Notes: generated from the letters alone by a model not told the origin. Counted from the first letter of the stretch, positions 1 through 64,000 are shown. The stretch is 64,000 nucleotides of DNA from Minwuia sp. (GCA_029210175.1 JARGPL010000043.1:124001-188000), one strand, 5' to 3'. Numbers and translations are program-made.

Positions 1-482
1 TCAACGACTATTTTGGTGCGGTGGGGGAGGCGATCGAGGCCTCTGGCGGCGAGATCCTGAAGTTTATCGGGGACGCCGCACTGGCGATTTTCCCCGTCGA
101 GGATGCGGGGGGCGCGGCAGAGGCCTGCAACAAGGCACTGACCGCAGCGCACGACGCCATTGCAGGGCTTGAAAAGGTCAATGAGCGTCGCGCAACGGAA
201 AGCAAGCCGCCTCTCCGCAGCAGCTTCGGCCTGCATGTCGGCGATGTCTTCTATGGCAACATCGGCTCCGCAGTCCGGCTCGATTTCACGGTGATCGGAC
301 CGGCGGTCAATCGGGCCGCGCGTCTGGAGAAACTTTCTGCCGACCTGTCCGTCCCGGTTCTGGTGACATCGCAGTTCGCAGCGGCCGCGACCGGCGCGTT
401 CCAGTCCGTGGGCTATCACAAGCTGAAGGGTATCGCGGACGAGGTTGAGGCATTTTCGCCGGTGAGCGCGCCACACGCGTGA
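1..482 (+). CDS. Class III adenylate/guanylate cyclase, C-terminal part (5' end outside window)
   Basis: The reading frame is open from the window edge (first full codon at position 3) to the TGA at 480-482, so only the last ~159 residues of the catalytic domain are seen. It would make cAMP or cGMP. Visible hallmarks are GGEILKFIGDA, with the purine-selecting Lys and second metal Asp, and the LDFTVIGPAVNRAARLE block, with the transition-state Asn and Arg. The first metal Asp lies upstream, outside the window. It is closely similar in layout to the complete cyclase at 6256-7482, so the two are probably paralogues. The N-terminal sensory part cannot be judged. Confidence 0.88.
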   Translation, partial: NDYFGAVGEAIEASGGEILKFIGDAALAIFPVEDAGGAAEACNKALTAAHDAIAGLEKVNERRATESKPPLRSSFGLHVGDVFYGNIGSAVRLDFTVIGPAVNRAARLEKLSADLSVPVLVTSQFAAAATGAFQSVGYHKLKGIADEVEAFSPVSAPHA

Positions 483-576
483 CGCAATGGCGCAAGGGGG
501 GCAGGTCGCCGCCTTCAACCGGAGCATGTCAGATGCGGGGGCGACACATCGCAAGTGCTGCGGATAGGTTCCGGCC

Positions 577-1684
577 ATGGGTCATGCGCCGACACCGGTA
601 CCCGAAGATGCCATCGCACCCCGTTTCCACAGAGGCTGGGCGGTCACGGCGGGTTGTTTCTTCATCGCGATCTTCGCCTGGGGCACGGTGTTCTGCGGCC
701 ACGGCTTCTACATCGCTTCACTGACCCGGCTGCATGGCTGGTCAACCAGTTCGGTGTCGGGCGCGATTTCGCTGTTCTGGGTCGTCGGTATTCCGATGAC
801 CGTGATCAAGGGCAGCCTGATCGACCGGTTCGGCCCACGCGTCGTCATGGCGGTCAGCGGCACGCTGGTGGGCATCAGCGTGCTGCTGCTGGGGCAGGCG
901 AGCGCGCTCTGGCATATCTATGTGGCCTTCGTGATCATGGCGCTTGGCTATCCGGCGGTGGGCGCGGTGGGTATCAGTGCCACGCTCAGCCCCTGGTTCG
1001 ACCGAAACCTGGGCGTTGCAGTGAGCTTCGCACTGACCGGAGCCAGCGTCGGCGCCATGGTCATGGTGCCGGTCATCACCCGCATTTCGGTGGCGGAAGG
1101 GTTTCCCTTCGCGGCGACGGCTGCCGGTCTGTCGATCATCATCGTCACGATACCGGTGGCGGCGCTGGTCATCGCCCGGCCACCGGGTGCGATGGACGTG
1201 GTGGTCGCACCGGCGCTGGGCCATTTTCGCGCAACTGCGGCGATTCCGGCATTCCGGGTCATCGCCCTGGCGTCGGGCCTCAGTCTCGCCGCGCAGGTTG
1301 GATTCCTGTCACATCAGATCCCGATCCGGGAAGAACGCCTCAGCCAGACGAATGCAGCCGACGCGGTCGCGGTAACGGCTGCGGCGGGCATCATCGGGCG
1401 GTTCGGTCTGGGGTTTCTGGCTGCCCGCTTTGACCTGCGCTGGATTGCTGCCGCCCTTGCTGGCGCGACGCTGGTTCGGGGCCGGCGGTTACGGCAAGAC
1501 CTATGGCCTGCTGGCCCTGTTCCTGTATCTGTTTCAGGGGCTGGGGCCGGGCCTGAGCGGCGTGATCCGCGACTTTGCCGGGGTCTGTAACCCGGCGCTC
1601 TGGACCCAGGCGGGCATTCTGATTGTCGCCATTGTCGTGATCACCCGTCTCTCGGCGCCGCCGCCCGATCAAGGCGGTCATTGA
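577..1684 (+). pseudogene. MFS transporter with internal deletion and frameshift
   Basis: This is a major facilitator superfamily permease of the oxalate/formate-antiporter-like or YbfB-like kind. The first frame runs from ATG 577 through about nine membrane helices to GRFGLGFLAARFDLRWIAA (near 1455). The typical downstream segment, LLPPLLARRWFGAGGYG followed by two more helices, is in the next frame and ends at 1684. The two frames overlap on the same bases around 1430-1475, and the helix normally lying between them (about 35 residues) is absent. That points to a deletion of roughly 100 bases that is not a multiple of three, more than a single-base error. The 3' end overlaps the convergent sua5 gene. 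The protein is unlikely to work as a 12-helix carrier. Confidence 0.75.
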
Positions 1685-2588
1685 TCGCCAGACCCAGTCC
1701 GTGGCGCGGTATCGGCATGACGGCGATGCGCTGCGCCCCGGCCCTGTCGATCTCATGCAGGACCTGAAACAGGTTGGCTGCTGCTTCCACCAGGTTCCCT
1801 GACGGGCTCAGGTTCCGGGCGGACGACGGTGCATCGGGACCGAAACCGATCAGCACTTCGTCATCGTCCGCCACCAATGCGTTCAGGCGCAGCTGGCCGC
1901 CTGGCGCATAGTGGCTGGCCAGCATGCCGGGACTGGCCGGGGCGGTGGGGTCGCTTGCCGGCAGCTGAAGCGGACCGGTGACCTGCTCGATCTCTTCCAC
2001 CGGCAGGCCGCCGGGACGCAGCAGGACGGCAGCACCATCAAAGATACCGATCACCGTTGATTCCACGCCTACCGCGCACGGGCCGCCGTCGAGCACCATG
2101 GCAACGCGGTCGCCCAGTCCGGCGCGGACGTGCGCAGCGGTCGTGGGGCTGAGCTTGCCCGACGGGTTGGCGGATGGTGCCGCGATCGGCCGGTCCACGG
2201 CACGCAGCAGGCCCTGGGCGATCTCGCCCGCAGGGACCCGTATCGCCAGCGTGTCCAGCCCTGCCGAACAGATGGCAGCGACCGGACAATCGGCCTTGCG
2301 AGGCAACACCAGCGTCAGGGCGCCGGGCCAGAACCGTGCGGCCAACCGTTCCGCCAGCCCATCGAATATCACCAGTTTGCGGGCTGCTGAAACATCGGCA
2401 ACATGCGCGATCAGCGGGTTGAAGCTGGGGCGGTTCTTGGCGGCAAAGATGCTGGCGACAGCGGTGCCGTTCGTCGCGTCCGCGCCCAGCCCGTAGACGG
2501 TCTCCGTCGGAAACGCGACGAGCTTGCCCGCGCGCAACAGCGCCGCCGCCTGCGCGAGTTCCTGATCCTGTGTACTGCCGTCGGACAT
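1641..2588 (-). CDS. sua5: L-threonylcarbamoyladenylate synthase, Sua5 type
   Basis: This cytoplasmic enzyme makes threonylcarbamoyl-AMP from threonine, bicarbonate and ATP, the first step of the t6A37 tRNA modification. The 315-residue length fits the two-domain Sua5 form: an N-terminal YrdC domain (about residues 12-190, with FPTETVYGLGADATN and the KNRPSFNPLIAHV stretch) and a C-terminal Sua5 domain (SPGMLASHYAP onwards). The ATG at 2586-2588 is the natural start. It is transcribed divergently from the acyl-CoA dehydrogenase at 2793. Its last 44 bases overlap the end of the broken MFS gene in the opposite direction. Confidence 0.95.
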   Translation of the reverse strand: MSDGSTQDQELAQAAALLRAGKLVAFPTETVYGLGADATNGTAVASIFAAKNRPSFNPLIAHVADVSAARKLVIFDGLAERLAARFWPGALTLVLPRKADCPVAAICSAGLDTLAIRVPAGEIAQGLLRAVDRPIAAPSANPSGKLSPTTAAHVRAGLGDRVAMVLDGGPCAVGVESTVIGIFDGAAVLLRPGGLPVEEIEQVTGPLQLPASDPTAPASPGMLASHYAPGGQLRLNALVADDDEVLIGFGPDAPSSARNLSPSGNLVEAAANLFQVLHEIDRAGAQRIAVMPIPRHGLGLAINDRLDRAAAPRDG

Positions 2589-2716
2589 GCTTGTTCACCT
2601 GTGTCGCACCGCGCATCCCTTGAACGGCGGTGAACGAGACGTCAAGTCGCTGCGTAGAAATGGCGAAAACAGCATTGGCAGCAGCACTTGCCTGCTGTGA
2701 TCTGGCTTTGAGGCGA

Positions 2717-2746
2717 TTGCCGGGGTGTCGGCATTTCCCGTACACT
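2717..2746 (+). promoter_or_regulatory. Candidate sigma-70 promoter for the acyl-CoA dehydrogenase
   Basis: In the 204-base divergent region a TTGCCG hexamer (2717-2722) and TACACT (2741-2746) are 18 bases apart, 46 bases before the ATG at 2793. The match is by eye only and alphaproteobacterial promoters are loose, so this is a weak call. Confidence 0.3.
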
Positions 2747-2792
2747 CCACACCAGAGGAATCCGATACGGATACAACAAGGGAGCCAACCCC

Positions 2793-4598
2793 ATGTCCGA
2801 CTATACTGCCCCCGTGCGCGACATGCGCTTTGTCCTGAACCACGTGCTCGACCTGCAGGACATCTCGCAACTGCCCGGATACGAGCATGCAGAGCCTGAT
2901 CTGGTCGATCAGATACTGGAAGAAGCATCGAAACTCGCCAACGGCGTGCTCGGACCCCTGAACTGGGTCGGTGATCAGGAGGGCGCTCAGTACGAAAACG
3001 GCGTCGTGCGCACGCCGGAAGGTTTCGCCGACGCCTATCGCCAGTTCTGTGAGGGCGGCTGGAACGGTGTGCCCTTCGACATGGAACGCGGCGGCGGCGG
3101 TCTGCCCTGGGCTGTGACCATCGCACTGACCGAGATGTGGAATGCCGCCAATCTGGCGTTCTCGCTCTGCCCGCTGCTTACCCAGGGGGCAATCGATGCG
3201 GTCGAGGCGCACGGTTCCGACGACCTGAAGGCCAGGTATCTGGACAAGATGATCTCCGGCGAATGGACCGCCACCATGAACCTGACGGAGCCGCAGGCCG
3301 GGTCCGACGTGGGTGCCCTGCGCTCGAAGGCCGAACCCCGCGGTGACGGATCCTGGCTGATCAAGGGCCAGAAGATATTCATCACCTTCGGCGAACACGA
3401 CATGGCCGAGAACATCATCCATCTGGTGCTGGCGCGCACGCCGGACGCGCCGGTCGGCACACGCGGCATCAGTCTGTTCCTGGTGCCGAAGTTCCTGGTC
3501 AATGACGATGGATCATTGGGGGAGCGCAATGACCTGCGCTGTGCCTCCATCGAGGAAAAGATCGGCATCCACGGCAGCCCGACCTGCGTCATGACCTATG
3601 GCGACAACGATGAATGCATTGGCTGGATGGTCGGTGAGGAAATGAAGGGCATGCGGTCCATGTTCACCATGATGAACAACGCCCGCCTGTCCGTCGGCAC
3701 CCAGGGTGTCGCGGTTGCGGACCGCGCCTATCAGCGCGCCGTGGCCTATGCCCGTGACCGGGTGCAGGGCAAGCCCATGCCGGATTCCGCGGCGGGCGGG
3801 TCCGGTGCAATTGTCGATCATGCCGATGTCCGTCGCATGCTGATGACCATGAAGGCCTATACGGAGGCATCGCGCGCGATCTGCCTCTACAACGCCGGTT
3901 GCCTGGACTATGGCCGTCGTCACCCGGATGCCGATACGGCCCGCCGTCGCGGTGGCCTGGCCGAACTGCTGACCCCGATTTCCAAGGGCTTCGGGACAGA
4001 CATCGGCGTCGAGATGTCGTCGGTTGGTGTTCAGATTCACGGCGGCATGGGCTTTGTCGAGGAAACCGGTGCCGGGCAGCACTATCGCGACAGCCGCATC
4101 CTGCCGATCTACGAGGGCACGAACGGTATCCAGGCCATGGATCTGGTGATGCGGAAACTGACCCTGAATGGCGGCGAACCGATAAGCGACCTGATGGCGG
4201 AGATCGCGGACACCATTGCCCGCTGCCGCGACTGTGATGATGAACGGGTTCAGGCAATTGCCGAACCGCTGGAGGCGGCGCGCAGCGCGGCGGAGGAATC
4301 GGCCAACTGGCTGGTGGAGCGGATGGGCAAGGCTGCCAACGATGCCGCCGCAGGGGCCGCGCCGTTCCTGCGCCTGATGGGGCTGCTGACCGGTGGTGAC
4401 CTGCTGGCCCGCGCCGCGATTGCAGCAGCCGGACAGCTGGCGGCGGGGGAGGGTGATACACCGTTCCTGACCGCCAAGATCGGGACGGCTCGCTTCTTTG
4501 CCACCCAGATCATGCCCCAGGCCGGGTCCCTGGGGGTGGCGGCCCGTCAGGGGTCAGCCGCGCTCTATGCGATTCCCGATGACGCGCTGGTGGCATGA
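2793..4598 (+). CDS. Acyl-CoA dehydrogenase, long DmdC-like subfamily
   Basis: This FAD flavoprotein oxidises an acyl-CoA to the enoyl-CoA and passes electrons to ETF. At 601 residues it belongs to the long subfamily that includes 3-methylmercaptopropionyl-CoA dehydrogenase (DmdC) and has an extra N-terminal segment and C-terminal domain. Visible are [12 protein letters not shown] (FAD/substrate loop), QIHGGMGFVEE, and LPIYEGTNGIQ with the catalytic Glu at residue 441. The start is supported by the AAGGGAGCC ribosome site just upstream of ATG 2793. It stands alone, with no dmdB or dmdD beside it, so the substrate (DMSP product or an ordinary fatty acyl-CoA) cannot be fixed. Confidence 0.93.
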   Translation: MSDYTAPVRDMRFVLNHVLDLQDISQLPGYEHAEPDLVDQILEEASKLANGVLGPLNWVGDQEGAQYENGVVRTPEGFADAYRQFCEGGWNGVPFDMERGGGGLPWAVTIALTEMWNAANLAFSLCPLLTQGAIDAVEAHGSDDLKARYLDKMISGEWTATMNLTEPQAGSDVGALRSKAEPRGDGSWLIKGQKIFITFGEHDMAENIIHLVLARTPDAPVGTRGISLFLVPKFLVNDDGSLGERNDLRCASIEEKIGIHGSPTCVMTYGDNDECIGWMVGEEMKGMRSMFTMMNNARLSVGTQGVAVADRAYQRAVAYARDRVQGKPMPDSAAGGSGAIVDHADVRRMLMTMKAYTEASRAICLYNAGCLDYGRRHPDADTARRRGGLAELLTPISKGFGTDIGVEMSSVGVQIHGGMGFVEETGAGQHYRDSRILPIYEGTNGIQAMDLVMRKLTLNGGEPISDLMAEIADTIARCRDCDDERVQAIAEPLEAARSAAEESANWLVERMGKAANDAAAGAAPFLRLMGLLTGGDLLARAAIAAAGQLAAGEGDTPFLTAKIGTARFFATQIMPQAGSLGVAARQGSAALYAIPDDALVA

Positions 4599-4629
4599 AC
4601 GTGCGGCAGATACATATCTGATCACTTGC

Positions 4630-4657
4630 TTGCCGATTGCCGATTGCCGATAGCCGG
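4630..4657. repeat. 7-bp tandem repeat (TTGCCGA x3 plus one degenerate copy)
   Basis: Three exact TTGCCGA units occupy 4630-4650, followed by TAGCCGG. It lies in the 174-base spacer between the acyl-CoA dehydrogenase stop and the repressor start. It may be a slippage-prone microsatellite, or a binding array for the adjacent regulator. The rest of the spacer is AT-rich (4710-4745), which suits a promoter, but I see no convincing hexamers. Confidence 0.6.
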
Positions 4658-4772
4658 GGCTGGAGACTTGCGGTTCCATGCCCCGGCAACAAATTCGGTA
4701 AATCAGGCGTTGATGCAAGTTTTTCGGTATTTTTAGCTTGTATCACGCCCTCTGTTGCGTTAGGTGGGTCGC

Positions 4773-5486
4773 ATGCAGAACAACGAATTGCTTGAACGCA
4801 TCGACCGGAGACTGCGCGAAAAGGGCCTGACCGATTACCGGGCCTCCATGCTGGCCGCTGGCCGGCCCGAGATCATTCGCAACATCCGCCGGGGCCGGTC
4901 CCGCAATCCAAGACGGGACACCATGGAAAAACTGGCGCGGGTGCTGGACTGCTCCTTCGAGTGGCTGGCGACCGGGCGTGGGCCTGTCGAGCCCTTGCCA
5001 GACACGCCGGGCGTGCCAGCCGCGGCGGCACCGGTTCCGCGCCAGGACGATGCGCCGATCCCACCCGCACGCAGCGAGATGGCGCTGGACGTGCCGGTCA
5101 TGGGCACGGCTGCCGGCAGCCTGAAGGGCGCGTTCCAGCTGGATACATCTGCCCCCATCGACCGGGTGCGCCGCCCCCCTGGTATCGCCACAGCGGTTGA
5201 TATCTACGCCCTCTACATCGTTGGTGATTCCATGTCGCCACGGTTCGAGGATGGGGAACTGATCTATGTATCAGGTCGCCGACCGGTGCGCGCGGGCGAT
5301 GATGTGGTCATCCAGGTCCACGGCGAGGACGAGCAGGTGGAGGCCTATTGCAAGCGGCTCGTGAAACGCGACAGCAACGCGTCAACCGTGCGGCAATTCA
5401 ATCCTGCGAAGGATTTCGATATCGCCGCCGACCGGACCATCGCCATCCACAAGGTGCTGAACCTGAACGACCTTTTCGGCATCTAG
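4773..5486 (+). CDS. LexA/CI-like transcriptional regulator: HTH plus S24 self-cleaving domain
   Basis: This is a 237-residue cytoplasmic repressor. Residues ~1-70 form a helix-turn-helix of the XRE type (LTDYRASMLAAGRPEIIRNI, then a DWLATG-like EWLATGRG end). After a Pro/Ala-rich linker, residues ~105-235 form an S24 peptidase domain with GDSMSP (nucleophile Ser153) and CKRLVKR (Lys194), the Ser/Lys dyad of LexA-type autocleavage. I chose ATG 4773 because AGGTGGG lies 4-5 bases upstream; a GTG at 4764 would add three residues. No prophage genes surround it, so it is a chromosomal stress regulator with unknown targets. It may autoregulate from the AT-rich spacer upstream. Confidence 0.88.
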   Translation: MQNNELLERIDRRLREKGLTDYRASMLAAGRPEIIRNIRRGRSRNPRRDTMEKLARVLDCSFEWLATGRGPVEPLPDTPGVPAAAAPVPRQDDAPIPPARSEMALDVPVMGTAAGSLKGAFQLDTSAPIDRVRRPPGIATAVDIYALYIVGDSMSPRFEDGELIYVSGRRPVRAGDDVVIQVHGEDEQVEAYCKRLVKRDSNASTVRQFNPAKDFDIAADRTIAIHKVLNLNDLFGI

Positions 5487-5489
5487 ATG

Positions 5490-5645
5490 TGAGGTTTCAT
5501 TAGGTTGTCCATCCGGGCGGTATCCGGGAAGCTGGAGTTGCGAGACTTCAGAAGAACCGGAGATGCCCGAATGAACATCCACAAGAATGCCCGTTTGACA
5601 CCCCACAGTCGAGCCACACTGGTGCGTCGGGTGATCGAAGAAGGT
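5490..5645 (+). mobile_element. Remnant of an IS481-family insertion sequence (5' end and transposase N-terminus)
   Basis: From ATG 5571 the plus strand reads MNIHKNARLTPHSRATLVRR and then VIEEG, the typical opening of IS481-family transposases (before the helix-turn-helix). The untranslated stretch before it, with CAGAAGAACCGGAGATG, also resembles the leaders of such elements. Homology stops at about 5645, where an allantoinase remnant in the opposite direction begins. The catalytic DDE domain and the right end are absent, so it cannot move. The left boundary is a guess: it could be the TGTGAGGTTTC next to the repressor stop codon. Confidence 0.65.
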
Positions 5646-5729
5646 CACCGCGATGCGCGCGTCATCCGGCCATGCCGGGTCGGGCAGCGTGCGACCATGT
5701 CCGACCAGATCGCGGGGGTATTCCGTCAT
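5637..5729 (-). pseudogene. Allantoinase (PuuE-like) N-terminal fragment
   Basis: On the minus strand an ATG at 5729, with AGGTG upstream, opens MTEYPRDLVGHGRTLPDPAW and then PDDARIAVTF. This matches the start of the PuuE-type allantoinase / polysaccharide-deacetylase family (YPRDMVGYGRxPPxPxWPxxARIAVQF). After ~31 residues the similarity ends abruptly at the IS481 remnant. Only the first tenth of a ~300-residue protein is left, so this is debris of a lost purine-catabolism gene. The call is from recalled family consensus. Confidence 0.6.
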
Positions 5730-5821
5730 GGGCTTGGCACCTTCCTGACATCTCCACGGGCGTCGTGTAGAATGCGGGACGAAAGCAGCAAACGCAAAGC
5801 AACGCTGGGGAGGAAGTGACC

Positions 5822-6229
5822 ATGAATGATCAGTCAAACGCGCCGAAAGTGGGCAAGATGGTGCATGCGGTGCCGGGGAACATCCCCGATGAGTCAGGCC
5901 GTCGCGCGTTCTTCACGTACAAGGACATGGGCGTCACGGATGCCACGAATGGCCTGATGCGCGCCCAGCTGACGACCGCGCGGGAAGGCATGAAGGAATC
6001 CACGGGCTGGCATTATCACGTCTGCGATGCGCAGTACGTCTATTGCACCAGCGGCTGGGTCGATCTGGAATTCGAAACCGGTGAGACGGTGCGGGTCAGT
6101 GCCGGTGAATCGATCTTCATCTCCGGCGGCATGAAGCACAATGAACTGGAGACGTCGGACGACTTCCAGATCCTCGAAGTCTCCGTGCCCGCCAAGATGG
6201 ACACGGTCTCCTGCGACCCGCCTGCGTGA
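5822..6229 (+). CDS. Single-domain cupin protein
   Basis: A small soluble beta-barrel protein of 135 residues. The cupin core is visible: STGWHYHVCDAQYVYCTSGW (motif 1, with HxH and a later acid) and GESIFISGGMKHNELETSDD (motif 2, GG-KHNE). Two His and one Glu could bind a metal. ATG 5822 is preceded by GGGGAGGAAG; a GTG six bases earlier is less well spaced. It is convergent with the cyclase at 6256. Cupins of this size include dioxygenases, isomerases and sugar- or small-ligand-binding proteins; nothing here chooses between them. Confidence 0.8.
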   Translation: MNDQSNAPKVGKMVHAVPGNIPDESGRRAFFTYKDMGVTDATNGLMRAQLTTAREGMKESTGWHYHVCDAQYVYCTSGWVDLEFETGETVRVSAGESIFISGGMKHNELETSDDFQILEVSVPAKMDTVSCDPPA

Positions 6230-6255
6230 CGCTGCTGAACCCGCCTGAAACGGCA

Positions 6256-7482
6256 TCAGGCAGGACTGAAGATCTCCGACGGCTGCGAGACGCCGGGCAG
6301 GGCGTGGAACCCGAGTGATTCCAGCTTCGCGCCCTGTGCCGCCAGCCTGGCGAAGGATTCCGTCATCAGGACAGGGCGGTCGAGGGTGCGTGTCAGGGTT
6401 TCGACGCGACTGACCTCGTTCACCGCTCGTCCGATCACCGTGAAGTCCAGCCGGTCAGCAGAACCGATGTTGCCGAAGATCACATCGCCCGCGTGCAGGC
6501 CGATCCCGACCTTCAGCGACGGCTTGCCCTCCTGCCCGCGCCGGACGTTCAGTTCGGCGAGGTTGGCGATACCTTCCTGCGCGGCGGCGAGGGCGGAATG
6601 GCAGGCGAGCCAGGCTGTCCGCTCATCCATCGGGAAGATCGCCAGCATGCCGTCGCCCATGAACTTCAGGACCTCGCCACCCATCGCCTTCACCGGTTCG
6701 ATCATGCAATCGAAGTAATCGTCCAGTGTCGCGATGATCTGGTGACCTTCGAGCCTGTCCGACAGGCGTGTGAAGCCACGCAGGTCACAGAGGAAGATCG
6801 CCGCCCGAATGGCTTCCCCCTCGGCCCGCTGGATGGTGCCGGTCAGCACCCTGCGTGCCGCCGCCTCCCCCAGGTAGATGCTGAGCAGGCTGCCCGTCGC
6901 GCCATAGGCGTTCATCAGTTCAAAGCGAACCGTGATCAGCGGCATGATGTCCTGCAGCCGGGCAATCTCCGCGTTTTCGAATCCGCCAGGGCGTGTGGTG
7001 GTGAAGGAAATGACGTTCACCTCCCCGGTGGAAAAACGCATCGGCAGGGCCACGTAATCAGTCGCCCCCTCCTGCTTCAAATCGCGCCAGACATCGAACT
7101 CCAGCAGGTCGTCGTCCAGGTCGAGGCGTTGCCTGATCCGCTCCGCGCCCTGATGGATCAGGAAGATCGGGCTCTTGAGGTAGAACTCCGATGTCATGGC
7201 GCCATGTCCGCGCAGGATGACCTCCGCCTCCTGCCCCCTGCGCCAGATCAGGTTGCGCGATACATACAGCGGGTGCAGGGACAGCAGGCCACAGAAGGCG
7301 CGGGAAAGTTCCATGCCCTCCGCATCCAGCTTCTTGCAGAGATCCTCGAAGAAATCGGTCTCGGCGTTGGGCCGGTAAAGTTCGGTCATCAGCCAGTTTG
7401 CCAGCGGATCCGCACGCCATCCTGTCGCGATGATATTCACCCTTGTCTCTTCATGGCTTTGTGGCATCTTCGCGTCGCTCAT
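6256..7482 (-). CDS. Adenylate/guanylate cyclase with N-terminal sensory-type domain
   Basis: This 408-residue protein has an unassigned N-terminal ~195 residues (no signal peptide, no obvious membrane helix) and a C-terminal class III cyclase domain (~220-400). Key residues are all present: metal Asp233 (FLCDLRGFT) and Asp277 (FMGDG), base-selecting Lys273 and Thr348, and transition-state Asn355 and Arg359 (AVNEVSRVE). Lys with Thr is usual for bacterial adenylate cyclases. I chose the ATG at 7480-7482, which has GAGG seven bases upstream, over an in-frame start at 7587. It resembles the partial cyclase at 1-482. The Nfu gene is divergent. Confidence 0.9.
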   Translation of the reverse strand: MSDAKMPQSHEETRVNIIATGWRADPLANWLMTELYRPNAETDFFEDLCKKLDAEGMELSRAFCGLLSLHPLYVSRNLIWRRGQEAEVILRGHGAMTSEFYLKSPIFLIHQGAERIRQRLDLDDDLLEFDVWRDLKQEGATDYVALPMRFSTGEVNVISFTTTRPGGFENAEIARLQDIMPLITVRFELMNAYGATGSLLSIYLGEAAARRVLTGTIQRAEGEAIRAAIFLCDLRGFTRLSDRLEGHQIIATLDDYFDCMIEPVKAMGGEVLKFMGDGMLAIFPMDERTAWLACHSALAAAQEGIANLAELNVRRGQEGKPSLKVGIGLHAGDVIFGNIGSADRLDFTVIGRAVNEVSRVETLTRTLDRPVLMTESFARLAAQGAKLESLGFHALPGVSQPSEIFSPA

Positions 7483-7634
7483 GGGACGACCTCTATCGGC
7501 GTGGACGAAGTCCCGGCTTGATTGCGGAACACATTGCGCCACATAAGCGCGGTAACGGCACAAACAACTACAAACGCCAGAACGCATTCAGAAGCCGGGC
7601 GGTTGTCGTCAACCCCGGCAAACCGGAGGAACCG

Positions 7635-8198
7635 ATGTTCATCCAGACCGAACCGACACCGAACCCGCAGACGCTGAAGTTCATTCCCGGCGTTGATGTG
7701 ATGAAAGAGGGTGTTGCAGATTTCCGCAACCCGGACGACGCCACCATGTCGCCGCTGGCGGAGCGCCTGTTCGCCGTGCATGGCGTGACCGGGATCTATC
7801 TGGGCCAGGACTTCGTGTCCGTCAGCAAGCGCGAAGATGTCGAATGGCACCACATCAAGCCGTCGATCCTCGGCACGATCATGGAACACTTCACGGCCGG
7901 CTTGCCGGTCATTCGCGAAGGTGCCGAAGTCGGCAGCGCCGGTGGCCATGCGGCTGCCGAAGGTGCGGATGGCGAGATCGTCAAGCAGATCGTCGAATTG
8001 CTGGATACCCGCGTTCGGCCTGCGGTGGCCCAGGATGGGGGCGACATTGTGTTCCATGGCTTCGATGAGGGGATCGTGTATCTGGCCATGCAGGGTGCCT
8101 GTGCGGGGTGCCCCAGCTCGGTCATGACACTGAAGCATGGCATCGAGAATCTGCTGAAGCACTATGTGCCTGAAGTGAACGAGGTTCGCTCGGTCTGA
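7635..8198 (+). CDS. NifU/Nfu-family Fe-S cluster scaffold or carrier
   Basis: This 187-residue protein carries Fe-S clusters to target enzymes. Residues 1-90 are the Nfu N-terminal domain (MFIQTEPTPNPQTLKFIPG is diagnostic). Residues ~113-187 are the NifU C-terminal domain with the cluster-binding pair Cys156-x-x-Cys159 in GACAGCPSS. This is the mitochondrial NFU1/alphaproteobacterial type, unlike E. coli NfuA, which has a degenerate A-type domain in front. The start is fixed by GGAGGA at 7625-7630; an upstream extension of the frame to 7443 lacks similarity and overlaps the divergent cyclase. Confidence 0.93.
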   Translation: MFIQTEPTPNPQTLKFIPGVDVMKEGVADFRNPDDATMSPLAERLFAVHGVTGIYLGQDFVSVSKREDVEWHHIKPSILGTIMEHFTAGLPVIREGAEVGSAGGHAAAEGADGEIVKQIVELLDTRVRPAVAQDGGDIVFHGFDEGIVYLAMQGACAGCPSSVMTLKHGIENLLKHYVPEVNEVRSV

Positions 8199-8309
8199 TT
8201 GGGGGAACATGCCGCCGTTGCAGGCGGGATGCAGTCGGACCGCGCTGAAACAGGGACCCGCCCGCCGATGGAATCGCGGGTGAATATGGTTTGAGAGGAT
8301 GAGTGTGCA

Positions 8310-9251
8310 ATGAAACGAATCGGACGCCTAGCGGCGACCGCTGCCGTTGCTTGTGCCGGATTTCTGTTGAGTACGGCCGCGCATTCGGTGGAAGCCGCGC
8401 CCACAGACGAATCATGGAATTCCCGCGACCTGAATTCGGCCCTGATCGCCGCCGCTTCAGGCTGGGAATCCCGCAAGCTGGCCTATGATCTGGCCGCGGT
8501 GCGCAAAGGCGACGCCGCAGTGCCGGCTGTCTTCGTGTCCCGCCTGCCGGAAGAACTGCGGGAAATCGATGATGTGCGGGCAATGAAGCGGACGTTCATC
8601 CGCATCGTGCTGCCCCTGATCCTGGAATCCAATGCACGGCTGCTGGCCAAGCGTCAGCAATTGATGACCCTGCAGTCGCGGTTGGTTCGCCAGGATGGTG
8701 AACTGTCGGCGGAACAGCGCAACTGGCTGGCGGAACTGTCCGACGACTATCGCGTGGACGCCGGGGAGCCGGAGATGCAGATCAGCGGTCTGCTTCAGCG
8801 CATCGATGTGGTGCCGCCTTCGCTGGCACTGGCTCAGGCGGTGACCGAATCCGGTTGGGGGCGGTCGCGGTTCGCGTTGCGCGGCAATGCGCTCTATGGC
8901 CAGCGTACCTGGTCGGAGGGTGACGGGATTGTTCCGCGGGAGCGTGCTGACGGCGCCAGTTATGAGGTTCGTGCGTTCCGCAGCCTGCTGCAGTCCGTGC
9001 AGGGCTACATGCGCAACATCAACCGCCATGATGCCTATGATGAACTGCGCGATCGCCGCGCGGCGCTCCGGCGCGCTGGCAAGCCCGTTGATGGCTGGAC
9101 CCTGGCCGCCGGGCTGACCCGTTACGCCGAGACCGGGCAGGAGTATGTCGAGATGCTGCGCACCATCATCGAGGTGAATCGCTTCCGCGATTTCGATGAC
9201 GCCTGGATCGAAGGGGCCTCCACGGCCCGCCTGGGCGAGTCCGCTTCATGA
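8310..9251 (+). CDS. Bax-like peptidoglycan glucosaminidase, secreted copy
   Basis: A 313-residue envelope hydrolase predicted to cleave beta-N-acetylglucosaminyl links in peptidoglycan. Residues 1-30 look like a Sec signal peptide (MKRIGRLAATAAVACAGFLL...AHSVEA). The glucosaminidase/Bax core is at ~165-295, with SLALAQAVTESGWGRSRFA holding the likely catalytic Glu180, then GNALYGQRTWSEGDGIVP and SVQGYMRNIN. Its stop overlaps the start of a second copy (ATGA, 9248-9251), so the two are translationally coupled. The linker region (~40-160) is shared by both copies and typical of Bax. Confidence 0.88.
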   Translation: MKRIGRLAATAAVACAGFLLSTAAHSVEAAPTDESWNSRDLNSALIAAASGWESRKLAYDLAAVRKGDAAVPAVFVSRLPEELREIDDVRAMKRTFIRIVLPLILESNARLLAKRQQLMTLQSRLVRQDGELSAEQRNWLAELSDDYRVDAGEPEMQISGLLQRIDVVPPSLALAQAVTESGWGRSRFALRGNALYGQRTWSEGDGIVPRERADGASYEVRAFRSLLQSVQGYMRNINRHDAYDELRDRRAALRRAGKPVDGWTLAAGLTRYAETGQEYVEMLRTIIEVNRFRDFDDAWIEGASTARLGESAS

Positions 9252-10198
9252 CTTCAGGCAGCGATCGCCAGACCGCCCCCTGGGCCATTCATGTCATCAT
9301 CCTGCTGGCTGTGGTCGTGCCGCTGGTGGTCATGGCCTGGCTGGTGGCGGGGATTGAAGCGACGGGTCCGAAGCCCGGCGCCATCGAGGCGACATCCCGA
9401 CCGATCATCCTGGCCCAGCCAAAGCTGATCCGGCCACGGACGGTTTCTGCCCTGGCATCGCGGTTCGAATCCGTCGGCTACGATCTGGAAAGTGTGCGGG
9501 GCAACGAAATCCCGCCGGCCTTTGTTCTGGTGCGGCTGCCGAGCGACTGGCAGCGGGAGATGCCCAGCGACGTGCGCAAGAGCCTGTTCTTCCGCTCGAT
9601 CCTGCCGCTGGTGATGCAGGTGAACGGGGAAATCGCGATGGAACGGGACCGGCTTCTCGCCCTCCGCGACAACGCTCGGTTGCCCGACCGTGACCGGGAC
9701 TGGCTGCGACGGACAGCCGAGAGCTACCGGGCGCTGGACGCGAAGACGGGGGAAATCGACTGGGATACGCTTCTGCAGCGCGTTGACCTGATCCCGCCAT
9801 CGCTTGCCCTGGCGCAGGCAGCGCTGGAAAGCGGTTGGGGGCGGTCGCGGTTTGCGCGCGAAGGCAACGCCCTGTTCGGCCAGTGGACCTGGACCAAGGG
9901 CGACGGAATCGTTCCCGCCGACCGGGCCGCAGGAAAGACCCATTCCGTGAAGCGGTTTCGCAGCCTGCTCGCCTCTGTGCGCGGCTACATGAAGAACCTG
10001 AACCGGGCCGGGCCTTACGGGCGCATGCGGGTCGCCCGAACGAAACTGGCCAACCAGGGCAAGCCCTTCACGGGCAGGGAACTGGCCGGTTACCTCGACA
10101 AGTATTCCGAGGAGGGCCAGGCATATGTGAAGAAGGTCCGGGCCATGATCTCCGTCAATCAGCTTGGCCCCCTCGACCAGTTGATCAACGGTCGCTGA
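9248..10198 (+). CDS. Bax-like glucosaminidase, membrane-anchored copy
   Basis: The 316-residue paralogue of the preceding gene. Instead of a cleavable signal it has one N-terminal helix (HVIILLAVVVPLVVMAWLVA, ~15-35), so it is probably anchored in the inner membrane facing the periplasm. The same core follows: SLALAQAALESGWGRSRFA with likely catalytic Glu194, GNALFGQWTWTKGDGIVP and SVRGYMKNLN. The order and spacing of motifs show a tandem duplication that has diverged, mainly at the N-terminus. Division of labour between a free and a tethered hydrolase is inference. Confidence 0.88.
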   Translation: MTSGSDRQTAPWAIHVIILLAVVVPLVVMAWLVAGIEATGPKPGAIEATSRPIILAQPKLIRPRTVSALASRFESVGYDLESVRGNEIPPAFVLVRLPSDWQREMPSDVRKSLFFRSILPLVMQVNGEIAMERDRLLALRDNARLPDRDRDWLRRTAESYRALDAKTGEIDWDTLLQRVDLIPPSLALAQAALESGWGRSRFAREGNALFGQWTWTKGDGIVPADRAAGKTHSVKRFRSLLASVRGYMKNLNRAGPYGRMRVARTKLANQGKPFTGRELAGYLDKYSEEGQAYVKKVRAMISVNQLGPLDQLINGR

Positions 10199-10250
10199 AA
10201 CGGTTTCACACGCGCTATGATCCCTGTCTCGAACACAGAGAGGGCAGGCA

Positions 10251-12422
10251 GTGGCTGAACGCAGTTTCACGAAAGAGGTCGAGCAGTTGCGGTTGGGCGA
10301 CGGGGATACCTTTGTCGGCGAAGGCATCCTGGCGGTCACCAAGGCATTGCTGCAGTCCGGTGTTTCCTATGTCGGTGGCTATCAGGGCGCACCTGTCAGC
10401 CATCTGATGGATGTGCTGAACGATGCCCGCCCGATCATGGATGAACTTGGCGTGCATGTGGAAACCTGCGCCTCGGAAGCAGGCGCGGCGGCGATGCTGG
10501 GTGCGTCCATCAATTACCCGATCCGGGGTGCGGCCACCTGGAAGTCCACTGTCGGTACCAATGTCGCCTCCGACGCCCTGTCCAACCTGGCGTCAGCCGG
10601 CGTGACCGGCGGTGCGATGATCGTGATCGGAGAGGATTACGGTGAAGGCGCATCGATCATACAGGAGCGCAGCCACGCCTTCGCCGTGAAGTCCCAGATC
10701 TGGCTGCTGGATCCCCGCCCCAACCTGCCGTCCATCGTGAAGATGGTGGAAAAGGGTTTCGAGCTGTCGGAGGCGTCCAGCACCCCTGTGATGCTGGAAC
10801 TGCGTATCCGGGCCTGTCATGTCCACGGCAGCTTCGCCACGCGGGACAATCAGCGCGGCACGTTCTCCGGCCAGAACCGGATAGCGGACCCCAGCTTCGA
10901 CTATGGCCGCATCTGTCTGCCGCCCTCCACCTATGTGCAGGAAAAGGACAAGATCGAGCGGCGCTGGCCTGCCGCTGTCGACTTCATCCGCGATCATGAA
11001 CTGAACGAGTTCTTTGGCGGATCTGCGGACGACGTCGGAATCATCTGCCAGGGGGGCATGTACAACGCCGTCATCCGCGCGCTGCAGCAGCTGGGGCTGG
11101 CGGATGTCTATGGTGAGAGCGTCATCCCGATCTATTGCCTGAATGTGACCTATCCGCTGGTGCCCAGCGAAGTCACCGCCTTCTGCGCGTCCAAGCGAAC
11201 CGTGCTGATGGTGGAGGAGGCGCAGCCTGCCTACCTGGAAGATGCGGTGAACGCGGCGCTTCGCAAGTCCGATGTGCAGACCCGCGTCATGGGCAAGGGT
11301 CTGCTGCCGATGGCTGGTGAATATACCGGCGAAGTCGTTCTGAACGGCATCGCCCGTTTCATCGAAGGCGCAGTGCCGAAGGGCGTCGATCTCGGGCCGG
11401 TGCTGGACAGCCATCAGCGAATCACGGCCGCCAAGCAGAAGGCCATGAAGATACTGGGGGAGCCGATCCCCACCCGGCCGCCGAGTTTCTGCACCGGCTG
11501 CCCGGAACGTCCCGTATTTTCTGCCATGAAGCTGGCCGAAAAGAGCGTCGGCAAATTCCATGTCTCCGCTGACATCGGCTGCCATACGTTTTCCACCCTG
11601 CCGCCGTTCAACATCGGTAATACGGTTCTGGGCTATGGCCTGGGGCTGGCAAGTTCGACGGGCGTTGGTCCGAACATGGAACGGCGGGTCGTGTCTGTCA
11701 TGGGGGACGGCGGGTTCTGGCACAATGGCCTGACCAGCGGTGTCGCGAACGCGGTCTTCAACAATGACGATGGTGTCCTCGTCATCATGAACAATGGCTA
11801 TACGTCAGCCACCGGACACCAGGCCGTCCCCTCTTCGGTGCAGGGTGGCGGGATCCGCAGCGAAGCTTTCCAGCCTGATGGCCAGGATATCGAACGGGCG
11901 CTGCGGGGTGTCGGTGTCAAGTGGATCCGCCATGTCCGGACCTATTCGGTATCCCGGGTCATGGGCACCCTGCGTGATGCCATGACCACCAGACGAGGCG
12001 GCCTGAAAGTCATCATTGCCGACGGGGAATGCCAGCTTGCCCGGCAGCGCCGCATCAAGCCGGAAGTCCGTGCCCGGGTCACTGCGGGCAAGCGTGACGT
12101 GCGGACCCGGTTCGGGGTCGATGAAGACGTCTGCACCGGGGACCACAGCTGCATCCGCCTGTCGGGCTGCCCGTCCCTGACCGTGAAGCCGACAAGCGAT
12201 CCACTGCGCGACGACCCGGTGGCACATGTGAACAATGATTGTGTCGGCTGCGGCGTCTGCGGGGAGGTCAGCCACGCGGCGGTGCTCTGCCCATCGTTCT
12301 TCAAGGCGGACATCGTCCGGAACCCGGGCCGCTTCGACCGCTGGCGGGAGAGGTTGCGGGCACGGGTCATCGGGCGACTGAGCGGCGCTGACAGGGTGAC
12401 CGGGCCGGAGGCGGCTGCGTGA
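10251..12422 (+). CDS. iorA: Indolepyruvate ferredoxin oxidoreductase, alpha subunit
   Basis: Large TPP- and Fe-S-containing subunit (723 residues) that decarboxylates aryl-pyruvates from aromatic amino acids to aryl-acetyl-CoA, reducing ferredoxin. The N-terminal pyrimidine-binding domain is at ~25-240, the transketolase C-like middle at ~260-390, and the TPP pyrophosphate domain at ~405-600, with GDGGFWHNGL...VIMNNGYTS. The C-terminus carries cysteine clusters (CTGDHSCIRLSGCPS and CVGCGVCGEV...LCPSF) for 4Fe-4S centres. The start is GTG 10251 behind AGAGGG. It overlaps iorB by four bases (GTGA). Confidence 0.92.
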   Translation: MAERSFTKEVEQLRLGDGDTFVGEGILAVTKALLQSGVSYVGGYQGAPVSHLMDVLNDARPIMDELGVHVETCASEAGAAAMLGASINYPIRGAATWKSTVGTNVASDALSNLASAGVTGGAMIVIGEDYGEGASIIQERSHAFAVKSQIWLLDPRPNLPSIVKMVEKGFELSEASSTPVMLELRIRACHVHGSFATRDNQRGTFSGQNRIADPSFDYGRICLPPSTYVQEKDKIERRWPAAVDFIRDHELNEFFGGSADDVGIICQGGMYNAVIRALQQLGLADVYGESVIPIYCLNVTYPLVPSEVTAFCASKRTVLMVEEAQPAYLEDAVNAALRKSDVQTRVMGKGLLPMAGEYTGEVVLNGIARFIEGAVPKGVDLGPVLDSHQRITAAKQKAMKILGEPIPTRPPSFCTGCPERPVFSAMKLAEKSVGKFHVSADIGCHTFSTLPPFNIGNTVLGYGLGLASSTGVGPNMERRVVSVMGDGGFWHNGLTSGVANAVFNNDDGVLVIMNNGYTSATGHQAVPSSVQGGGIRSEAFQPDGQDIERALRGVGVKWIRHVRTYSVSRVMGTLRDAMTTRRGGLKVIIADGECQLARQRRIKPEVRARVTAGKRDVRTRFGVDEDVCTGDHSCIRLSGCPSLTVKPTSDPLRDDPVAHVNNDCVGCGVCGEVSHAAVLCPSFFKADIVRNPGRFDRWRERLRARVIGRLSGADRVTGPEAAA

Positions 12423-13954
12423 GCACGCCACGCGCCACAACGGTTCTGATCGCCGCACTGGGCGGTGAAGGGGGCGGTGTCCTTGCCGGCTGGCTCGTCG
12501 ATACCGCGGGCCGCGCGGGCCACTGGGTACAGCAGACGTCGATCCCCGGCGTGGCGCAGCGAACCGGCGCCACGACCTATTACATCGAGATCATGGAGCG
12601 CCCGGCCGGCGATGACCGGCAGCCGGTGATGGCGCTGACGGCCAGTCCCGGCAATGTCGATGTCATGGTGGCATCGGAACTGCTGGAAGCGGGCCGGGCG
12701 CTGGAAAACGGCTATGTCACGCCTGACCGCACCACCCTGATAGCCTCCACGCATCGGATATTCTGCATGGCGGAAAAATCGGCCATGGGCGATGGGCGCT
12801 ATGACGCCGAGCGGGTACGGCGGGCTGCCAAGCAGATGGCGGCACGGCAGGTGCTTTTCGACATGCATGCGGCGGCGGAACAGGCGGGCACGGTCATCAG
12901 CGCTGTCCTGTTCGGCGCCATGGCGGGGGCAAATGTGCTGCCCCTGTCACGTGATGCCTTCGAGGACGCCATCCGCGCAGGCGGGGTCGCCGTCGACGCC
13001 AGTCTGGCGGGCTTCGGGCGCGGTTTCTACATGGCGCAGGACGGGCGGCCGGCCAACCCTGTCGGGAATACCTCTCAAGCGGTTTCGGACGACGACGGAC
13101 TTGGTGACCGCACGCTGACCGACCGCATCAATCGCAACCTGCCGGGCATGCTGCAGGAACTGGCGCGGGAGGGCGCGCGGCGACTGATCGACTATCAGGG
13201 CGTTGGATATGCGCGGTTCTATCTCGACCGTCTGGAACCGATGGCGAAGCTCGATGCCACCCGTGGCGGGGCCGGACGGCAGTTCGCCCTCAGTCGGGAA
13301 GTCACACGGCGTCTGGCGGTCTGGATGGCTTTCGAGGACCTGATCCGTGTCGCCGACCTGAAGATCCGCCCCGAAAGGGTGGCGCGCGTGCGGGCGGAGG
13401 TCAGGGCCGCTGCCGATGAGCCGGTGATCATAACGGAATTCCTGAAGCCGGGAGTGGATGAGGTTGCATCCCTGCTGCCACCCCGTCTCGGGCGCTGGGC
13501 CACTGGCCTGGCTGACCGGGCTGGCGTTCGCTACCGGATGAACGTCGGAATGCATGTTTCAAGCACACGCCTGCGTGGCTTTCTGCCCATGTGGCTGCTG
13601 TCGCGCCTGCGTGGCTGGCGACCCCGGACGTTGCGGTTCGCGGAGGAGCAGGATCGGATCGAGCGCTGGTTGCAGGTGATACAGGATGCCGTCGAGGTCG
13701 ATTATGACCTCGCACGGGAAATCGCCATCGCGGGCAAGGTCGTGCGCGGCTATTCCGACACACACCGGCGGGGTATCCGCAATTTTGCGCTGCTGATGGG
13801 TGCGGTGCCGGAATGCATGGCCGCGCGGGAGCCCGCCAGATCGTTCTGTCGCCTCAGAGACGCCGCCCTGGCGGACCCTGAAGGCGATGCGCTGGATATT
13901 GCCCTGGCGGAGATGCGCGCGACCCCGACCAGTGGCGCAACTGCCGTGGCCTGA
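12419..13954 (+). CDS. iorB: Indolepyruvate oxidoreductase, beta subunit, long form
   Basis: Catalytic partner of IorA. Residues ~1-200 match the pyruvate/ketoisovalerate oxidoreductase gamma-type domain (ALGGEGGGVLAGWL, SIPGVAQRTGATTYYIE). The remaining ~300 residues are an extension not found in the ~200-residue archaeal IorB; it is mostly helical, basic and of unknown role, but is usual in proteobacterial long forms. The GTG start overlaps the iorA stop, so the subunits are coupled one-to-one. In many proteobacteria iorA and iorB are fused; here they are separate. Confidence 0.88.
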   Translation: MSTPRATTVLIAALGGEGGGVLAGWLVDTAGRAGHWVQQTSIPGVAQRTGATTYYIEIMERPAGDDRQPVMALTASPGNVDVMVASELLEAGRALENGYVTPDRTTLIASTHRIFCMAEKSAMGDGRYDAERVRRAAKQMAARQVLFDMHAAAEQAGTVISAVLFGAMAGANVLPLSRDAFEDAIRAGGVAVDASLAGFGRGFYMAQDGRPANPVGNTSQAVSDDDGLGDRTLTDRINRNLPGMLQELAREGARRLIDYQGVGYARFYLDRLEPMAKLDATRGGAGRQFALSREVTRRLAVWMAFEDLIRVADLKIRPERVARVRAEVRAAADEPVIITEFLKPGVDEVASLLPPRLGRWATGLADRAGVRYRMNVGMHVSSTRLRGFLPMWLLSRLRGWRPRTLRFAEEQDRIERWLQVIQDAVEVDYDLAREIAIAGKVVRGYSDTHRRGIRNFALLMGAVPECMAAREPARSFCRLRDAALADPEGDALDIALAEMRATPTSGATAVA

Positions 13955-13970
13955 ACGACCGGGCCTGGTT

Positions 13971-15500
13971 TCAGGCGAGGTGCTTGAGGAATCGATCGGC
14001 GCTTTCGCGATGGTCACGCTGTTTCTCATCCGACATGCGGTCCCAGGTGCGATAGACGGGGCCGAGCCTTGGATTGCCGCGCAGGGTATCCTGATTCCGG
14101 TCCATGAAGTCCCAGTAGAGCGCGTTGAACGGGCAGGCCTCTTCGCCGGTCTTCTGGTTGACGTCAAAGCGACAGCCGTCGCAATGGTCCGACATTCGGT
14201 TGATGTAATTGCCACTGGCCGCATAGGGCTTCGATCCCAGCAAGCCGCCGTCGGCGAACTGACTCATGCCCAGCGTGTTGGGCAGTTCCACCCATTCGTA
14301 TGCATCCGCATAGACCGCCAGATACCACTCATGCACCTGTCGCGGTTCAATGCCGGCCAGCAGGGCGAAGGTGCCGGTGACCATCAGGCGCTGGATATGG
14401 TGGGCATATGCCTGGCGTCTCGTCTGATCGATCACGGCATGCAGGCAGGCCATGTCGGTATCGCCTGTCCAGTAGAATTCGGGCAGGTCGCGGCGTGCAT
14501 CTAGAACATTCGCTTTGGCGTAGTCCGGCATCTTCAGCCAGTAGATGCCGCGCACATATTCCCGCCAGCCGATGATCTGCCGGATGAAGCCTTCCGCTGC
14601 ATTCAGCGGCACGTCCCCACTCCGCCAGGCCGCTTCGACGCGACGGCAAAGGTCCAGCGGGTCCAGCAGCCCGGCATTGATGTAGGGTGACAGGACGGAG
14701 TGATAGAGGAAGTCCTCCCCCGTCAGCATCGCATCCTGGTAGTCGCCGAAGCGGGGCAGGGCCTCGGCCAGGAACCGGTCACGGGCCTGTTCCGCCTTTT
14801 CCCGGGTCACGGCGAACCAGAACGGTTCCAGGTCACCGAAGTGATCGCCGAAGCGGTCACCGACCAGATCAAGCACGTCCTGCGTGATTGCATCCGGTCG
14901 GGCCTGTCGGGGGCGGGGCATGAACAGGTCGCTCTCCGCCGGCTTGCGGTTGTCCTTGTCATAGTTCCATTTGCCGCCTGCAGGCTTGTCGCCGTCCATC
15001 AGCAGCCCGGTCTGCCGTCGCATGTCGCGATAGAAATACTCCATGCGCAACTGCTTGCGATCGGATGCCCAGTCCGCGAAGGCATCGCGGGTACAGAGAA
15101 AACGGTCATCGTTCAGGATGTCGACCGGCAGGTCGAACCGGTCGCGCCAGCTTTCCAGCATCTCCCGCACCCGCCATTCACCTGGCTCGGTAACTGAAAT
15201 CCGGTCCACTTCGTGGCGTTTCAGTGCCCGTTCGACCTCCCCTGTGAAACTTCCCGTATTGGCGTCATCGTCGAGTTTCACGTAGTCGACGTGCCATCCG
15301 GATGCGGTCAGATCCGCCGCAAAATGGCGCATGGCGGACAGGATGAAGGCGATCTTCTTCCTGTGGTGGCGGACGTAGGTCGTTTCCTCCGCGACCTCCA
15401 CCATCAGCACGACATCTCGGTCATGCTGTGCTTCGGCCAGCGATGAAATGTCTGGGCTCAATTGATCGCCCAGGATCAGGATCAGGCGCTTGTCGGTCAT
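13971..15500 (-). CDS. Cryptochrome/photolyase of the iron-sulfur (PhrB/CryB) family
   Basis: A 509-residue flavoprotein that repairs UV lesions (6-4 photoproducts in the PhrB type) or senses blue light. The N-terminal Rossmann-like antenna domain begins RLILILGDQLSPDISSL; the C-terminal helical FAD domain follows. Four cysteines expected to hold a 4Fe-4S cluster are at 352 (DMACLHAV), 440 and 443 (HCDGC) and 456 (EEACPFN), with the same spacing as in PhrB. The gene is convergent with iorB (16-base gap). Its start lies within a short divergent region with the epoxide-hydrolase-like gene. Confidence 0.93.
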   Translation of the reverse strand: MTDKRLILILGDQLSPDISSLAEAQHDRDVVLMVEVAEETTYVRHHRKKIAFILSAMRHFAADLTASGWHVDYVKLDDDANTGSFTGEVERALKRHEVDRISVTEPGEWRVREMLESWRDRFDLPVDILNDDRFLCTRDAFADWASDRKQLRMEYFYRDMRRQTGLLMDGDKPAGGKWNYDKDNRKPAESDLFMPRPRQARPDAITQDVLDLVGDRFGDHFGDLEPFWFAVTREKAEQARDRFLAEALPRFGDYQDAMLTGEDFLYHSVLSPYINAGLLDPLDLCRRVEAAWRSGDVPLNAAEGFIRQIIGWREYVRGIYWLKMPDYAKANVLDARRDLPEFYWTGDTDMACLHAVIDQTRRQAYAHHIQRLMVTGTFALLAGIEPRQVHEWYLAVYADAYEWVELPNTLGMSQFADGGLLGSKPYAASGNYINRMSDHCDGCRFDVNQKTGEEACPFNALYWDFMDRNQDTLRGNPRLGPVYRTWDRMSDEKQRDHRESADRFLKHLA

Positions 15501-15638
15501 GATGTTTCCCGGCAGTACATGCCCCTGTTACGTCCACGCCGCGCATGCGGGTCACATGCTCATCCTGCGGGGTGGCAAGTCGCGCGCCGGGGCATCAGAA
15601 TGGCCCGATTGTCGATCCCAGCACGAAAGCCTGAACCG

Positions 15639-16742
15639 ATGAACCTTCCCGACGGAATCCGAACGCGCGATGTGGCCGTGGTCAATGGACTGGACATGCG
15701 CATACTCGAAGCGGGGGACCCGTCCGGCCCCATGCTGCTTCTGCTGCACGGGTTCCCGGAACTGGCCTTCAGCTGGCGCAAGGTGATGCTGCCGCTGGCC
15801 GCCGCCGGCTATCATGTCGTGGCACCGGACCAGCGTGGCTATGGCGATACGCGGGGCTGGGACAATCGCTACGACGGCGATGTCCGCAGCTTCCGCATGA
15901 TGAACCTGGCGCGCGACATTGTCTGTCTGGTCGCCGCCCTGGACCGTCAGCATGTGGCGGCAGTCGTCGGGCATGACTTCGGTTCCCCGGTCGCGGCCCA
16001 TTGTGCGCTGCTGCGTCCCGACATCTTCCGCGCGGTGGCCTTGATGAGCGCACCTTACGGCGGGCCACCGTCGCCGGACCGCGGTGTTGCCAGGCCTGAT
16101 ATCGAAGCTGCACTCGCGGCGCTGGATCGCCCGCGAAAGCACTATCAATGGTACTACGCCACGCGCCCGGCGGAGGCCGAGATGCTGGACCCGCCGCAGG
16201 GGCTGCACGATTTCCTGCGCGCCTATTACCATGCCAAGAGTGCGGACTGGTCCGCGAACAGGCCCCATGCGCTGCAGTCCTGGTCCGCGCCGGAGCTGGC
16301 GAAGCTGCCCGACTATTACGTGATGCAACGCGACCTGACGATGCCGGAAACCGTGGCGCCGGAAATGCCGACCGCAGACGCGATCCTGGCTTGTGACTGG
16401 CTGCCTGATGCCGAACTGGCCGTCTACGCCGAAACCTATGCCCGGACAGGTTTCCAGGGTGGTCTCAACTGGTATCGCTGCGCCATTGATCCGGTGATTG
16501 CGGGGGAGATGGAATTGTTTCACGGGCGTACCATCGACGTGCCGTCCACCTTCATCGCCGGGTCGTCCGACTGGGGCACCCACCAGACGCCCGGGGCAAT
16601 CGAAGCCATGCAGGGGCCAGGTGTCACCAGCGATTTTCGGGGCCTGCACCTGATCGACGGAGCCGGGCACTGGGTACAGCAGGAACAACCGGAAGCGGTC
16701 GTTGATGCGCTGCTCGGTTTCATGAAGGGAGCAGGCGCATGA
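15639..16742 (+). CDS. Alpha/beta hydrolase, epoxide-hydrolase-like
   Basis: A soluble 367-residue hydrolase. Visible are the oxyanion motif HGFPE (37-41), the nucleophile elbow VVGHDFGSP with Asp113 (Asp rather than Ser, as in epoxide hydrolases and dehalogenases), a lid region, GSSDWGTH near the C-terminus as acid partner, and the catalytic His in GAGHWVQQE. ATG 15639 starts where similarity begins; ATG 15600 would add 13 residues, and neither has a strong ribosome site. The substrate is unknown. Its stop overlaps the next gene (ATGA), so they form an operon. Confidence 0.85.
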   Translation: MNLPDGIRTRDVAVVNGLDMRILEAGDPSGPMLLLLHGFPELAFSWRKVMLPLAAAGYHVVAPDQRGYGDTRGWDNRYDGDVRSFRMMNLARDIVCLVAALDRQHVAAVVGHDFGSPVAAHCALLRPDIFRAVALMSAPYGGPPSPDRGVARPDIEAALAALDRPRKHYQWYYATRPAEAEMLDPPQGLHDFLRAYYHAKSADWSANRPHALQSWSAPELAKLPDYYVMQRDLTMPETVAPEMPTADAILACDWLPDAELAVYAETYARTGFQGGLNWYRCAIDPVIAGEMELFHGRTIDVPSTFIAGSSDWGTHQTPGAIEAMQGPGVTSDFRGLHLIDGAGHWVQQEQPEAVVDALLGFMKGAGA

Positions 16743-17185
16743 AGCTGAAAGGGCAATGGAAGCAGCCAGAAGTCGAACGGTTCCTGACCGACGCACAGGT
16801 GCCGGTCCGGCTGGCCGCGATCACTGAGTCAGGTCGCCCGTTGCTGGTGTCACTCTGGTACGCGTGGCGCGACGGCGCGCTGTGGTGTGCGTCACCGATG
16901 CAGGCGGATATCGTCAGGGCGCTGCGGCGCAACGGTGCCTGCGCGTTCGAGGTTTCGGTGGAAACGCCACCTTATTTCGGAGTCCGGGGGCAGGGTCGCG
17001 TTGATATTCTCGACGGGGGCAAGACACAGCTGCGCGACCTGCTGAAACGCTATGGCGGCGATCCCGAGAGCGAATTAGGCACCTGGCTGCTTGGCCGCGA
17101 TGTGGAGGAGGCGACCCTGCGCCTGACACCGGATCGCATGACCAGCTGGGACTTCAGTAACCGCATGGCGGATGCGTTCGGCTGA
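16739..17185 (+). CDS. Pyridoxamine 5'-phosphate oxidase-fold (FMN-binding split barrel) protein
   Basis: A 148-residue protein with the split-barrel flavin/F420-binding fold: VPVRLAAITESGRPLLVSLW, then WYAWRDGALWCASP and the beta strand FEVSVETPPYFGVRGQGRV. It is likely a small flavin- or F420-dependent reductase or oxidase, or a haem-utilisation-type protein; it is not the vitamin B6 enzyme PdxH, which is longer. It is translationally coupled to the hydrolase upstream and probably acts on the same compound, but that is inference. Confidence 0.75.
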   Translation: MKLKGQWKQPEVERFLTDAQVPVRLAAITESGRPLLVSLWYAWRDGALWCASPMQADIVRALRRNGACAFEVSVETPPYFGVRGQGRVDILDGGKTQLRDLLKRYGGDPESELGTWLLGRDVEEATLRLTPDRMTSWDFSNRMADAFG

Positions 17186-17199
17186 GGGTCGCAAGAGCG

Positions 17200-17281
17200 C
17201 TCACAAGATCGGTCAACATCTTGACGAAGACGATCTTACTGTCTGAAAAATAGACAGGAATTCTCCTGTCAGATCGGTCAG
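17200..17281. promoter_or_regulatory. Cluster of inverted and direct repeats upstream of serC
   Basis: The non-coding stretch after the split-barrel gene holds two copies of AGATCGGTCA, an AAGATCG / CGATCTT inverted pair and a 7-bp inverted repeat with a 4-base loop (GACAGGA-ATTC-TCCTGTC). The last could serve as a terminator for the upstream operon or an operator near the serC promoter. No poly-T tract follows, which argues against simple intrinsic termination. The remainder up to 17450 shows no recognisable feature. Confidence 0.4.
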
Positions 17282-17453
17282 GCAATGCGCGAAACGCCTG
17301 CGCGGACTGAGCCCGCCCTGTTGGGCACCATTTCGGTGCCAATCGCCGATCTGGTTGCGGAACTGTCTGCCGCAGCATGCATGCTTGGTGAGCCCTGCAT
17401 CCGAGAACCGCAGAATTGTCGCAGGCCCGTGTCGCGTGTTGACCAGTCAGTGT

Positions 17454-17516
17454 CGCCGCCTAATATCCGCGGCGGGTCACGCCCCCCCAACGGGGCGCTT
17501 CGTTCTGGAAGGAACG
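17454..17516 (+). promoter_or_regulatory. Structured 5' leader of serC-serA (candidate serC RNA motif)
   Basis: Three hairpins stand in a row directly before the serC start. The first is CGCCGC/GCGGCG with a 9-base loop (17454-17474), the second CGCCCC/GGGGCG with a 6-base loop (17480-17497), and the third CGTTC/GAACG (17501-17516), whose loop and right arm hold the GGAAGGA ribosome site. Alphaproteobacteria are known to carry a conserved 'serC' RNA motif in front of serC-serA operons; position and paired G/C arms agree, but I cannot run the covariance model. If real, it probably couples serine biosynthesis to a signal by changing ribosome access or early termination. Confidence 0.55.
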
Positions 17517-17521
17517 CATTG

Positions 17522-18679
17522 ATGAAAACGCCTGAACTGCGCCCCGCGGCGCCGTACTTCTCGTCGGGTCCGTGTACCAAACGCCCCGGCTGGTCCCCTG
17601 AAATCTACGCTGATGCACCTGTCGGGCGATCTCATCGCGCCGCCATCGGCAAGGCGCGTCTGAAGGAGGTGCTGGACCGCAGCCGCGCCATCCTTGGCCT
17701 GCCCGATGACTATCGCATTGCCATTGTGCCCGCGTCCGATACCGGCGCGGTTGAAATGGCCATGTGGTCCCTGCTTGGCGAACGTCCGGTCGATCTGCTG
17801 GCCTGGGAAAGCTTTGGCGCTGGCTGGGTGACGGATGCCGTCAAGCAGCTGCGTCTGGACGACGCCCGCGTGCTGGAAGCGCCCTATGGCGAGATCGTTG
17901 ATTTCGCCAAGGTCGATTTCGACCATGATGTGGTCTTCACCTGGAACGGCACCACGTCGGGTGTGCGCGTGCCGAATGGCGACGCCATTCCCGCCGACCG
18001 CAAGGGCCTGACGATCTGTGATGCGACGTCGGCCGTGTTCGCCATGGACATGCCGTGGGACAAGCTGGATGTCGTCACCTGGTCCTGGCAGAAGGTGCTG
18101 GGTGGGGAGGCTGCGCACGGCATGCTGGTCCTCAGCCCGCGCGCTGTTGAACGGCTGGAGAACCATACCCCGGCCTGGCCGCTGCCGAAGATCTTCCGCC
18201 TGACCAAGGGCGGCAAGATCAACGAAGGCATCTTCAAGGGTGAGACGATCAACACCCCGTCCATGATCGCGGTCGAGGATCAGATCGATGCCCTGCGCTG
18301 GGCCGAGTCCATTGGCGGTCTGCCCGGCCTGATCGGACGCGCTGATGCCAATACCAGAGCCATTGCCGACTGGGTTGCGACGTCCGACTGGGCCGCATTC
18401 CTGGCCGCGGACCCGGCAACACGCTCGAACACGTCGGTCTGCCTCAGCATCGTTGACGACTGGTTTTCCGGTCTGGATGCATCCGCACAGGCCGCCGTGC
18501 CGAAGCGGATCGCGACCTTGCTGGAGGATGAAGGCGTGGCGCTGGACATCAATGGCTATCGCGATGCCCCCCCGGGTCTGCGGATCTGGTGTGGTGGCAC
18601 CGTTGAAACATCCGATGTCGAGGCGCTGCTGCCCTGGCTCGACTGGGCCTGGCAGAAGGTCCGCGCCGAAGCGTCCTGA
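17522..18679 (+). CDS. serC: Phosphoserine aminotransferase
   Basis: PLP enzyme (385 residues) that transaminates 3-phosphohydroxypyruvate to phosphoserine, second step of serine biosynthesis; it can also act in pyridoxal phosphate synthesis. Visible are [12 protein letters not shown] at the N-terminus, [11 protein letters not shown], and [11 protein letters not shown] with PLP Lys191. The sequence is of the alphaproteobacterial/archaeal SerC type and differs from the E. coli type. ATG 17522 has AAGGA upstream; an in-frame extension back to 17285 runs through the leader hairpins and is rejected. serA follows after about 90 bases, so the two form an operon. Confidence 0.93.
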
Positions 18680-18770
18680 CGCCATCCGATCCACGCCCGC
18701 CAGGGTGATCACTCAGCGATTCAATTGAACAGCATTCCCCGCCATGGCGCGGGGAGACGGAGACAGTTCC

Positions 18771-20351
18771 ATGCCCAAAGTCCTGATTTCAGACAAGATG
18801 AGCCCGCTCGCCGCCGAGACCTTCAAGCGTATGGGGGTTGATTATGATGAGAAGACAGGCCTGACGCCCGAAGAGCTGAAGGCCATCATCGGTGAGTACG
18901 ATGGCCTCGCCATCCGTTCCGCCACCAAGGTCACGGCGGATATCCTGTCGGCGGCGAAGAACCTGCGGGTCATCGGCCGCGCAGGCATCGGTGTCGACAA
19001 CGTGGATATTCCTGCTGCCACGGCGGCTGGCGTCTGTGTCATGAACACACCGTTCGGCAACTCGATCACCACTGCCGAACATGCCATTGCGATGATGTTT
19101 GCCCTGGCCCGCCAGATTCCGCAGGCCAACGCCTCCACCCATGCCGGCAAGTGGGAAAAATCGAAGTTCATGGGTGTCGAGCTGACCGGCAAGACGCTGG
19201 GTATCATCGGGTGCGGCAACATCGGTGCAATCGCCGCCAGCCGGGCACTGGGCCTGCGCATGAAGGTCGTGGCCGCCGATCCGTTCCTCAGCCCGGAACG
19301 CGCGACGGAAATCGGCGTGGAGAAGGTGGAACTGGATGAGCTCTACGCCCGTGCAGACTTCATCACCATGCACACGCCGATGACCGACCAGACCCGCAAC
19401 ATGATCAACGCGGAAAGCCTGGCGAAGATGAAGGACGGCGTGCGCATCATCAACTGCGCCCGTGGCGGTCTGATCGTCGAGGCGGATCTGAAGGACGCGC
19501 TGGATGCGGGCAAGGTGGCTGGCGCGGCGCTGGACGTGTTCCAGACCGAACCGGCCAAGGAAAACATCCTGTTCAACCACCCGAATGTGGTCACCACGCC
19601 GCATCTGGGGGCCAGCACAACGGAGGCACAGGTCAATGTCGCGCTGCAGGTGGCCGAGCAGATGGCAGATTTCCTGACCCACGGGGCCGTGACCAACGCG
19701 CTCAACATGGCGTCCGTCACGGCAGAGGAGGCCCCGAAGCTGCGCCCCTACATGCAGCTGTCCGAACAGCTTGGTGCCTTCATGGGCCAGACGGTGCGCA
19801 CCGGTATCAAGTCGATCCGCATCGCCTATCAGGGCCATGTCGCCACCCTGAACGTGAAGCCCCTGTCGGCCATCGTCATTCAGGGACTGCTCGCGCCCTT
19901 GCTGGACTCGGTCAACATGGTCAATGCGCCGGTGCTGGCCAAGGATCGCAACATCCGCATTGTGGAGGAACGCGACGAGAATCCGGGCGACTACCAGACC
20001 GCGATCCGGGTCTATGTCGAAACCGGCAGCGGCACCCGGTGCATCGGGGGCACGCTGTTCGCAGGCGAGAAGCCGCGCGTGGTGGAGATCGACAATATCG
20101 CCATGGAGGCGGAAATCGGCGCCAACATGCTGTACCTGCGCAACCACGACAAGCCGGGCTTCATCGGTCATTTGGGCACCATGCTGGGAGAGGCCGGGAT
20201 CAACATCGCGACCTTCAATCTCGGTCGTTCCGGTGCTGGCAAGGACGCGCTCGCGTTCATTCAGGTGGATGCGCCGGTATCGGAAAAGGTGCTGGCCGAC
20301 ATTCGCGGCATGACCGACTACGTGCAGCGCGCTGACGCCCTCAGCTTCTGA
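18771..20351 (+). CDS. serA: D-3-phosphoglycerate dehydrogenase
   Basis: First enzyme of serine biosynthesis: oxidises 3-phosphoglycerate with NAD+. The 526-residue long form has a substrate-binding domain (MPKVLISDKMSPLAAETF), the nucleotide-binding domain (TLGIIGCGNIGAIAASRALG), the catalytic His in VVTTPHLGASTTEAQ, an intervening domain (~320-450) and a C-terminal ACT domain (LRNHDKPGFIGHLGTMLGEA), where serine usually inhibits. ATG 18771 follows GGGGAGACGGAG; an in-frame GTG-type extension to 18744 crosses a CCCCGC/GCGGGG hairpin (18737-18754 region). It lies downstream of serC in the same operon. Confidence 0.95.
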   Translation: MPKVLISDKMSPLAAETFKRMGVDYDEKTGLTPEELKAIIGEYDGLAIRSATKVTADILSAAKNLRVIGRAGIGVDNVDIPAATAAGVCVMNTPFGNSITTAEHAIAMMFALARQIPQANASTHAGKWEKSKFMGVELTGKTLGIIGCGNIGAIAASRALGLRMKVVAADPFLSPERATEIGVEKVELDELYARADFITMHTPMTDQTRNMINAESLAKMKDGVRIINCARGGLIVEADLKDALDAGKVAGAALDVFQTEPAKENILFNHPNVVTTPHLGASTTEAQVNVALQVAEQMADFLTHGAVTNALNMASVTAEEAPKLRPYMQLSEQLGAFMGQTVRTGIKSIRIAYQGHVATLNVKPLSAIVIQGLLAPLLDSVNMVNAPVLAKDRNIRIVEERDENPGDYQTAIRVYVETGSGTRCIGGTLFAGEKPRVVEIDNIAMEAEIGANMLYLRNHDKPGFIGHLGTMLGEAGINIATFNLGRSGAGKDALAFIQVDAPVSEKVLADIRGMTDYVQRADALSF

Positions 20352-20391
20352 CCCGACCGGTTCCGACAAGGATCAGCGTCGAGAGGGATTG

Positions 20392-20442
20392 CCCCGATTG
20401 AGTGTGCGTGCTGCACTGCGGTCAGCCAACACTCAGTCGGGG
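20392..20442. promoter_or_regulatory. Large hairpin between serA and the glyoxalase gene
   Basis: A 14-bp stem with one G-T mismatch (20392-20405 with 20429-20442) encloses a 23-base loop that can itself fold (GCTG/CAGC). The right arm ends in GGGG, part of the likely ribosome site (GGGGAG, 20439-20444) for ATG 20454. It can act as terminator of serC-serA (no U-tract seen) or hold back translation of the next gene. Confidence 0.5.
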
Positions 20443-20453
20443 AGCCTCGCGGG

Positions 20454-21245
20454 ATGATCGTCGAACAGATCTGGACCGGAAACAATTATCGGAACTTCAA
20501 CTATCTGATCGTCTGCCCGGAAACGGGTGACGCCATGGCAATCGATCCGCTGGATCACGAGAAGTGTCTGGCCAAGGCCAAGGAAATGGGCTGGACCATC
20601 ACCAAGGTCCTGAACACCCACGAACATGGCGACCACACCGGCGGCAACCGGCAGGTCATTGCCGCAACAGGTGCCAAGCTGCTGGCCCACGCCAACGCGA
20701 AGGACAAGATCCGCGACATGGATCAGGGTCTGGTTGCCGGTGACGTGATCAAGGTCGGCAAGACGGTAGAGATCGAGGCGCTGGACACCCCGGGCCACAC
20801 CATGTGCCACATCTGCCTGAAGACCCACACCGATCAGCCGTCGCTGTTCAGCGGTGACACCCTGTTCAATGCCGGTGCCGGAAACTGCCACAATGGCGGC
20901 CATCCGGAGGACATGTACAAGACCTTCGCGCAGCAGCTCGACACGCTGTCTGACGATACCCTGCTCTATCCGGGGCATGAGTATCTGGTCGGCAACCTGA
21001 AATTCACGCTGGATCGGGAGCCTGACAACGACCGTGCCAGGGAATTGCTGGCAAAGGTCGAGAATCAGGACCCGGACCAGGCATTGGTCACGACCATGGG
21101 CCAGGAAAGGGAAGTGAATACCTTCTTCCGTCTGCGCAGCCGCACGGTGATCGAGGAACTGCGGAAAAGCTTCCCCGATCTGCCGGACGACCCGACCCCG
21201 CGTGAGGTCTTCCTGAAACTCCGCGAACTGCGCAACAGCTGGTAA
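20454..21245 (+). CDS. Hydroxyacylglutathione hydrolase (glyoxalase II)-like metallo-beta-lactamase-fold enzyme
   Basis: A 263-residue binuclear metal hydrolase. The THEHGDH motif (His56, His58, Asp60, His61) binds metal, with further ligands in TPGHTMCHIC, LFSGDTLFNAGAGN and YPGHEYLVGNLKF. The C-terminal helical part with NTFFRLRSRTVIEEL and VFLKLRELRNSW matches the glutathione-binding domain of glyoxalase II, giving S-D-lactoylglutathione hydrolysis as the likely job. It is preceded by a large hairpin and follows serA; no glyoxalase I is nearby. Confidence 0.85.
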   Translation: MIVEQIWTGNNYRNFNYLIVCPETGDAMAIDPLDHEKCLAKAKEMGWTITKVLNTHEHGDHTGGNRQVIAATGAKLLAHANAKDKIRDMDQGLVAGDVIKVGKTVEIEALDTPGHTMCHICLKTHTDQPSLFSGDTLFNAGAGNCHNGGHPEDMYKTFAQQLDTLSDDTLLYPGHEYLVGNLKFTLDREPDNDRARELLAKVENQDPDQALVTTMGQEREVNTFFRLRSRTVIEELRKSFPDLPDDPTPREVFLKLRELRNSW

Positions 21246-21273
21246 GGTGCGAGGCTGCGGTGGGGAATTCCCG

Positions 21274-21654
21274 CTAGCCGATTCGGGTGCCGCGCAGGTG
21301 ACGTTTCACGGCTTCGGTTCCGTTGACCGGATCGCAGCAGAGGAACAGCAGGCGCAGTTCCTCGTCCGCCACCAGCAGGTCATCAGGCGCACGGCCGTCT
21401 GCATTACCGGCGATCTGCGCGATCGGTCGGGTTCTGTCGCCCCGCCGCAAGCGGTCAAGTGCCAGCCGTTCCGCGACGCGCCAGAGCCAGCCTGCGGGAT
21501 TGTCGGGCACGCCCTGCCATGGCCAGGTCCGGCAGGCACGAAGCATGGATTCCTGAACGATATCCTCTACATCATCCACGGCGGCGGGTCCGAAACGGTG
21601 CAGCAGGATGGCCGTGATGCGCCCGGATTCGCGGCGGAACAGCCTGTCGGCCAA
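21274..21654 (-). pseudogene. ECF sigma factor (ECF42/SigJ-like), truncated after region 2
   Basis: The minus strand encodes a sigma region 2: RRESGRITAILLHRFGPAAV, then DVEDIVQESMLRACRTWPW and NPAGWLWRVAERLALDRLRR, and on to ADEELRLLFLCCDPV. In ECF42-type factors this is followed by region 4 and a ~200-residue C-terminal extension; here both are gone and the frame ends after 22 unrelated residues. The start is unclear (TTG near 21654 with AAGGGA). It lies 23 bases after a YCII-domain remnant, the known partner of ECF42 factors. A factor without region 4 cannot recognise a -35 element. Confidence 0.7.
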
Positions 21655-21677
21655 ATCCCTTGCTTCAGGCCACAGAT

Positions 21678-21842
21678 TCAGCTCATCTCGTGGATCTGGC
21701 GGATTTCCACGCCTTTGCCCCGCTGGGCATGCGGGCAGTCCAGGGCGATGGCTTCGGCCTCTGTGTAATCCCTGGCAAGGATCAGGAAATAGCCGCCGAT
21801 GACATCCTTGGTGCTGTCGTGCAGCAGCATGTACTGACCCAT
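21678..21842 (-). pseudogene. YCII/DGPF-domain protein with internal deletion
   Basis: ATG 21842 (with a purine-rich GGAGACGGATC upstream) opens a 54-residue frame: MGQYMLLHDSTKDVIGGYF, then LILARDYTEAEAIALDCPHA and a KGVEIRQIHEMS end. The first eight residues match the N-terminal strand of YCII proteins and TKDVIGGYF matches a point ~60 residues later, so the middle, including the DGPF motif, has been removed in frame. A normal protein has about 115-120 residues. It pairs with the truncated sigma gene downstream; both look decayed. Confidence 0.65.
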
Positions 21843-21960
21843 GATCCGTCTCCTTCATCTCTTGTCACTGGATGGTACGGGCGATCATCGCCCGCTTCAC
21901 CCCAAGAGACGGATCAGCTTCCGGTTTCTCGACAAGTCCGGCAATTTTTTCTGCGGAAGT

Positions 21961-22041
21961 CTGCGCCAGCCCTCACCCCCACCCGACCACTCATCAAGTA
22001 TACGCTGGTGGGTGGTCGGGTGGGGGTGAGGGCTGGCGCAG
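21961..22041. repeat. Perfect 30-bp inverted repeat with 21-base loop
   Basis: Bases 21961-21990 are the exact reverse complement of 22012-22041; the arm contains CCAGCCCTCACCCCCACCCG. It lies 15 bases beyond the stop of the acyl-CoA dehydrogenase (minus strand). The C-rich CCCTCACCC core is like dispersed palindromic repeats of alphaproteobacterial genomes. It could act as a transcription stop for the operon in front of it or be a mobile palindromic unit. From 21246 to 22055 nothing intact is encoded. Confidence 0.9.
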
Positions 22042-22055
22042 TGCCGTTATCGACT

Positions 22056-23192
22056 TCAGCCCGCCGCGATCTGCCGGGCGATGACCAGGCGTTGCACGTC
22101 GGATGTGCCTTCGTAGATCTGGCAGACACGGACGTCGCGATAGATGCGCTCCACCTCGTAGTCTGCGACATAGCCATAGCCGCCGTGGATCTGGATGGCA
22201 TCGGTGCAGACCTGTTCGGCCATTTCGGAGGCGAACAGTTTAACCATCGATGCCTCCGACAGGCACGGCTCCCCGCGCTGTTTCAGGTCAGCGGCGTGAT
22301 AGAGCATCTGGGTCGCGACCTCGATCCGGGTCTTCATGTCGGCCAGGCGGAAGCCGACGGCCTGATGTTCGACGATGGTCTTGCCGAAGGCGGTGCGTTC
22401 GCGCGCGTAGGCGGCGGCCCGGTCGTAGGCGGCGCGGGCCATGCCGATGGCCTGGGCGGCAATGCCGATCCGCCCGGTTTCCAGATTGGCGAGGGCGATG
22501 CGGTATCCGCCGCCTTCTTCACCGACCAGGTTCTCCAGCGGAACCGCGCAGTCCTCGAACGCGATCTGGCAGGTGTCTGAGGCGCGCTGGCCCAGCTTCT
22601 GTTCCTTCGATGCGACCCGGTAGCCGGGCGTGTCAGTCGGCACCAGAAAGGCGGAAATGCCCCTGGACTTCCTTTCCGGGTCGGTGACGGCGAAGACCAG
22701 TGCGACCCCGCCGATGGATCCGGAGGTGATGAACTGCTTCACGCCGTTCAGGACCCAGCGGTCGCCATGTCGCACGGCCCGGGTCCGCAGGTTCGACGCG
22801 TCGGATCCGGCCTGGGGTTCGGTCAGGCAGAATGCGCCAATGATGTCGCCGGTCGCCTGCGGGCGCAGCCACTGTTCGCGCTGGTTGTCATTGCCATAGC
22901 GCATCAGCGCGGCACAGCAGGGCGAATTGTTGACGCTCATGATCGTGGACACGGCACCGTCGGCGGCGGCGACTTCCATCAGTGCCAGCACGTAGGACGT
23001 CATGTCGGCTCCGGCACCGCCCCATTGTTCCGGCACCGTCATGCCCATCAGACCGAGGCCGCCCATCTGGCGCAGCAGGTCCATGGGTGGTTCGCTGGTG
23101 CGGTCACGCTCCATGGCTCCGGGCGCCAGTTCGCCCTCGGCGAAGGCGCGGGCAGCGTCGCGGATCATGGTCTGGTCTTCGTTCAGTTGCAT
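22056..23192 (-). CDS. Acyl-CoA dehydrogenase, short/branched-chain type
   Basis: A 378-residue FAD enzyme that introduces an alpha-beta double bond in an acyl-CoA and feeds ETF. Domain order is standard: helical N-domain, beta middle with [13 protein letters not shown] and KQFITSG, C-domain with [16 protein letters not shown] and IYEGTSDVQ, where Glu361 is the likely base, as in short-chain (butyryl-type) enzymes. The GGAGG ribosome site lies inside the end of the upstream tcuA-like gene, four bases away, so it is the third gene of an operon with the enolase-superfamily and TcuA-like genes. Confidence 0.93.
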
Positions 23193-23196
23193 CGGA

Positions 23197-24681
23197 TCAA
23201 GCCTCCTTCAGCGCGGTCGCTGCGGCGGCACCGGCTGTCCGCCCGAAGACGGCACCGGACATCAGCCCCGTGCCACCGGGATAGTTGTGATAGAAGATAC
23301 CACCCACAAGCTCCCCCGCCGCATAGAGGCCGGGGATCGGACGTTGATCGGTGTCCACCACCTGTGCGTCTTCCGTCACCCGCAGGCCGCCGAAGGTAAA
23401 GGTGATGCCGCAGGTTACTGCATAGGCTTCGAACGGTCCGGTATCCAGCGTGTTGGCCCAGTTGGATTTCGGAATCGTCAGCCCATCTGTGCCGCGCCCG
23501 TCCTTGATGTTGGGATTGAAGTCGACGCCGGTCTTCACTGCCTTGTTGTAGGCAGCGATCTCCGCCAGGAAACCGGCCGGGTCGACGCCTTCCATCTGCG
23601 CCACCAGTGCCTCCAGCGTGTCCGCCTTCGCCTTTGTCACCTGCTTGATGTGATACTCGCCGCGCAGCAGATGCGCGACCTTGGCGTCGAAAACCTGCCA
23701 GGCGAACTGGCCGGGCTGCGCCAGCACTTCGCGGCCATAGCGGGCATAGGTGTAATTGCGGAAGTCCGCGCCCTCATCGACGAAGCGGCGGCCATGAGCG
23801 TTGACCATGACGCCGAAGGGATAGGAATGCTTCTGAAACTGGTCACCCACGTCCAGGTCGCCGAATTCCGGGGCATTCCTCTCCCACCCCACGGCATGGC
23901 AGCCGGACCAGTTGCCATAGGGGGCGGCACCGATGTCCAGCGCCATCTGAATGCCTTCGCCGGTGTTGAAGCGGCTGCCGCGGACCTTTGCCAGTTCCCA
24001 GCCGGGGCCGAGATAGCGGGTGCGCCATTCCGGGTTGGCCTGAAATCCACCCGCTGCCACAACGACGCAGCGCGCGGGCATGTCCTCCGGCTTGCCGCCC
24101 TGGCGACGCACCCGGACGCCGGTCACGGCCATGCCGTCGAACATCAGCTCGGTCGCACGGGTCTCGTAGTGGATCTCGATTCCCTGTGCCTCGGCTATCG
24201 CGGTCAGCGAATCCACCAGACCCGGGCCGCCGCCCCATGCTTCGACCGTCAGACCGCCCCAGAACTTGAACCGTCCATTCACCTTGAAGGCCTGTCGGCC
24301 ATAGATGGGCACGAAACGCACACCCTTTTCGCGCATCCAAACCATGGTGTCGCGCGACCTGCGCACCAGCATCTCGCAGAGCTGCGGGTCGGTGCGGTAC
24401 TGGGTGACGCGGAACATGTCATCGAAGAACTGGTCTTCGGTGTAGGTTCCGAAGTCGGTGGTGGCGATCTCCTCCTCCGACAGGTCCGGCATCACCGCCT
24501 GCAGATCGTTCACACCGTCATAGGCAAAGCGCATGGCACCGGCAGTGAAGCGGCTGTTGCCGCCGGATTCTTCCCTTGGCGCGCGTTCCAGCACCGCAAT
24601 GCGTCTGGCACCATTCTCGGCGGCAGACAGCGCAGCACAGAACGCGGCGTTACCCGCGCCGACGACGATCACGTCATGCAT
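23197..24681 (-). CDS. tcuA: FAD-dependent tricarballylate dehydrogenase-like oxidoreductase (TcuA family)
   Basis: A 494-residue flavoprotein of the succinate dehydrogenase/fumarate reductase family. It has an N-terminal dinucleotide fold ([21 protein letters not shown]), then [13 protein letters not shown], a capping domain, [20 protein letters not shown] and the C-terminal [20 protein letters not shown]. The family's founding member oxidises tricarballylate to cis-aconitate; whether this one does is not certain, since tcuB and tcuC are absent. ATG 24681 follows GAAGGGA. It lies between an enolase-superfamily gene and an acyl-CoA dehydrogenase, suggesting a catabolic pathway for a carboxylic acid. 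Confidence 0.82.
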
Positions 24682-24761
24682 CTATGTTCCCTTCGGATAC
24701 TGGTCTGGCAGAAGATGTTCCGGCAGATCTTTCTACAGCTGGATGGGCTTGCGGTTTCCCG

Positions 24762-25838
24762 TCAGGGAACGAGATAGCGCGAAACCGCTTCCTCGTTCCA
24801 GTCGATACCGGCGCCGGGCCGGTCCGGCGGCAGGACATAGCCGTCTGAAACGTCCAGCGGTTCGCGGATGACCGGTGCGGCCCAGTCCACGAATTCAAGC
24901 CAGTGCGCCGTCGGGCTGGTAGCCATCATGTGGACGCTGAACTCCGGGAACAGATGCGTGGAAATGGGAACCTCTGCCGCGGCGCAGAGTTCCGCCGCGC
25001 GCAGCCAGTTGGTCACGCCACCGATCTTGGCCACATCCGGCATCAGCAGGTCGCCCGCGCCTTCGCGGATCAGCCGTTCGATATCCCGCGGGCTGCGGGC
25101 ATTCTCGCCCAGCTGGACCGGTGTCGAGAACCACTGCCTCAGATCTGTGTAGCCGCCCACATCCTCCGCCGTCAGCGGCTCCTCCACCCATTCCAGGCCC
25201 ATGTCATCGATGGCGGCAAAGCGCACCTTGGCCTGTGCGCGATTGAGCGACTGGTTGTAGTCACTCATGACCGGCATGCCGTCGGGAACCGCGTCCATCA
25301 CGGCGGCAATGGTCTGCACGTCCGTTTCCACATCCTCATAGCCCAGGCGCAGCTTCACGGCACCGAAGCCCTCGGCCAGTTCAGCCGCTTCCGGTCCGGC
25401 CTTGTCCGGTCCGATCAGGCCAAGACCATTGGAGTTGTAGGTGGAGATGGGTTGCGATGCGCCGCCCAGGACCCGGTACAGCGGTTCTTCCAGCCAGCGC
25501 GCATGCGCATCCCAGGCTGCCATGTCGATACCGGCGATGACCCAGCCGAGCAGACCGTCCACGCCTGCCAGGCGCAACCGCTTGTACAGCGTCTGATGCA
25601 CCATGCGAGGGCGAAGATCGACACCGGTCAGGTCCTTGCCAAGTTCGTGGACCAGAGACACCAGCCCGGGTGACAGCATGGTCGAAATGGCAAAGATATA
25701 GCTGCGCCCGACCACACCCTTGTCGGTTTCCAGATCGATCAGGATCAGCGGGGCGGTTGATACAGAGCCGCCGCCGGTCACCAGGGGGCGGTTCATGGGC
25801 ACATTGACGGCGCGGGCCTTGATGCTTTCGATACGCAT
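24762..25838 (-). CDS. Enolase-superfamily enzyme (mandelate racemase/muconate lactonizing group)
   Basis: A 358-residue Mg-dependent acid-sugar or hydroxy-acid dehydratase or racemase. The capping domain (MRIESIKARAVNVPMNRPL) is followed by a TIM barrel with AVKLRLG (the KxK position reads Lys-Leu-Arg), metal ligands in VMSDYNQS, WVEEPL and QLGENAR, and STHLFPEFSVHM with the likely catalytic His. This fits the mandelate racemase subgroup; the Arg in place of the second Lys may change chemistry. ATG 25838 has GGAGGAGAG upstream; a start at 25916 would overlap the divergent gene. First gene of the tcuA operon. Confidence 0.87.
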   Translation of the reverse strand: MRIESIKARAVNVPMNRPLVTGGGSVSTAPLILIDLETDKGVVGRSYIFAISTMLSPGLVSLVHELGKDLTGVDLRPRMVHQTLYKRLRLAGVDGLLGWVIAGIDMAAWDAHARWLEEPLYRVLGGASQPISTYNSNGLGLIGPDKAGPEAAELAEGFGAVKLRLGYEDVETDVQTIAAVMDAVPDGMPVMSDYNQSLNRAQAKVRFAAIDDMGLEWVEEPLTAEDVGGYTDLRQWFSTPVQLGENARSPRDIERLIREGAGDLLMPDVAKIGGVTNWLRAAELCAAAEVPISTHLFPEFSVHMMATSPTAHWLEFVDWAAPVIREPLDVSDGYVLPPDRPGAGIDWNEEAVSRYLVP

Positions 25839-25902
25839 GATCTTCTCTCCTCCACCAGGGCACCAGACTACGCCCATTTGCACCCAATGACGAGGTTGCC
25901 CG

Positions 25903-26345
25903 ATGCCCGTGCTCACCCCCCGCCGTTCCGACTATGATGCGGCGACCCGCAGCTTTCTGACCACGATGCCTGCATACGCCCTGCTGGGGCTGGATCTGAG
26001 GGCACTGGGACCAGGGTCAAGCGAGGTCGCGCCGCCCGTCGTTCGCGCGGTGACATTCGATGGGCGTCACGTTCAGGGGGCATCATTGGTGCCTTGCTGG
26101 ATATTGCCGGTGGCGCGGCGGCACTGACGCTGGTTCCGGCAGATCATGGGATGGCCACTCTGGGCTTCGAAACCCATCATCTGGCCCCGGCTGGCGGAAC
26201 CGAGCTTGTTGCCACCGGTCGTGTCATCAAGCCAGGCCGGAATCAGGCGCTGAGTCATGTCGATATTCATGCCGTGGATGGTGACCGGAGTATGCTTTGC
26301 GCGACCGGGCTGGTTACGACCCGCTGGATCAGCCTGCCGGGGTAG
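25903..26345 (+). pseudogene. PaaI-family thioesterase with one-base frameshift
   Basis: The frame from ATG 25903 (residues MPVLTPRRSDYDAATRSFL onward, through VTFDGRHVQG) breaks at the G run 26076-26080. In the next frame the hotdog core continues as IIGALLDIAGGAAALTLVP, then TLGFETHHLAPAGGTELVA and a QALSHVDIHAVDG strand, to 26345. Adding one G restores HVQGGIIGALLD and a ~147-residue protein, the normal length of a PaaI-type acyl-CoA thioesterase. Either the gene is a fresh pseudogene or the sequence dropped a G in the homopolymer. It is divergent from the enolase-superfamily operon, 64 bases away. Confidence 0.72.
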
Positions 26346-26468
26346 GTAGGTCCGGATGGGCCACGCAATTTCCTGACGCATAGTCACCCAATTGCCGCAA
26401 CGTCATGTCTGCCCTTGCGGGATCGGCCTGGTGTCACGAAGATGACATCAACTCCGGGGGAGGGAGCA

Positions 26469-27137
26469 ATGATCAAATCTGTGATGACATTCCGTCGGCG
26501 CGCGGGCATGTCGGTTGGGGAATTTCAGGACTACTGGCTGAATGAGCACCCGAAAGTGGTGCTGAAGCTGGATGGTCTGCAGCGTTACGTCCAGAATCAT
26601 CCCTTGATCGGCGGCTATGCGAAGCGTGACCTGCCGGTTGACGGGGTTGCCGAGACATGGTGGCCGGATACGGAGACGATGAAGCGTAACGCCGGCAGCG
26701 CGGTCTGGGGTGAACTGGTGGCGGATGAGGAGAAATTCCTCGACCGGTCCTCGCTGCAGCTTCTGCTGGTCGAAGAGCATGTGATGAAGGATGAGCCGGT
26801 GGCTGAGGATGGCTACAAGGTCATCGAGATCCTCAACCGCTTGCCGCGCCTGTCCGTGGATCGCTTTCAGGACCACTGGGAAAAGGTGCATGGCCCGCTG
26901 GGGTCCAGCATTCCCAATGTCCGGCGCTATATCCAGAACCATGCCCGGCTGAGCGCCTACATGGGGGGGCGCGAACCCGAATGTGACGGCTATGCGATGG
27001 TCTGGTTCAATTCCAGGGACGACATGCGCACGTCACCGGAGAGCACGGCCTACAAGGAAGCCCATGCGGATGAAGCCAACTTCATCGACGGCAAGCGGCT
27101 CGACTTCGTGATCACCAGGGAACATGTGATCAAGTAG
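26469..27137 (+). CDS. EthD-domain protein with two tandem domains
   Basis: A 222-residue soluble protein made of two dimeric alpha/beta-barrel (EthD-like) units. Unit one has MSVGEFQDYWLNEHPKVVLK with QRYVQNHPLI, and unit two LSVDRFQDHWEKVHGPLG with RRYIQNHARL; each ends with an F.DRSS/FIDGKR strand and a VEEHVMK/TREHVIK tail. EthD proteins accompany ether or aromatic degradation or act as small-ligand enzymes; a specific substrate is not evident. ATG 26469 follows GGGGGAGGGAG. A hairpin follows the stop. Confidence 0.8.
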   Translation: MIKSVMTFRRRAGMSVGEFQDYWLNEHPKVVLKLDGLQRYVQNHPLIGGYAKRDLPVDGVAETWWPDTETMKRNAGSAVWGELVADEEKFLDRSSLQLLLVEEHVMKDEPVAEDGYKVIEILNRLPRLSVDRFQDHWEKVHGPLGSSIPNVRRYIQNHARLSAYMGGREPECDGYAMVWFNSRDDMRTSPESTAYKEAHADEANFIDGKRLDFVITREHVIK

Positions 27138-27149
27138 GCAGCCAGAACA

Positions 27150-27184
27150 GGCGGGATGGGGATGGCATGGTTGGCCATCCCGCC
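27150..27184. terminator. Bidirectional terminator-like hairpin
   Basis: A perfect 10-bp stem, GGCGGGATGG (27150-27159) with CCATCCCGCC (27175-27184), and a 15-base loop lie between the EthD gene (plus) and the convergent antiporter operon (minus). There is no clear U-tract, so Rho or the stem alone may be involved. Confidence 0.55.
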
Positions 27185-27241
27185 GTCTCCCGTGTCCAGG
27201 CGTTCGAGCGGGTCGGTGATGCGACCCGGCAATGGAACGCT

Positions 27242-28942
27242 TCAGAGCGCAAAGACCAGCAGATACAATCCCAGCATCGCCGTAAGCCACAGGACACCTG
27301 TGCCGGGGGTTGATGTCCGGCCGATCAGCCCGTCTGGCCGCCCGAGCCTGCCGGCGAAACCGATAATCGCATTGACCCATCCCCGCATGCCGCCGGTCAG
27401 GGCGCCGGATGTCTCGGAGCCCCATTCGACCGTGCCGCGCCACACCCGGTGCAGGGCCTTGCGGTAGATCCAGTCGAAGTCCAGCACAGTCGATTTCAGT
27501 TCCGGCGGGTACAACCCGGTGCGCATCAGCCAGGCGAAGGCGAGGGCGGAGAACAGCAGCAGTTGCAACTGCGTCACCACATGCGAGGCCGTGTAGGGCA
27601 CGAAGTCCGTCTGATAGGGCAGGATGTCATAGAGATAGCCGGGGAAGATGCCGACGCCGATGCAGAAGAATGCTGCGATGCCCATCGCCACCAGCATGTT
27701 CAACGGTGCTTCCCGGCAGGTCTTCTGAGCCTGATGCGGCCAGGCGAAGAATGCGAAATAGGGGATCTTGATGCCTGAATGGTGGAAAACACCGGCTGAG
27801 GCGAACAGAAGGATCAGCCAGACGAACCAGTATCCCTCCTCTGCCGCCGCCGTGATGATCAGCGACTTGGAGATGAAGCCGGAGAACAGCGGGAAGGCGG
27901 AGATCGATGCCGCACCGACGATGCAGAACCCGGTCGTCCAGGGCATGGACTTGTAGAGTCCGCCCAGTTCCGAGCCCTTGATGGTGCCGACGCGATAGAG
28001 CACCGCGCCCATCGACATGAACAGCAGCCCCTTGTAGAGGATGTGCGTGAACGCGTGGGCGGCGGCCCCGTTCAGGGCCAGATCCGTGCCGATGCCGACA
28101 CCGACCACCATGTAGCCGAGCTGGTTGTTCAGGCTGTAGGCCAGTACCTTGCGCAGGTCATTCTCGATCACAGCATAGAAGATCGGGAAGGCAGTCATGG
28201 TTGCGCCGATCCAGATCAGTTCCTCGGCCCCCGGGAACCCGCGTGCGAGCGTGTAGATGGCCATCTTCGTGGTGAAGGACGACAGGAAAACCGTGCCCGA
28301 CACCGTGGCCTGCGGATAGGAATCCTGCAGCCAGTTGTGCAGCAGTGGGAACGCCGCCTTGATGCCGAACCCCAGGAAGATCAGCACCGCACCCGGCGCA
28401 TCCAGCCCGAGGTTGCCGAAGTTGACGGACCCGGTTGCGCGCCAGTGGATGATCAGCCCGCCGAGCAGCAGCACGCCGGACGCGATCTGGACAATCAGAT
28501 AGCGGATGCCGGCGCGGAAGCTGGCGTTGGTGCGGTTGGCGAAGATCAGGAAGACGGACGTGACTGCCGTCAGTTCCCAATAGATGAACAGGGTGATCAG
28601 ATCACCGGCGAATACCGCGCCGATGGCCGACCCCATGTAGGTCAGGGCCGCCACATCCTGCATCCGGTCGCGGACGTGCAGATGGTAGATTCCGGCGACC
28701 AGAGCCGCGATATAGAAGATATAGCCCCAGACCAGTGACAGGCTGTCGATACGACTGCCCACCATCTCCGCGCCGAAAAGCGTGACGACGGCATGGTCGC
28801 CGTTGGGGACGTCGATCAGTTGCCAGAAGCCGACGAACGGCAGCACCAGCATCAGACCCTTGCGGACATGGTGCGGTGCCACGGCGGCAATGACGCCACC
28901 GAGCAGCAGGATCAATCCTGGCGGTAGCTCAGTCCACATCAT
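27242..28942 (-). CDS. Mrp/Mnh antiporter D-type (NuoL/MrpA-like) pumping subunit, third copy
   Basis: A 566-residue inner-membrane protein with about 14 helices and a proton-translocating core (GDLITLFIYWELTAVTSV, Glu123; FGIKAAFPLLHNWLQDSYP, Lys195; NDLRKVLAYSLNNQLGYM). Glu and Lys are the residues that carry protons in this superfamily. It is longer at the C-terminus (~100 extra residues with two or three helices) than the other two copies. It is the last gene of the operon and overlaps the small membrane gene before it by 14 bases. Because no full-length MrpA is encoded, this copy may supply the NuoL-like half of MrpA; that is inference. Confidence 0.88.
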   Translation of the reverse strand: MMWTELPPGLILLLGGVIAAVAPHHVRKGLMLVLPFVGFWQLIDVPNGDHAVVTLFGAEMVGSRIDSLSLVWGYIFYIAALVAGIYHLHVRDRMQDVAALTYMGSAIGAVFAGDLITLFIYWELTAVTSVFLIFANRTNASFRAGIRYLIVQIASGVLLLGGLIIHWRATGSVNFGNLGLDAPGAVLIFLGFGIKAAFPLLHNWLQDSYPQATVSGTVFLSSFTTKMAIYTLARGFPGAEELIWIGATMTAFPIFYAVIENDLRKVLAYSLNNQLGYMVVGVGIGTDLALNGAAAHAFTHILYKGLLFMSMGAVLYRVGTIKGSELGGLYKSMPWTTGFCIVGAASISAFPLFSGFISKSLIITAAAEEGYWFVWLILLFASAGVFHHSGIKIPYFAFFAWPHQAQKTCREAPLNMLVAMGIAAFFCIGVGIFPGYLYDILPYQTDFVPYTASHVVTQLQLLLFSALAFAWLMRTGLYPPELKSTVLDFDWIYRKALHRVWRGTVEWGSETSGALTGGMRGWVNAIIGFAGRLGRPDGLIGRTSTPGTGVLWLTAMLGLYLLVFAL

Positions 28943-29222
28943 TGTCGTAATAATCCTCGTCCCGCATCACGACCTTGCGCAGTTGCTTGGCCGAGAGCAC
29001 CAGGAAAATGCAGCCCAGCAGGCCATAGAAGCCATAGAAATTCGGCAGGTACTCGACGTCGTAGATGCCGTGCTTGTGATAGACGTGCCAGATCAGGTCT
29101 GCGACATCCGCCAGACCCAGCAGCACGCAAACCCCGATCAGCACATGATAGATGCGCCTGACCGCGGAAGGCCGGTCGAGAATGTATTTCTCGGGCTCGC
29201 GGAACTCCGGTGGTGCGCTCAT
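28929..29222 (-). CDS. Small two-helix membrane protein of the antiporter operon, unknown function
   Basis: A 97-residue protein not recognised as any Mrp subunit. A soluble N-terminus (MSAPPEFREPEKYILDRPSA) is followed by two likely helices (YHVLIGVCVLLGLADVADLI and FYGFYGLLGCIFLVLSA) joined by a loop with HVYHKHGIYD, rich in His/Tyr/Asp, and a very acidic tail (RDEDYYDNDVD). The start shares a base with the upstream gene's stop and its 3' end overlaps the next gene, so it is firmly part of the operon. It may be an accessory or assembly subunit. Confidence 0.75.
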   Translation of the reverse strand: MSAPPEFREPEKYILDRPSAVRRIYHVLIGVCVLLGLADVADLIWHVYHKHGIYDVEYLPNFYGFYGLLGCIFLVLSAKQLRKVVMRDEDYYDNDVD

Positions 29223-30700
29223 CAGCCCCCTCCCACAATGGTGATGGGCAACAGGAAGTCGTAGATGTCACCTGCGATGAAGAACAGGACCAGCGTCAGG
29301 CTGGCTGTGATGCAGATCGCGATCAGACAGGCCAGAGGTGCTTCCTGGCGCCTGATCGGGCCGTCACCTGCACCCGGCGGGCGCAGCATGAAACCACGCA
29401 ACGGTATCGGCATCAGATAGGCAACGTTCAGCAACGAACTGACGATCAGCACGCCGATGATGAACTGGAACCCGGCATCCGCCGCGCCAACCATCAGCAG
29501 GAACTTCGACCATGATCCGCCCAGGGGAGGAATGCCGATGACCGACAATGCGCCAATCATGAAGCAGAAGGTCGTCACCGGCATGATGCGACCAATGCCT
29601 TTCATGTCCGATATCTCGGTCTTGTGCAGCGCGACGTAGATGGCGCCGGCACAGAAGAACAATGTGATCTTGCCCGCTGCATGCATCGCGATATGCATAC
29701 CGCCGCCAACGACACCCATTGCCGTGCCGAGCGCGGCACCCAGGATGACGTAGGAAAGCTGGCTGATGGTGGAATAGGCGAGGCGGCGTTTCAGATTGTC
29801 CTGATTCATGGCGATCAGGCTGGCCAGGGTCAGGGTGATAGCGGCGGCATAGACCAGCCAGTTGGTCGCCGTTTCAGTGCTGATCAGTTCCAGTCCGAAG
29901 ACATAGACAATGATCTTGATGACCGAGAAGACGCCTGCCTTCACCACCGCCACGGCATGCAGCAGCGCGGACACCGGGGTCGGTGCGACCATGGCCGCAG
30001 GCAGCCACTTGTGGACGGGCATCAGGGCGGCCTTGCCGATGCCGTAGACATACAGCGCCAGCAGCAGGCCCGCGGATACGCCCTGTACCTTGCCCAGCAG
30101 GGTACCGCCTTCGACAAAGTCGATGGTGCCGGTCAGGTGCCAGGTCCAGATGATCGCTGGCAACTGCAGGCCGATGGACGTTGCCATCAGGATCCCGAGA
30201 TAGGTTCGCCCGCCGCGCTTCGCATCCTCGTTGCCCTTGTGGGTCACAAGGGGGTACGTCGACAGGGTCAGGATCTCGTAGAAGATGAACAGGGTCAGCA
30301 GGTTGCCCGCAAACGCCACGCCGATTGCGGCGCTGATCGACAGGGCGAAGCAGGCATAGAACCGCGTCTGGTTCTGTTCCTTGTTGCCGCGCATGTAGCC
30401 GATCGAATAGATCGAATTGACGATCCACAGGGTCGAGGCGATGACCGCGAACATCATGCCCAGCGGCTCGATCGTGAAGTTCACGGTCAGTCCGGGCAGC
30501 ATCTCGAACAGGGTGACGGACGGCTGCGCTCCGGACTGGACAGCCGGGAAGATGGCCCAGACGTTGATGGCGTTGGCTGTGGCCGTCACCAGGGTCACGC
30601 CTTCCCGCACGTTGGGCATCCGGCCTGTGAGGATGATGCCAATCAGGCCGATCAGCGGGATCAGCAGCGCGAGCTCGATATGGGTTTCCAGACTCATCAT
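29222..30700 (-). CDS. Mrp/Mnh antiporter D-type subunit, second copy
   Basis: A 492-residue membrane protein with ~14 helices of the proton-conducting-transporter family (NuoM/MrpD-like). It has GNLLTLFIFYEILTLSTYP with Glu142, IGKAALMPVHKWLPAAM with Lys223, and DNLKRRLAYSTISQLSYVI. It is expected to translocate H+ within the antiporter complex. It overlaps the preceding mnhD-like gene by four bases and the small membrane gene by one base. Sequence similarity to the first copy is moderate, so the duplication is old. Confidence 0.9.
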   Translation of the reverse strand: MMSLETHIELALLIPLIGLIGIILTGRMPNVREGVTLVTATANAINVWAIFPAVQSGAQPSVTLFEMLPGLTVNFTIEPLGMMFAVIASTLWIVNSIYSIGYMRGNKEQNQTRFYACFALSISAAIGVAFAGNLLTLFIFYEILTLSTYPLVTHKGNEDAKRGGRTYLGILMATSIGLQLPAIIWTWHLTGTIDFVEGGTLLGKVQGVSAGLLLALYVYGIGKAALMPVHKWLPAAMVAPTPVSALLHAVAVVKAGVFSVIKIIVYVFGLELISTETATNWLVYAAAITLTLASLIAMNQDNLKRRLAYSTISQLSYVILGAALGTAMGVVGGGMHIAMHAAGKITLFFCAGAIYVALHKTEISDMKGIGRIMPVTTFCFMIGALSVIGIPPLGGSWSKFLLMVGAADAGFQFIIGVLIVSSLLNVAYLMPIPLRGFMLRPPGAGDGPIRRQEAPLACLIAICITASLTLVLFFIAGDIYDFLLPITIVGGG

Positions 30701-32208
30701 CGGGCGATCCCCAGCAACGACTCTGCGGCCTGGCGGGCGATATCGACCGAATAATGCGTCTCCAGCCCGAAGAAGTAACAGCCCAGCGTCAGCGCCCAGA
30801 GGGGCAGCAGCATCGACAGCGGTGCCTCCTTGACCACGGCACCTCCGGCGGGTTCACGGAAGTACGCCACCTCGACAATGCGCCAGATGTAGATCACGGC
30901 AAGGATGGAGCTGAACAGGACCAACCCGGCCAGGAAATAGCCCGCGTTGCCATGCTGCAGCGCGGCCAGCACCAGATACCACTTGGAAATGAAGCCACTG
31001 GTGGTGGGCACTCCGATCAGGCTGAACCCGGCCAGCACGAAGGCGAGAGTGGTGAACGGCATGGTCTTGCCGACACCTGCCAGATTGGTGATCCGGGTCG
31101 AGCCAATGCTCAGGAACATGGCACCGGCGGCCATGAACAGCGCGCCCTTGGTCAGGGCATGGTTGAACATGTGGACAATGCCCGCCGTCAGGCCATCCGG
31201 CGTGCCGAGGCCAATGCCCAGCGCCATGTACCCGATCTGGGCAATGGACGACCAGGCCAGCAGGCGTTTCAGATCCGTCTGGAAGATTGCCGCTATGGAT
31301 CCGACAAGGAAGGCGGCGATCGCGAAGGGCAGCAGCAACCGCGCGAAATGCAGGTCGTCGAAGGCTTCGATGCCGCCGAAGACGGTAAATTCGAAGCGCA
31401 GCAGCACGTAGACCGAGACCTTCGTCGCGGTTGCCGACAGGAAGACCGCCACCGCACTGGGACTGTAGGCATAGCCATTGGGCAGCCAGAAATGCGCCGG
31501 GAACAGCGCGAATTTCAGCGCGATGCCGACGATCAGAAACGCCGCCGCTGCACGCACAGACGTGGTGTCCGACACAGGCCCCAGCCGATCCGCCAGGTCG
31601 ATGATGTTCAGCGTGCCGGTCATGATGTAGAGCAGCCCGACACCGATCAGGATGAACGTCGCGCCAAGCGTACCGAGCACCAGATACTGGAAAGCCGCCG
31701 TCAGGGCGCGGGGGTCGCGGCCGGAAGCGATCAGCATGTAGGTCGACAGCGACGAGATCTCCAGAAACACGAAGATGTTGAACGCGTCACCGGTGATGGT
31801 GATGCCCAGCATGCCGCAGAGGCAGAGCAGCCAGGCGGCGTAGAACAGGTGGTGCTTGTCCTGTGGCACTTCCCGCTCCACCGAGCGCAAGGCATAGGGC
31901 AGTGCGACCAGGGAAATGCCGGACACGATCAACAGCACGAAGGCATTGATCTCGTCGATCCGGTACTCGATGCCGATGGGCGGTGCCCAGCCCCCCATTT
32001 CGTAGGAGATCACCCCATGGGTGAGAACCTGCTGCAACAGGGTGACCGCGATCCAGAACACGGCTGCGCTGACCAGCAGGGCAAAGGCCCAGGGACCATT
32101 GCGGAACCGCAGGAAGGTGCAGATCGGTGCCGCCACCATGGGAACCACGACCTGCAGTGCGGGCAGATTGGCGAGCAGGCTGAAACCGGCGTGGGTTGCG
32201 GTGCTCAT
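30697..32208 (-). CDS. mnhD: Mrp/Mnh antiporter subunit D, first copy
   Basis: A 503-residue membrane subunit directly after mnhC, the normal place of mnhD. Core residues are Glu150 (DAFNIFVFLEISSLSTY) and Lys232 (ALKFALFPAHFWLPNGY), plus TDLKRLLAWSSIAQIGYM. Together with MnhC it forms the module that resembles NuoN/NuoK of complex I. It overlaps mnhC by four bases and the second D-type gene by four bases. Confidence 0.93.
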   Translation of the reverse strand: MSTATHAGFSLLANLPALQVVVPMVAAPICTFLRFRNGPWAFALLVSAAVFWIAVTLLQQVLTHGVISYEMGGWAPPIGIEYRIDEINAFVLLIVSGISLVALPYALRSVEREVPQDKHHLFYAAWLLCLCGMLGITITGDAFNIFVFLEISSLSTYMLIASGRDPRALTAAFQYLVLGTLGATFILIGVGLLYIMTGTLNIIDLADRLGPVSDTTSVRAAAAFLIVGIALKFALFPAHFWLPNGYAYSPSAVAVFLSATATKVSVYVLLRFEFTVFGGIEAFDDLHFARLLLPFAIAAFLVGSIAAIFQTDLKRLLAWSSIAQIGYMALGIGLGTPDGLTAGIVHMFNHALTKGALFMAAGAMFLSIGSTRITNLAGVGKTMPFTTLAFVLAGFSLIGVPTTSGFISKWYLVLAALQHGNAGYFLAGLVLFSSILAVIYIWRIVEVAYFREPAGGAVVKEAPLSMLLPLWALTLGCYFFGLETHYSVDIARQAAESLLGIAR

Positions 32209-32621
32209 GCTCCGTCCACCCTGGCGTCGTTCATGCGTGCGGCGTCGATTTCGACGAGTTCCTGCTCGTAGAGCGTTTCGGCTTCCGCGATCTCGTCTTC
32301 TTCAACCGTGTCATAGGCTTCCTTGATCCGCACGATCAGCGCCAGGGCGATGGACGTTGTGGCGATTCCGACCACGATGGCGGTGAGGATCAGCACATGC
32401 GGCAGGGGATTGGAGATGTCGCGATCAAGCCCATCGGTCAGGATCGGCGCCGTGCCGCCCCAGATCTTTCCGGAACTGATGTAGAGCAGGAAGACACTGG
32501 CCTGAAAGATGTTCAGCCCGACAACCTTCTTCACCAGGTTGCCGCGGCTCATCGCGATGTAGATCCCGGCCATCATCAGGATGGCGAAGACATAATAGTT
32601 GAACTGACCCAGCCACTGCAT
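32205..32621 (-). CDS. mnhC: Mrp/Mnh antiporter subunit C (NuoK-like)
   Basis: A 138-residue membrane protein with three helices. NYYVFAILMMAGIYIAMSRG, KKVVGLNIFQASVFLLYI and ALILTAIVVGIATTSIALAL-type segments match MnhC/NuoK, including the internal acidic-basic features that form part of the proton path. An acidic C-terminal tail (about 30 residues, EEDEIAEAETLYEQELVEID) extends beyond the usual end. It shares one base with mnhB (TGATG) and overlaps mnhD by four. Confidence 0.9.
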   Translation of the reverse strand: MQWLGQFNYYVFAILMMAGIYIAMSRGNLVKKVVGLNIFQASVFLLYISSGKIWGGTAPILTDGLDRDISNPLPHVLILTAIVVGIATTSIALALIVRIKEAYDTVEEDEIAEAETLYEQELVEIDAARMNDARVDGA

Positions 32622-33160
32622 CAGCGCCGCTCCTGCGCATCGGATGCCTGCGCATCGGATGCCTGCGCATCAGACGACTGGGCGTCAGGCACGGGCGTGT
32701 CCGGTGTGTCATCGGGGTCGTCGCTTTCCAGTTCGCGGGTGATCTGCAACCGCCCGGCAAACTGGTAGAAGATGGTGATCATCACTGCAGCAACGGTCGT
32801 CCCGACACCGAATTCGATGATCAGGATACCCAGATGCTGCCCGTGCACGGGGTCATGGCTGTCCAGCACGCCATAGTTCAGGAACTCGCCGCCCAGCAGC
32901 AGGGTGGCAACGCCAACCCCGGCATAGATCAGCAGGCCCAGCGCCACGAGGATCGATACGAAACCCGGCGTGATCACACCGCGCGCCTGATCCAGCCCAT
33001 AGATCAGCGCATAGAGGATGATACCGGCGGCGAAGATGACGCCCGCCTGAAACCCGCCGCCTGGGCCGAAGTCCCCATGGAACTGGACGTAGAGTCCGAA
33101 CAGCAGGATGAACGGGATCAGCAGTTTGGCCAGGATGCGCGGGACCAGATGTTCGATCAT
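32621..33160 (-). CDS. mnhB: Mrp/Mnh antiporter subunit B with repetitive C-terminal tail
   Basis: A 179-residue membrane protein. The first ~145 residues are the MnhB domain with four helices (PFILLFGLYVQFHGDFGPGG, GGFQAGVIFAAGIILYALIY). The C-terminal ~35 residues are soluble and repetitive: SSDAQASDAQASDAQ, encoded by imperfect 15-base repeats, absent from usual MnhB. The tail faces the cytoplasm or periplasm depending on topology, which I cannot settle. The start shares one base with the upstream MbhD/E-like gene. Confidence 0.9.
   Translation of the reverse strand: MIEHLVPRILAKLLIPFILLFGLYVQFHGDFGPGGGFQAGVIFAAGIILYALIYGLDQARGVITPGFVSILVALGLLIYAGVGVATLLLGGEFLNYGVLDSHDPVHGQHLGILIIEFGVGTTVAAVMITIFYQFAGRLQITRELESDDPDDTPDTPVPDAQSSDAQASDAQASDAQERR
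32633..32692. repeat. 15-bp tandem repeats inside mnhB
   Basis: Units at 32633-32647 and 32648-32662 are identical (CTGCGCATCGGATGC); units at 32663-32677 and 32678-32692 are degenerate. They encode the SDAQA repeats at the end of MnhB. Copy number could vary by slippage without breaking the frame. Confidence 0.8.
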
Positions 33161-33774
33161 CAGGCGTCATCCCCCTGATCATCGTCGTCACGTCGTCTGC
33201 GCCTGCGCGCGCCGATGACGGGCATGGCGGACAGCAGCATCATGACGCCGATCCCGGCGGTGAAGATGACCGTCACCTCCCCCAGGGTATCGAAGCCGCG
33301 ATAGCTGGCCAGAACCGCCGTGACGATATTCGGCACGTCGATATCGACCGGTGTCTGACTGATGTAGTAGGGCGCGACGTGAACCTGGTTGGGCGCATCG
33401 GCGGTGCCGACAGCAGGCATGTCCTGCATGCCCCAGAAAAGCACGCCCCCGGTGGCGAGCGAAATCAGCAGGGGCACGAACTGCACCCGGTTCGGAAGCT
33501 TCTCGCGACGGCTGTCGATCAGGGCAAGCGTGCCCAGAGACAGGATCGTTGAAATGCCTGCCCCGACGGCTGCCTCGGTGAAAGCCACATCGACGGCATC
33601 CAGCAAGGTAAAGACCAGCGCCATCAGCAGGCTGTAGATGCCGGCAAGCATCACCACGGCAAACAGGTTGCGCACGCGAATGATGCCAACGGTCACCACC
33701 AGCAGCAGCCCCAGCAGGACCACGTTGATGATCGCTTCCCAATCGCCCAGCGACATGGCGCCATCCAGGTTCAT
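33160..33774 (-). CDS. MbhD/MbhE-like membrane subunit (DUF4040 + MrpA C-terminal-like)
   Basis: A 204-residue membrane protein. The first part (LLLVVTVGIIRVRNLFAVVM, then TEAAVGAGISTILSLGTLAL) matches DUF4040/MbhD, and the second (IVTAVLASYRGFDTLGEVTV) matches MbhE. In ordinary Mrp systems these two domains are the C-terminal third of the giant MrpA; here they stand alone as a fused small protein. An Arg/Asp-rich tail (RRRRRRDDDDQGDD) ends it. I chose the ATG at 33774, which overlaps the mnhG stop; a start at 33924 would run antiparallel through mnhG sequence in another frame. Confidence 0.85.
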   Translation of the reverse strand: MNLDGAMSLGDWEAIINVVLLGLLLVVTVGIIRVRNLFAVVMLAGIYSLLMALVFTLLDAVDVAFTEAAVGAGISTILSLGTLALIDSRREKLPNRVQFVPLLISLATGGVLFWGMQDMPAVGTADAPNQVHVAPYYISQTPVDIDVPNIVTAVLASYRGFDTLGEVTVIFTAGIGVMMLLSAMPVIGARRRRRRDDDDQGDDA

Positions 33775-34112
33775 GTCATGCCCCCTTCGCCATCGGTCAG
33801 ATCGTGGTCCAGTTTCGGCTTCTGTGCGGCAAAGAACGCGGCATGGCCGAGTGCGTAGGACGCGATGGGGCTGGTGAACCAGAGGAAGATGAGGATGAAC
33901 AGCAGCTTCACGGCAATCAGCCACTCCCCGGCCACCAGCGACGGTATCGCCAGCCCGGCAAGCACCATGAAGGTCGCCAGCGTGTCGGTGACACTGGCGG
34001 CATGCAGCCGCGTGTAGAGGTCCGGCAGGCGCAGGGTGCCATAGGTGCCGATCATGGCGAGGAACGCCCCGCCGATCACCAATATGCCCGCGACAATGGC
34101 CACCCAGTCCAT
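33771..34112 (-). CDS. mnhG: Mrp/Mnh antiporter subunit G
   Basis: A 113-residue membrane protein with three helices. The characteristic block is GTYGTLRLPDLYTRLHAASV followed by TDTLATFMVLAG, then LIAVKLLFILIFLWFTSPIA. Start ATG 34112 (MDWVAIVAGILV) was chosen over 34157, whose extra residues lie over the end of mnhF and show no family similarity. A 19-base gap separates it from mnhF, and its stop overlaps the next gene. Confidence 0.92.
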   Translation of the reverse strand: MDWVAIVAGILVIGGAFLAMIGTYGTLRLPDLYTRLHAASVTDTLATFMVLAGLAIPSLVAGEWLIAVKLLFILIFLWFTSPIASYALGHAAFFAAQKPKLDHDLTDGEGGMT

Positions 34113-34131
34113 TACAGCAGCCCCCGCGCGG

Positions 34132-34407
34132 TCATGACCGCACCCGCGACTGGCCAAGATCGCGGTACCGGAAGTACTTCAGCACCGCGATGGTCCCGAT
34201 GAAGTTGATCAGGGCATAGACAAGCGCCAGGTCGAGGAATTCAGGCCGCCCGCCGAGATATCCGAGCACGGCCAGCAGCAGCACCGTCTTGGTGCCGAAC
34301 ATGTTCACGGCCATCACCCGGTCCAGCAGGGTCGGCCCCAGCAAGGCGCGGATGATCGCGAGCAACATCGCGACCAGCAGTCCCAGCGCACCGATTGCGA
34401 AGATCAT
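34132..34407 (-). CDS. mnhF: Mrp/Mnh antiporter subunit F
   Basis: A 91-residue protein with three helices: LGLLVAMLLAIIRALLGPTL, then DRVMAVNMFGTKTVLLLAVL and the LALVYALINFIGTIAVLKYF end. The LGPTLLDRVMAVN segment is diagnostic for MnhF/MrpF. Start ATG 34407 overlaps the mnhE stop by four bases; the longer frame to 34464 has no support. Confidence 0.92.
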   Translation of the reverse strand: MIFAIGALGLLVAMLLAIIRALLGPTLLDRVMAVNMFGTKTVLLLAVLGYLGGRPEFLDLALVYALINFIGTIAVLKYFRYRDLGQSRVRS

Positions 34408-34919
34408 GATGTCATGTCCTTCTGGGCGCGGGCATGCAGCTTGTCGCTTTCCAGCGCGGCGCAACGGCGGTTCATGTCGTCCGTCAACACGCCCTCCGCC
34501 CCGTCGCGCGACAGGGCATGGATCAGGATGCCCTTTTCGTCATCGACATCGATAGACAGGGTTCCGGGCGTCAGGGTGATCGAATTGGCATAGATCACAC
34601 GACCCAGGTCCGTGCGCTGCAGCGTCTTGCTGCGCACCAGGGTGGGGGAGATGTTCGGTGTCGGATGCAGCAGGCGACCAATGACATCGATATTGGCCTT
34701 CACGATCTCCACGAACAGCCAGGGCCAGTAGACGATGATCCGCCAGCCCAGTTCCAGCGGCGCGCCTTCATGGTCCACCACGTCCATGCGACGGGCGATG
34801 AACACGCACAGCAGGCAGGACGCCGCGCCCAGCCAGTAGAGCAGGCTGTGGTCATAGATTCCGGACAGCAACAGCCATGTCGCCGCCAGAAAGACCAGCA
34901 ATCCCAGTGCCCGAACCAC
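34404..34919 (-). CDS. mnhE: Mrp/Mnh antiporter subunit E
   Basis: First gene of the antiporter operon. The 171-residue protein has three N-terminal helices and a soluble C-terminal domain (NSITLTPGTLSIDVDDEKGI, with the nearby IHALSRDG). The GTG start at 34919 has a strong AGGGGGT ribosome site. The divergent cold-shock gene begins ~230 bases away; that spacer must contain promoters for both, but I see no convincing consensus boxes. Confidence 0.92.
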   Translation of the reverse strand: MVRALGLLVFLAATWLLLSGIYDHSLLYWLGAASCLLCVFIARRMDVVDHEGAPLELGWRIIVYWPWLFVEIVKANIDVIGRLLHPTPNISPTLVRSKTLQRTDLGRVIYANSITLTPGTLSIDVDDEKGILIHALSRDGAEGVLTDDMNRRCAALESDKLHARAQKDMTS

Positions 34920-35152
34920 GCGACCCCCTCATGGTGTTTTCGATCATGCCGATAGACAAGACCATCAATCTAGACCAAGGCCAGCGAATGTCGAAATGAT
35001 TCTGAATTCGCATTCGGATGCGGCCTGTGCGCGGGTTTCTCAATGAATCACGTGGCTTGCCCTGCGACTGAAGTGTTCTTACGGTTTCGTTTGTCGTGAT
35101 AGACTCTGACTGTTAGCCTGAGAGAAATTTGTCACAAACAAGCGGTAGCGCA

Positions 35153-35737
35153 ATGTGGGGGAATGAAGCCAGCGAGCGTGCGGAAACGCCGAGCGCCATT
35201 GAGATGCAGGGCCATCTCAAGTGGTTCAACTATGTAAAGGGATATGGCTTTGTCACGGCAGAGGACGGACGGGATGTGTTCCTGCATCTGTCCTGTCTGC
35301 GCAAGGCCGGCCTGTCGTTCATCGACGAAGGGGCGGAGATCTGGTGCGAGGTGACTGAGGGTCCGCGTGGACTTCAGGCACAGACAGTGCTGCAGGTCCG
35401 GCCTGGAAACGGCGAGGCAGGCGAATCCGGACCCCGACAGATGCAGGCAGGCATGCCCGCTGCTGTGGTCCCTGGCCCGTTCCGCGCCAACGGGGCCGAA
35501 GTTTCTGGCGCGAATGACGGTGACGCTCTTGAAGAGCATTCGGTGACCGTCAAATGGTTCAACCGTATCCGTGGCTACGGCTTCCTCAGCATCAACGATG
35601 ATGAGACGGACGTTTTCATTCATGTGGAGACGTTGCGCCGGGTCGGTCTGACCGTCATTCAGCCTGGCGATACCCTGCGCGTTCGTGTTCAGCGCAGTGA
35701 AAAGGGTCTGCTGGCAAGGGAAGTCCGCACGGACTGA
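35153..35737 (+). CDS. Double cold-shock-domain protein
   Basis: A 194-residue nucleic-acid-binding protein with two cold-shock domains: residues ~18-80 (HLKWFNYVKGYGFVTAEDG, DVFLHLS) and ~128-190 (TVKWFNRIRGYGFLSINDD, DVFIHVE), each with RNP1 and RNP2-like motifs, joined by a low-complexity linker. It probably melts RNA structure or acts as an antiterminator. ATG 35153 is preferred; a TTG at 35129 with GAGA upstream would add eight residues. Two-domain forms of this size are common in alphaproteobacteria. Confidence 0.88.
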   Translation: MWGNEASERAETPSAIEMQGHLKWFNYVKGYGFVTAEDGRDVFLHLSCLRKAGLSFIDEGAEIWCEVTEGPRGLQAQTVLQVRPGNGEAGESGPRQMQAGMPAAVVPGPFRANGAEVSGANDGDALEEHSVTVKWFNRIRGYGFLSINDDETDVFIHVETLRRVGLTVIQPGDTLRVRVQRSEKGLLAREVRTD

Positions 35738-35893
35738 GGCATGCCTGATCTTGGCGTATGCCATCATCAGGTGTGCATTCCCGACTGGTTGTTGCGAATT
35801 GAACTCATGCGCGACAGGATCGCAGAATGTCCGATTGATCGATATCAATGTCAGTCCCGGTCATTTCGTAGACACTGCACGAGGTTAGGAGGC

Positions 35894-35965
35894 ATGCGGT
35901 GGATTGATCGGATTGTTCCACCGCCTCTTGGTGCGTCCATCAAATCAGGATTCAAGGAGAGATGA
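35894..35965 (+). CDS. Possible 23-residue leader peptide
   Basis: ATG 35894 sits just after AGGAGG (one-base spacing, unusually tight) and opens MRWIDRIVPPPLGASIKSGF plus a short KER end, stopping in a TGA that overlaps the start region of the next gene. An 8-bp hairpin (GCGGTGGA 35896-35903 with TCCACCGC 35917-35924) lies inside it. It may only be chance; the strong ribosome site is the main argument. Confidence 0.25.
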   Translation: MRWIDRIVPPPLGASIKSGFKER

Positions 35966-35967
35966 TT

Positions 35968-36255
35968 GTGAGCATGAAAGATGCGTATGTGCAGAAATTG
36001 CAGGCACAACTCGACGAATGGAACGGAGAGATCGACAAGCTCAAAGCCAGGGCAGACGGTGCTGAAGCGGATGCCAAGATCGCGTACTACCAGCACATCG
36101 ACAAGCTCAGGGCAGAGCAGTTGGAAGCTCGGGAAAAGCTGAGTGAACTCCAGCAAGCCAGCGATACGGCTTGGGAGGATCTCAAGGCTGGTATCGAGAA
36201 TGCGTGGGATGATCTGGAGAGCGCCATGAAGAGGGCGGCATCTCGTTTCAAATAG
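35968..36255 (+). CDS. Small coiled-coil stress protein (sll1863-like family)
   Basis: A 95-residue, highly charged helical protein (SMKDAYVQKLQAQLDEWNGE, then IDKLKARADGAEADAKIAYY and a WEDLKAGIENAWDDLESAMK segment). It matches the small apolipoprotein-like stress family named after cyanobacterial sll1863. The GTG at 35968 is seven bases after AAGGAGA, better spaced than the ATG at 35962. No signal or membrane helix. The family is associated with stress response, but no mechanism is established. Confidence 0.8.
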   Translation: MSMKDAYVQKLQAQLDEWNGEIDKLKARADGAEADAKIAYYQHIDKLRAEQLEAREKLSELQQASDTAWEDLKAGIENAWDDLESAMKRAASRFK

Positions 36256-36352
36256 CCCATTCCCCGGAAACTGTATCTCATTTCATTGACTTGCGCAGTT
36301 TTTCGGGAGGTGGAGCGATGGTCGGTCGGTTGGCGGATGATCCTGCATCTGT

Positions 36353-36486
36353 GTGGAGCACCTCCAAAGAAAGGCGGTCGCCGAACGGCTCGGCGCGCAT
36401 GAACACACCGTGGGCAAGTGGCGCAGGCGTTTCGTGAAGGGTCGGATCAGTGGGCTTGCCGACGAGTATCGCCCTGACCGCCCACA
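36353..36486 (+). mobile_element. IS630-family transposase fragment (helix-turn-helix only)
   Basis: Residues KAVAERLGAHEHTVGKWRRR and then FVKGRISGLADEYRPDRP match the N-terminal DNA-binding part of IS630 transposases. The homology starts near 36374 and ends near 36486; the DDE catalytic domain is missing, and the codons before AVAERL are in a disturbed frame. It is a non-functional remnant in a ~370-base stretch without an intact gene. Confidence 0.72.
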
Positions 36487-36538
36487 CTGGCATGTCGGCT
36501 TCACGCCCACATCGACCATCTGGATCTGGCCGGTCGAA

Positions 36539-36562
36539 CGCTTGACGGACGTCCGTCAAGCG
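36539..36562. repeat. 24-bp perfect palindrome
   Basis: CGCTTGACGGAC followed directly by its reverse complement, with no loop. It lies between the IS630 remnant and the methyltransferase. It could be a protein-binding site or a scar from a mobile element; as a terminator it lacks a loop and U-tract. Confidence 0.8.
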
Positions 36563-36581
36563 GTTCTGTCAGCGAACGCTG

Positions 36582-36609
36582 CAAACCCTGTGCGGCAAAC
36601 CCTGTGCGG
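36582..36609. repeat. 14-bp tandem duplication
   Basis: CAAACCCTGTGCGG occurs twice back to back just before the stop codon of the methyltransferase gene (minus strand, ends 36630). A small slippage or insertion duplication. Confidence 0.85.
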
Positions 36610-36629
36610 CGAGCTTTGGATTCAGGCGA

Positions 36630-37535
36630 CTACAGCTTGGTTTCGTCACTGCCCAGTGCTGATGCAAGCCGGTGCGCTGCAGATCCGGGCCGCAGCGGTT
36701 TCTGCTGCGATGCATCAGGCGCCCAGCCGGTCATCTGGATGATCTGGAACGTGGCTGGTACCCGACCATCTGCATCGCCGAACATTTCGCCATAGAGCGT
36801 CATGGCACGCAGCAGCGTTTCGCGTCGCAGGAACGTCTTGCGGCGCTGCAGGACGGTATTCTGCTCCCCCATGCCACGCAGATCCTGCAACAGGCGGAAC
36901 GGCGTGCCATAGCTGACCGTGATGCGGTCACTGTCGGTGACAGGCAGGCCGAACCCGGCCCGCTGCAGAAGCCCGCCAGCATCGCGGATGTCGGTGAAGG
37001 GTGATACACGCGGGCTGACACCATCTTCGACGTCCATCTCCGCCTGCATCAGTACCTGCCGCAGCTCCGTCAACGTCTCACCGCCCAGGATTGCCACCAG
37101 CAGCAATCCGTCGGGTTTCAGTGCCTGGCGCATCTGCAGCAGGGCACCGGGCAGGTCGTTGACCCAGTGCAGGGACAGGGCGCTGAACACCAGATCGATG
37201 GAGCCGGGCGCAACGGGCAGGAATTCCTCGTCTCCCACCAGAGCCGGTCCGCTGCGCGCGCCACGCGTTGCCATGCCTGGCACGAGATCCATGGTGATGG
37301 CATGCCGTATCCTGGCGTCCGGCCCTACCAGACCGTCAGGCAGGCGTCCCCGCCCGCCGACGACCAGCGCACGCTCGAACGTCCGGTCCACGTCGAACAG
37401 CCGGTCAGCCAGCCGGTCGGCCACCTCCTCGAACAGGAACGCGTGATCGTCGAAGCTGGCAACGGCGCGTGTGCGGTTGCGCTTGTGCAGGGCCCGGTCA
37501 AAGACGGCTATGCCTTCAGGAACAGTGTTCATCAA
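36630..37535 (-). CDS. SAM-dependent methyltransferase-fold protein, NDUFAF5-like
   Basis: A 301-residue class I methyltransferase-fold protein. FDRALHKRNRTRAVASFDDH at the N-terminus and LVFSALSLHWVNDLPGALLQ (motif IV region) are typical of the alphaproteobacterial relatives of NDUFAF5, an assembly factor that hydroxylates an arginine in complex I. The SAM motif I is modified (ALVVGGRGRL). BioC is the main alternative. It is divergent from comF, with 45 bases between starts. Confidence 0.85.
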   Translation of the reverse strand: MMNTVPEGIAVFDRALHKRNRTRAVASFDDHAFLFEEVADRLADRLFDVDRTFERALVVGGRGRLPDGLVGPDARIRHAITMDLVPGMATRGARSGPALVGDEEFLPVAPGSIDLVFSALSLHWVNDLPGALLQMRQALKPDGLLLVAILGGETLTELRQVLMQAEMDVEDGVSPRVSPFTDIRDAGGLLQRAGFGLPVTDSDRITVSYGTPFRLLQDLRGMGEQNTVLQRRKTFLRRETLLRAMTLYGEMFGDADGRVPATFQIIQMTGWAPDASQQKPLRPGSAAHRLASALGSDETKL

Positions 37536-37580
37536 CGCAGGATATGCCGCCCTGGCGGTTTCGTTGCAACAACATCCCCG

Positions 37581-38393
37581 ATGGCGGATGATCCAGCCAT
37601 GATGGATGAACCCCGAACACGGGATGGTCGGCTTTCCGGACTACGCCCGGGGGCGCGCCAGTTGGCCCGGGTGGCGCTGGACCTGTTGCTGCCGCCACAA
37701 TGCCTCGCCTGTGATGCCGTGGTGGCCGAACCCGGCAGGCTGTGCGCCCGCTGCTTCGGGCAGGTGGACATGATCACCGACCCGATGTGCGCGATCTGCG
37801 GCCTGCCGTTCGATATCGCCGGAGCGCCCGACCGAATCTGCGGTGCCTGTCTGGCGGACAGGCCGCCGTTCACCCGGTCGCGGTCTGCCGCGCGCTATGA
37901 TGATCGCATTCGTGATGCCCTGCTGGGCTTCAAGCATGGCGACCGCGCCGACCGGGCGGCGGGGCTGGCGCGGCTGGTTGCACGGGCCGGGCATCCCTGG
38001 CTGGGCCAGGCCGATCTGATCACCGGTGTGCCGCTGCACCGCTATCGTCTGCTGCGGCGGCGTTACAATCAGGCGGTCATGATTGCCGATGTGCTGGCCA
38101 GGGGTGTTCCGGGGCTGGCCATCCCGGACCTGATGCTGCGCACCCGCGCCACGCGCACCCAGGGGGGATTGAGCGGGTCGGCACGGCGGCGCAACCTGCG
38201 TGCCGCATTTGCCATCAATCCGGCGCATGCGGCGCTGGTGCGCGGCCGCCACGTGGTGCTGGTCGATGACGTGATCACCACTGGGGCAACCGTGTCCGAA
38301 TGTGCCAAGGTATTGCGTCGCGCCGGTGCCGCAGAAATTACCGTGCTTGCCGTGGCCCGCGTTGTCCGCACCGGCCACACGACCTATGTATAG
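37581..38393 (+). CDS. comF: ComF-family amidophosphoribosyltransferase-like protein
   Basis: A 270-residue protein with an N-terminal double zinc ribbon (CLAC...CARC and CAIC...CGAC) and a C-terminal phosphoribosyltransferase domain with the PRPP loop VVLVDDVITTGATVSE. Relatives take part in DNA uptake in naturally competent bacteria; in others the role is unknown. ATG 37581 is the likely start; an in-frame extension to 37167 lies over the divergent methyltransferase and is rejected. grxC follows after 48 bases. Confidence 0.9.
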   Translation: MADDPAMMDEPRTRDGRLSGLRPGARQLARVALDLLLPPQCLACDAVVAEPGRLCARCFGQVDMITDPMCAICGLPFDIAGAPDRICGACLADRPPFTRSRSAARYDDRIRDALLGFKHGDRADRAAGLARLVARAGHPWLGQADLITGVPLHRYRLLRRRYNQAVMIADVLARGVPGLAIPDLMLRTRATRTQGGLSGSARRRNLRAAFAINPAHAALVRGRHVVLVDDVITTGATVSECAKVLRRAGAAEITVLAVARVVRTGHTTYV

Positions 38394-38441
38394 CAGCGAA
38401 CAGACAGGCATGCGGGCGCCCAGCCCGAAAGGAGACGGAAC

Positions 38442-38702
38442 ATGAGCAAGGTTGTTCTCTACACGACGGGTCTCTGCCCCTATTGCTACCGCGCCAAGAA
38501 GTTGCTGGACCGCAAGGGCGTCGCCTATGAGGAGATCGATGTCATGTTCACGGCGGGGAAGAAGGAAGAGATGATCCAGCGTTCCGGGCGGCGCACGGTG
38601 CCGCAGATCTTCATCGGTTCGACCCACGTCGGCGGTTTCGATGACATGGAAGCGCTGGATGATGCGGGCCGTCTCGACGCAATGCTGCAGGGTGCAGCGT
38701 GA
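38442..38702 (+). CDS. grxC: Glutaredoxin 3
   Basis: An 86-residue thiol-disulfide oxidoreductase using glutathione. The redox site is Cys12-Pro-Tyr-Cys15 (LCPYCYRAK), with TVPQIFIG (cis-Pro) and GGFDDMEAL for glutathione binding. ATG 38442 follows GAAAGGAGACGG. It overlaps the next gene by four bases (GTGA). Confidence 0.96.
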   Translation: MSKVVLYTTGLCPYCYRAKKLLDRKGVAYEEIDVMFTAGKKEEMIQRSGRRTVPQIFIGSTHVGGFDDMEALDDAGRLDAMLQGAA

Positions 38703-39544
38703 CAGTGACGTTCCGCGCCGCCTGTATTCAACCCAACACCGGCACCGACTGGCAGGCCAATCTGAAGGCCTGTTCCGACTGGATCACTCAGGCCGCCGCC
38801 GATGGCGCGTCCTATATCCAGACGCCGGAAGTGTGCAACTTCATCTTCCGCCGCCGTCAGGACACGCTGGCGAACACCCATGCGGAAGCCGATGATCCGT
38901 CGCTGGCGGCCTATCGAGATCTGGCCGCAAGGCTGGGTGTGTGGCTCAACCTCGGGTCCCTCGCCATGCAGGGGGAGGGCGACGAGAGGCTGGTCAACCG
39001 GTCGTTCCTGATCGGGCCGGACGGGGCCATCGCCAATCGCTACGACAAGATCCACATGTTCGATGTGGAACTGCCTTCCGGCCAGAAGTTCACCGAATCC
39101 CGCGCCTACAAGCCTGGCGAGAAGGTGAACGTCATCGATGTTGCCGTCAGCGAAGACACCGCAATTCGGCTCGGCATGACCATCTGCTACGACATGCGGT
39201 TCCCGCATCTGTACCGCGATCTGGCCAAGGCGGGCGCGGACGTGTTGACCATGCCGTCTGCCTTCACCGCGGAAACCGGCAAGGCGCACTGGCATGTGCT
39301 GCTGCGGGCAAGGGCCATCGAGAACGGGTGTTTCGTCATTGCTGCGGCACAGACGGGGGCCCATGACGGGGGCCGTGAAACCTATGGCCATTCCCTGGTC
39401 GTCGACCCCTGGGGCGAAGTGCTGGCCGATGGCGGTACCGACACCGGCTATGTCACAGCAGAGATCGACATGGACAAGGTCGCGAAGGCACGCCAGTCCG
39501 TGCCGTCGCTCGGCAATGACCGGGCCTACACGCTGACAGGCTGA
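38699..39544 (+). CDS. Carbon-nitrogen hydrolase (nitrilase superfamily, Nit-like amidase)
   Basis: A 281-residue amidase. The catalytic triad positions are visible: Glu in QTPEVCNF, Lys in NRYDKIHMFDVEL, Cys in MTICYDMRFPHLYRDL. The FDVELPSG segment and the position after grxC fit the Nit1/Nit2 branch, which hydrolyses deaminated glutathione or omega-amides of 2-oxo acids; deaminated-glutathione repair would suit the neighbour. GTG start overlapping grxC. Confidence 0.9.
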   Translation: MTVTFRAACIQPNTGTDWQANLKACSDWITQAAADGASYIQTPEVCNFIFRRRQDTLANTHAEADDPSLAAYRDLAARLGVWLNLGSLAMQGEGDERLVNRSFLIGPDGAIANRYDKIHMFDVELPSGQKFTESRAYKPGEKVNVIDVAVSEDTAIRLGMTICYDMRFPHLYRDLAKAGADVLTMPSAFTAETGKAHWHVLLRARAIENGCFVIAAAQTGAHDGGRETYGHSLVVDPWGEVLADGGTDTGYVTAEIDMDKVAKARQSVPSLGNDRAYTLTG

Positions 39545-39548
39545 GGCG

Positions 39549-40781
39549 TCACCGCCGCCCGCCCGCGATCTTCACGGCGTCAGGGTGGCTGCGCAGGCGA
39601 CCCATGGCGAAGAAGCCGAGCAGCGGGCCGATGGCGACGGTCCAGAAGGCCCATTCCCATCCGATCAGGGCCACGACTTCCGGCACCATGTGGATGGTGA
39701 TCAGCGTCAGCATGAAGCCGATGGAGGTCTGGGCCGTGACCATGGTGCCGACCCTTTCCGGGTCTGCCAGTTCCATGACGCTGGCAGAGAACTGCGCCGA
39801 GTCTGCAATCACCACGATGCCCCAGAACAGACAGAAGACAGCCAGGATCCAGGGCGGGCCACCGAACAGGAAACCGGCGGCCATGCAGCAGCCGGCGCTG
39901 GCACCCATGGCAGCCATGGTGACCGCCGTGCGCCCGACCCGGTCCGCCAGCCAGCCGCCCAGCAGCGCGCCCACCGCGCCCGCGCCCAGGACCCCGAAGG
40001 TGAGCAGGGACGCGTTGAAACCGATGCGCGGGTCGCCTTCGCCATACCAGACAGCAAATGATGCATTCAGGAACACGACCATCCAGCCCCAGACGGCATA
40101 GAGTTCCCACATGTGGCCGAAATAGCCGAAATTGGCCAGGCGCAGGGCGCGGTTCCGCCAGGCTTCCAACACCGCTGCGGGTTTGAACTTCGCGGGTTTG
40201 AGGGCGTTGGGCCCAAGACCGGCAATCTGCACCAGCACGGCACCGGTCAGGGCGGCGATGCTTGTCGCCGCCAGCGTCAGCCGCCAGTCGATGCCGGACA
40301 GGAATGCCTGTACCAGATGAGGCGCGCCTGATCCAAGCGTCAATGCTCCCACCAGCAGGCCGGTCAGCAGCCCCATGTCGCCCCGCGCCCAGGTCGACAC
40401 CATTTTCATGCCGACCGGATAACAGCCGGCCATGCAGATGCCGATGCCGAACCGGAAGATCGGAACCAGGGGCGATGCCGGATCGATCCAGATCAGCGCG
40501 CCATTGGCGACTGCCCCTGTCAGCGCGGCCAGGCCAAAGATGGTCTGCGGCCGCCAGCGATCAGCCAGGCCAAGGACCGCGCTTACCAGCGTGCCAGCCA
40601 CGAAACCGACACTGAGCATGGAGGTGTAGAGTGACGCCTGCAGCGACGTGATTTCGGTCTCGGCCCGGATGGCGGGCAGGGTGGCCGCACCGGAGAACCA
40701 GATGCTGAGGACCAGCAGCTCGGCCAGCGCCAGCAGCCCGACAGCACGCCACTTGCCGTTCATACCCTGAGATTCGTTCAC
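39549..40781 (-). CDS. MFS transporter, intact
   Basis: A 410-residue permease with 12 predicted helices in two halves, ending in a basic tail. Motif A-like ADRWRPQ and ADRVGR loops are present after helices 2 and 8. The start MNESQGMNGKWRAVGLL fits a short cytoplasmic N-terminus. It is convergent with the nitrilase gene (4-base gap) and stands alone; substrate unknown. Unlike the MFS gene at 577-1684 it is undamaged. Confidence 0.88.
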   Translation of the reverse strand: MNESQGMNGKWRAVGLLALAELLVLSIWFSGAATLPAIRAETEITSLQASLYTSMLSVGFVAGTLVSAVLGLADRWRPQTIFGLAALTGAVANGALIWIDPASPLVPIFRFGIGICMAGCYPVGMKMVSTWARGDMGLLTGLLVGALTLGSGAPHLVQAFLSGIDWRLTLAATSIAALTGAVLVQIAGLGPNALKPAKFKPAAVLEAWRNRALRLANFGYFGHMWELYAVWGWMVVFLNASFAVWYGEGDPRIGFNASLLTFGVLGAGAVGALLGGWLADRVGRTAVTMAAMGASAGCCMAAGFLFGGPPWILAVFCLFWGIVVIADSAQFSASVMELADPERVGTMVTAQTSIGFMLTLITIHMVPEVVALIGWEWAFWTVAIGPLLGFFAMGRLRSHPDAVKIAGGRR

Positions 40782-40867
40782 CGGCCCCTCCCGCCCTAAT
40801 CATACGACCAGACATCAGTCAGGCCGTCGGGTCCAGCAGAGAGTTCGGGGTCGGGGCATGTCGGCCA

Positions 40868-41290
40868 TCAGCGTTTCGAGAGCACCCGGAACGTGGCGGC
40901 GACAAGGGCGCAGGGTTCACCGTCGGCTGTGACCTGCCCCTGTGCGACATCGATCTTGCCACCGTTCCTGACATAGTTCGCGCGGAATTCCAGCCACTGG
41001 CCGATCTGCGCGGGCTGCAGGAAATCCATGTTCAGGGTGATGGTCACCAATCCCCCCACGTGGTCACGGCGTCTGGCACAGGAAAGACCCATGGCATTGT
41101 CGGCAAGGGCGGAGATCAGCCCACCGTGCACGGATCCGCGTGCGTTGCAGTGCTGTGCCGCCGCGCGCAGGCCGATGATGACCGCGTCGTCGGTCACCTT
41201 CGAAAAGAGCGGTTCCCATGGGGCGGTCAGGGGACTCTTGCGGAAATGCGGTTCGAACCCTTCCGGGGGATTGGCAGGTGTCTCTGTCAT
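40868..41290 (-). CDS. PaaI-family (hotdog) thioesterase
   Basis: A 140-residue single-hotdog acyl-CoA thioesterase. The core is GSVHGGLISALADNAMGLSC (HGG with a following catalytic Asp), then ITLNMDFLQPAQIGQWLEF. It overlaps the TetR gene by four bases (ATGA) and so is co-transcribed with, and probably controlled by, that regulator. Confidence 0.88.
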   Translation of the reverse strand: MTETPANPPEGFEPHFRKSPLTAPWEPLFSKVTDDAVIIGLRAAAQHCNARGSVHGGLISALADNAMGLSCARRRDHVGGLVTITLNMDFLQPAQIGQWLEFRANYVRNGGKIDVAQGQVTADGEPCALVAATFRVLSKR

Positions 41291-41928
41291 GAACGGGTTC
41301 CGCTGCTGTCAGGTTTGGAGAGGTGAAGCGCCAGGAAGGTCCCGGCCTCGGTCAGGGCTTCGCTGGATCGCGCGGCGCGCGACAAGGTCATGGCACCATC
41401 GAGAGTGGCGCGCGCCAGCTGCGCATGCCGTCTTGCGATATCGGGTGTGAAGCCGTGGGTCACGAACAGGTCGGCGAATGCGCCCGTCACGGCCTCGCTG
41501 GCCGCGATCAGGGCGGCGGCGATGTCGGGTTCATGGGGCACCGCTTCATGTGTCAGGACTGTGAACAGCGGTCCTTCTGACCAGTTCGTCTGCCTCAGCC
41601 AGCCAGCACGGGCCGCCGCCATCTGATTCAGCAGCTTGCCCAGGTTGCGTTTGCTGCCTGCCGCATGGTGCAAGGCATAGACAATATCGTCGGTCAGGTC
41701 CGCGATGGCGGCAACCGCCAGCCCGGATTTTCCGGTCGGAAAATGGTGATAGAGCGATCCCCGGGGGGCCGTCGCGGCCTTCAGGATTTCAGCCGTGCCG
41801 ACCGCCGCATATCCCCGCTGTTGCACCAGATGCATGAATGCCCTGATCAACCGGTCGCGGGTTGGTGCCTGCCGCCCGGCCGGGGCGTCATCGGTTCCGT
41901 TCGATGTATTTCCGTCAAGCCAGCTCAT
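41287..41928 (-). CDS. TetR-family transcriptional regulator
   Basis: A 213-residue repressor. Residues ~22-75 form the TetR helix-turn-helix (RLIRAFMHLVQQRGYAAVGT, with PRGSLYHHFPTGKSGL). The C-terminal ligand domain resembles the LmrA/YxaF group. It is first in a two-gene operon with a thioesterase, and a pair of palindromic sites lies just upstream of its start, so it likely represses itself; an acyl-CoA-related ligand is a guess. Confidence 0.9.
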   Translation of the reverse strand: MSWLDGNTSNGTDDAPAGRQAPTRDRLIRAFMHLVQQRGYAAVGTAEILKAATAPRGSLYHHFPTGKSGLAVAAIADLTDDIVYALHHAAGSKRNLGKLLNQMAAARAGWLRQTNWSEGPLFTVLTHEAVPHEPDIAAALIAASEAVTGAFADLFVTHGFTPDIARRHAQLARATLDGAMTLSRAARSSEALTEAGTFLALHLSKPDSSGTRS

Positions 41929-41943
41929 GCTTCACCCTCTACT

Positions 41944-41979
41944 AGACTGATTGATCTATTAGTAGACTGATCGGTCTAG
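41944..41979. promoter_or_regulatory. Twin TetR-type operator
   Basis: Two similar near-palindromes, TAGACTGATTGATCTA (41944-41959) and TAGACTGATCGGTCTA (41964-41979), repeat with a 20-base period right before the TetR gene (start 41928). The TAGAC...GTCTA shape is usual for TetR-family operators. The 20-base period would place two dimers roughly two helical turns apart, on the same face of DNA. Confidence 0.65.
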
Positions 41980-42007
41980 TTTTGGCAAGCGATTGATCCG
42001 GGCGGGT

Positions 42008-42868
42008 TCAGGTTGGCCGAACGCGACCCTTGCGCGGTGCCGTATAGCGTTCGACCTCGAAATTCACCGCCACCATCCAGTCGGCATATTCGGGCTGGAT
42101 GCGTTTGGCGATCTGCAGCAGTTCCTGACGGAAGGGACCTTCAAGCGGTGCGCCGCGACCAGGCCAGATGCGGAATTTCACGCGCAGGAAACTCCGGCCT
42201 GCCCTGGTGGTGTGCCTGTCCATGATCTCGGCCGGGGCACGAAAGATTCCCGGATATTGTTCATCTGCGGCGGTGGCGAGCAGGCGCACCTCCGCCTCCA
42301 TCTTCGCCGCCAACTCCGCGTCTGCAGGCAGCGTGAAATCCACGAAACACCTGACGTAACCGCGCGGGTAGGCCACGACATTGATGATCGACCGGTTGGG
42401 GACAAAGACCTCCGCCCCCAGCGGGCTGCGCAGCACCGTGAAACGCATGCCGAACCGCTCCACCACACCGACCTGACCACTGATCTCGATCACGTCGCCA
42501 ATGTCGAACAGGTCGGTGAAGATGATCGTCACGCCACTGACAACATCCTGCACGATGCCCTGCGACCCGAACGCCACCGCCAGCCCGATGATCGATGCGC
42601 TGGCGACATAGGTCGACAGGGGCACGCCGGATTCCGTCAGCACGAAACCGAACGCCACGAAATAGAGCGCGAACACGACCGTACTGGTGATCAGGCTGAT
42701 CAGGGTCAGTGTCTTGGTGGACCGGCGCGCGACCTGGGTGCGCATGGCATGGCTGCTGACATAGCGGATGGTGCGCACGATGCCATGGACCGCCACCACC
42801 CCCGCGATGGCCATGGCCACACGTTCCGTCGACGACAGATCCTGCATCAGGTCGGACAGCGCACTCAT
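42008..42868 (-). CDS. Small mechanosensitive channel, MscS family
   Basis: A 286-residue inner-membrane channel that releases solutes on osmotic down-shock. Three N-terminal helices are followed by the Gly/Ala-rich pore helix (IIGLAVAFGSQGIVQDVVSG), the beta domain (DLFDIGDVIEISGQVGVVER) and an alpha/beta C-terminus. Length and order are like E. coli MscS. It follows the MaoC gene by ~33 bases on the same strand. Confidence 0.92.
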   Translation of the reverse strand: MSALSDLMQDLSSTERVAMAIAGVVAVHGIVRTIRYVSSHAMRTQVARRSTKTLTLISLITSTVVFALYFVAFGFVLTESGVPLSTYVASASIIGLAVAFGSQGIVQDVVSGVTIIFTDLFDIGDVIEISGQVGVVERFGMRFTVLRSPLGAEVFVPNRSIINVVAYPRGYVRCFVDFTLPADAELAAKMEAEVRLLATAADEQYPGIFRAPAEIMDRHTTRAGRSFLRVKFRIWPGRGAPLEGPFRQELLQIAKRIQPEYADWMVAVNFEVERYTAPRKGRVRPT

Positions 42869-42901
42869 TGCTTCAGATCGCTCCGCCAGATCCGCGTTGC
42901 A

Positions 42902-43372
42902 TCAATCGAACTTCGGATCGCCCTTCATCATGCGCAGCGGATCGTAGGTCATCACCACGTCGCCGTTCTGATTGACTACCTTGTTGTCGGTGCGGACCAG
43001 GGCGCGGTTGCCCTTGCTGGCCTGCTTGATCTCCGTCACCACGCCCTCGACATGGATGGTGTCACCTGCGTAGGTCGGACCGGTCACATTTACCTGACAG
43101 CCAAGGAAAGCCAGGCCGGTGCGGCCGATGGTGGCCGGGATGACCAGACCTTCGGCCATCGACATGACCAATGCGCCCGGCACCAGGCGACCCTTGAAGC
43201 TGGTGTGCTCCTCCAGATACCAGTCACTGGTGAACAGTTCCTCGGTCATGCCGATCATCCCGGTGAAGTTGGTCACATCCTCGCCCCGGATCGTGCGGCT
43301 CAACGTCTTGAACGCCCAGCCCACGGACCAGTCCTGCCAATAAAATCCATGTCCCAGCAATTGCATTGTCAT
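42902..43372 (-). CDS. MaoC-like (R)-specific enoyl-CoA hydratase/dehydratase
   Basis: A 156-residue hotdog hydratase. DWSVGWAFKTLSRTIRGEDV opens the MaoC fold; RLVPGALVMSMAEGL is the conserved hydratase strand/helix, and TYAGDTIHVEGVVTEIKQAS follows. ATG 43372 has GAGGG just upstream; a second ATG two codons on is equally possible, and the longer frame to 43480 has no ribosome site and covers the end of the CoA-transferase gene. It probably acts with that CoA-transferase. Confidence 0.88.
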   Translation of the reverse strand: MTMQLLGHGFYWQDWSVGWAFKTLSRTIRGEDVTNFTGMIGMTEELFTSDWYLEEHTSFKGRLVPGALVMSMAEGLVIPATIGRTGLAFLGCQVNVTGPTYAGDTIHVEGVVTEIKQASKGNRALVRTDNKVVNQNGDVVMTYDPLRMMKGDPKFD

Positions 43373-43391
43373 TGTCCCTCTGTTCAGCTTC

Positions 43392-44621
43392 TCAGACTTG
43401 TGGTTCGTCGCTCTTCTGGCGTGCAGCACCTGCGGCCAGCATGGCGGCGACCGTGGTTTCATCGTAACCCAGTTCGCCAAGTACCTCGCGCGTCTGCTCC
43501 CCCAGGTGCGGGGTGTGGCGGCGGACGGAAACCGGGCTCTTCTCGAAATTCACCGGGAACTTCATGGTCCGCAGTTCACCCTCTGTCGGGTGTTCATAGC
43601 GCTGCCAGAAGCCGACCTGTTCCAGATGCGGATCCACCAGCAGGTCTTCCGGTGTGCTGACGCGCGTGCAGGGAATGCCATGGGGTTCGAGCTTCGCCAG
43701 CCATTCATCCGTGGTCAGGGCACCGGCCAGTTCCGACAGGGTCGAATAGACTTCCTCGATGTTTCCCTGACGGGCGGCGAAGCTGTTGAAATGCGGGTGA
43801 TCGACCAGGTCATCACGGCCAGCAGCCTTCAGCACGACCGCCCACTGGCGATTGTCATAGGGCAGGATCGCGACCCAGCCGTCCTTTGACGGATACGGCT
43901 TCCGCCACGCTGTCATCAGGCGCACGTACTTGGTCGGGCCGCTGGCATCGGCATAGGTCGCGCCGTCCAGATGTTCGATCATGTTCATGCCGACCATCGT
44001 CTCGAACATGGGCACCTCGACAAACTGGCCTTCACCGGTCCTTTCGCGATGCAGCAGCGCAGCAACGACTGCGTTGCAGGCCATCAGACCCGTGGTCTTG
44101 TCGGCCTGGATGAAGCTGACATACCGCGGCTGATCCATCAGGGTGCCCTGAATGTCGGCACCACCCGATGCCGCCTGAATGATGTCGTCGAAGGCAGTCT
44201 TGTGGCCGTAGGGCCCGCTTTCGGAAAAGCCGTAGGCCCCGACATAGATCAGGTTCGGGTTCACCGCCTTGAGGTCTTCGTAGGCGATGCCGAGCTTGCG
44301 CACTGCCTGCGGGCGCAGGGCATGAATGAATACATCGGCGGTCTTCACCAGATCCAGCATGGCGGCCAGCCCGTCCGCCTGTTTCAGGTCCAGACAGATG
44401 GAGCGCTTGTTGCGGTTGCAGTTCAGGAAACAGCTCGCCATGCCGGGGTTGCGGGTGGTCCCGATGGCCCGCGCCAGGTCGCCCGCCGGTTCCTCCACCT
44501 TGATCACGTCCGCGCCGAGATCACCCAGCATCTGGGCGGCCAGCGGACCCAGCACGATGCGGGTCAGATCGACAACCCGATATCCGGCCAGCGGTCCCTT
44601 GTTCTCTGTTTCCAGAGCCAT
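43392..44621 (-). CDS. CaiB/BaiF-family CoA-transferase
   Basis: A 409-residue type III CoA-transferase that moves CoA between carboxylic acids. Recognisable are GYRVVDLTRIVLGPLAAQML, then GADVIKVEEPAGDLAR, FLNCNRNKRSICLDLKQ and GEGQFVEVPMFETMVGMN. It lies 19 bases before the MaoC gene, so an acid could be activated here and hydrated next. The substrate is unknown. Confidence 0.92.
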   Translation of the reverse strand: MALETENKGPLAGYRVVDLTRIVLGPLAAQMLGDLGADVIKVEEPAGDLARAIGTTRNPGMASCFLNCNRNKRSICLDLKQADGLAAMLDLVKTADVFIHALRPQAVRKLGIAYEDLKAVNPNLIYVGAYGFSESGPYGHKTAFDDIIQAASGGADIQGTLMDQPRYVSFIQADKTTGLMACNAVVAALLHRERTGEGQFVEVPMFETMVGMNMIEHLDGATYADASGPTKYVRLMTAWRKPYPSKDGWVAILPYDNRQWAVVLKAAGRDDLVDHPHFNSFAARQGNIEEVYSTLSELAGALTTDEWLAKLEPHGIPCTRVSTPEDLLVDPHLEQVGFWQRYEHPTEGELRTMKFPVNFEKSPVSVRRHTPHLGEQTREVLGELGYDETTVAAMLAAGAARQKSDEPQV

Positions 44622-44647
44622 GTGTTCTCTCCCCTGTGGTCAGGCGC

Positions 44648-44690
44648 ACCTGTTCACCCTCTGCCCGCAATGGGGAAAGGGTGAACAGGT
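44648..44690. repeat. Hairpin-forming repeat between SDR and CoA-transferase genes
   Basis: A 13-bp perfect stem (ACCTGTTCACCCT, 44648-44660, with 44678-44690) and a 17-base loop containing GCCCGCAATGGGG. The CCCTC...CCCGCAA...GGG layout is like palindromic intergenic repeats common in alphaproteobacteria. It may end transcription of the SDR gene's operon. Confidence 0.75.
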
Positions 44691-44733
44691 CCGGTCGTCC
44701 CGTCTTCAATTGCTTCTCCAAAGCGTCGCCGCG

Positions 44734-45510
44734 TCAGCCTGCGGATGCACCTGCCATGACGCCGCCATCAACCACGAAGACCTGGCCCGTTGTCCATGCA
44801 CCTGCGGGTGCTGCCAGATAGACAGCGATACCGGCCAGATCCTCAGGCTCACCCAGCCGTGCCATCGGCGTCCCGGCCAGGCGTTTCGCCGACCGCTCGG
44901 GATCCGTCCAGAGTGCCTTGGCAAAGTCGGTCTTCACCAGCCCGGGTGCGATGCAGTTGACGCGGATATTGTCCTTGCCGAACTCCACGGCCAGGTTCCG
45001 CGCCAGCTGGAAATCGGCTGCCTTCGAGATGGCATAGGCCCCCAGTGACTTGTCACCTTTCAGCCCGCCGATGGACGAGACGATGATGAAGGCCCCATCC
45101 TTGCGCGCCTGCATGCCCGGAATGACCATCTGGGCCAGCCAGAGGTTCGACTGCACGTTGCAGGTCATGATCTTCTGAAAGGCATCATCAGGGATGTCGA
45201 GGTTGGACCCCATGAACGGGTTCACAGCGGCGTTGGCCACCATGATGTCGATCTGGCCGTAAGTGGCTTCGGTCTCGCGAACCAGCTTCTCCAGATCCGC
45301 ACGATTGGTAATGTTGCAGGACAGGGCCGTGGCTTCACCGCCGTCGGCCTTGATGCCATCGACGACGGCCTGGCATGCATCGATCTTGCGGCTGGCGACG
45401 ACGACCTTTGCGCCATGGGCGGCCAGTGCCTCGGCAATTGCCTTGCCGATGCCCTTGGACCCGCCCGTGACGACCGCGACCTTTCCGGAAATATCAAACA
45501 GATGCCTCAT
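44734..45510 (-). CDS. Short-chain dehydrogenase/reductase (SDR)
   Basis: A 258-residue classical SDR. NAD(P)-binding TGGSKGIGKAIAEAL at the N-terminus, with VVVASRK after strand 2 suggesting NADP; NAAVNPF; catalytic Ser in IIVSSIGGLKG and Tyr-x-x-x-Lys in GAYAISKAA; a C-terminal FVVDGGVMAGAS end. It likely oxidises or reduces a hydroxyacyl or keto group. It starts five bases after the GST gene ends. Confidence 0.93.
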   Translation of the reverse strand: MRHLFDISGKVAVVTGGSKGIGKAIAEALAAHGAKVVVASRKIDACQAVVDGIKADGGEATALSCNITNRADLEKLVRETEATYGQIDIMVANAAVNPFMGSNLDIPDDAFQKIMTCNVQSNLWLAQMVIPGMQARKDGAFIIVSSIGGLKGDKSLGAYAISKAADFQLARNLAVEFGKDNIRVNCIAPGLVKTDFAKALWTDPERSAKRLAGTPMARLGEPEDLAGIAVYLAAPAGAWTTGQVFVVDGGVMAGASAG

Positions 45511-45514
45511 CGGA

Positions 45515-46123
45515 TCAGCGTACCTTCGCCGCCGGGCGACTGAGGCAACGATCCATGTATTCGGCGACGTTCGGCACGGCGGAGAAATCGAACTTCGACA
45601 TCTTGCCCCACGCCAGCACGGCGGCGACGTTCAGGTCTGCAACGGTGAAATCATCACCGACGAGCCAGCGATGCTTGCCCAGGTAGGTGTTCAGCACCTC
45701 CAGCGGCCAGGCCAGATCCTTCACGGACTGTTCGGCGATCTCCGGCTTGCGCTGGTCTTCCGGCAACATCGCGGCGTGGATCAGGTAGTTCAGCATGGAC
45801 TTCTCGACTTCGGTCATGACCCAGAACGACCATTCCAGCACCTGCGTCTCGCCCACCAGATCCGTCGGAATCAGCTTCTTGTGCTTCTTCGCCAGATAGA
45901 TGTTGATGGCGCAGGATTCACCCATGCCGATGTTGTCGTCCTTGATCGCGGGCACGCGGCCGAAGCGGTTCACGGCGAGATATTCCGGCGTGCGGCATGC
46001 GCCGCCACGGAAGTCGATATCGGCCTTTTGATCGAACTCGATCCCCAGTTCACCAGCCATCCACAGCGTGCGCATGGCACGTGAGGCTGCGGGCCCCATG
46101 ATTGTCAATTTGCCCATCGTCAT
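45515..46123 (-). CDS. Glutathione S-transferase-family protein
   Basis: A 202-residue GST. The thioredoxin-like N-domain (LTIMGPAASRAMRTLWMAGE; glutathione site VPAIKDDNIGMGESCAINIY) and all-helical C-domain (HRWLVGDDFTVADLNVAAVL) are complete. Ser in PAAS may be the thiol-activating residue. It overlaps the DMT transporter gene by four bases. Confidence 0.9.
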   Translation of the reverse strand: MTMGKLTIMGPAASRAMRTLWMAGELGIEFDQKADIDFRGGACRTPEYLAVNRFGRVPAIKDDNIGMGESCAINIYLAKKHKKLIPTDLVGETQVLEWSFWVMTEVEKSMLNYLIHAAMLPEDQRKPEIAEQSVKDLAWPLEVLNTYLGKHRWLVGDDFTVADLNVAAVLAWGKMSKFDFSAVPNVAEYMDRCLSRPAAKVR

Positions 46124-47070
46124 TTCTCCCCTTTGAACACTTCATGTGCTGGCGGCATTTGATCCGGCGCGGGGGCAGAGGTCAACGACTGCCGACGCAG
46201 GCGCATGTCCGCCCATTGCATGAGTATGATTCCGCCGAGCACCAGCACGCCGCCGAATGCCTGCAGCGCGCTCAGCACTTCGTCGAACAGCACCCAGGCC
46301 TCGGCAATGGACGTGACCGGCTGCACGTTTGTCGCCATCCCGGCCTTCAGCGCCCCGATACGGGATATGGAATAGAGGTACATGGGCATGGCGGACGCCT
46401 GCAGGACGGCCACGCCGATGACGCCACCCCAGCCGCTGGGGCCATTCGGCAGGCGTACCTCTGCCAGGAAGATGCCGATCAGCGCCAGCACGACCAGCGC
46501 CGTCCAACTGAAATGAAACGTCATCAGGAAGACATTGGTCTGGCGGAAGAATCGGGCCACCAGGATGGCATTGATCGCCGTGGCGAATGCCGCAACGAGG
46601 GAGAACACCACCCCGCGCCAGTCACTGTCACCGACCGAGCTGCCGAGCATCAAGGCCAGTCCGACGAAGGCAAAGACGATGGAAAACAGTTTCAGCGGGC
46701 TTGTCGGCTCAATCCGCAGCACGGTCACCAGCACCGCGATGATGACAGGAAAGGTGAAGAACAGCAGCGCCGCCAGTCCGACGGAGATGAACTCCACCGC
46801 CCCGATGTTGCCGTAGGTCATGGCGGACATCAGCAGCCCGTTGAACATGGCGACGGGCACCAGCTTGCGCGGCAGCGCCAGCCCTGTGCCGCTGACCAGC
46901 AACCAGATGCCGATGGCCGTGGTCATCAGGATCGTGCGGACACCGGCGACCACGATACCGCTGGCGCCGTCGTCATAGGCAAAGCGTGCAACCGCCACCG
47001 CGCTGCCGAGAAACACTCCCGCCAGCAGCGCCAGCAACATGCCGGTCAGTTCGGTTCTGTCCTTGACCAA
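46120..47070 (-). CDS. DMT-superfamily transporter (two EamA domains)
   Basis: A 316-residue permease with about ten helices in two EamA repeats (LLALLAGVFLGSAVAVARFA in the first; SGWGGVIGVAVLQASAMPMY in the second), probably an exporter of metabolites. First gene of a DMT-GST-SDR run of coding on the minus strand. Substrate unknown. Confidence 0.88.
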   Translation of the reverse strand: MVKDRTELTGMLLALLAGVFLGSAVAVARFAYDDGASGIVVAGVRTILMTTAIGIWLLVSGTGLALPRKLVPVAMFNGLLMSAMTYGNIGAVEFISVGLAALLFFTFPVIIAVLVTVLRIEPTSPLKLFSIVFAFVGLALMLGSSVGDSDWRGVVFSLVAAFATAINAILVARFFRQTNVFLMTFHFSWTALVVLALIGIFLAEVRLPNGPSGWGGVIGVAVLQASAMPMYLYSISRIGALKAGMATNVQPVTSIAEAWVLFDEVLSALQAFGGVLVLGGIILMQWADMRLRRQSLTSAPAPDQMPPAHEVFKGEK

Positions 47071-47142
47071 ATGTGTTCCCCCCAGAAGCCACAGGTTTGC
47101 GCGGCGTGGCGGGGGAACGCAATCATCTTGTCGGCAGGGTCA

Positions 47143-47161
47143 CCCCGCGCGGAGGGCGGGG
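47143..47161. terminator. Short GC hairpin after the small membrane gene pair
   Basis: CCCCGC (47143-47148) pairs with GCGGGG (47156-47161) around a 7-base loop, just past the stop of the 47178-47477 gene on the minus strand. There is no U-tract, so this is weak. Confidence 0.3.
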
Positions 47162-47177
47162 AGCCTGTTCAACCGTA

Positions 47178-47477
47178 TCAGTCCGTCTTGGTGACCGGGC
47201 CTCCGGGGCGGCGGATCGTGATGCCGCCCGTGTCGCGGGTTGCCGGTGTTGTGGTGCCCGTGGCGCTGGCGCGTGATGCGCTGCCGAATGATGTGGCCTG
47301 CTGACTGTCGCGCGGCCAGTCCCGCTTCGATGCCAGGATCCACAGGGCGACCAGCCCGATCGGCGGAATGATGGCCGTCAGGCCCCAGAACCCGCTGTAT
47401 CCGGCCTTGCTGGCGATCCGCCAGCCGAACCATGCCAGAATGAAGACCACCGGAGAGCCGGGAAGCATGTGTTCCAT
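47178..47477 (-). CDS. Small membrane protein, paralogue 1, unknown function
   Basis: A 99-residue protein with two likely helices (GSPVVFILAWFGWRIASKAG and FWGLTAIIPPIGLVALWILA) and a Ser/Thr/Ala-rich soluble tail. It shares the pattern WR-x3-AG-x-S...IPxxGL...xxK-x-WP with the gene just upstream, so the two are a tandem duplication. The start shares a base with the upstream stop (TGATG), which supports both as real, co-translated genes. Confidence 0.65.
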   Translation of the reverse strand: MEHMLPGSPVVFILAWFGWRIASKAGYSGFWGLTAIIPPIGLVALWILASKRDWPRDSQQATSFGSASRASATGTTTPATRDTGGITIRRPGGPVTKTD

Positions 47478-47713
47478 CAGGTGCGCTCCTTCAGCCGGTC
47501 AAACTCGTCGAACGGGCCGCGAACCTTGCTCTGGCCGGCTGGCCAGGTCTTGAAGGCTATGAAGCCCAGGGCGAGCGGCAGGCCCGCAAAGGGGATCAGG
47601 GCGTACAGGGATATGGTGGGGCTCAGCCCGGCGCTGTTGCAGATGCGCCAGAGCGGCAGGACGAACAGGATGCCGATAACGACCATCCAGCCCAGAAAAC
47701 CGATTTCGAACAC
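47477..47713 (-). CDS. Small membrane protein, paralogue 2, unknown function
   Basis: A 78-residue protein with two helices (FLGWMVVIGILFVLPLWRIC and YALIPFAGLPLALGFIAFKT) and a short charged tail (DEFDRLKERT). Same layout as the following gene. GAGG-type purines precede ATG 47713 (AAGAAGAGGAACCAAGG). No family recognised. Confidence 0.65.
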   Translation of the reverse strand: MFEIGFLGWMVVIGILFVLPLWRICNSAGLSPTISLYALIPFAGLPLALGFIAFKTWPAGQSKVRGPFDEFDRLKERT

Positions 47714-47873
47714 CTTGGTTCCTCTTCTTGCCTGTTTCCGGTCAGATGGTGATGCGTTGCGACGCTTTCACCCCCCGATTTGCCATGGACAAGGCATTTG
47801 GCGCGACAACGCGCTGCTTGAGGGCGCGGTGCCACACTGCTAGATGACCGTTCCCCGCGAGATGGAGAGCCTC

Positions 47874-49178
47874 ATGATTCCGCGTTATTCCCGCCCCGAA
47901 ATGGTTGATATCTGGTCGCCCGAAAACCGGTTCCGCATCTGGTTCGAGATCGAGGCGCATGCGACCGACGCCCAGGTGGCGAACGGAATCGTGCCCGCCG
48001 ACGCCGCGAAGGCGATCTGGGAACGTGGTGGTTTCGACGTCGACCGGATTGACGAGATCGAGCGGGAAGTGAAGCACGATGTCATCGCCTTCCTGACGTC
48101 GCTGGCGGAACACGTGGGCGACGAAGCCCGCTTCGTGCACCAGGGCATGACGTCATCTGACGTGCTGGATACCTGCCTCGCCGTGCAGATGACCCAGGCG
48201 GCGGACATCCTGCTTGCCGACATGGACCAGTTGCTGGCGGCGCTGAAGAAACGCGCCATGGAACACCGCATGACCGTGAAGGTCGGGCGCAGCCACGGTA
48301 TCCATGCGGAACCAACGACATTCGGGGTCACGCTGGCCACCTTCTACGCTGAGTTCGAGCGTAACCGGAACCGTCTCGTCATGGCCCGTGAAGAGGTCGC
48401 GACCTGCGCCATTTCCGGGGCCGTGGGCACATTCGCCAACATCGATCCCAACGTCGAAGCGCATGTGGCGAAGAAACTGGGCCTGAACATCGAGCCGGTT
48501 TCGACCCAGGTCATACCGCGCGATCGCCATGCCATGTTCTTCGCGACACTGGGTGTGGTTGCATCGTCGGTGGAGCGCCTGGCGACGGAGATCCGGCATC
48601 TGCAGCGGACGGAAGTGCTGGAGGCGGAGGAGTATTTCTCGCCGGGGCAGAAGGGTTCGTCCGCCATGCCGCACAAGCGCAATCCTGTGCTGACCGAAAA
48701 TCTGACGGGGCTTGCGCGGTATGTCCGCGCTCAGGTGATCCCGGCGATGGAGAACGTGGCGCTGTGGCATGAACGCGATATCTCGCATTCCTCAGTCGAG
48801 CGGTTCATCGGCCCCGATGTCACGGTCACGCTCGACTTTGCCCTGGCCCGACTGACGGGTGTGGTGGACAAGCTGGTGGTCTATCCGGAACGGATGCTGG
48901 CCAACATGAACCGCCTTGGCGGCCTGATCCATTCACAGCGTGTCCTGCTGGCCCTGACGCAGGCCGGTGTCAGCCGCGAGGACGCCTATCGTCTGGTACA
49001 GCGCAACGCGATGAAGGTCTGGGACGCGGATGGCAAGGCTGACCTGCTGGCCTTGCTTAAGGCCGACCCGGAAGTGACCGCCGCGTTGAGTGATGAGGCG
49101 CTGGAGTCGATGTTCGACCTCGGCTACCACCTGAAACACGTGGACACGATCTTCACACGGGTGTTTGGCGACAACTGA
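47874..49178 (+). CDS. purB: Adenylosuccinate lyase
   Basis: A 434-residue enzyme of purine synthesis: splits SAICAR and adenylosuccinate, releasing fumarate. Family signature GSSAMPHKRNPVLTENLTG is present, with TSSDVLDTCLAVQ and KVGRSHGIHAEPTTFG (catalytic His). ATG 47874 starts MIPRYSRPEMVDIWS, the family's usual opening, with GGAGAG upstream; the in-frame extension to 47844 is not needed. Stands alone. Confidence 0.96.
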   Translation: MIPRYSRPEMVDIWSPENRFRIWFEIEAHATDAQVANGIVPADAAKAIWERGGFDVDRIDEIEREVKHDVIAFLTSLAEHVGDEARFVHQGMTSSDVLDTCLAVQMTQAADILLADMDQLLAALKKRAMEHRMTVKVGRSHGIHAEPTTFGVTLATFYAEFERNRNRLVMAREEVATCAISGAVGTFANIDPNVEAHVAKKLGLNIEPVSTQVIPRDRHAMFFATLGVVASSVERLATEIRHLQRTEVLEAEEYFSPGQKGSSAMPHKRNPVLTENLTGLARYVRAQVIPAMENVALWHERDISHSSVERFIGPDVTVTLDFALARLTGVVDKLVVYPERMLANMNRLGGLIHSQRVLLALTQAGVSREDAYRLVQRNAMKVWDADGKADLLALLKADPEVTAALSDEALESMFDLGYHLKHVDTIFTRVFGDN

Positions 49179-49269
49179 GGACTGGCCGACGGACTTTCAT
49201 GCCGGACAAGCGGAGCGCCGATCCGGTATCCACGCCTTGCGGCGCTGGCCGTTCCAGAGATGCGTCGCC

Positions 49270-49854
49270 CTAACCACTCACCCCGAGTTTCTCCGCCACC
49301 AGGTCGAGCCGGTCACCACCCCAGAAAAGTTCCCCGTCTACGGTGACGGAGGGCACGCCGAAGACGCCGGATTCCTCGGCTTCCGCGCGCTGTGCATCGT
49401 GCAACCGACCGCCTTCGCCTTCGTACCAGGCGGCGAAACCGGCGGTGTCCGCGCCGATCTGTTTCAGCAGTCCCTCGATCACACCCAGGTCGCCCGTCTC
49501 CAGATCGCGCTGGAAGAAACGCTTGAAGCCTGTGTCGAGGTAGGGTCGGATCAACCCCTGCTGATCGGCGAAGCTCATGCCGATACCGGCGGGACGGGAT
49601 TCGAAGATCTTCTTCGGGCCATAAAGCGTCAGTCCCTGGCGGTTGGCCAGGCGACGGGCATCCATGTAGGCATATTTCACGCGCCGCCAGTTGTGGGCGG
49701 ACCGCACATCCACGGCGTCCAGATAGGTGTCGATGTGCAGGGTGTGGTGACGCCAGATGAATGGCTTGCCCCAGGCGTCCTCCAGCCGACAGGTCTCGGC
49801 ATAGGCCAGGAACGCATAGGGACTCTTCACATCCGTGTAGCAGATGACGTCCAT
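49270..49854 (-). CDS. DsbA-family thioredoxin-fold protein, 2-hydroxychromene-2-carboxylate isomerase-like
   Basis: A 194-residue kappa-class GST-like protein. DVICYTDVKSPYAFLAYAET carries a Ser in place of the CxxC of true DsbA, as in HCCA isomerases and kappa GSTs; GVFGVPSVTVDGELFWGGDR is the cis-Pro loop. It is likely a glutathione-dependent isomerase, substrate unknown. It lies 19 bases after the bicupin gene on the same strand. Confidence 0.87.
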   Translation of the reverse strand: MDVICYTDVKSPYAFLAYAETCRLEDAWGKPFIWRHHTLHIDTYLDAVDVRSAHNWRRVKYAYMDARRLANRQGLTLYGPKKIFESRPAGIGMSFADQQGLIRPYLDTGFKRFFQRDLETGDLGVIEGLLKQIGADTAGFAAWYEGEGGRLHDAQRAEAEESGVFGVPSVTVDGELFWGGDRLDLVAEKLGVSG

Positions 49855-49873
49855 TGCCCAGTCCTTCTCCGGT

Positions 49874-50566
49874 TCAGGCGGCGGCCTGCTGTTTCGGCAG
49901 GTGTCCTGCCTTCACATAGAGCAGGCACCCCGTGGCCGTGTGCGGGGCGTGGGAACTGCCGTCAGCCAGCCGGAACCAGGTCCCGGCGGAGTAGGTGCCG
50001 TTCTCGTCGGCGATCTCGCCTTCGATGACGAACACTTCCTCGCCGCCATCATGGGTGTGGTGGTCGACCGCCACGCCGGGGGCGAGGCGGGAGAGATAGA
50101 TCTTCTCCGGGTGAGCTGCTTCATCGTAGATCGTGAAACGTTGCCGTCCCGGTGCGCTTTCCACCCAGCCCTCGCTGTCGTTGGTGTCGATGCGGCGGGT
50201 CGGGCGATCATCGCCCGCATACTGGCAGAGCTTCACCAGCAGGGTACAACCGGTGTCGGTCTTCGGCTGATGCCGCGACCCCTTTGGCAGCAGCGTGAAG
50301 CTGCCCTTGCCGTAGCTGCCGAACTCATCGGCGAAGACCCCGTCCAGCACCAGAACTTCCTCACCCATCGGATGGTCGTGCATGGGGAACCCTGCGCCGG
50401 GGTCAAAGCGGACAATGGATGTGACCATGCCCTCTTCGGTATCGCCGACCAGTTCCAGGCGCTTGCGCCAGACGCCTTCCGCCGGGCTCTGCTGCCATTC
50501 GAGCGTGTTGGTATCGACCACGACACTCTTCCGCCGGTCTCCGTGCAGGTCATTCATGTTCGTCAC
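49874..50566 (-). CDS. Bicupin (ChrR-like tandem cupin) protein
   Basis: A 230-residue protein with two cupin barrels. Barrel one has GAGFPMHDHPMGEEVLVLDG and KGSFTLLPKGSRHQP; barrel two has GVAVDHHTHDGGEEVFVIEG with AGTWFRLADGSSHAPHT. The anti-ECFsigma ChrR cupin is similar, but no sigma gene is adjacent and no N-terminal zinc anti-sigma domain is present, so an enzyme or stress-sensor role is open. Confidence 0.85.
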   Translation of the reverse strand: MTNMNDLHGDRRKSVVVDTNTLEWQQSPAEGVWRKRLELVGDTEEGMVTSIVRFDPGAGFPMHDHPMGEEVLVLDGVFADEFGSYGKGSFTLLPKGSRHQPKTDTGCTLLVKLCQYAGDDRPTRRIDTNDSEGWVESAPGRQRFTIYDEAAHPEKIYLSRLAPGVAVDHHTHDGGEEVFVIEGEIADENGTYSAGTWFRLADGSSHAPHTATGCLLYVKAGHLPKQQAAA

Positions 50567-50650
50567 AGCCTTTCACTCTCCGCATGCTGGCTCCTAGACT
50601 AGCGCAGGGATGCAACATGACAAACGAAGACCGAAGGGTTGGGGGCAGAC

Positions 50651-51358
50651 GTGCAGGAAATCATCATCGACCAGCGGTTTCAGGGACCATCGCAATCAGC
50701 CAACGGCGGATACATCACCGGCCTGCTGGCAGAGAAGGTCAATGGGCCGGCGGAAGTGACGCTGAAGGCACCGCCACCCCTGGGGCACGCGATGCAGATC
50801 AGCGAAACTGCAGATGGGTTCGCCCTGATGGACGGTGAGCAGACTGTCGCAACGGTACGGTCCGTCGCGCCGATGGATCTGGCAATACCGCCGCTGCCCG
50901 CCGCTGCAGCCATTGCCGAGGCGACGAAGCACTATCCCGGCCACCACAACAGCCCGATTCCGTTCTGCTTTGTCTGTGGCACGAACCGGCAGGAGGGCGA
51001 TGCGCTGCGCGTTTTTGCCGGTCCGGTCAAAGGTGCCGACATGGCGGCATCCCCGTGGATTCCGCATGCCAGCTTCGCCGATGACACCGGCATGATCGCC
51101 GATCGCTATGTGCTGGCCGCGCTCGACTGTCCCGGAGCCTGGGCCTGGTACGGCCAGACCGGCGATCACATGCTGCTGGGCCGGATGCACTGCGAAGCCC
51201 TGAAGAAGGTCGCGCCGGGCGAAGCCTGCACCGTCACCGCCTGGCCGATCAGCCGCGATGGCCGCAAGGTCTATGCGGGCAGCGCCGTCCACAATGGCGC
51301 CGGTGAACTTGCCGCCTTCGGTTTTGCCACCTGGATCACGGTGGCGGAGGTGAAGTGA
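50651..51358 (+). CDS. Predicted double-hotdog thioesterase-like protein with CxxC
   Basis: A 235-residue soluble protein. The first half (FQGPSQSANGGYITGLLAEK, APPPLGHAMQI) looks like a TesB-type hotdog N-domain. The second (FCFVCGTNRQEGDALRVFAG, WIPHASFADDTGMIADRYVL, MHCEALKKVAPGE) looks like a second hotdog, starting with a CFVCG pair that may hold a metal or be redox-active. GTG 50651 is placed after a GGGGG ribosome site; a TTG at 50639 is possible. Function is not established. Confidence 0.7.
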   Translation: MQEIIIDQRFQGPSQSANGGYITGLLAEKVNGPAEVTLKAPPPLGHAMQISETADGFALMDGEQTVATVRSVAPMDLAIPPLPAAAAIAEATKHYPGHHNSPIPFCFVCGTNRQEGDALRVFAGPVKGADMAASPWIPHASFADDTGMIADRYVLAALDCPGAWAWYGQTGDHMLLGRMHCEALKKVAPGEACTVTAWPISRDGRKVYAGSAVHNGAGELAAFGFATWITVAEVK

Positions 51359-51364
51359 GGCGGT

Positions 51365-51811
51365 TCAGACGGTTGGCGCCGGTCCCGGATTGAAGCGTTC
51401 CAGGATGCGCTTGCGCAACTGGTCGCGGACCTGACGCCAGGATTCGAGCCTGCGTTCGCGGCTGCCTTCGGTCAGGGACGGGTCCATGGTGGGCCAGTAT
51501 TCCACCTCGCAGGCCATGGTCCGGGTCAGTTCGACGGCCTTGTGCTGCGCTTCCGGCGACAGGGTAATGATGATGTCGAAGGATGAATCCTCCAGATCAT
51601 CGAAGCTCTTGGAGCTGTGGCGGCTGACGTCGATGCCCAGTTCATCCATGACGGTGATGGAGAACCCGTCGACTTCGCGGGACCGGACGCCGCAGGAATC
51701 CACATAGACCGCGTGGCCGAGCAGCTGTTTCATCAGGCCTTCGGCCATGGGGGAGCGGACACTGTTTTCGGTGCAACAGAACAGGACAGCACCGGGCAGG
51801 CCATGGGGCAT
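51365..51811 (-). CDS. Low-molecular-weight protein-tyrosine-phosphatase-family protein
   Basis: A 148-residue member of the LMW-PTP/arsenate reductase fold. The P-loop is CTENSVRS (C-x5-R-S) in VLFCCTENSVRSPMAEG, and the acid loop is probably YWPTMDPS, with Asp. In alphaproteobacteria this gene usually follows UPF0262 and hisD, as here (four bases after the UPF0262 stop). The substrate is uncertain. Confidence 0.88.
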   Translation of the reverse strand: MPHGLPGAVLFCCTENSVRSPMAEGLMKQLLGHAVYVDSCGVRSREVDGFSITVMDELGIDVSRHSSKSFDDLEDSSFDIIITLSPEAQHKAVELTRTMACEVEYWPTMDPSLTEGSRERRLESWRQVRDQLRKRILERFNPGPAPTV

Positions 51812-51815
51812 TCGA

Positions 51816-52304
51816 TCAGGCCCTGATATGCAGCACGCAGATCAGCGTGAACAGCCGTCGGGCGGTGTCGAAGTCGATGTCGATCTTGCCGTCCAGCCGT
51901 TCCTGCAGCACCTCCGATCCCTGGTTGTGAATGCCGCGCCGCCCCATGTCGATGGCTTCGATCTGGGACGGGGTGGAGGTCTTGATGGCGCTGAAATAGC
52001 TTTCGCAGATCTTGAAGTAGTCGCGCACGATGCGGCGGAATGGCGACAGGGCCAGGACGACGCGGCCTTGCGGGGTGTGGTCCTGACCGCGGATGTCGAT
52101 GACCAGCCGATTGTCCTCGATCGACAGGTGGACCGCATAGGGGCCGGAATATTCATCCCCCGTCGGCGTGAAGTTGTTGGCTTCGATCAGGTCGAAGATC
52201 GCCACCCGCCGCTCATGATCCACGTCCGGACCCCAGCTCTTGATGGAGCCGTCATCCAGTGTGATCTCGACAATTCTGTCGGGCCTGTCGGGGCGGTCTG
52301 TCAT
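51816..52304 (-). CDS. UPF0262 family protein
   Basis: A 162-residue conserved alphaproteobacterial protein of unknown function (IVEITLDDGSIKSWGPDVDH, HLSIEDNRLVIDIRGQ, SPFRRIVRDYFKICESYFSA, GIHNQGSEVLQERL). ATG 52304 is chosen; the frame to 52421 runs over the end of hisD in another frame. Its fixed place between hisD and the phosphatase is characteristic. Confidence 0.92.
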   Translation of the reverse strand: MTDRPDRPDRIVEITLDDGSIKSWGPDVDHERRVAIFDLIEANNFTPTGDEYSGPYAVHLSIEDNRLVIDIRGQDHTPQGRVVLALSPFRRIVRDYFKICESYFSAIKTSTPSQIEAIDMGRRGIHNQGSEVLQERLDGKIDIDFDTARRLFTLICVLHIRA

Positions 52305-52312
52305 GGTTTCGC

Positions 52313-53608
52313 TCACCCGTTGTTCCTGATGCGGACGGAAAGCGCATGCGCTGTCAGGCCCTCGGCGTCGGCCAGTGTAGCCGCTGCCGGGCCGATACGG
52401 CGCAGGCTGTCGGCATCGCAACGCACGAAGGTCGTCCGTTTCATGAAGTCGAGCACATTCAGGCCGGACGAGAAACGGGCGCTGCGTGCGGTGGGCAGCA
52501 CATGGTTCGGTCCCGCCACATAGTCGCCGATGGCTTCCGGCGTGTAGCGACCCAGGAAAATCGCACCGGCATTGCGGACGCGGGCCATCAGGGCATCCGG
52601 GTCGCTGACCGCCAGTTCCAGATGTTCGGGCGCAATCCGGTCTATCAGGGCGGGCGCATCGTCCACGCTGTTCACCAGGATGATCGCGCCATGGTCCTGC
52701 CAGCTCTGCCGTGCCATGCCCGACCGGTCCAGCGTCTGCAGGTGGCTTTCCACCGCCTCGGCAACCCGATCAGCGAAGGTCGCGTCATCCGTGATCAGGA
52801 TGGCCTGCGCGGACACGTCATGTTCCGACTGCGACAGCAGATCGGCGGCAATCCAGGCTGGATCATTGTCACCGTCCGCCACCACCAGGATCTCGGACGG
52901 GCCGGCAATCATGTCGATGCCGACCTGGCCGAAGACCCGTCGCTTGGCGGCGGCGACGTAGGCATTGCCGGGGCCAACGATCTTGTCCACCGCAGCAACG
53001 GTCCCGGTGCCGTAGGCCAGGGCCGCCACAGCCTGTGCGCCGCCGAGGCGGTAGATCTCGCTGACACCGGCGCGGCGGGCCGCAGCGATGACCAAAGGAT
53101 TGATCTCGCCGTCAGGTGTCGGCACCACCATGGCCACGCGTTCCACCCCGGCCACCCGGGCGGGGATCGCGTTCATCAGCACGGAAGACGGGTAGGACGC
53201 GGTGCCGCCGGGCACGTACAACCCGACCGCGCCGATGGCGGTCCAGCGGGCGCCCAGTTCGACACCGTCCGCATCGGTGAAACGGTCATCCGACGGGCGC
53301 TGGCGGGCATGAAAGGCTTCGATGCGTCTGGCGGCAACATCCAGTGCTGCCAGGGTGTCCGCATCGCAGGCACCTTCGGCTGCTGCTATCTCATCGGCGG
53401 TGAACCGGAGGTCCTCTGCCGTCAGTTCAAGGCGGTCGAAACGCTGCGTGTAGCTGACCAGCGCGGCGTCGCCGTCACGGCGTACCGTCGCAATGATGTC
53501 GGCGACAACGGCGTCCACATCTTCCGACGTTTCCCGCTTGTCATCCAGCAGGGCGGCAAAAGCGCCTTCGAACCCCGGGTCCGCGCGATCAAGCCGCTTC
53601 AGCATCAA
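52313..53608 (-). CDS. hisD: Histidinol dehydrogenase
   Basis: Last enzyme of histidine biosynthesis, oxidising L-histidinol to histidine with two NAD+ and a zinc. The 431-residue protein has [20 protein letters not shown], the family signature region [20 protein letters not shown] and zinc ligands in SQSEHD and HVLPT. It overlaps hisG by 20 bases. Confidence 0.96.
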
Positions 53609-54257
53609 CCGCCCTCCGGAACTGTTCGACCCAGCCCTGGATTTCGACAGGGCGGGTCTTCAGGGCGGTACGGTTGACGATCAGACGGCTGGTGATGTCG
53701 GCAATATGCTCCACCTCGACCAGTCCGTTTGCCTTCAGGGTCGATCCGGTGGATACCAGATCAACGATGCGACGACAGAGGCCGAGAGTCGGCGCCAGTT
53801 CCATGGCGCCATTCAGCTTGATGCATTCGGCCTGCACGCCACGCTTGGCGAAATGCTTTGCGGTGATGTGGGGGTACTTGGTGGCGACGCGCACGTGCGA
53901 CCAGCGCGATGGGTCATCAGTGCGCGACAGTTCGGCAGGCTCCGCCACGGCCATGCGGCAAAACCCGATTCCGAGGTCGATGGGCGCATAGATGTCGGAA
54001 TAGTCGAATTCCATCAGCACGTCGTATCCGGCGATTCCCAGGTGCGCGGCACCGAAGGCCACGAAGGTCGCCACATCGAACGAACGTACCCGGATGATCT
54101 CCACGCCCGGATGATTGGTGGCAAAGCGCAGCTGGCGCGACTTCGGATCATCGAAGGCGGCTTCCGGCTCAATCCCGGCGGCACGGACGAGGGGCATCGC
54201 CTCCTCCAGAATCCGTCCCTTGGGCAGGGCGATGACAAGCGGTTCGGTCGTGGTCAT
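53589..54257 (-). CDS. hisG: ATP phosphoribosyltransferase, short form
   Basis: First enzyme of histidine biosynthesis (222 residues). [20 protein letters not shown] opens the protein; [14 protein letters not shown] is the PRPP-binding loop. The C-terminal regulatory domain of the long form is absent, so it should need the HisZ partner for activity and feedback, and no hisZ lies in the window. It lies four bases after the DUF2948 gene. Confidence 0.95.
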
Positions 54258-54261
54258 GGTG

Positions 54262-54771
54262 TCAGCTTTCGCTGTTGTGCGGGTCCGGTTCGTCGAGCCC
54301 GTGGTCAGGCTGGTTGGGCGTATACCAAGGCCGCCCCATATCGTCCATCAGCACGTCGATGCAGCCCACGTCCAGCCGCACGGTCATGCCGCCGGCGAAG
54401 TTGAGGGTCAGCTGTGCCGCCGGTGGGTCGCCCGCTTCCGCGGTGATGGACAGCAGTTCGAGCACTGTCTCCGCGTCCAGCGCTGCCAGTCCCTGCGCCT
54501 GAACCCGTGTCACGTCATTGATCTGGACCCCGGCGCGGATCCGGCTGCCGCCCATTTCGTTCAGGCGTTCATCTTCCCAGCGGTATCGGTTGCTGACGAA
54601 AGCGAACCGCCGTCGCACCTTCTGGTATCCCAGATCGCCGCGTTTGACGGTCGCGCTGACCATCGCGGCGCTCAACGCGGACAGATCATCTGCCTCGACC
54701 GCATGCAGATGCAGCCGCGGCAGCGGTTCGCCCTGCTCATTCCTGCGTTTCATCAGATTATCCGTTCTCAC
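54262..54771 (-). CDS. DUF2948 family protein
   Basis: A 169-residue conserved alphaproteobacterial protein of unknown function. [40 protein letters not shown] and FNRYRWE-like [14 protein letters not shown] mark the family. It sits between murA and hisG as usual. ATG 54771 or an internal ATG six codons on are both possible starts. Confidence 0.9.
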
Positions 54772-54782
54772 CCTTCATCGGA

Positions 54783-56045
54783 TCACTCCTTGACCCGCTC
54801 GACATCGGCACCGCAGGCCACCAGCTTGGCCTCCAGCCGCTCATAGCCCCGATCCAGATGATAGACGCGATTGACCCGCGTTTCACCCTCTGCGGCCAGT
54901 CCGGCCAGAACCAGTGACACGGATGCCCGCAGGTCGGTCGCCATCACGGGCGCGCCCTTCAGGCCGGGAACCCCGCGCACCAGGGCGGAACCGCCGTGCA
55001 CGTTGATGTTCGCCCCCATGCGGCCCAGTTCGGGGACATGCATGAAACGGTTCTCGAAGATGGTTTCGGTGATCATTGCCGCGCCATGGCTGATCGACAT
55101 CAGCGCCATGATCTGCGCCTGCATGTCGGTGGGGAAGCCCGGATAGGGTTGCGTCATCACGTCCACACCCAGAATACCAGCACCGTTGCGACGCACGCGA
55201 ATGCCTTCCGGCAGATTGTCGATGGTCGCTCCGGCGCGGGAAATCGGTTCCATGATGGCTTCCACCGTTTCCGGATCTGCACCGGCCAGCAGGATGTCGC
55301 CCCCGGTGATGGCAGCGGCCACGGCAAAGGTGCCGGTCTCGATCCGGTCCGGCAGGACGCGATGGCTGGCACCATGCAGTCTGTCCTTGCCGTGCACGGT
55401 CAGACGATCCGTACCGCGCCCTTCGATCTCAGCACCCATGGCGACCAGCAGGTCGATCAGATCGGCGATCTCCGGCTCCCGCGCCGCATTCTCCAGCACC
55501 GTTGTGCCATCGGCCAGCACCGCCGCCGTCAGCAGGTTCTCCGTTGCCCCCACCGACACGGTGGGCATGTTGATCTTTGCACCTCTCAGGCCCTGCGGCG
55601 CGCTGGCCTTCATGTATCCGCCATCGATCTCGATCTGGGCACCCATCGCCGTCAGGCCTTCGATATGGATATTCACCGGGCGGGTGCCGATGGCGCAGCC
55701 GCCGGGCAGGGATACCGTGGCCTCCCGCTCCCGCGCCAGCAGGGGACCCAGCACCAGCACACTCGCCCGCATCTTGCGCACGATGTCGTAATGCGCGGTG
55801 GTGCTGGTGATGTCAGACGTATGCAGATGCCAGGTGCCGCCTTGCCTGTCGGTGGCCACGGTGCCATGGCCTCGCAGCAGGGCGGTCATCGTGGCGATAT
55901 CCATCAGATCGGGGACGTTGGACAGGATCACCGGTTCATCCGTCAGCAGGGTCGCAACCATCAGGGGCAGGGCGGCATTTTTCGCGCCACTGATCGCGAT
56001 GGTGCCGGTGAGCGGCTTGCCGCCCCGGATGAGAATGCTGTCCAT
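54783..56045 (-). CDS. murA: UDP-N-acetylglucosamine 1-carboxyvinyltransferase
   Basis: First committed enzyme of peptidoglycan synthesis, adding enolpyruvate to UDP-GlcNAc; target of fosfomycin. The 420-residue protein has the N-terminal [20 protein letters not shown] and [13 protein letters not shown], and [15 protein letters not shown] with catalytic Cys117 (Cys rather than the resistant Asp). Later TEDPGFPTD-like [18 protein letters not shown] and [11 protein letters not shown] are typical. It lies 11 bases upstream of the DUF2948 gene. Confidence 0.96.
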
Positions 56046-56144
56046 GGTTCACCGTCCAAGAGTCTGAGGTCACAGCGGGCCTGCCGTCGCATGAATCGCC
56101 CGAGCGCAGGATTTCCCGCACAAATCAGGCGATTCCGCGGCAGG

Positions 56145-56294
56145 TCAATGCTTTTCGGTGTTCTTTATCGCGCCTGCCGGGCGATCTTCGGGCTTCCGGG
56201 CCGCGCGACGGCGTTTCAGATTGTCGCGCAGCCGGGCGGCGAGGCGTGCCTGTTTCTCGGCTTCCAGCTCTGCCTTGGTCTTCTGCTCGGCCAT
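56145..56294 (-). CDS. Short basic helical protein, unknown function
   Basis: A 49-residue protein (MAEQKTKAELEAEKQARLAA, then RLRDNLKRRRAARK and a KNTEKH end), very rich in Lys, Arg, Glu and Ala, probably one helix. ATG 56294 has GGAGACGGGT upstream, and a frame of similar Arg-rich peptides is common upstream of murA in alphaproteobacteria as I recall. It might bind nucleic acid or ribosomes; that is only suggested by charge. Confidence 0.6.
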   Translation of the reverse strand: MAEQKTKAELEAEKQARLAARLRDNLKRRRAARKPEDRPAGAIKNTEKH

Positions 56295-56410
56295 GGTTAC
56301 CCGTCTCCGCTGCTGCAGTCATATCTATGCCTGCGTCGCGTGCGCCGCAAGCTTGACGAAGGGACATGGACCATGGCCGATTATGCTGCGGGCAACATGA
56401 GGGCGATCCG

Positions 56411-56914
56411 ATGACAACTGCCGAACAGATCCGCGAGATGCTGGCGATGCAATCGCATCCGGAAGGTGGCTGGTTCGCCGAGATTTTCCGATCGGATGAC
56501 CAGCTGACCGCGGAGGCGTTGCCGCCGGGCTATTCCGGGCCGCGTGCCGTTTCAACGGCGATCTACTACATGCTTGAAGGGGCTGCGATCTCCACCCTGC
56601 ATCGGTTGCGATCGGATGAGATATTTCATTTCTATCTGGGCGATCCGGTGGAACAGCTCTGGCTGCTGCCAGACGGCAGTCATCGGACCGTCACCATCGG
56701 CAATGATCTGGCTGCCGGTCAGCGACCGCAGGTGGTGGTCCCGGGCAACGTATGGCAGGGTGCGCGGATGATGAATGGTCAGGGCTTTGCACTGCTGGGA
56801 ACGACCGTAGCGCCGGGGTTCGATTTCGACGATTTCGAGATTGGCAGCAGGTCAGAACTGACTGCCGCCTGGCCCGAAGCCGAGGCCCTGATCCGCCACC
56901 TGACACACGCTTGA
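56411..56914 (+). CDS. Cupin_5 (DUF985) family protein
   Basis: A 167-residue cupin. [20 protein letters not shown] at the start and [20 protein letters not shown], then [15 protein letters not shown] and [12 protein letters not shown], are family hallmarks. Members are related to RmlC-like sugar epimerases or metal cupins; the exact role is unknown. It is followed 13 bases later by phhB. Confidence 0.88.
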
Positions 56915-56927
56915 GAAGAGGCAACCG

Positions 56928-57218
56928 ATGGCCGAGAAACTGACAGATTCCGAACGTGCCGAGGCCCTGGCCAGCATTGCTGAATGGTCGATGGTCGACG
57001 GGCGTGACGCCGTCACCCGGACGTTCCAGTTCAAGGATTTCAATGCTGCATTCGGGTTCATGACCCGCGTGGCGCTGAAGGCCGACAAGATGGATCACCA
57101 TCCCGAATGGTTCAATGTCTACAACCGGGTGGAAGTCACCCTGTCGACCCATGACGCGGGCGGCCTGACGGCACTGGACATCAGGCTCGCCCGTTTCATG
57201 GATGGTGTTGCAGGATAG
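56928..57218 (+). CDS. phhB: 4a-hydroxytetrahydrobiopterin dehydratase
   Basis: A 96-residue pterin carbinolamine dehydratase that recycles the cofactor of aromatic amino acid hydroxylases, or acts in molybdopterin metabolism. The signature [20 protein letters not shown] (His-His-Pro-Glu-Trp) and [12 protein letters not shown] are complete. No phenylalanine hydroxylase is nearby. It is convergent with the cupin at 57245. Confidence 0.94.
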
Positions 57219-57244
57219 GCTGGTGAGCGCCCGTAGAGCCGGGT

Positions 57245-57748
57245 CTACCGGATCAGCCGGGTGACGAATTCCTCTCCCAGCGGCGTGGAGCGGTAGTGGT
57301 CCTTGCACTTTTCCAGCCGGGTGAAGACATCTTCATAATCGGTCTGGTTGCCATGTTCGTCGACGTACAGCAGCGGTCCGAAGTTGTGGAAGATCGTGGT
57401 CATGTGCCCCGCATCGCCCTTGCAGTAGAGCGTATGGGTCTCTCCCGCCGGTTCGTAGATGAACGTCCCCGGTCGTGCGATCCAGTCATGTTCGACGTAA
57501 CCCCATGATCCGTCGAGGGTATAGCCGGTCACTGGCGACGGATGGCGATGGCGGCTGACGATGCCGTCACCGCGGGCACGGACGGCGTTGACCCACATGC
57601 CCTGCAGCACGTTGAAGAACAGCGGGCGCAGCCAGACGTTTTCTGCGGTCTGCATCCAGACCATCTCGTCATCCAGATTGGCGTCCTCGACGATCTCGGC
57701 CGCCGCATCGGAGGGCAGGGGAATGGCCATCATGTTGGCTGCGTTCAC
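57245..57748 (-). CDS. Cupin dioxygenase-like protein (2,4'-dihydroxyacetophenone dioxygenase type)
   Basis: A 167-residue cupin. NVLQGMWVNAVRARGDGIVS with SRHRHPSPVTGYTLDGSWG (motif 1) and GTFIYEPAGETHTLYCKGD (motif 2) match the 2,4'-dihydroxyacetophenone dioxygenase group of iron cupins. GTG start at 57748 with AAGGAAG upstream. It is divergent from the STAS gene. Confidence 0.82.
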   Translation of the reverse strand: MNAANMMAIPLPSDAAAEIVEDANLDDEMVWMQTAENVWLRPLFFNVLQGMWVNAVRARGDGIVSRHRHPSPVTGYTLDGSWGYVEHDWIARPGTFIYEPAGETHTLYCKGDAGHMTTIFHNFGPLLYVDEHGNQTDYEDVFTRLEKCKDHYRSTPLGEEFVTRLIR

Positions 57749-57902
57749 GGCGATCTTCCTTTGCGGTGTTCAAACTCCCGCCATTTTCGGCTTACCGGAT
57801 GTCTTCTTGCAAGCCAGGCGGACCGGTTTGCATTGCCGCAGGGGTGCTGCTGGCCTTATGATCCGGCGAAGAGTGGATCGGGTGATGACAGGGTATTCCG
57901 CC

Positions 57903-58280
57903 ATGAAGGTGACGACGGCGAATTTCGGGGACGCAATCGTGGTCAGGGTGGCCGGGCGAATAGATCAGTCTTCGGCGGGTGACTTCCAGAAGGAACTGAT
58001 GACCCAGGTGGAAACGGCCATCGGCACCGAAAAGCAGGTCGTCGTTGACCTCTCCAAGGTGGATTACATCTCCAGTGTCGGTCTGCGCGCCCTGATGGTG
58101 GCCAACAAGCAGGCCAAGCCGAAGGGCGTGACCATCCGCATTGCGTCGATGCAGGAAGTGGTCAAGGAAGTCTTCACGATCAGTCACTTCGACAAGGTTT
58201 TCCCGACCTTCGAGGAAATGCCGAAGGCGCTGCAGGCCGTATCCGCCCTCGCCGCAGCGGCCTACACGGAAGAGGACTGA
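57903..58280 (+). CDS. STAS-domain anti-sigma factor antagonist
   Basis: A 125-residue SpoIIAA/RsbV-like protein. VTTANFGDAIVVRVAGRIDQ, then VVVDLSKVDYISSVGLRALM: Ser58 in DYISSVG aligns with the phosphorylated Ser of SpoIIAA. In partner switching it is phosphorylated by an anti-sigma kinase and dephosphorylated by a PP2C phosphatase such as the one encoded at 59249. ATG 57903 is chosen; ATG 57885 would add six residues. Six bases separate it from the metallo-hydrolase gene. Confidence 0.9.
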   Translation: MKVTTANFGDAIVVRVAGRIDQSSAGDFQKELMTQVETAIGTEKQVVVDLSKVDYISSVGLRALMVANKQAKPKGVTIRIASMQEVVKEVFTISHFDKVFPTFEEMPKALQAVSALAAAAYTEED

Positions 58281-58286
58281 GCGGCA

Positions 58287-59234
58287 ATGCGTATCCGTTT
58301 CTGGGGAACGCGCGGGTCAATCCCGACATCGATGAATGCCGACCACGTGCGCGACAAGATCAGCGCTGCGGTGAAAGCGGTGATCGAGGCCGGTGGCGAG
58401 ACGGATGCAGCCATCGACGCCCTGCCGTTCCACATGCGTGGCACCTACGGCGGTGAGAGTTCGTGCGTGCAGATCGAGACCGGTGGCCCCGAATACATCA
58501 TCTGTGACATGGGGTCGGGGTCGCGGCGGCTGGCGCTGAATGCCCTCGGCAAGCACGGCCCAGGGTCGCCGCAGGTCTACAATATCTTTCAGAGCCACGT
58601 GCACTGGGACCACATCATGGGGTTCCCGTTCTTCATCCCCGCTTTCATCCCCGGCAACGTGATCCGCATTCATGGCTGTCATGACGTTCTGGAAAAGGCC
58701 TACCGCCGCCAGCAGGACAATCCGAGCTTTCCCGTGCCCTTTGATTTCCTGGGCGCGACAATCGAGTTCGTGCAGCTGGAACCCGAGCAGACCTACGAGA
58801 TCGCGGGAACCACGGTCACCCCGTTCCGGCAATTGCATGCGGGCGATTCCTATGGCTATCGCTTCGAGAAGGATGGCAAGGTCGCGGTCTATTCGACGGA
58901 CTCCGAGCACAAGCTGGAAGACCAGGACGAGACCGATTACTTCGTGCGCTATTTCAAGGATGCGGACGCGGTCGTGTTCGACACCATGTATTCCCTGGCC
59001 GACGCGACGTCGCTGAAGGAAGACTGGGGTCATTCATCCAACATGGTGGCGGTGGAACTTTGCCAGATGGCGTCGGTGAAGACGCTTTGCATGTTCCATC
59101 ATGAACCGGTCTACAGCGATGCGCAGATCGATCAGGTCCTGGCCGAGACCCGCCGTTTCGAAGAGATATCGCGTGGTGACGGACAGCCGCTGCACGTGGT
59201 CGCGTCCTACGACGGGCTTGAAATCGAACTCTGA
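58287..59234 (+). CDS. MBL-fold metallo-hydrolase in partner-switch operon
   Basis: A 315-residue metallo-beta-lactamase-fold enzyme. MRIRFWGTRGSIPTS opens it; SHVHWDH supplies His104, His106, Asp108 and His109; further ligands are in LHAGDSYGYRF and MFHHEP. The RFWGTRGSIP opening is shared with phosphodiesterase-type (PhnP/ribonuclease-like) members, so cyclic-nucleotide or phosphodiester hydrolysis is possible. It sits between the STAS and phosphatase genes with gaps of 6 and 14 bases, so it is co-transcribed. Confidence 0.87.
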   Translation: MRIRFWGTRGSIPTSMNADHVRDKISAAVKAVIEAGGETDAAIDALPFHMRGTYGGESSCVQIETGGPEYIICDMGSGSRRLALNALGKHGPGSPQVYNIFQSHVHWDHIMGFPFFIPAFIPGNVIRIHGCHDVLEKAYRRQQDNPSFPVPFDFLGATIEFVQLEPEQTYEIAGTTVTPFRQLHAGDSYGYRFEKDGKVAVYSTDSEHKLEDQDETDYFVRYFKDADAVVFDTMYSLADATSLKEDWGHSSNMVAVELCQMASVKTLCMFHHEPVYSDAQIDQVLAETRRFEEISRGDGQPLHVVASYDGLEIEL

Positions 59235-59248
59235 GCGAGGGCGTCGAG

Positions 59249-61423
59249 ATGGCTGACCCCGCAACGGTGACGGACCCGGCCAGCGCCGCGAACCAGAACC
59301 CTGAAGATATCGGCCCGGACCTGCGTGGGTTTCGCGCCATCGTCGGTTTCTGGCGGGGCCGTGCGCTCGGACTTGTGGTCCTGGCCCTGTGTCTGATCAT
59401 CGATATCGCGTTCCTGACAGACAATCCGCTGCGGCGTGAACTGTATGACGTGTCACAGCAGCTGATGCCGCGTCCGGTGGAGAGTGATCTGCCTGTCATC
59501 GTGGCGATCGATGAACGCAGCATTGCCGAGATCGGACAGTGGCCATGGCCGCGAACCGTCGTTGCCGACCTGATCGACAGGATGGGGCAGGGTGGTGCGA
59601 TCACCATCGGGGTCGATGTACTGTTTCTGGATCCAGACCGCCAGTCACCGCGCCACATCACGGCCCGGATGGATGACCCGCCAGCCGGTGTGGTCAGTTA
59701 CCTGCAATCCCTGCCGGACTATGATGAAGAACTGGCTGCAACGATTGCGCAGTGGCCGGTGGTTCTGGGGCTGGGGGGCACCCGATCCCGTGCCGGGTTC
59801 AATGGGCCGGTCAGGGCGTTTCCCGTGGCATTCGCGGATCCGTCACTGAAGGATCTGCTGGTCACCTTTCCGGGGGCAGACCAGTCGGTGGAGCAGGTCT
59901 CACGATCGGCCACCGGCCAGGGCCTGCTGAACGCCATCGAAGACCCGGACGCGATCATCCGGCGCATTCCGGCGGTGGCGCTGGTGGATGGCCGCCCCGT
60001 GCCTGCGTTCGCGCTGGAAATGCTGCGGGTGGCGCTCGGCGGCTTGCTGACAGTGAAGGGGACGCCCGGGCGGATCGACGGGGTACAGGTCGGTGACTGG
60101 TTCGTACCGACGGAATCCGACGGCACCATCTACGTGCCGTTCTCGCCGCCCTTCGCCAGTCGCTATGTTTCCGCGGTCGACGTGCTGCGCGACGATGATG
60201 TTGCCCTGTCCCTCGAGGGCGCGATTGCCATGATCGGACTGACCGGGCAGGGCCTGGTCGATCTGCAGACATCACCCTTGCGCTTTCGCGCACCGGGGAT
60301 CGATGTGCATGCGCAACTGGTCGAGGCCATTCACGAGGAATACTATATCTCCCGCCCCGACTGGACGCGGTGGCTCGAACTCGCGGCGCTGATCGCGGTT
60401 GGTCTGATCTTCGTCTTTGTCGTGCCGGTGCTGCCATTGAAGGCCGGGGTGCCGCTGATCATCCTTGTACTGGCGCTGACGGTGGGCGGCGGGCTTGTTG
60501 CCTACGCCACGGAACGTGTCTTCGTCGATACCATCGGGGCGGCCGTGAGTGGCGTGATTACCGGTATCGCCATGCTGACGGTCACCCTGATGATCGCGAA
60601 TGCGCACCGCAAGGCACTGGGGCTGCACCTGCAGCGCCAGCGGGAGGAACGGGCGCGGCTGCAGGGTGAACTCGACGCGGCGCGGGAGATCCAGCTGGGC
60701 CTGCTGCCCGGCCTCGACACCCTGCCCGACATCAGTGCCCAGCTGTCACTGGCTGCGATGCTGGAACCGGCACGCGATGTGGGCGGCGACCTCTACGATT
60801 TCTTCATGATCGATGACGACCGGCTGTTCCTTTCGGTGGGTGATGTGTCCGGCAAGGGTGTCCCCGCCAGCCTGTTCATGGCCATTTCCAAGGCCCTCTG
60901 CAAGTCCGCAGTGCTGCGCGACATCGTGGAGATCGACGAGATCATGATGGCCGCGAATGCGGAGATCAGTCGCGAGAATCCGAACATGCTGTTCGTGACC
61001 CTTTTTGCCGGAATCCTGAACCTGCGTACGGGGCACCTGGACTATTGCAACGCCGGGCATGAACCGCCGCTGGTCTTCACACCGGGATCGGATGATATCC
61101 GTCTGATCGAAGGCGGCGGCGGCCCGCCGGTCTGCGTGATGGACGACTTCCCCTACATGGCCGACAGCGTCGATCTCGTGCCTGGTGAAATGGTGCTGAT
61201 CACCACCGACGGCATTGGCGAAGCGATGAACCATGACGGTGAACTGTATGGCAATGATCGCCTGTACGATCTGGTTCGGCGCTTGGGGTCGGATGCTGTA
61301 TCGGATGAACTGCAGGACACGCTCTATCGTGACGTGAAGGTGCACGCCGATGGTGCCCCCGCATCCGACGATATCACCATCATGGCGTTTCGCTGGATGC
61401 CGCCATCTCCAAACCGGGGTTGA
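59249..61423 (+). CDS. CHASE2-sensor PP2C/SpoIIE-type serine phosphatase
   Basis: A 724-residue inner-membrane sensor. One helix (~39-57) leads to a periplasmic CHASE2 domain (~62-370; VIVAIDERSIAEIGQWPWPR). Three helices (~373-450) and a short coiled coil (HLQRQREERARLQGELDAAR) connect to a cytoplasmic SpoIIE phosphatase domain (~475-720) with metal Asp residues in DVGGDLYDFF, VGDVSGKGVPASLF, TDGIGEAMNHDG and SDDITIMAF. It should dephosphorylate the STAS protein in response to an extracytoplasmic cue, as RsbU/SpoIIE do. Two genes upstream is that STAS partner. Confidence 0.93.
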   Translation: MADPATVTDPASAANQNPEDIGPDLRGFRAIVGFWRGRALGLVVLALCLIIDIAFLTDNPLRRELYDVSQQLMPRPVESDLPVIVAIDERSIAEIGQWPWPRTVVADLIDRMGQGGAITIGVDVLFLDPDRQSPRHITARMDDPPAGVVSYLQSLPDYDEELAATIAQWPVVLGLGGTRSRAGFNGPVRAFPVAFADPSLKDLLVTFPGADQSVEQVSRSATGQGLLNAIEDPDAIIRRIPAVALVDGRPVPAFALEMLRVALGGLLTVKGTPGRIDGVQVGDWFVPTESDGTIYVPFSPPFASRYVSAVDVLRDDDVALSLEGAIAMIGLTGQGLVDLQTSPLRFRAPGIDVHAQLVEAIHEEYYISRPDWTRWLELAALIAVGLIFVFVVPVLPLKAGVPLIILVLALTVGGGLVAYATERVFVDTIGAAVSGVITGIAMLTVTLMIANAHRKALGLHLQRQREERARLQGELDAAREIQLGLLPGLDTLPDISAQLSLAAMLEPARDVGGDLYDFFMIDDDRLFLSVGDVSGKGVPASLFMAISKALCKSAVLRDIVEIDEIMMAANAEISRENPNMLFVTLFAGILNLRTGHLDYCNAGHEPPLVFTPGSDDIRLIEGGGGPPVCVMDDFPYMADSVDLVPGEMVLITTDGIGEAMNHDGELYGNDRLYDLVRRLGSDAVSDELQDTLYRDVKVHADGAPASDDITIMAFRWMPPSPNRG

Positions 61424-61495
61424 GGCCACAAGGCAACACCTGCCACACTCGGTCTTTCAACGTCGTCATGACATGCAATCCGGGGGGGGAATCCC

Positions 61496-62521
61496 ATGCC
61501 AACGACACGACAGGTATCGCTCGCCAGCCGTCCAGAAACGGCTGTGCTGCCAGAGAATTTCATGATGCTGGACGCTGCAACGCCGCCGCTGGGTGACGGT
61601 GATGTTCTGGTCCGCCACATCTACATGTCGGTCGACCCCTACATGCGGGGGCTGATGAATGACGGTGGTGTGGCCTATGCGGCGGGCTTCGAGATCGGCA
61701 AGCCGCTGTTTGGCCGCGTGATCGGCGAGGTGGCGGAAAGCCGCAACGCAGACTTCCGCGAAGGCGACTTCGTCTACGGCATGCTGGACTGGGCCGAATG
61801 GTCGGTCGCGAAGGGGGGCGAGAGCCTGCGTCGCGTGGATCCGGCGCTTGCACCCCTGTCATACTTCCTTGGCACGCTCGGCTTTCCCGGTCTGACGGCC
61901 TATGTCGGCATGATGCTGATCGGCAAGCCGAAGGAAGGGGAGACGGTCTACGTTTCGGCGGCCTCCGGCGCGGTCGGGCAGGTCGCGGGTCAGCTTGCCC
62001 GCATCGCCGGTGCGCGGGTGGTCGGCAGTGCCGGATCGGATGAGAAGGTACGTTTCATCACCGGTGAATGCGGTTTTCACGATGGCTTCAACTATCGCAT
62101 TGCGCCGACGGTGCTGGAGGCGCTGCGTCTGCATTGCTCGGACGGCATCGACGTGATTTTCGAGAATGTGGGCGGGGAGAATCTGGACGCGGTGCTGGCG
62201 CACGCCAACCCGTTCGCGCGGATCGCGGTCTGCGGCATGATCAGCCAGTACAATCTGGCGGAGCCCTATCATCTGCGGCACGTGAAAGAGGTCGTGTCGA
62301 AGCGGTTGAACATGCAGGGCTTCGTGGTGCGCGACCATGCACACCTGATCGAGCAGTTCATCGAAGAAACGGCGGGCCACATCGCCGATGGTCGCATGGC
62401 CGTGGCCGAGGACGTGATGAACGGTCTCGACAACGCCCCCGCCGCCTTTATCGGTATGCTGGCAGGGGAGAATTTCGGCAAGCGCGTGATTCAGGTGGGG
62501 CAGGACCCCAACGCATTCTGA
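61496..62521 (+). CDS. NADP-dependent oxidoreductase, MDR superfamily (LTB4 dehydrogenase/CurA-like)
   Basis: A 341-residue zinc-free medium-chain reductase. YMSVDPYMRGLMNDGGVAYA, then GTLGFPGLTAYVGM, VSAASGAVGQVAGQLARIAG (NADPH site) and DVIFENVGGENLDAVLAH are family hallmarks. It reduces the double bond of alpha,beta-unsaturated ketones or aldehydes. Near-identical motifs occur in CurA and leukotriene B4 12-hydroxydehydrogenase; the substrate is not clear. The spacer of 72 bases before it ends in GGGGGGGGAATCCC. Confidence 0.92.
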   Translation: MPTTRQVSLASRPETAVLPENFMMLDAATPPLGDGDVLVRHIYMSVDPYMRGLMNDGGVAYAAGFEIGKPLFGRVIGEVAESRNADFREGDFVYGMLDWAEWSVAKGGESLRRVDPALAPLSYFLGTLGFPGLTAYVGMMLIGKPKEGETVYVSAASGAVGQVAGQLARIAGARVVGSAGSDEKVRFITGECGFHDGFNYRIAPTVLEALRLHCSDGIDVIFENVGGENLDAVLAHANPFARIAVCGMISQYNLAEPYHLRHVKEVVSKRLNMQGFVVRDHAHLIEQFIEETAGHIADGRMAVAEDVMNGLDNAPAAFIGMLAGENFGKRVIQVGQDPNAF

Positions 62522-62571
62522 TCACACGTTCTGACGTGCCTGACGGGAAATGATCTGAAGGGATGAAGGAT

Positions 62572-63384
62572 ATGGCAAACGGGCTGTTGCTTGTCGGCTG
62601 CGGCAAGATGGGCGGGGCGATGCTGGCCGGTTGGCTGGAACAGGGCACGGACCCGGCGACCGTTGTCGTTGTGGAGCCTGCGGATGTGCTGCGTCAGCCA
62701 TGGACCGCAAGCGGCGTGACCGCCGTCGCCTCCGCTGCCGATATTCCGGCTGACTTCGTTCCGGATTGCGTGATCTTTGCCGTGAAGCCACAGCAGATGG
62801 CCATGGTGACCCCTGACTACAAACGGTTTGTCGGGTCGGACACGCAGTTCCTGTCCATTGCGGCGGGCACCACCATTGCCTTCTTCGAGGGGGTGCTTGG
62901 CGCCCATGCCGCCATTGTCCGCACCATGCCCAATACGCCTGCCGCCGTCGGCAAGGGCATGCTGGTTGCCTGCCCGAACGGTCCTGTGACTGCGGCCATG
63001 CGGTCCCGTGCGGACAGCTTGCTGGCCGCTGTCGGCGCTGTTGCCTGGATCGATGATGAGTTCCTGATGGATGCTGTCACGGCGGTGTCCGGTTCAGGCC
63101 CCGCCTATGTCTTCTACATGATCCAGTGCATGGCCGAGGCCGGGGTTGCGGCGGGATTGCCCGCCGAGCTTGCGGCTCAACTGGCGTCGCAGACCGTCTA
63201 TGGCGCCGGTGCGCTGGCCCATTCGGCGGCAGAAGACCCGGGCACGCTCAGGAAGAACGTGACCAGCCCCGGCGGTACGACCCAGGCCGCGCTGGAGGTG
63301 CTGATGGCCGATGACGGCCTGTCGCCGCTGATGCGCCGTGCCGTTGACGCGGCGGCGGTCCGCAGCCGGGAATTGGGCGCGTAA
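62572..63384 (+). CDS. proC: Pyrroline-5-carboxylate reductase
   Basis: Last enzyme of proline biosynthesis (270 residues; NADPH-dependent). LLLVGCGKMGGAMLAGWLE is the nucleotide site, TMPNTPAAVGKGM the substrate loop, and AVSGSGPAYVFYMIQCMAEA with VTSPGGTTQAAL the family signature. ATG 62572 has GAAGGG nine bases upstream; ATG 62563 would add three residues but touches its ribosome site. Confidence 0.95.
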   Translation: MANGLLLVGCGKMGGAMLAGWLEQGTDPATVVVVEPADVLRQPWTASGVTAVASAADIPADFVPDCVIFAVKPQQMAMVTPDYKRFVGSDTQFLSIAAGTTIAFFEGVLGAHAAIVRTMPNTPAAVGKGMLVACPNGPVTAAMRSRADSLLAAVGAVAWIDDEFLMDAVTAVSGSGPAYVFYMIQCMAEAGVAAGLPAELAAQLASQTVYGAGALAHSAAEDPGTLRKNVTSPGGTTQAALEVLMADDGLSPLMRRAVDAAAVRSRELGA

Positions 63385-63423
63385 GACTCCAGTTGGCGGC
63401 TGCTTCTGCGGCTCTGGTGATGC

Positions 63424-64000
63424 TCAGATGATGACCCGGCTGTCCCGCCCGGCCAGCTTCGGTGCGGTGGCGGCAAGGTGTGCGATGGCGGCCTGAAGAC
63501 CACTCTCGTGCGGGACGTTCGTCTGGACCAGTGCGGCCTCTATCCCCGCCAGGGCACCAAGGATCATGGGGTCATTCAGGTCGCCCATGTGTCCGATGCG
63601 AAACACCTTGCCAGCCAGATGCGACAGGCCACCGCCGACAGCCACGTCAAAGACGTCCCGCGCGGTCTGACGGATTTCCTCGGCATCACCATTGTCGACC
63701 CTGCGCACCACGGTCAGGGATGTCGACCGTTCCTCTGGCCGCATGGCGTTGAATTCCAGCGCCCCGGCCCGGGCCCATTCGCTCACCGCCGCCTGTACCG
63801 CACCGGCAAGCCTGGCATGCCGGGCAAAGACAGCGTCCAGTCCCCACTCATTCAGCATGGTGATGGCTTCGCGCAGTCCGAAAATGAGATGTTCGGGGGC
63901 GGTGCCGCAGAACCGGCGGTATTGCTCCATCCCCAACCGCGCATCCCACGACCAGTAATCGCGATGGGTGCGAACCTGCTTCGTGGCCGCCAGCGCCTTT
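63424..64000 (-). CDS. Class V aminotransferase (alanine-glyoxylate aminotransferase-like), N-terminus outside window
   Basis: The open frame runs off the window edge; ~191 C-terminal residues are seen. Family features are HRDYWSWDARLGMEQYRRFC, then GTAPEHLIFGLREAITMLNE, and AVGGGLSHLAGKVFRIGHMG with DLNDPMILGALAGIEAAL. The PLP-binding Lys must lie just beyond the edge. Serine-glyoxylate or alanine-glyoxylate transamination is likely. It is convergent with proC. Confidence 0.88.
   Translation of the reverse strand, partial: KALAATKQVRTHRDYWSWDARLGMEQYRRFCGTAPEHLIFGLREAITMLNEWGLDAVFARHARLAGAVQAAVSEWARAGALEFNAMRPEERSTSLTVVRRVDNGDAEEIRQTARDVFDVAVGGGLSHLAGKVFRIGHMGDLNDPMILGALAGIEAALVQTNVPHESGLQAAIAHLAATAPKLAGRDSRVII

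Follow-up and report, generated by a model that had tools for sequence, protein, structure and literature searches.

The question raised by this locus is what an MBL-fold hydrolase does between the two genes of an apparent partner switch. We analysed a window of 64,000 nucleotides, by which we mean the whole stretch of DNA under study, from a 4.09-Mb genome whose closest relatives in collections include genomes labelled Minwuia (alphaproteobacteria). Three genes follow one another on the plus strand. The first (57903-58280) codes for a 125-aa STAS-domain switch protein of the RsbV/anti-sigma-factor-antagonist type, which matches the Pfam families STAS (67 bits) and STAS_2 and exceeds the cut-off of the NCBIfam model TIGR00377. 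Its predicted phosphorylation site, Ser58 (codon at 58074-58076), is the candidate phosphoacceptor and is a serine in 75 of 75 aligned STAS proteins of this module. The second gene (58287-59234) codes for the 315-aa hydrolase, which matches Lactamase_B_2 (PF12706, 58.5 bits). The third (59249-61423) codes for a 724-aa protein that joins a CHASE2 domain (residues 47-386, 59387-60406; PF05226, 162 bits, 2.5e-47), transmembrane segments and a SpoIIE/PP2C phosphatase domain (residues 522-716, 60812-61396; PF07228, 143.5 bits, 1e-41). A promoter scan was uninformative (1 found versus 0.9 expected). The sequence-only reading of this DNA had described the three genes, with Ser58 in the STAS protein, as tightly spaced and had taken the STAS protein and the phosphatase for a pair; the Pfam assignments and gaps of only 6 nt (STAS/hydrolase) and 14 nt (hydrolase/phosphatase) bear out the former, and the conservation of the two genes together across relatives agrees with the latter.

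That reading had also remarked that the window has no anti-sigma kinase or sigma gene, and had proposed a search for the HATPase kinase. The three genes indeed have neither of these as a neighbour, and the kinase candidate is encoded on another contig. A whole-genome profile search located a 140-aa RsbW-type protein (G000:C4:32953-33324, minus strand; L093:8939-9361; PF13581, 58 bits) with conserved residues E49, N53, D84, G108 and G111, divergent from a FecR gene on the same contig, C4 (L093 ~9431-9895, plus strand). It is the only compact RsbW-like kinase of the genome; the reading frames that hold the remaining HATPase_c_2 matches are at least 479 aa long, a length that suggests histidine kinases. 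The CHASE2-SpoIIE protein was likewise the one SpoIIE protein found. Besides the switch protein, the genome gave two STAS matches, of which, judged from sequence, one is a SulP-type transporter and the other a small STAS protein encoded next to a methyl-accepting-chemotaxis-like gene. With a single SpoIIE protein, a single compact kinase and other STAS matches of these kinds, phosphatase, switch protein and kinase therefore pair one to one in this genome. In relatives, kinase and FecR genes are also divergent neighbours, but directly after the phosphatase gene. The kinase is relocated with FecR in two other genomes (those of L015 and L016) and with both FecR and OmpA in three (L085, L089 and L091). 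That the kinase is missing from the locus thus reflects how the genes are arranged in this lineage; absence from the genome as a whole was considered and rejected, given the gene on C4 with its divergent FecR neighbour and the same split in related genomes.

Does the hydrolase belong to this system, as the sequence-only reading had supposed? Used as a query against GTDB genomes, the hydrolase returned 80 loci from alpha-, beta- and gammaproteobacteria, all chosen by hydrolase similarity. A STAS gene lies directly upstream of the hydrolase gene in 70 of the 76 loci with enough flanking sequence, and 71 of 72 STAS/hydrolase gene pairs overlap or are no more than 40 nt apart. Downstream, 61 of 71 loci have a CHASE2-SpoIIE gene. 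Most relatives carry a six-gene set comprising STAS, the hydrolase, the phosphatase, an RsbW-type HATPase_c_2 kinase, a FecR protein and an OmpA lipoprotein; among 62 loci, the kinase was found in 48, FecR in 46, OmpA in 45 and all six genes in 44. Beyond the module genes, no other gene was conserved among the neighbours of the 80 loci.

Genomes sampled regardless of the hydrolase gave the same picture. Among 200 Burkholderiales genomes, orthologs of the hydrolase (E of 1e-60 or better) and of the phosphatase (E of 1e-95 or better) occurred in the same 22 genomes, and neither occurred in any of the other 178 (Fisher p ~9e-30, an optimistic value since the genomes share ancestry). The next matches to the phosphatase query begin at 1e-68; those inspected proved to be either CHASE2 cyclases or different SpoIIE proteins. 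All 22 carriers have a STAS gene next to the hydrolase gene, and the kinase was found by profile in 21, the remaining locus (L179) showing the start of a kinase gene. The hydrolase is present in 16 of 385 alphaproteobacterial genomes, each time beside a STAS gene. These samples partly overlap, and shared ancestry makes any formal p-value from them optimistic. A phylum-wide sample contained no more than two true orthologs and was used chiefly as a control of generic MBL proteins; in a plasmid search, the matches listed were all generic relatives, at 34% identity or less. Standalone hydrolases were found at L026, L043 and L083; two neighbours of lone MBL proteins, inspected in case they concealed a STAS domain, matched nothing in Pfam. 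A hydrolase occurring mostly without the STAS and phosphatase genes would have spoken against membership, and across genomes the opposite was found. The co-occurrence rejects a random neighbour, and the hydrolase is almost certainly part of the switch system. Two loci (L039:2096-2941 and L247) carry a tandem pair of STAS domains upstream of the hydrolase instead of one. One module lies on a metagenome contig labelled Klebsiella pneumoniae (L081, CAMATU010000113.1), a label that may be wrong because the other carriers found are all environmental Proteobacteria.

We propose that the module works as a partner switch coupled to the membrane and directed at an enzyme, an explanation that, taken whole, we consider evenly poised between right and wrong. 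CHASE2, probably modulated by two envelope proteins, FecR and (in relatives) OmpA, would sense a periplasmic or envelope condition and would thereby govern how active the SpoIIE-type phosphatase is. The phosphatase would take the phosphate off Ser58 of the STAS protein, and the RsbW-type kinase, encoded here on contig C4 beside FecR, would put it on. In one of its two phosphorylation states, the STAS protein would bind the hydrolase and switch its activity, in a direction that could be either on or off. The enzyme would most likely be an atypical class-II cyclic-nucleotide phosphodiesterase, such that the module would lower, or spare, the cNMP made by the class III cyclases of these genomes.

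Several features bear on the nature of the enzyme. Its metal-binding motif (HVHWDH, 58596-58613) belongs to a catalytic set, HxHxDH together with H184, D205, H249 and H271, that is invariant in 64 of 64 aligned proteins, which argues that the hydrolase is kept active by selection. An AlphaFold2 model (pLDDT 89, pTM 0.90) gave Foldseek matches to YhfI, RNase Z, PhnP, yeast PDE1 and the cyclic-nucleotide nuclease Apyc1. The signature [T/S]HXHXDH marks the atypical class-II phosphodiesterases Rv1339, CpdA and YhfI, with a usually small residue at the second X (PMC9293780); the sequence SHVHWDH, together with PF12706, agrees with it except that the second X is a tryptophan. The curated NCBIfam model for cyclic-nucleotide-degrading phosphodiesterases (NF041851) gave 44.8 bits against a cut-off of 400, and the RNase Z model TIGR02651 gave 56.6 bits against 292.95. 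Since both models are missed widely, the substrate is a prediction: fold and motif make a cyclic nucleotide a plausible one, although we rate it slightly below an even chance. The earlier proposal of an activity on a nucleotide phosphodiester is therefore in keeping with fold and motif, as a predicted activity. Three generic hydrolase paralogs in the same genome (G000:C39:64763-65452, G000:C40:103013-103741 and G000:C9:75708-76424) share 34-36% identity with the protein and align only from residue 53.

The same wiring could instead control an RNase similar to RNase Z, or a phosphodiesterase acting on something other than cyclic nucleotides. The best NCBIfam matches of the hydrolase are indeed RNase Z models (2e-15), whose score slightly exceeds that of the cyclic-nucleotide phosphodiesterase model, and RNase Z structures are among the leading fold matches. 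However, that score falls far below the RNase Z cut-off, YhfI is among the top fold matches with Apyc1 next, and the motif fits the atypical class-II enzymes; we thus consider this alternative unlikely, if the best placed of those weighed here.

Is the hydrolase the target of the switch, or does it act on the switch? The sequence-only reading had taken the latter view, with the enzyme destroying a nucleotide messenger that controls the switch. Two natural fusions join STAS and the hydrolase through a linker (L024, 463 aa; L092, 451 aa), the only two seen, both in metagenome-assembled genomes. Cassettes of STAS, hydrolase and kinase occur with no phosphatase alongside (L069, L027, L029, L092 and L245); L069 and L245 are possibly the same organism. 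Up to 8 kb from the 80 loci, neither a sigma-like family nor an anti-sigma factor nor a diguanylate cyclase recurs as a conserved neighbour. The hydrolases of the switch family also share an insertion of about 36 residues (residues 14-52, 58326-58442) between strand 1 (FWGTRGS) and the YGG strand, which the AlphaFold2 model builds as helices at residues 18-34 and 39-44. The corresponding RGS-to-GG spacing is 42-51 in 100 of 100 switch-family proteins (a few genomes being represented twice) versus 10 in 25 of 25 generic relatives, and none of 28 loci of generic relatives has a STAS, kinase or SpoIIE gene within 1.5 kb.

An AlphaFold2 model of the L024 fusion reached a pTM of 0.81, compared with a simple estimate of ~0.67-0.70 for a freely floating STAS domain; to pair rows, its alignment drew on proteins fused in nature, on single proteins and on sequences read in frame through the STAS stop codon. 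This pTM, the one measure used here, hints that STAS packs against the hydrolase in the fusion. The wider MBL family already has output-domain members: in generic relatives at L112, L122 and L123, a response-regulator receiver domain precedes the MBL domain within one fused protein (Pfam confirms this for L112), an arrangement in which the MBL domain is the output of a two-component system, and we count L112 in favour of a hydrolase that is a target. The fusions, the cassettes, the family-specific insertion and the invariance of the catalytic residues all speak for the hydrolase being what the switch controls, and the fusions, the phosphatase-less cassettes and the absence of another conserved output gene make it the more likely target. 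A direct action of STAS on the hydrolase is, in our estimate, rather probable. The sequence-only reading, in which the enzyme controls the switch, thus probably had the direction the wrong way round.

Were the hydrolase nevertheless upstream, it would destroy a nucleotide messenger regulating the kinase or the phosphatase, and the true output would lie in trans, be it a sigma factor or a different protein. A phosphodiesterase fold suits such a role, and an output in trans is conceivable as no sigma gene is linked. Yet the hydrolase remains with STAS where the phosphatase is absent (L069, L027 and L245), it is fused to STAS and to neither phosphatase nor kinase, and CHASE2, being by family a periplasmic sensor, lies out of reach of a cytoplasmic messenger; an upstream hydrolase therefore seems improbable. 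Still less credible is an ordinary partner switch acting on an unlinked sigma factor with the hydrolase as a co-transcribed housekeeping passenger, which would suit the few standalone hydrolases but not the tight co-inheritance in alpha-, beta- and gammaproteobacteria, the fusions or the switch-specific insertion.

A hydrolase controlled by STAS would have precedents among partner switches with enzyme outputs. SiaABCD of Pseudomonas aeruginosa comprises a PP2C phosphatase, a kinase and an antagonist-like protein, and governs its enzyme, the diguanylate cyclase SiaD, through direct binding (PMC8457831, PMC7647112); HsbA/HsbD and BgrV/BgrR are further cases (PMC7647112), and control of c-di-GMP enzymes by PP2C, kinase and STAS proteins was predicted in a survey of Campylobacterota (PMC9239204). 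By analogy of parts, the closest functional counterpart of the module is SiaABCD. Both have a membrane PP2C phosphatase, a kinase and a phosphorylatable antagonist-like protein, and control of an enzyme rather than of a sigma factor is what we propose here. In contrast to SiaABCD, the enzyme of the module is an MBL hydrolase and not a diguanylate cyclase, none of which is conserved among its neighbours; the NCBIfam model for SiaA gives 40.1 bits here against a cut-off of 700; and the module adds FecR and OmpA.

With RsbU/RsbV/RsbW and SpoIIE/SpoIIAA/SpoIIAB, the module shares a STAS protein with a conserved serine, a SpoIIE-type phosphatase and an HATPase_c_2 kinase, but it has no linked sigma factor and the constant neighbour of STAS is the hydrolase. 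The latter resembles the atypical class-II phosphodiesterases Rv1339, CpdA of C. glutamicum and YhfI (PMC9293780) in PF12706, motif and fold, and differs from them in its helical insertion, its adjoining STAS gene and its score below the curated cut-off, its own activity being predicted. The open-access literature yielded no description of a STAS-MBL switch or of a module of CHASE2 with FecR, OmpA and an MBL protein, the related find being the cyclase clusters of Campylobacterota (PMC9239204). Among the published enzyme outputs of partner switches that we found, diguanylate cyclases predominate. A hydrolase output, if true, would extend the logic of the SpoIIE/STAS/RsbW switch to the degradation of a messenger, and would assign a role to an MBL subfamily that is conserved but unnamed, as well as to its FecR and OmpA partners in many Proteobacteria.

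The cyclases that could supply the messenger are numerous. As the sequence-only reading had pointed out, two lie elsewhere in the window, one at ~1-431, cut by the window start (G000:C9:123922-124431), and one at 6256-7587 on the minus strand; neither is linked to the switch. The genome has ten class III cyclase matches in total, two of which share reading frames with CHASE2 domains (one confirmed by Pfam). All 22 Burkholderiales genomes with the hydrolase have class III cyclases versus 126 of the 178 others, with medians of 8 versus 3 in genomes of ~3.7 Mb or more, computed over genomes having any cyclase; this enrichment may reflect a general richness in signalling.

In Campylobacterota, CHASE2 cyclases cluster with FecR and a cAMP phosphodiesterase (PMC9239204). 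The module likewise combines a CHASE2 sensor and FecR with a predicted link to cyclic-nucleotide turnover, whereas CHASE2 sits there on the cyclase and here on a phosphatase proposed to act through STAS. We tentatively suggest, as a possibility that falls somewhat short of probable, that these loci represent a widespread class of switches in which STAS, phosphorylated or not, would gate an MBL cyclic-nucleotide phosphodiesterase and so couple envelope sensing by CHASE2, FecR and OmpA to cNMP degradation, in parallel with the cNMP-making clusters of CHASE2 cyclases, FecR and OmpA. At three Burkholderiales loci (L189, L191 and L192), CHASE2 class III cyclases have FecR neighbours, and OmpA as well in L189 and L191, from the same families as those of the switch module; the same envelope parts thus seem to be used either for a cyclase or for a phosphatase.
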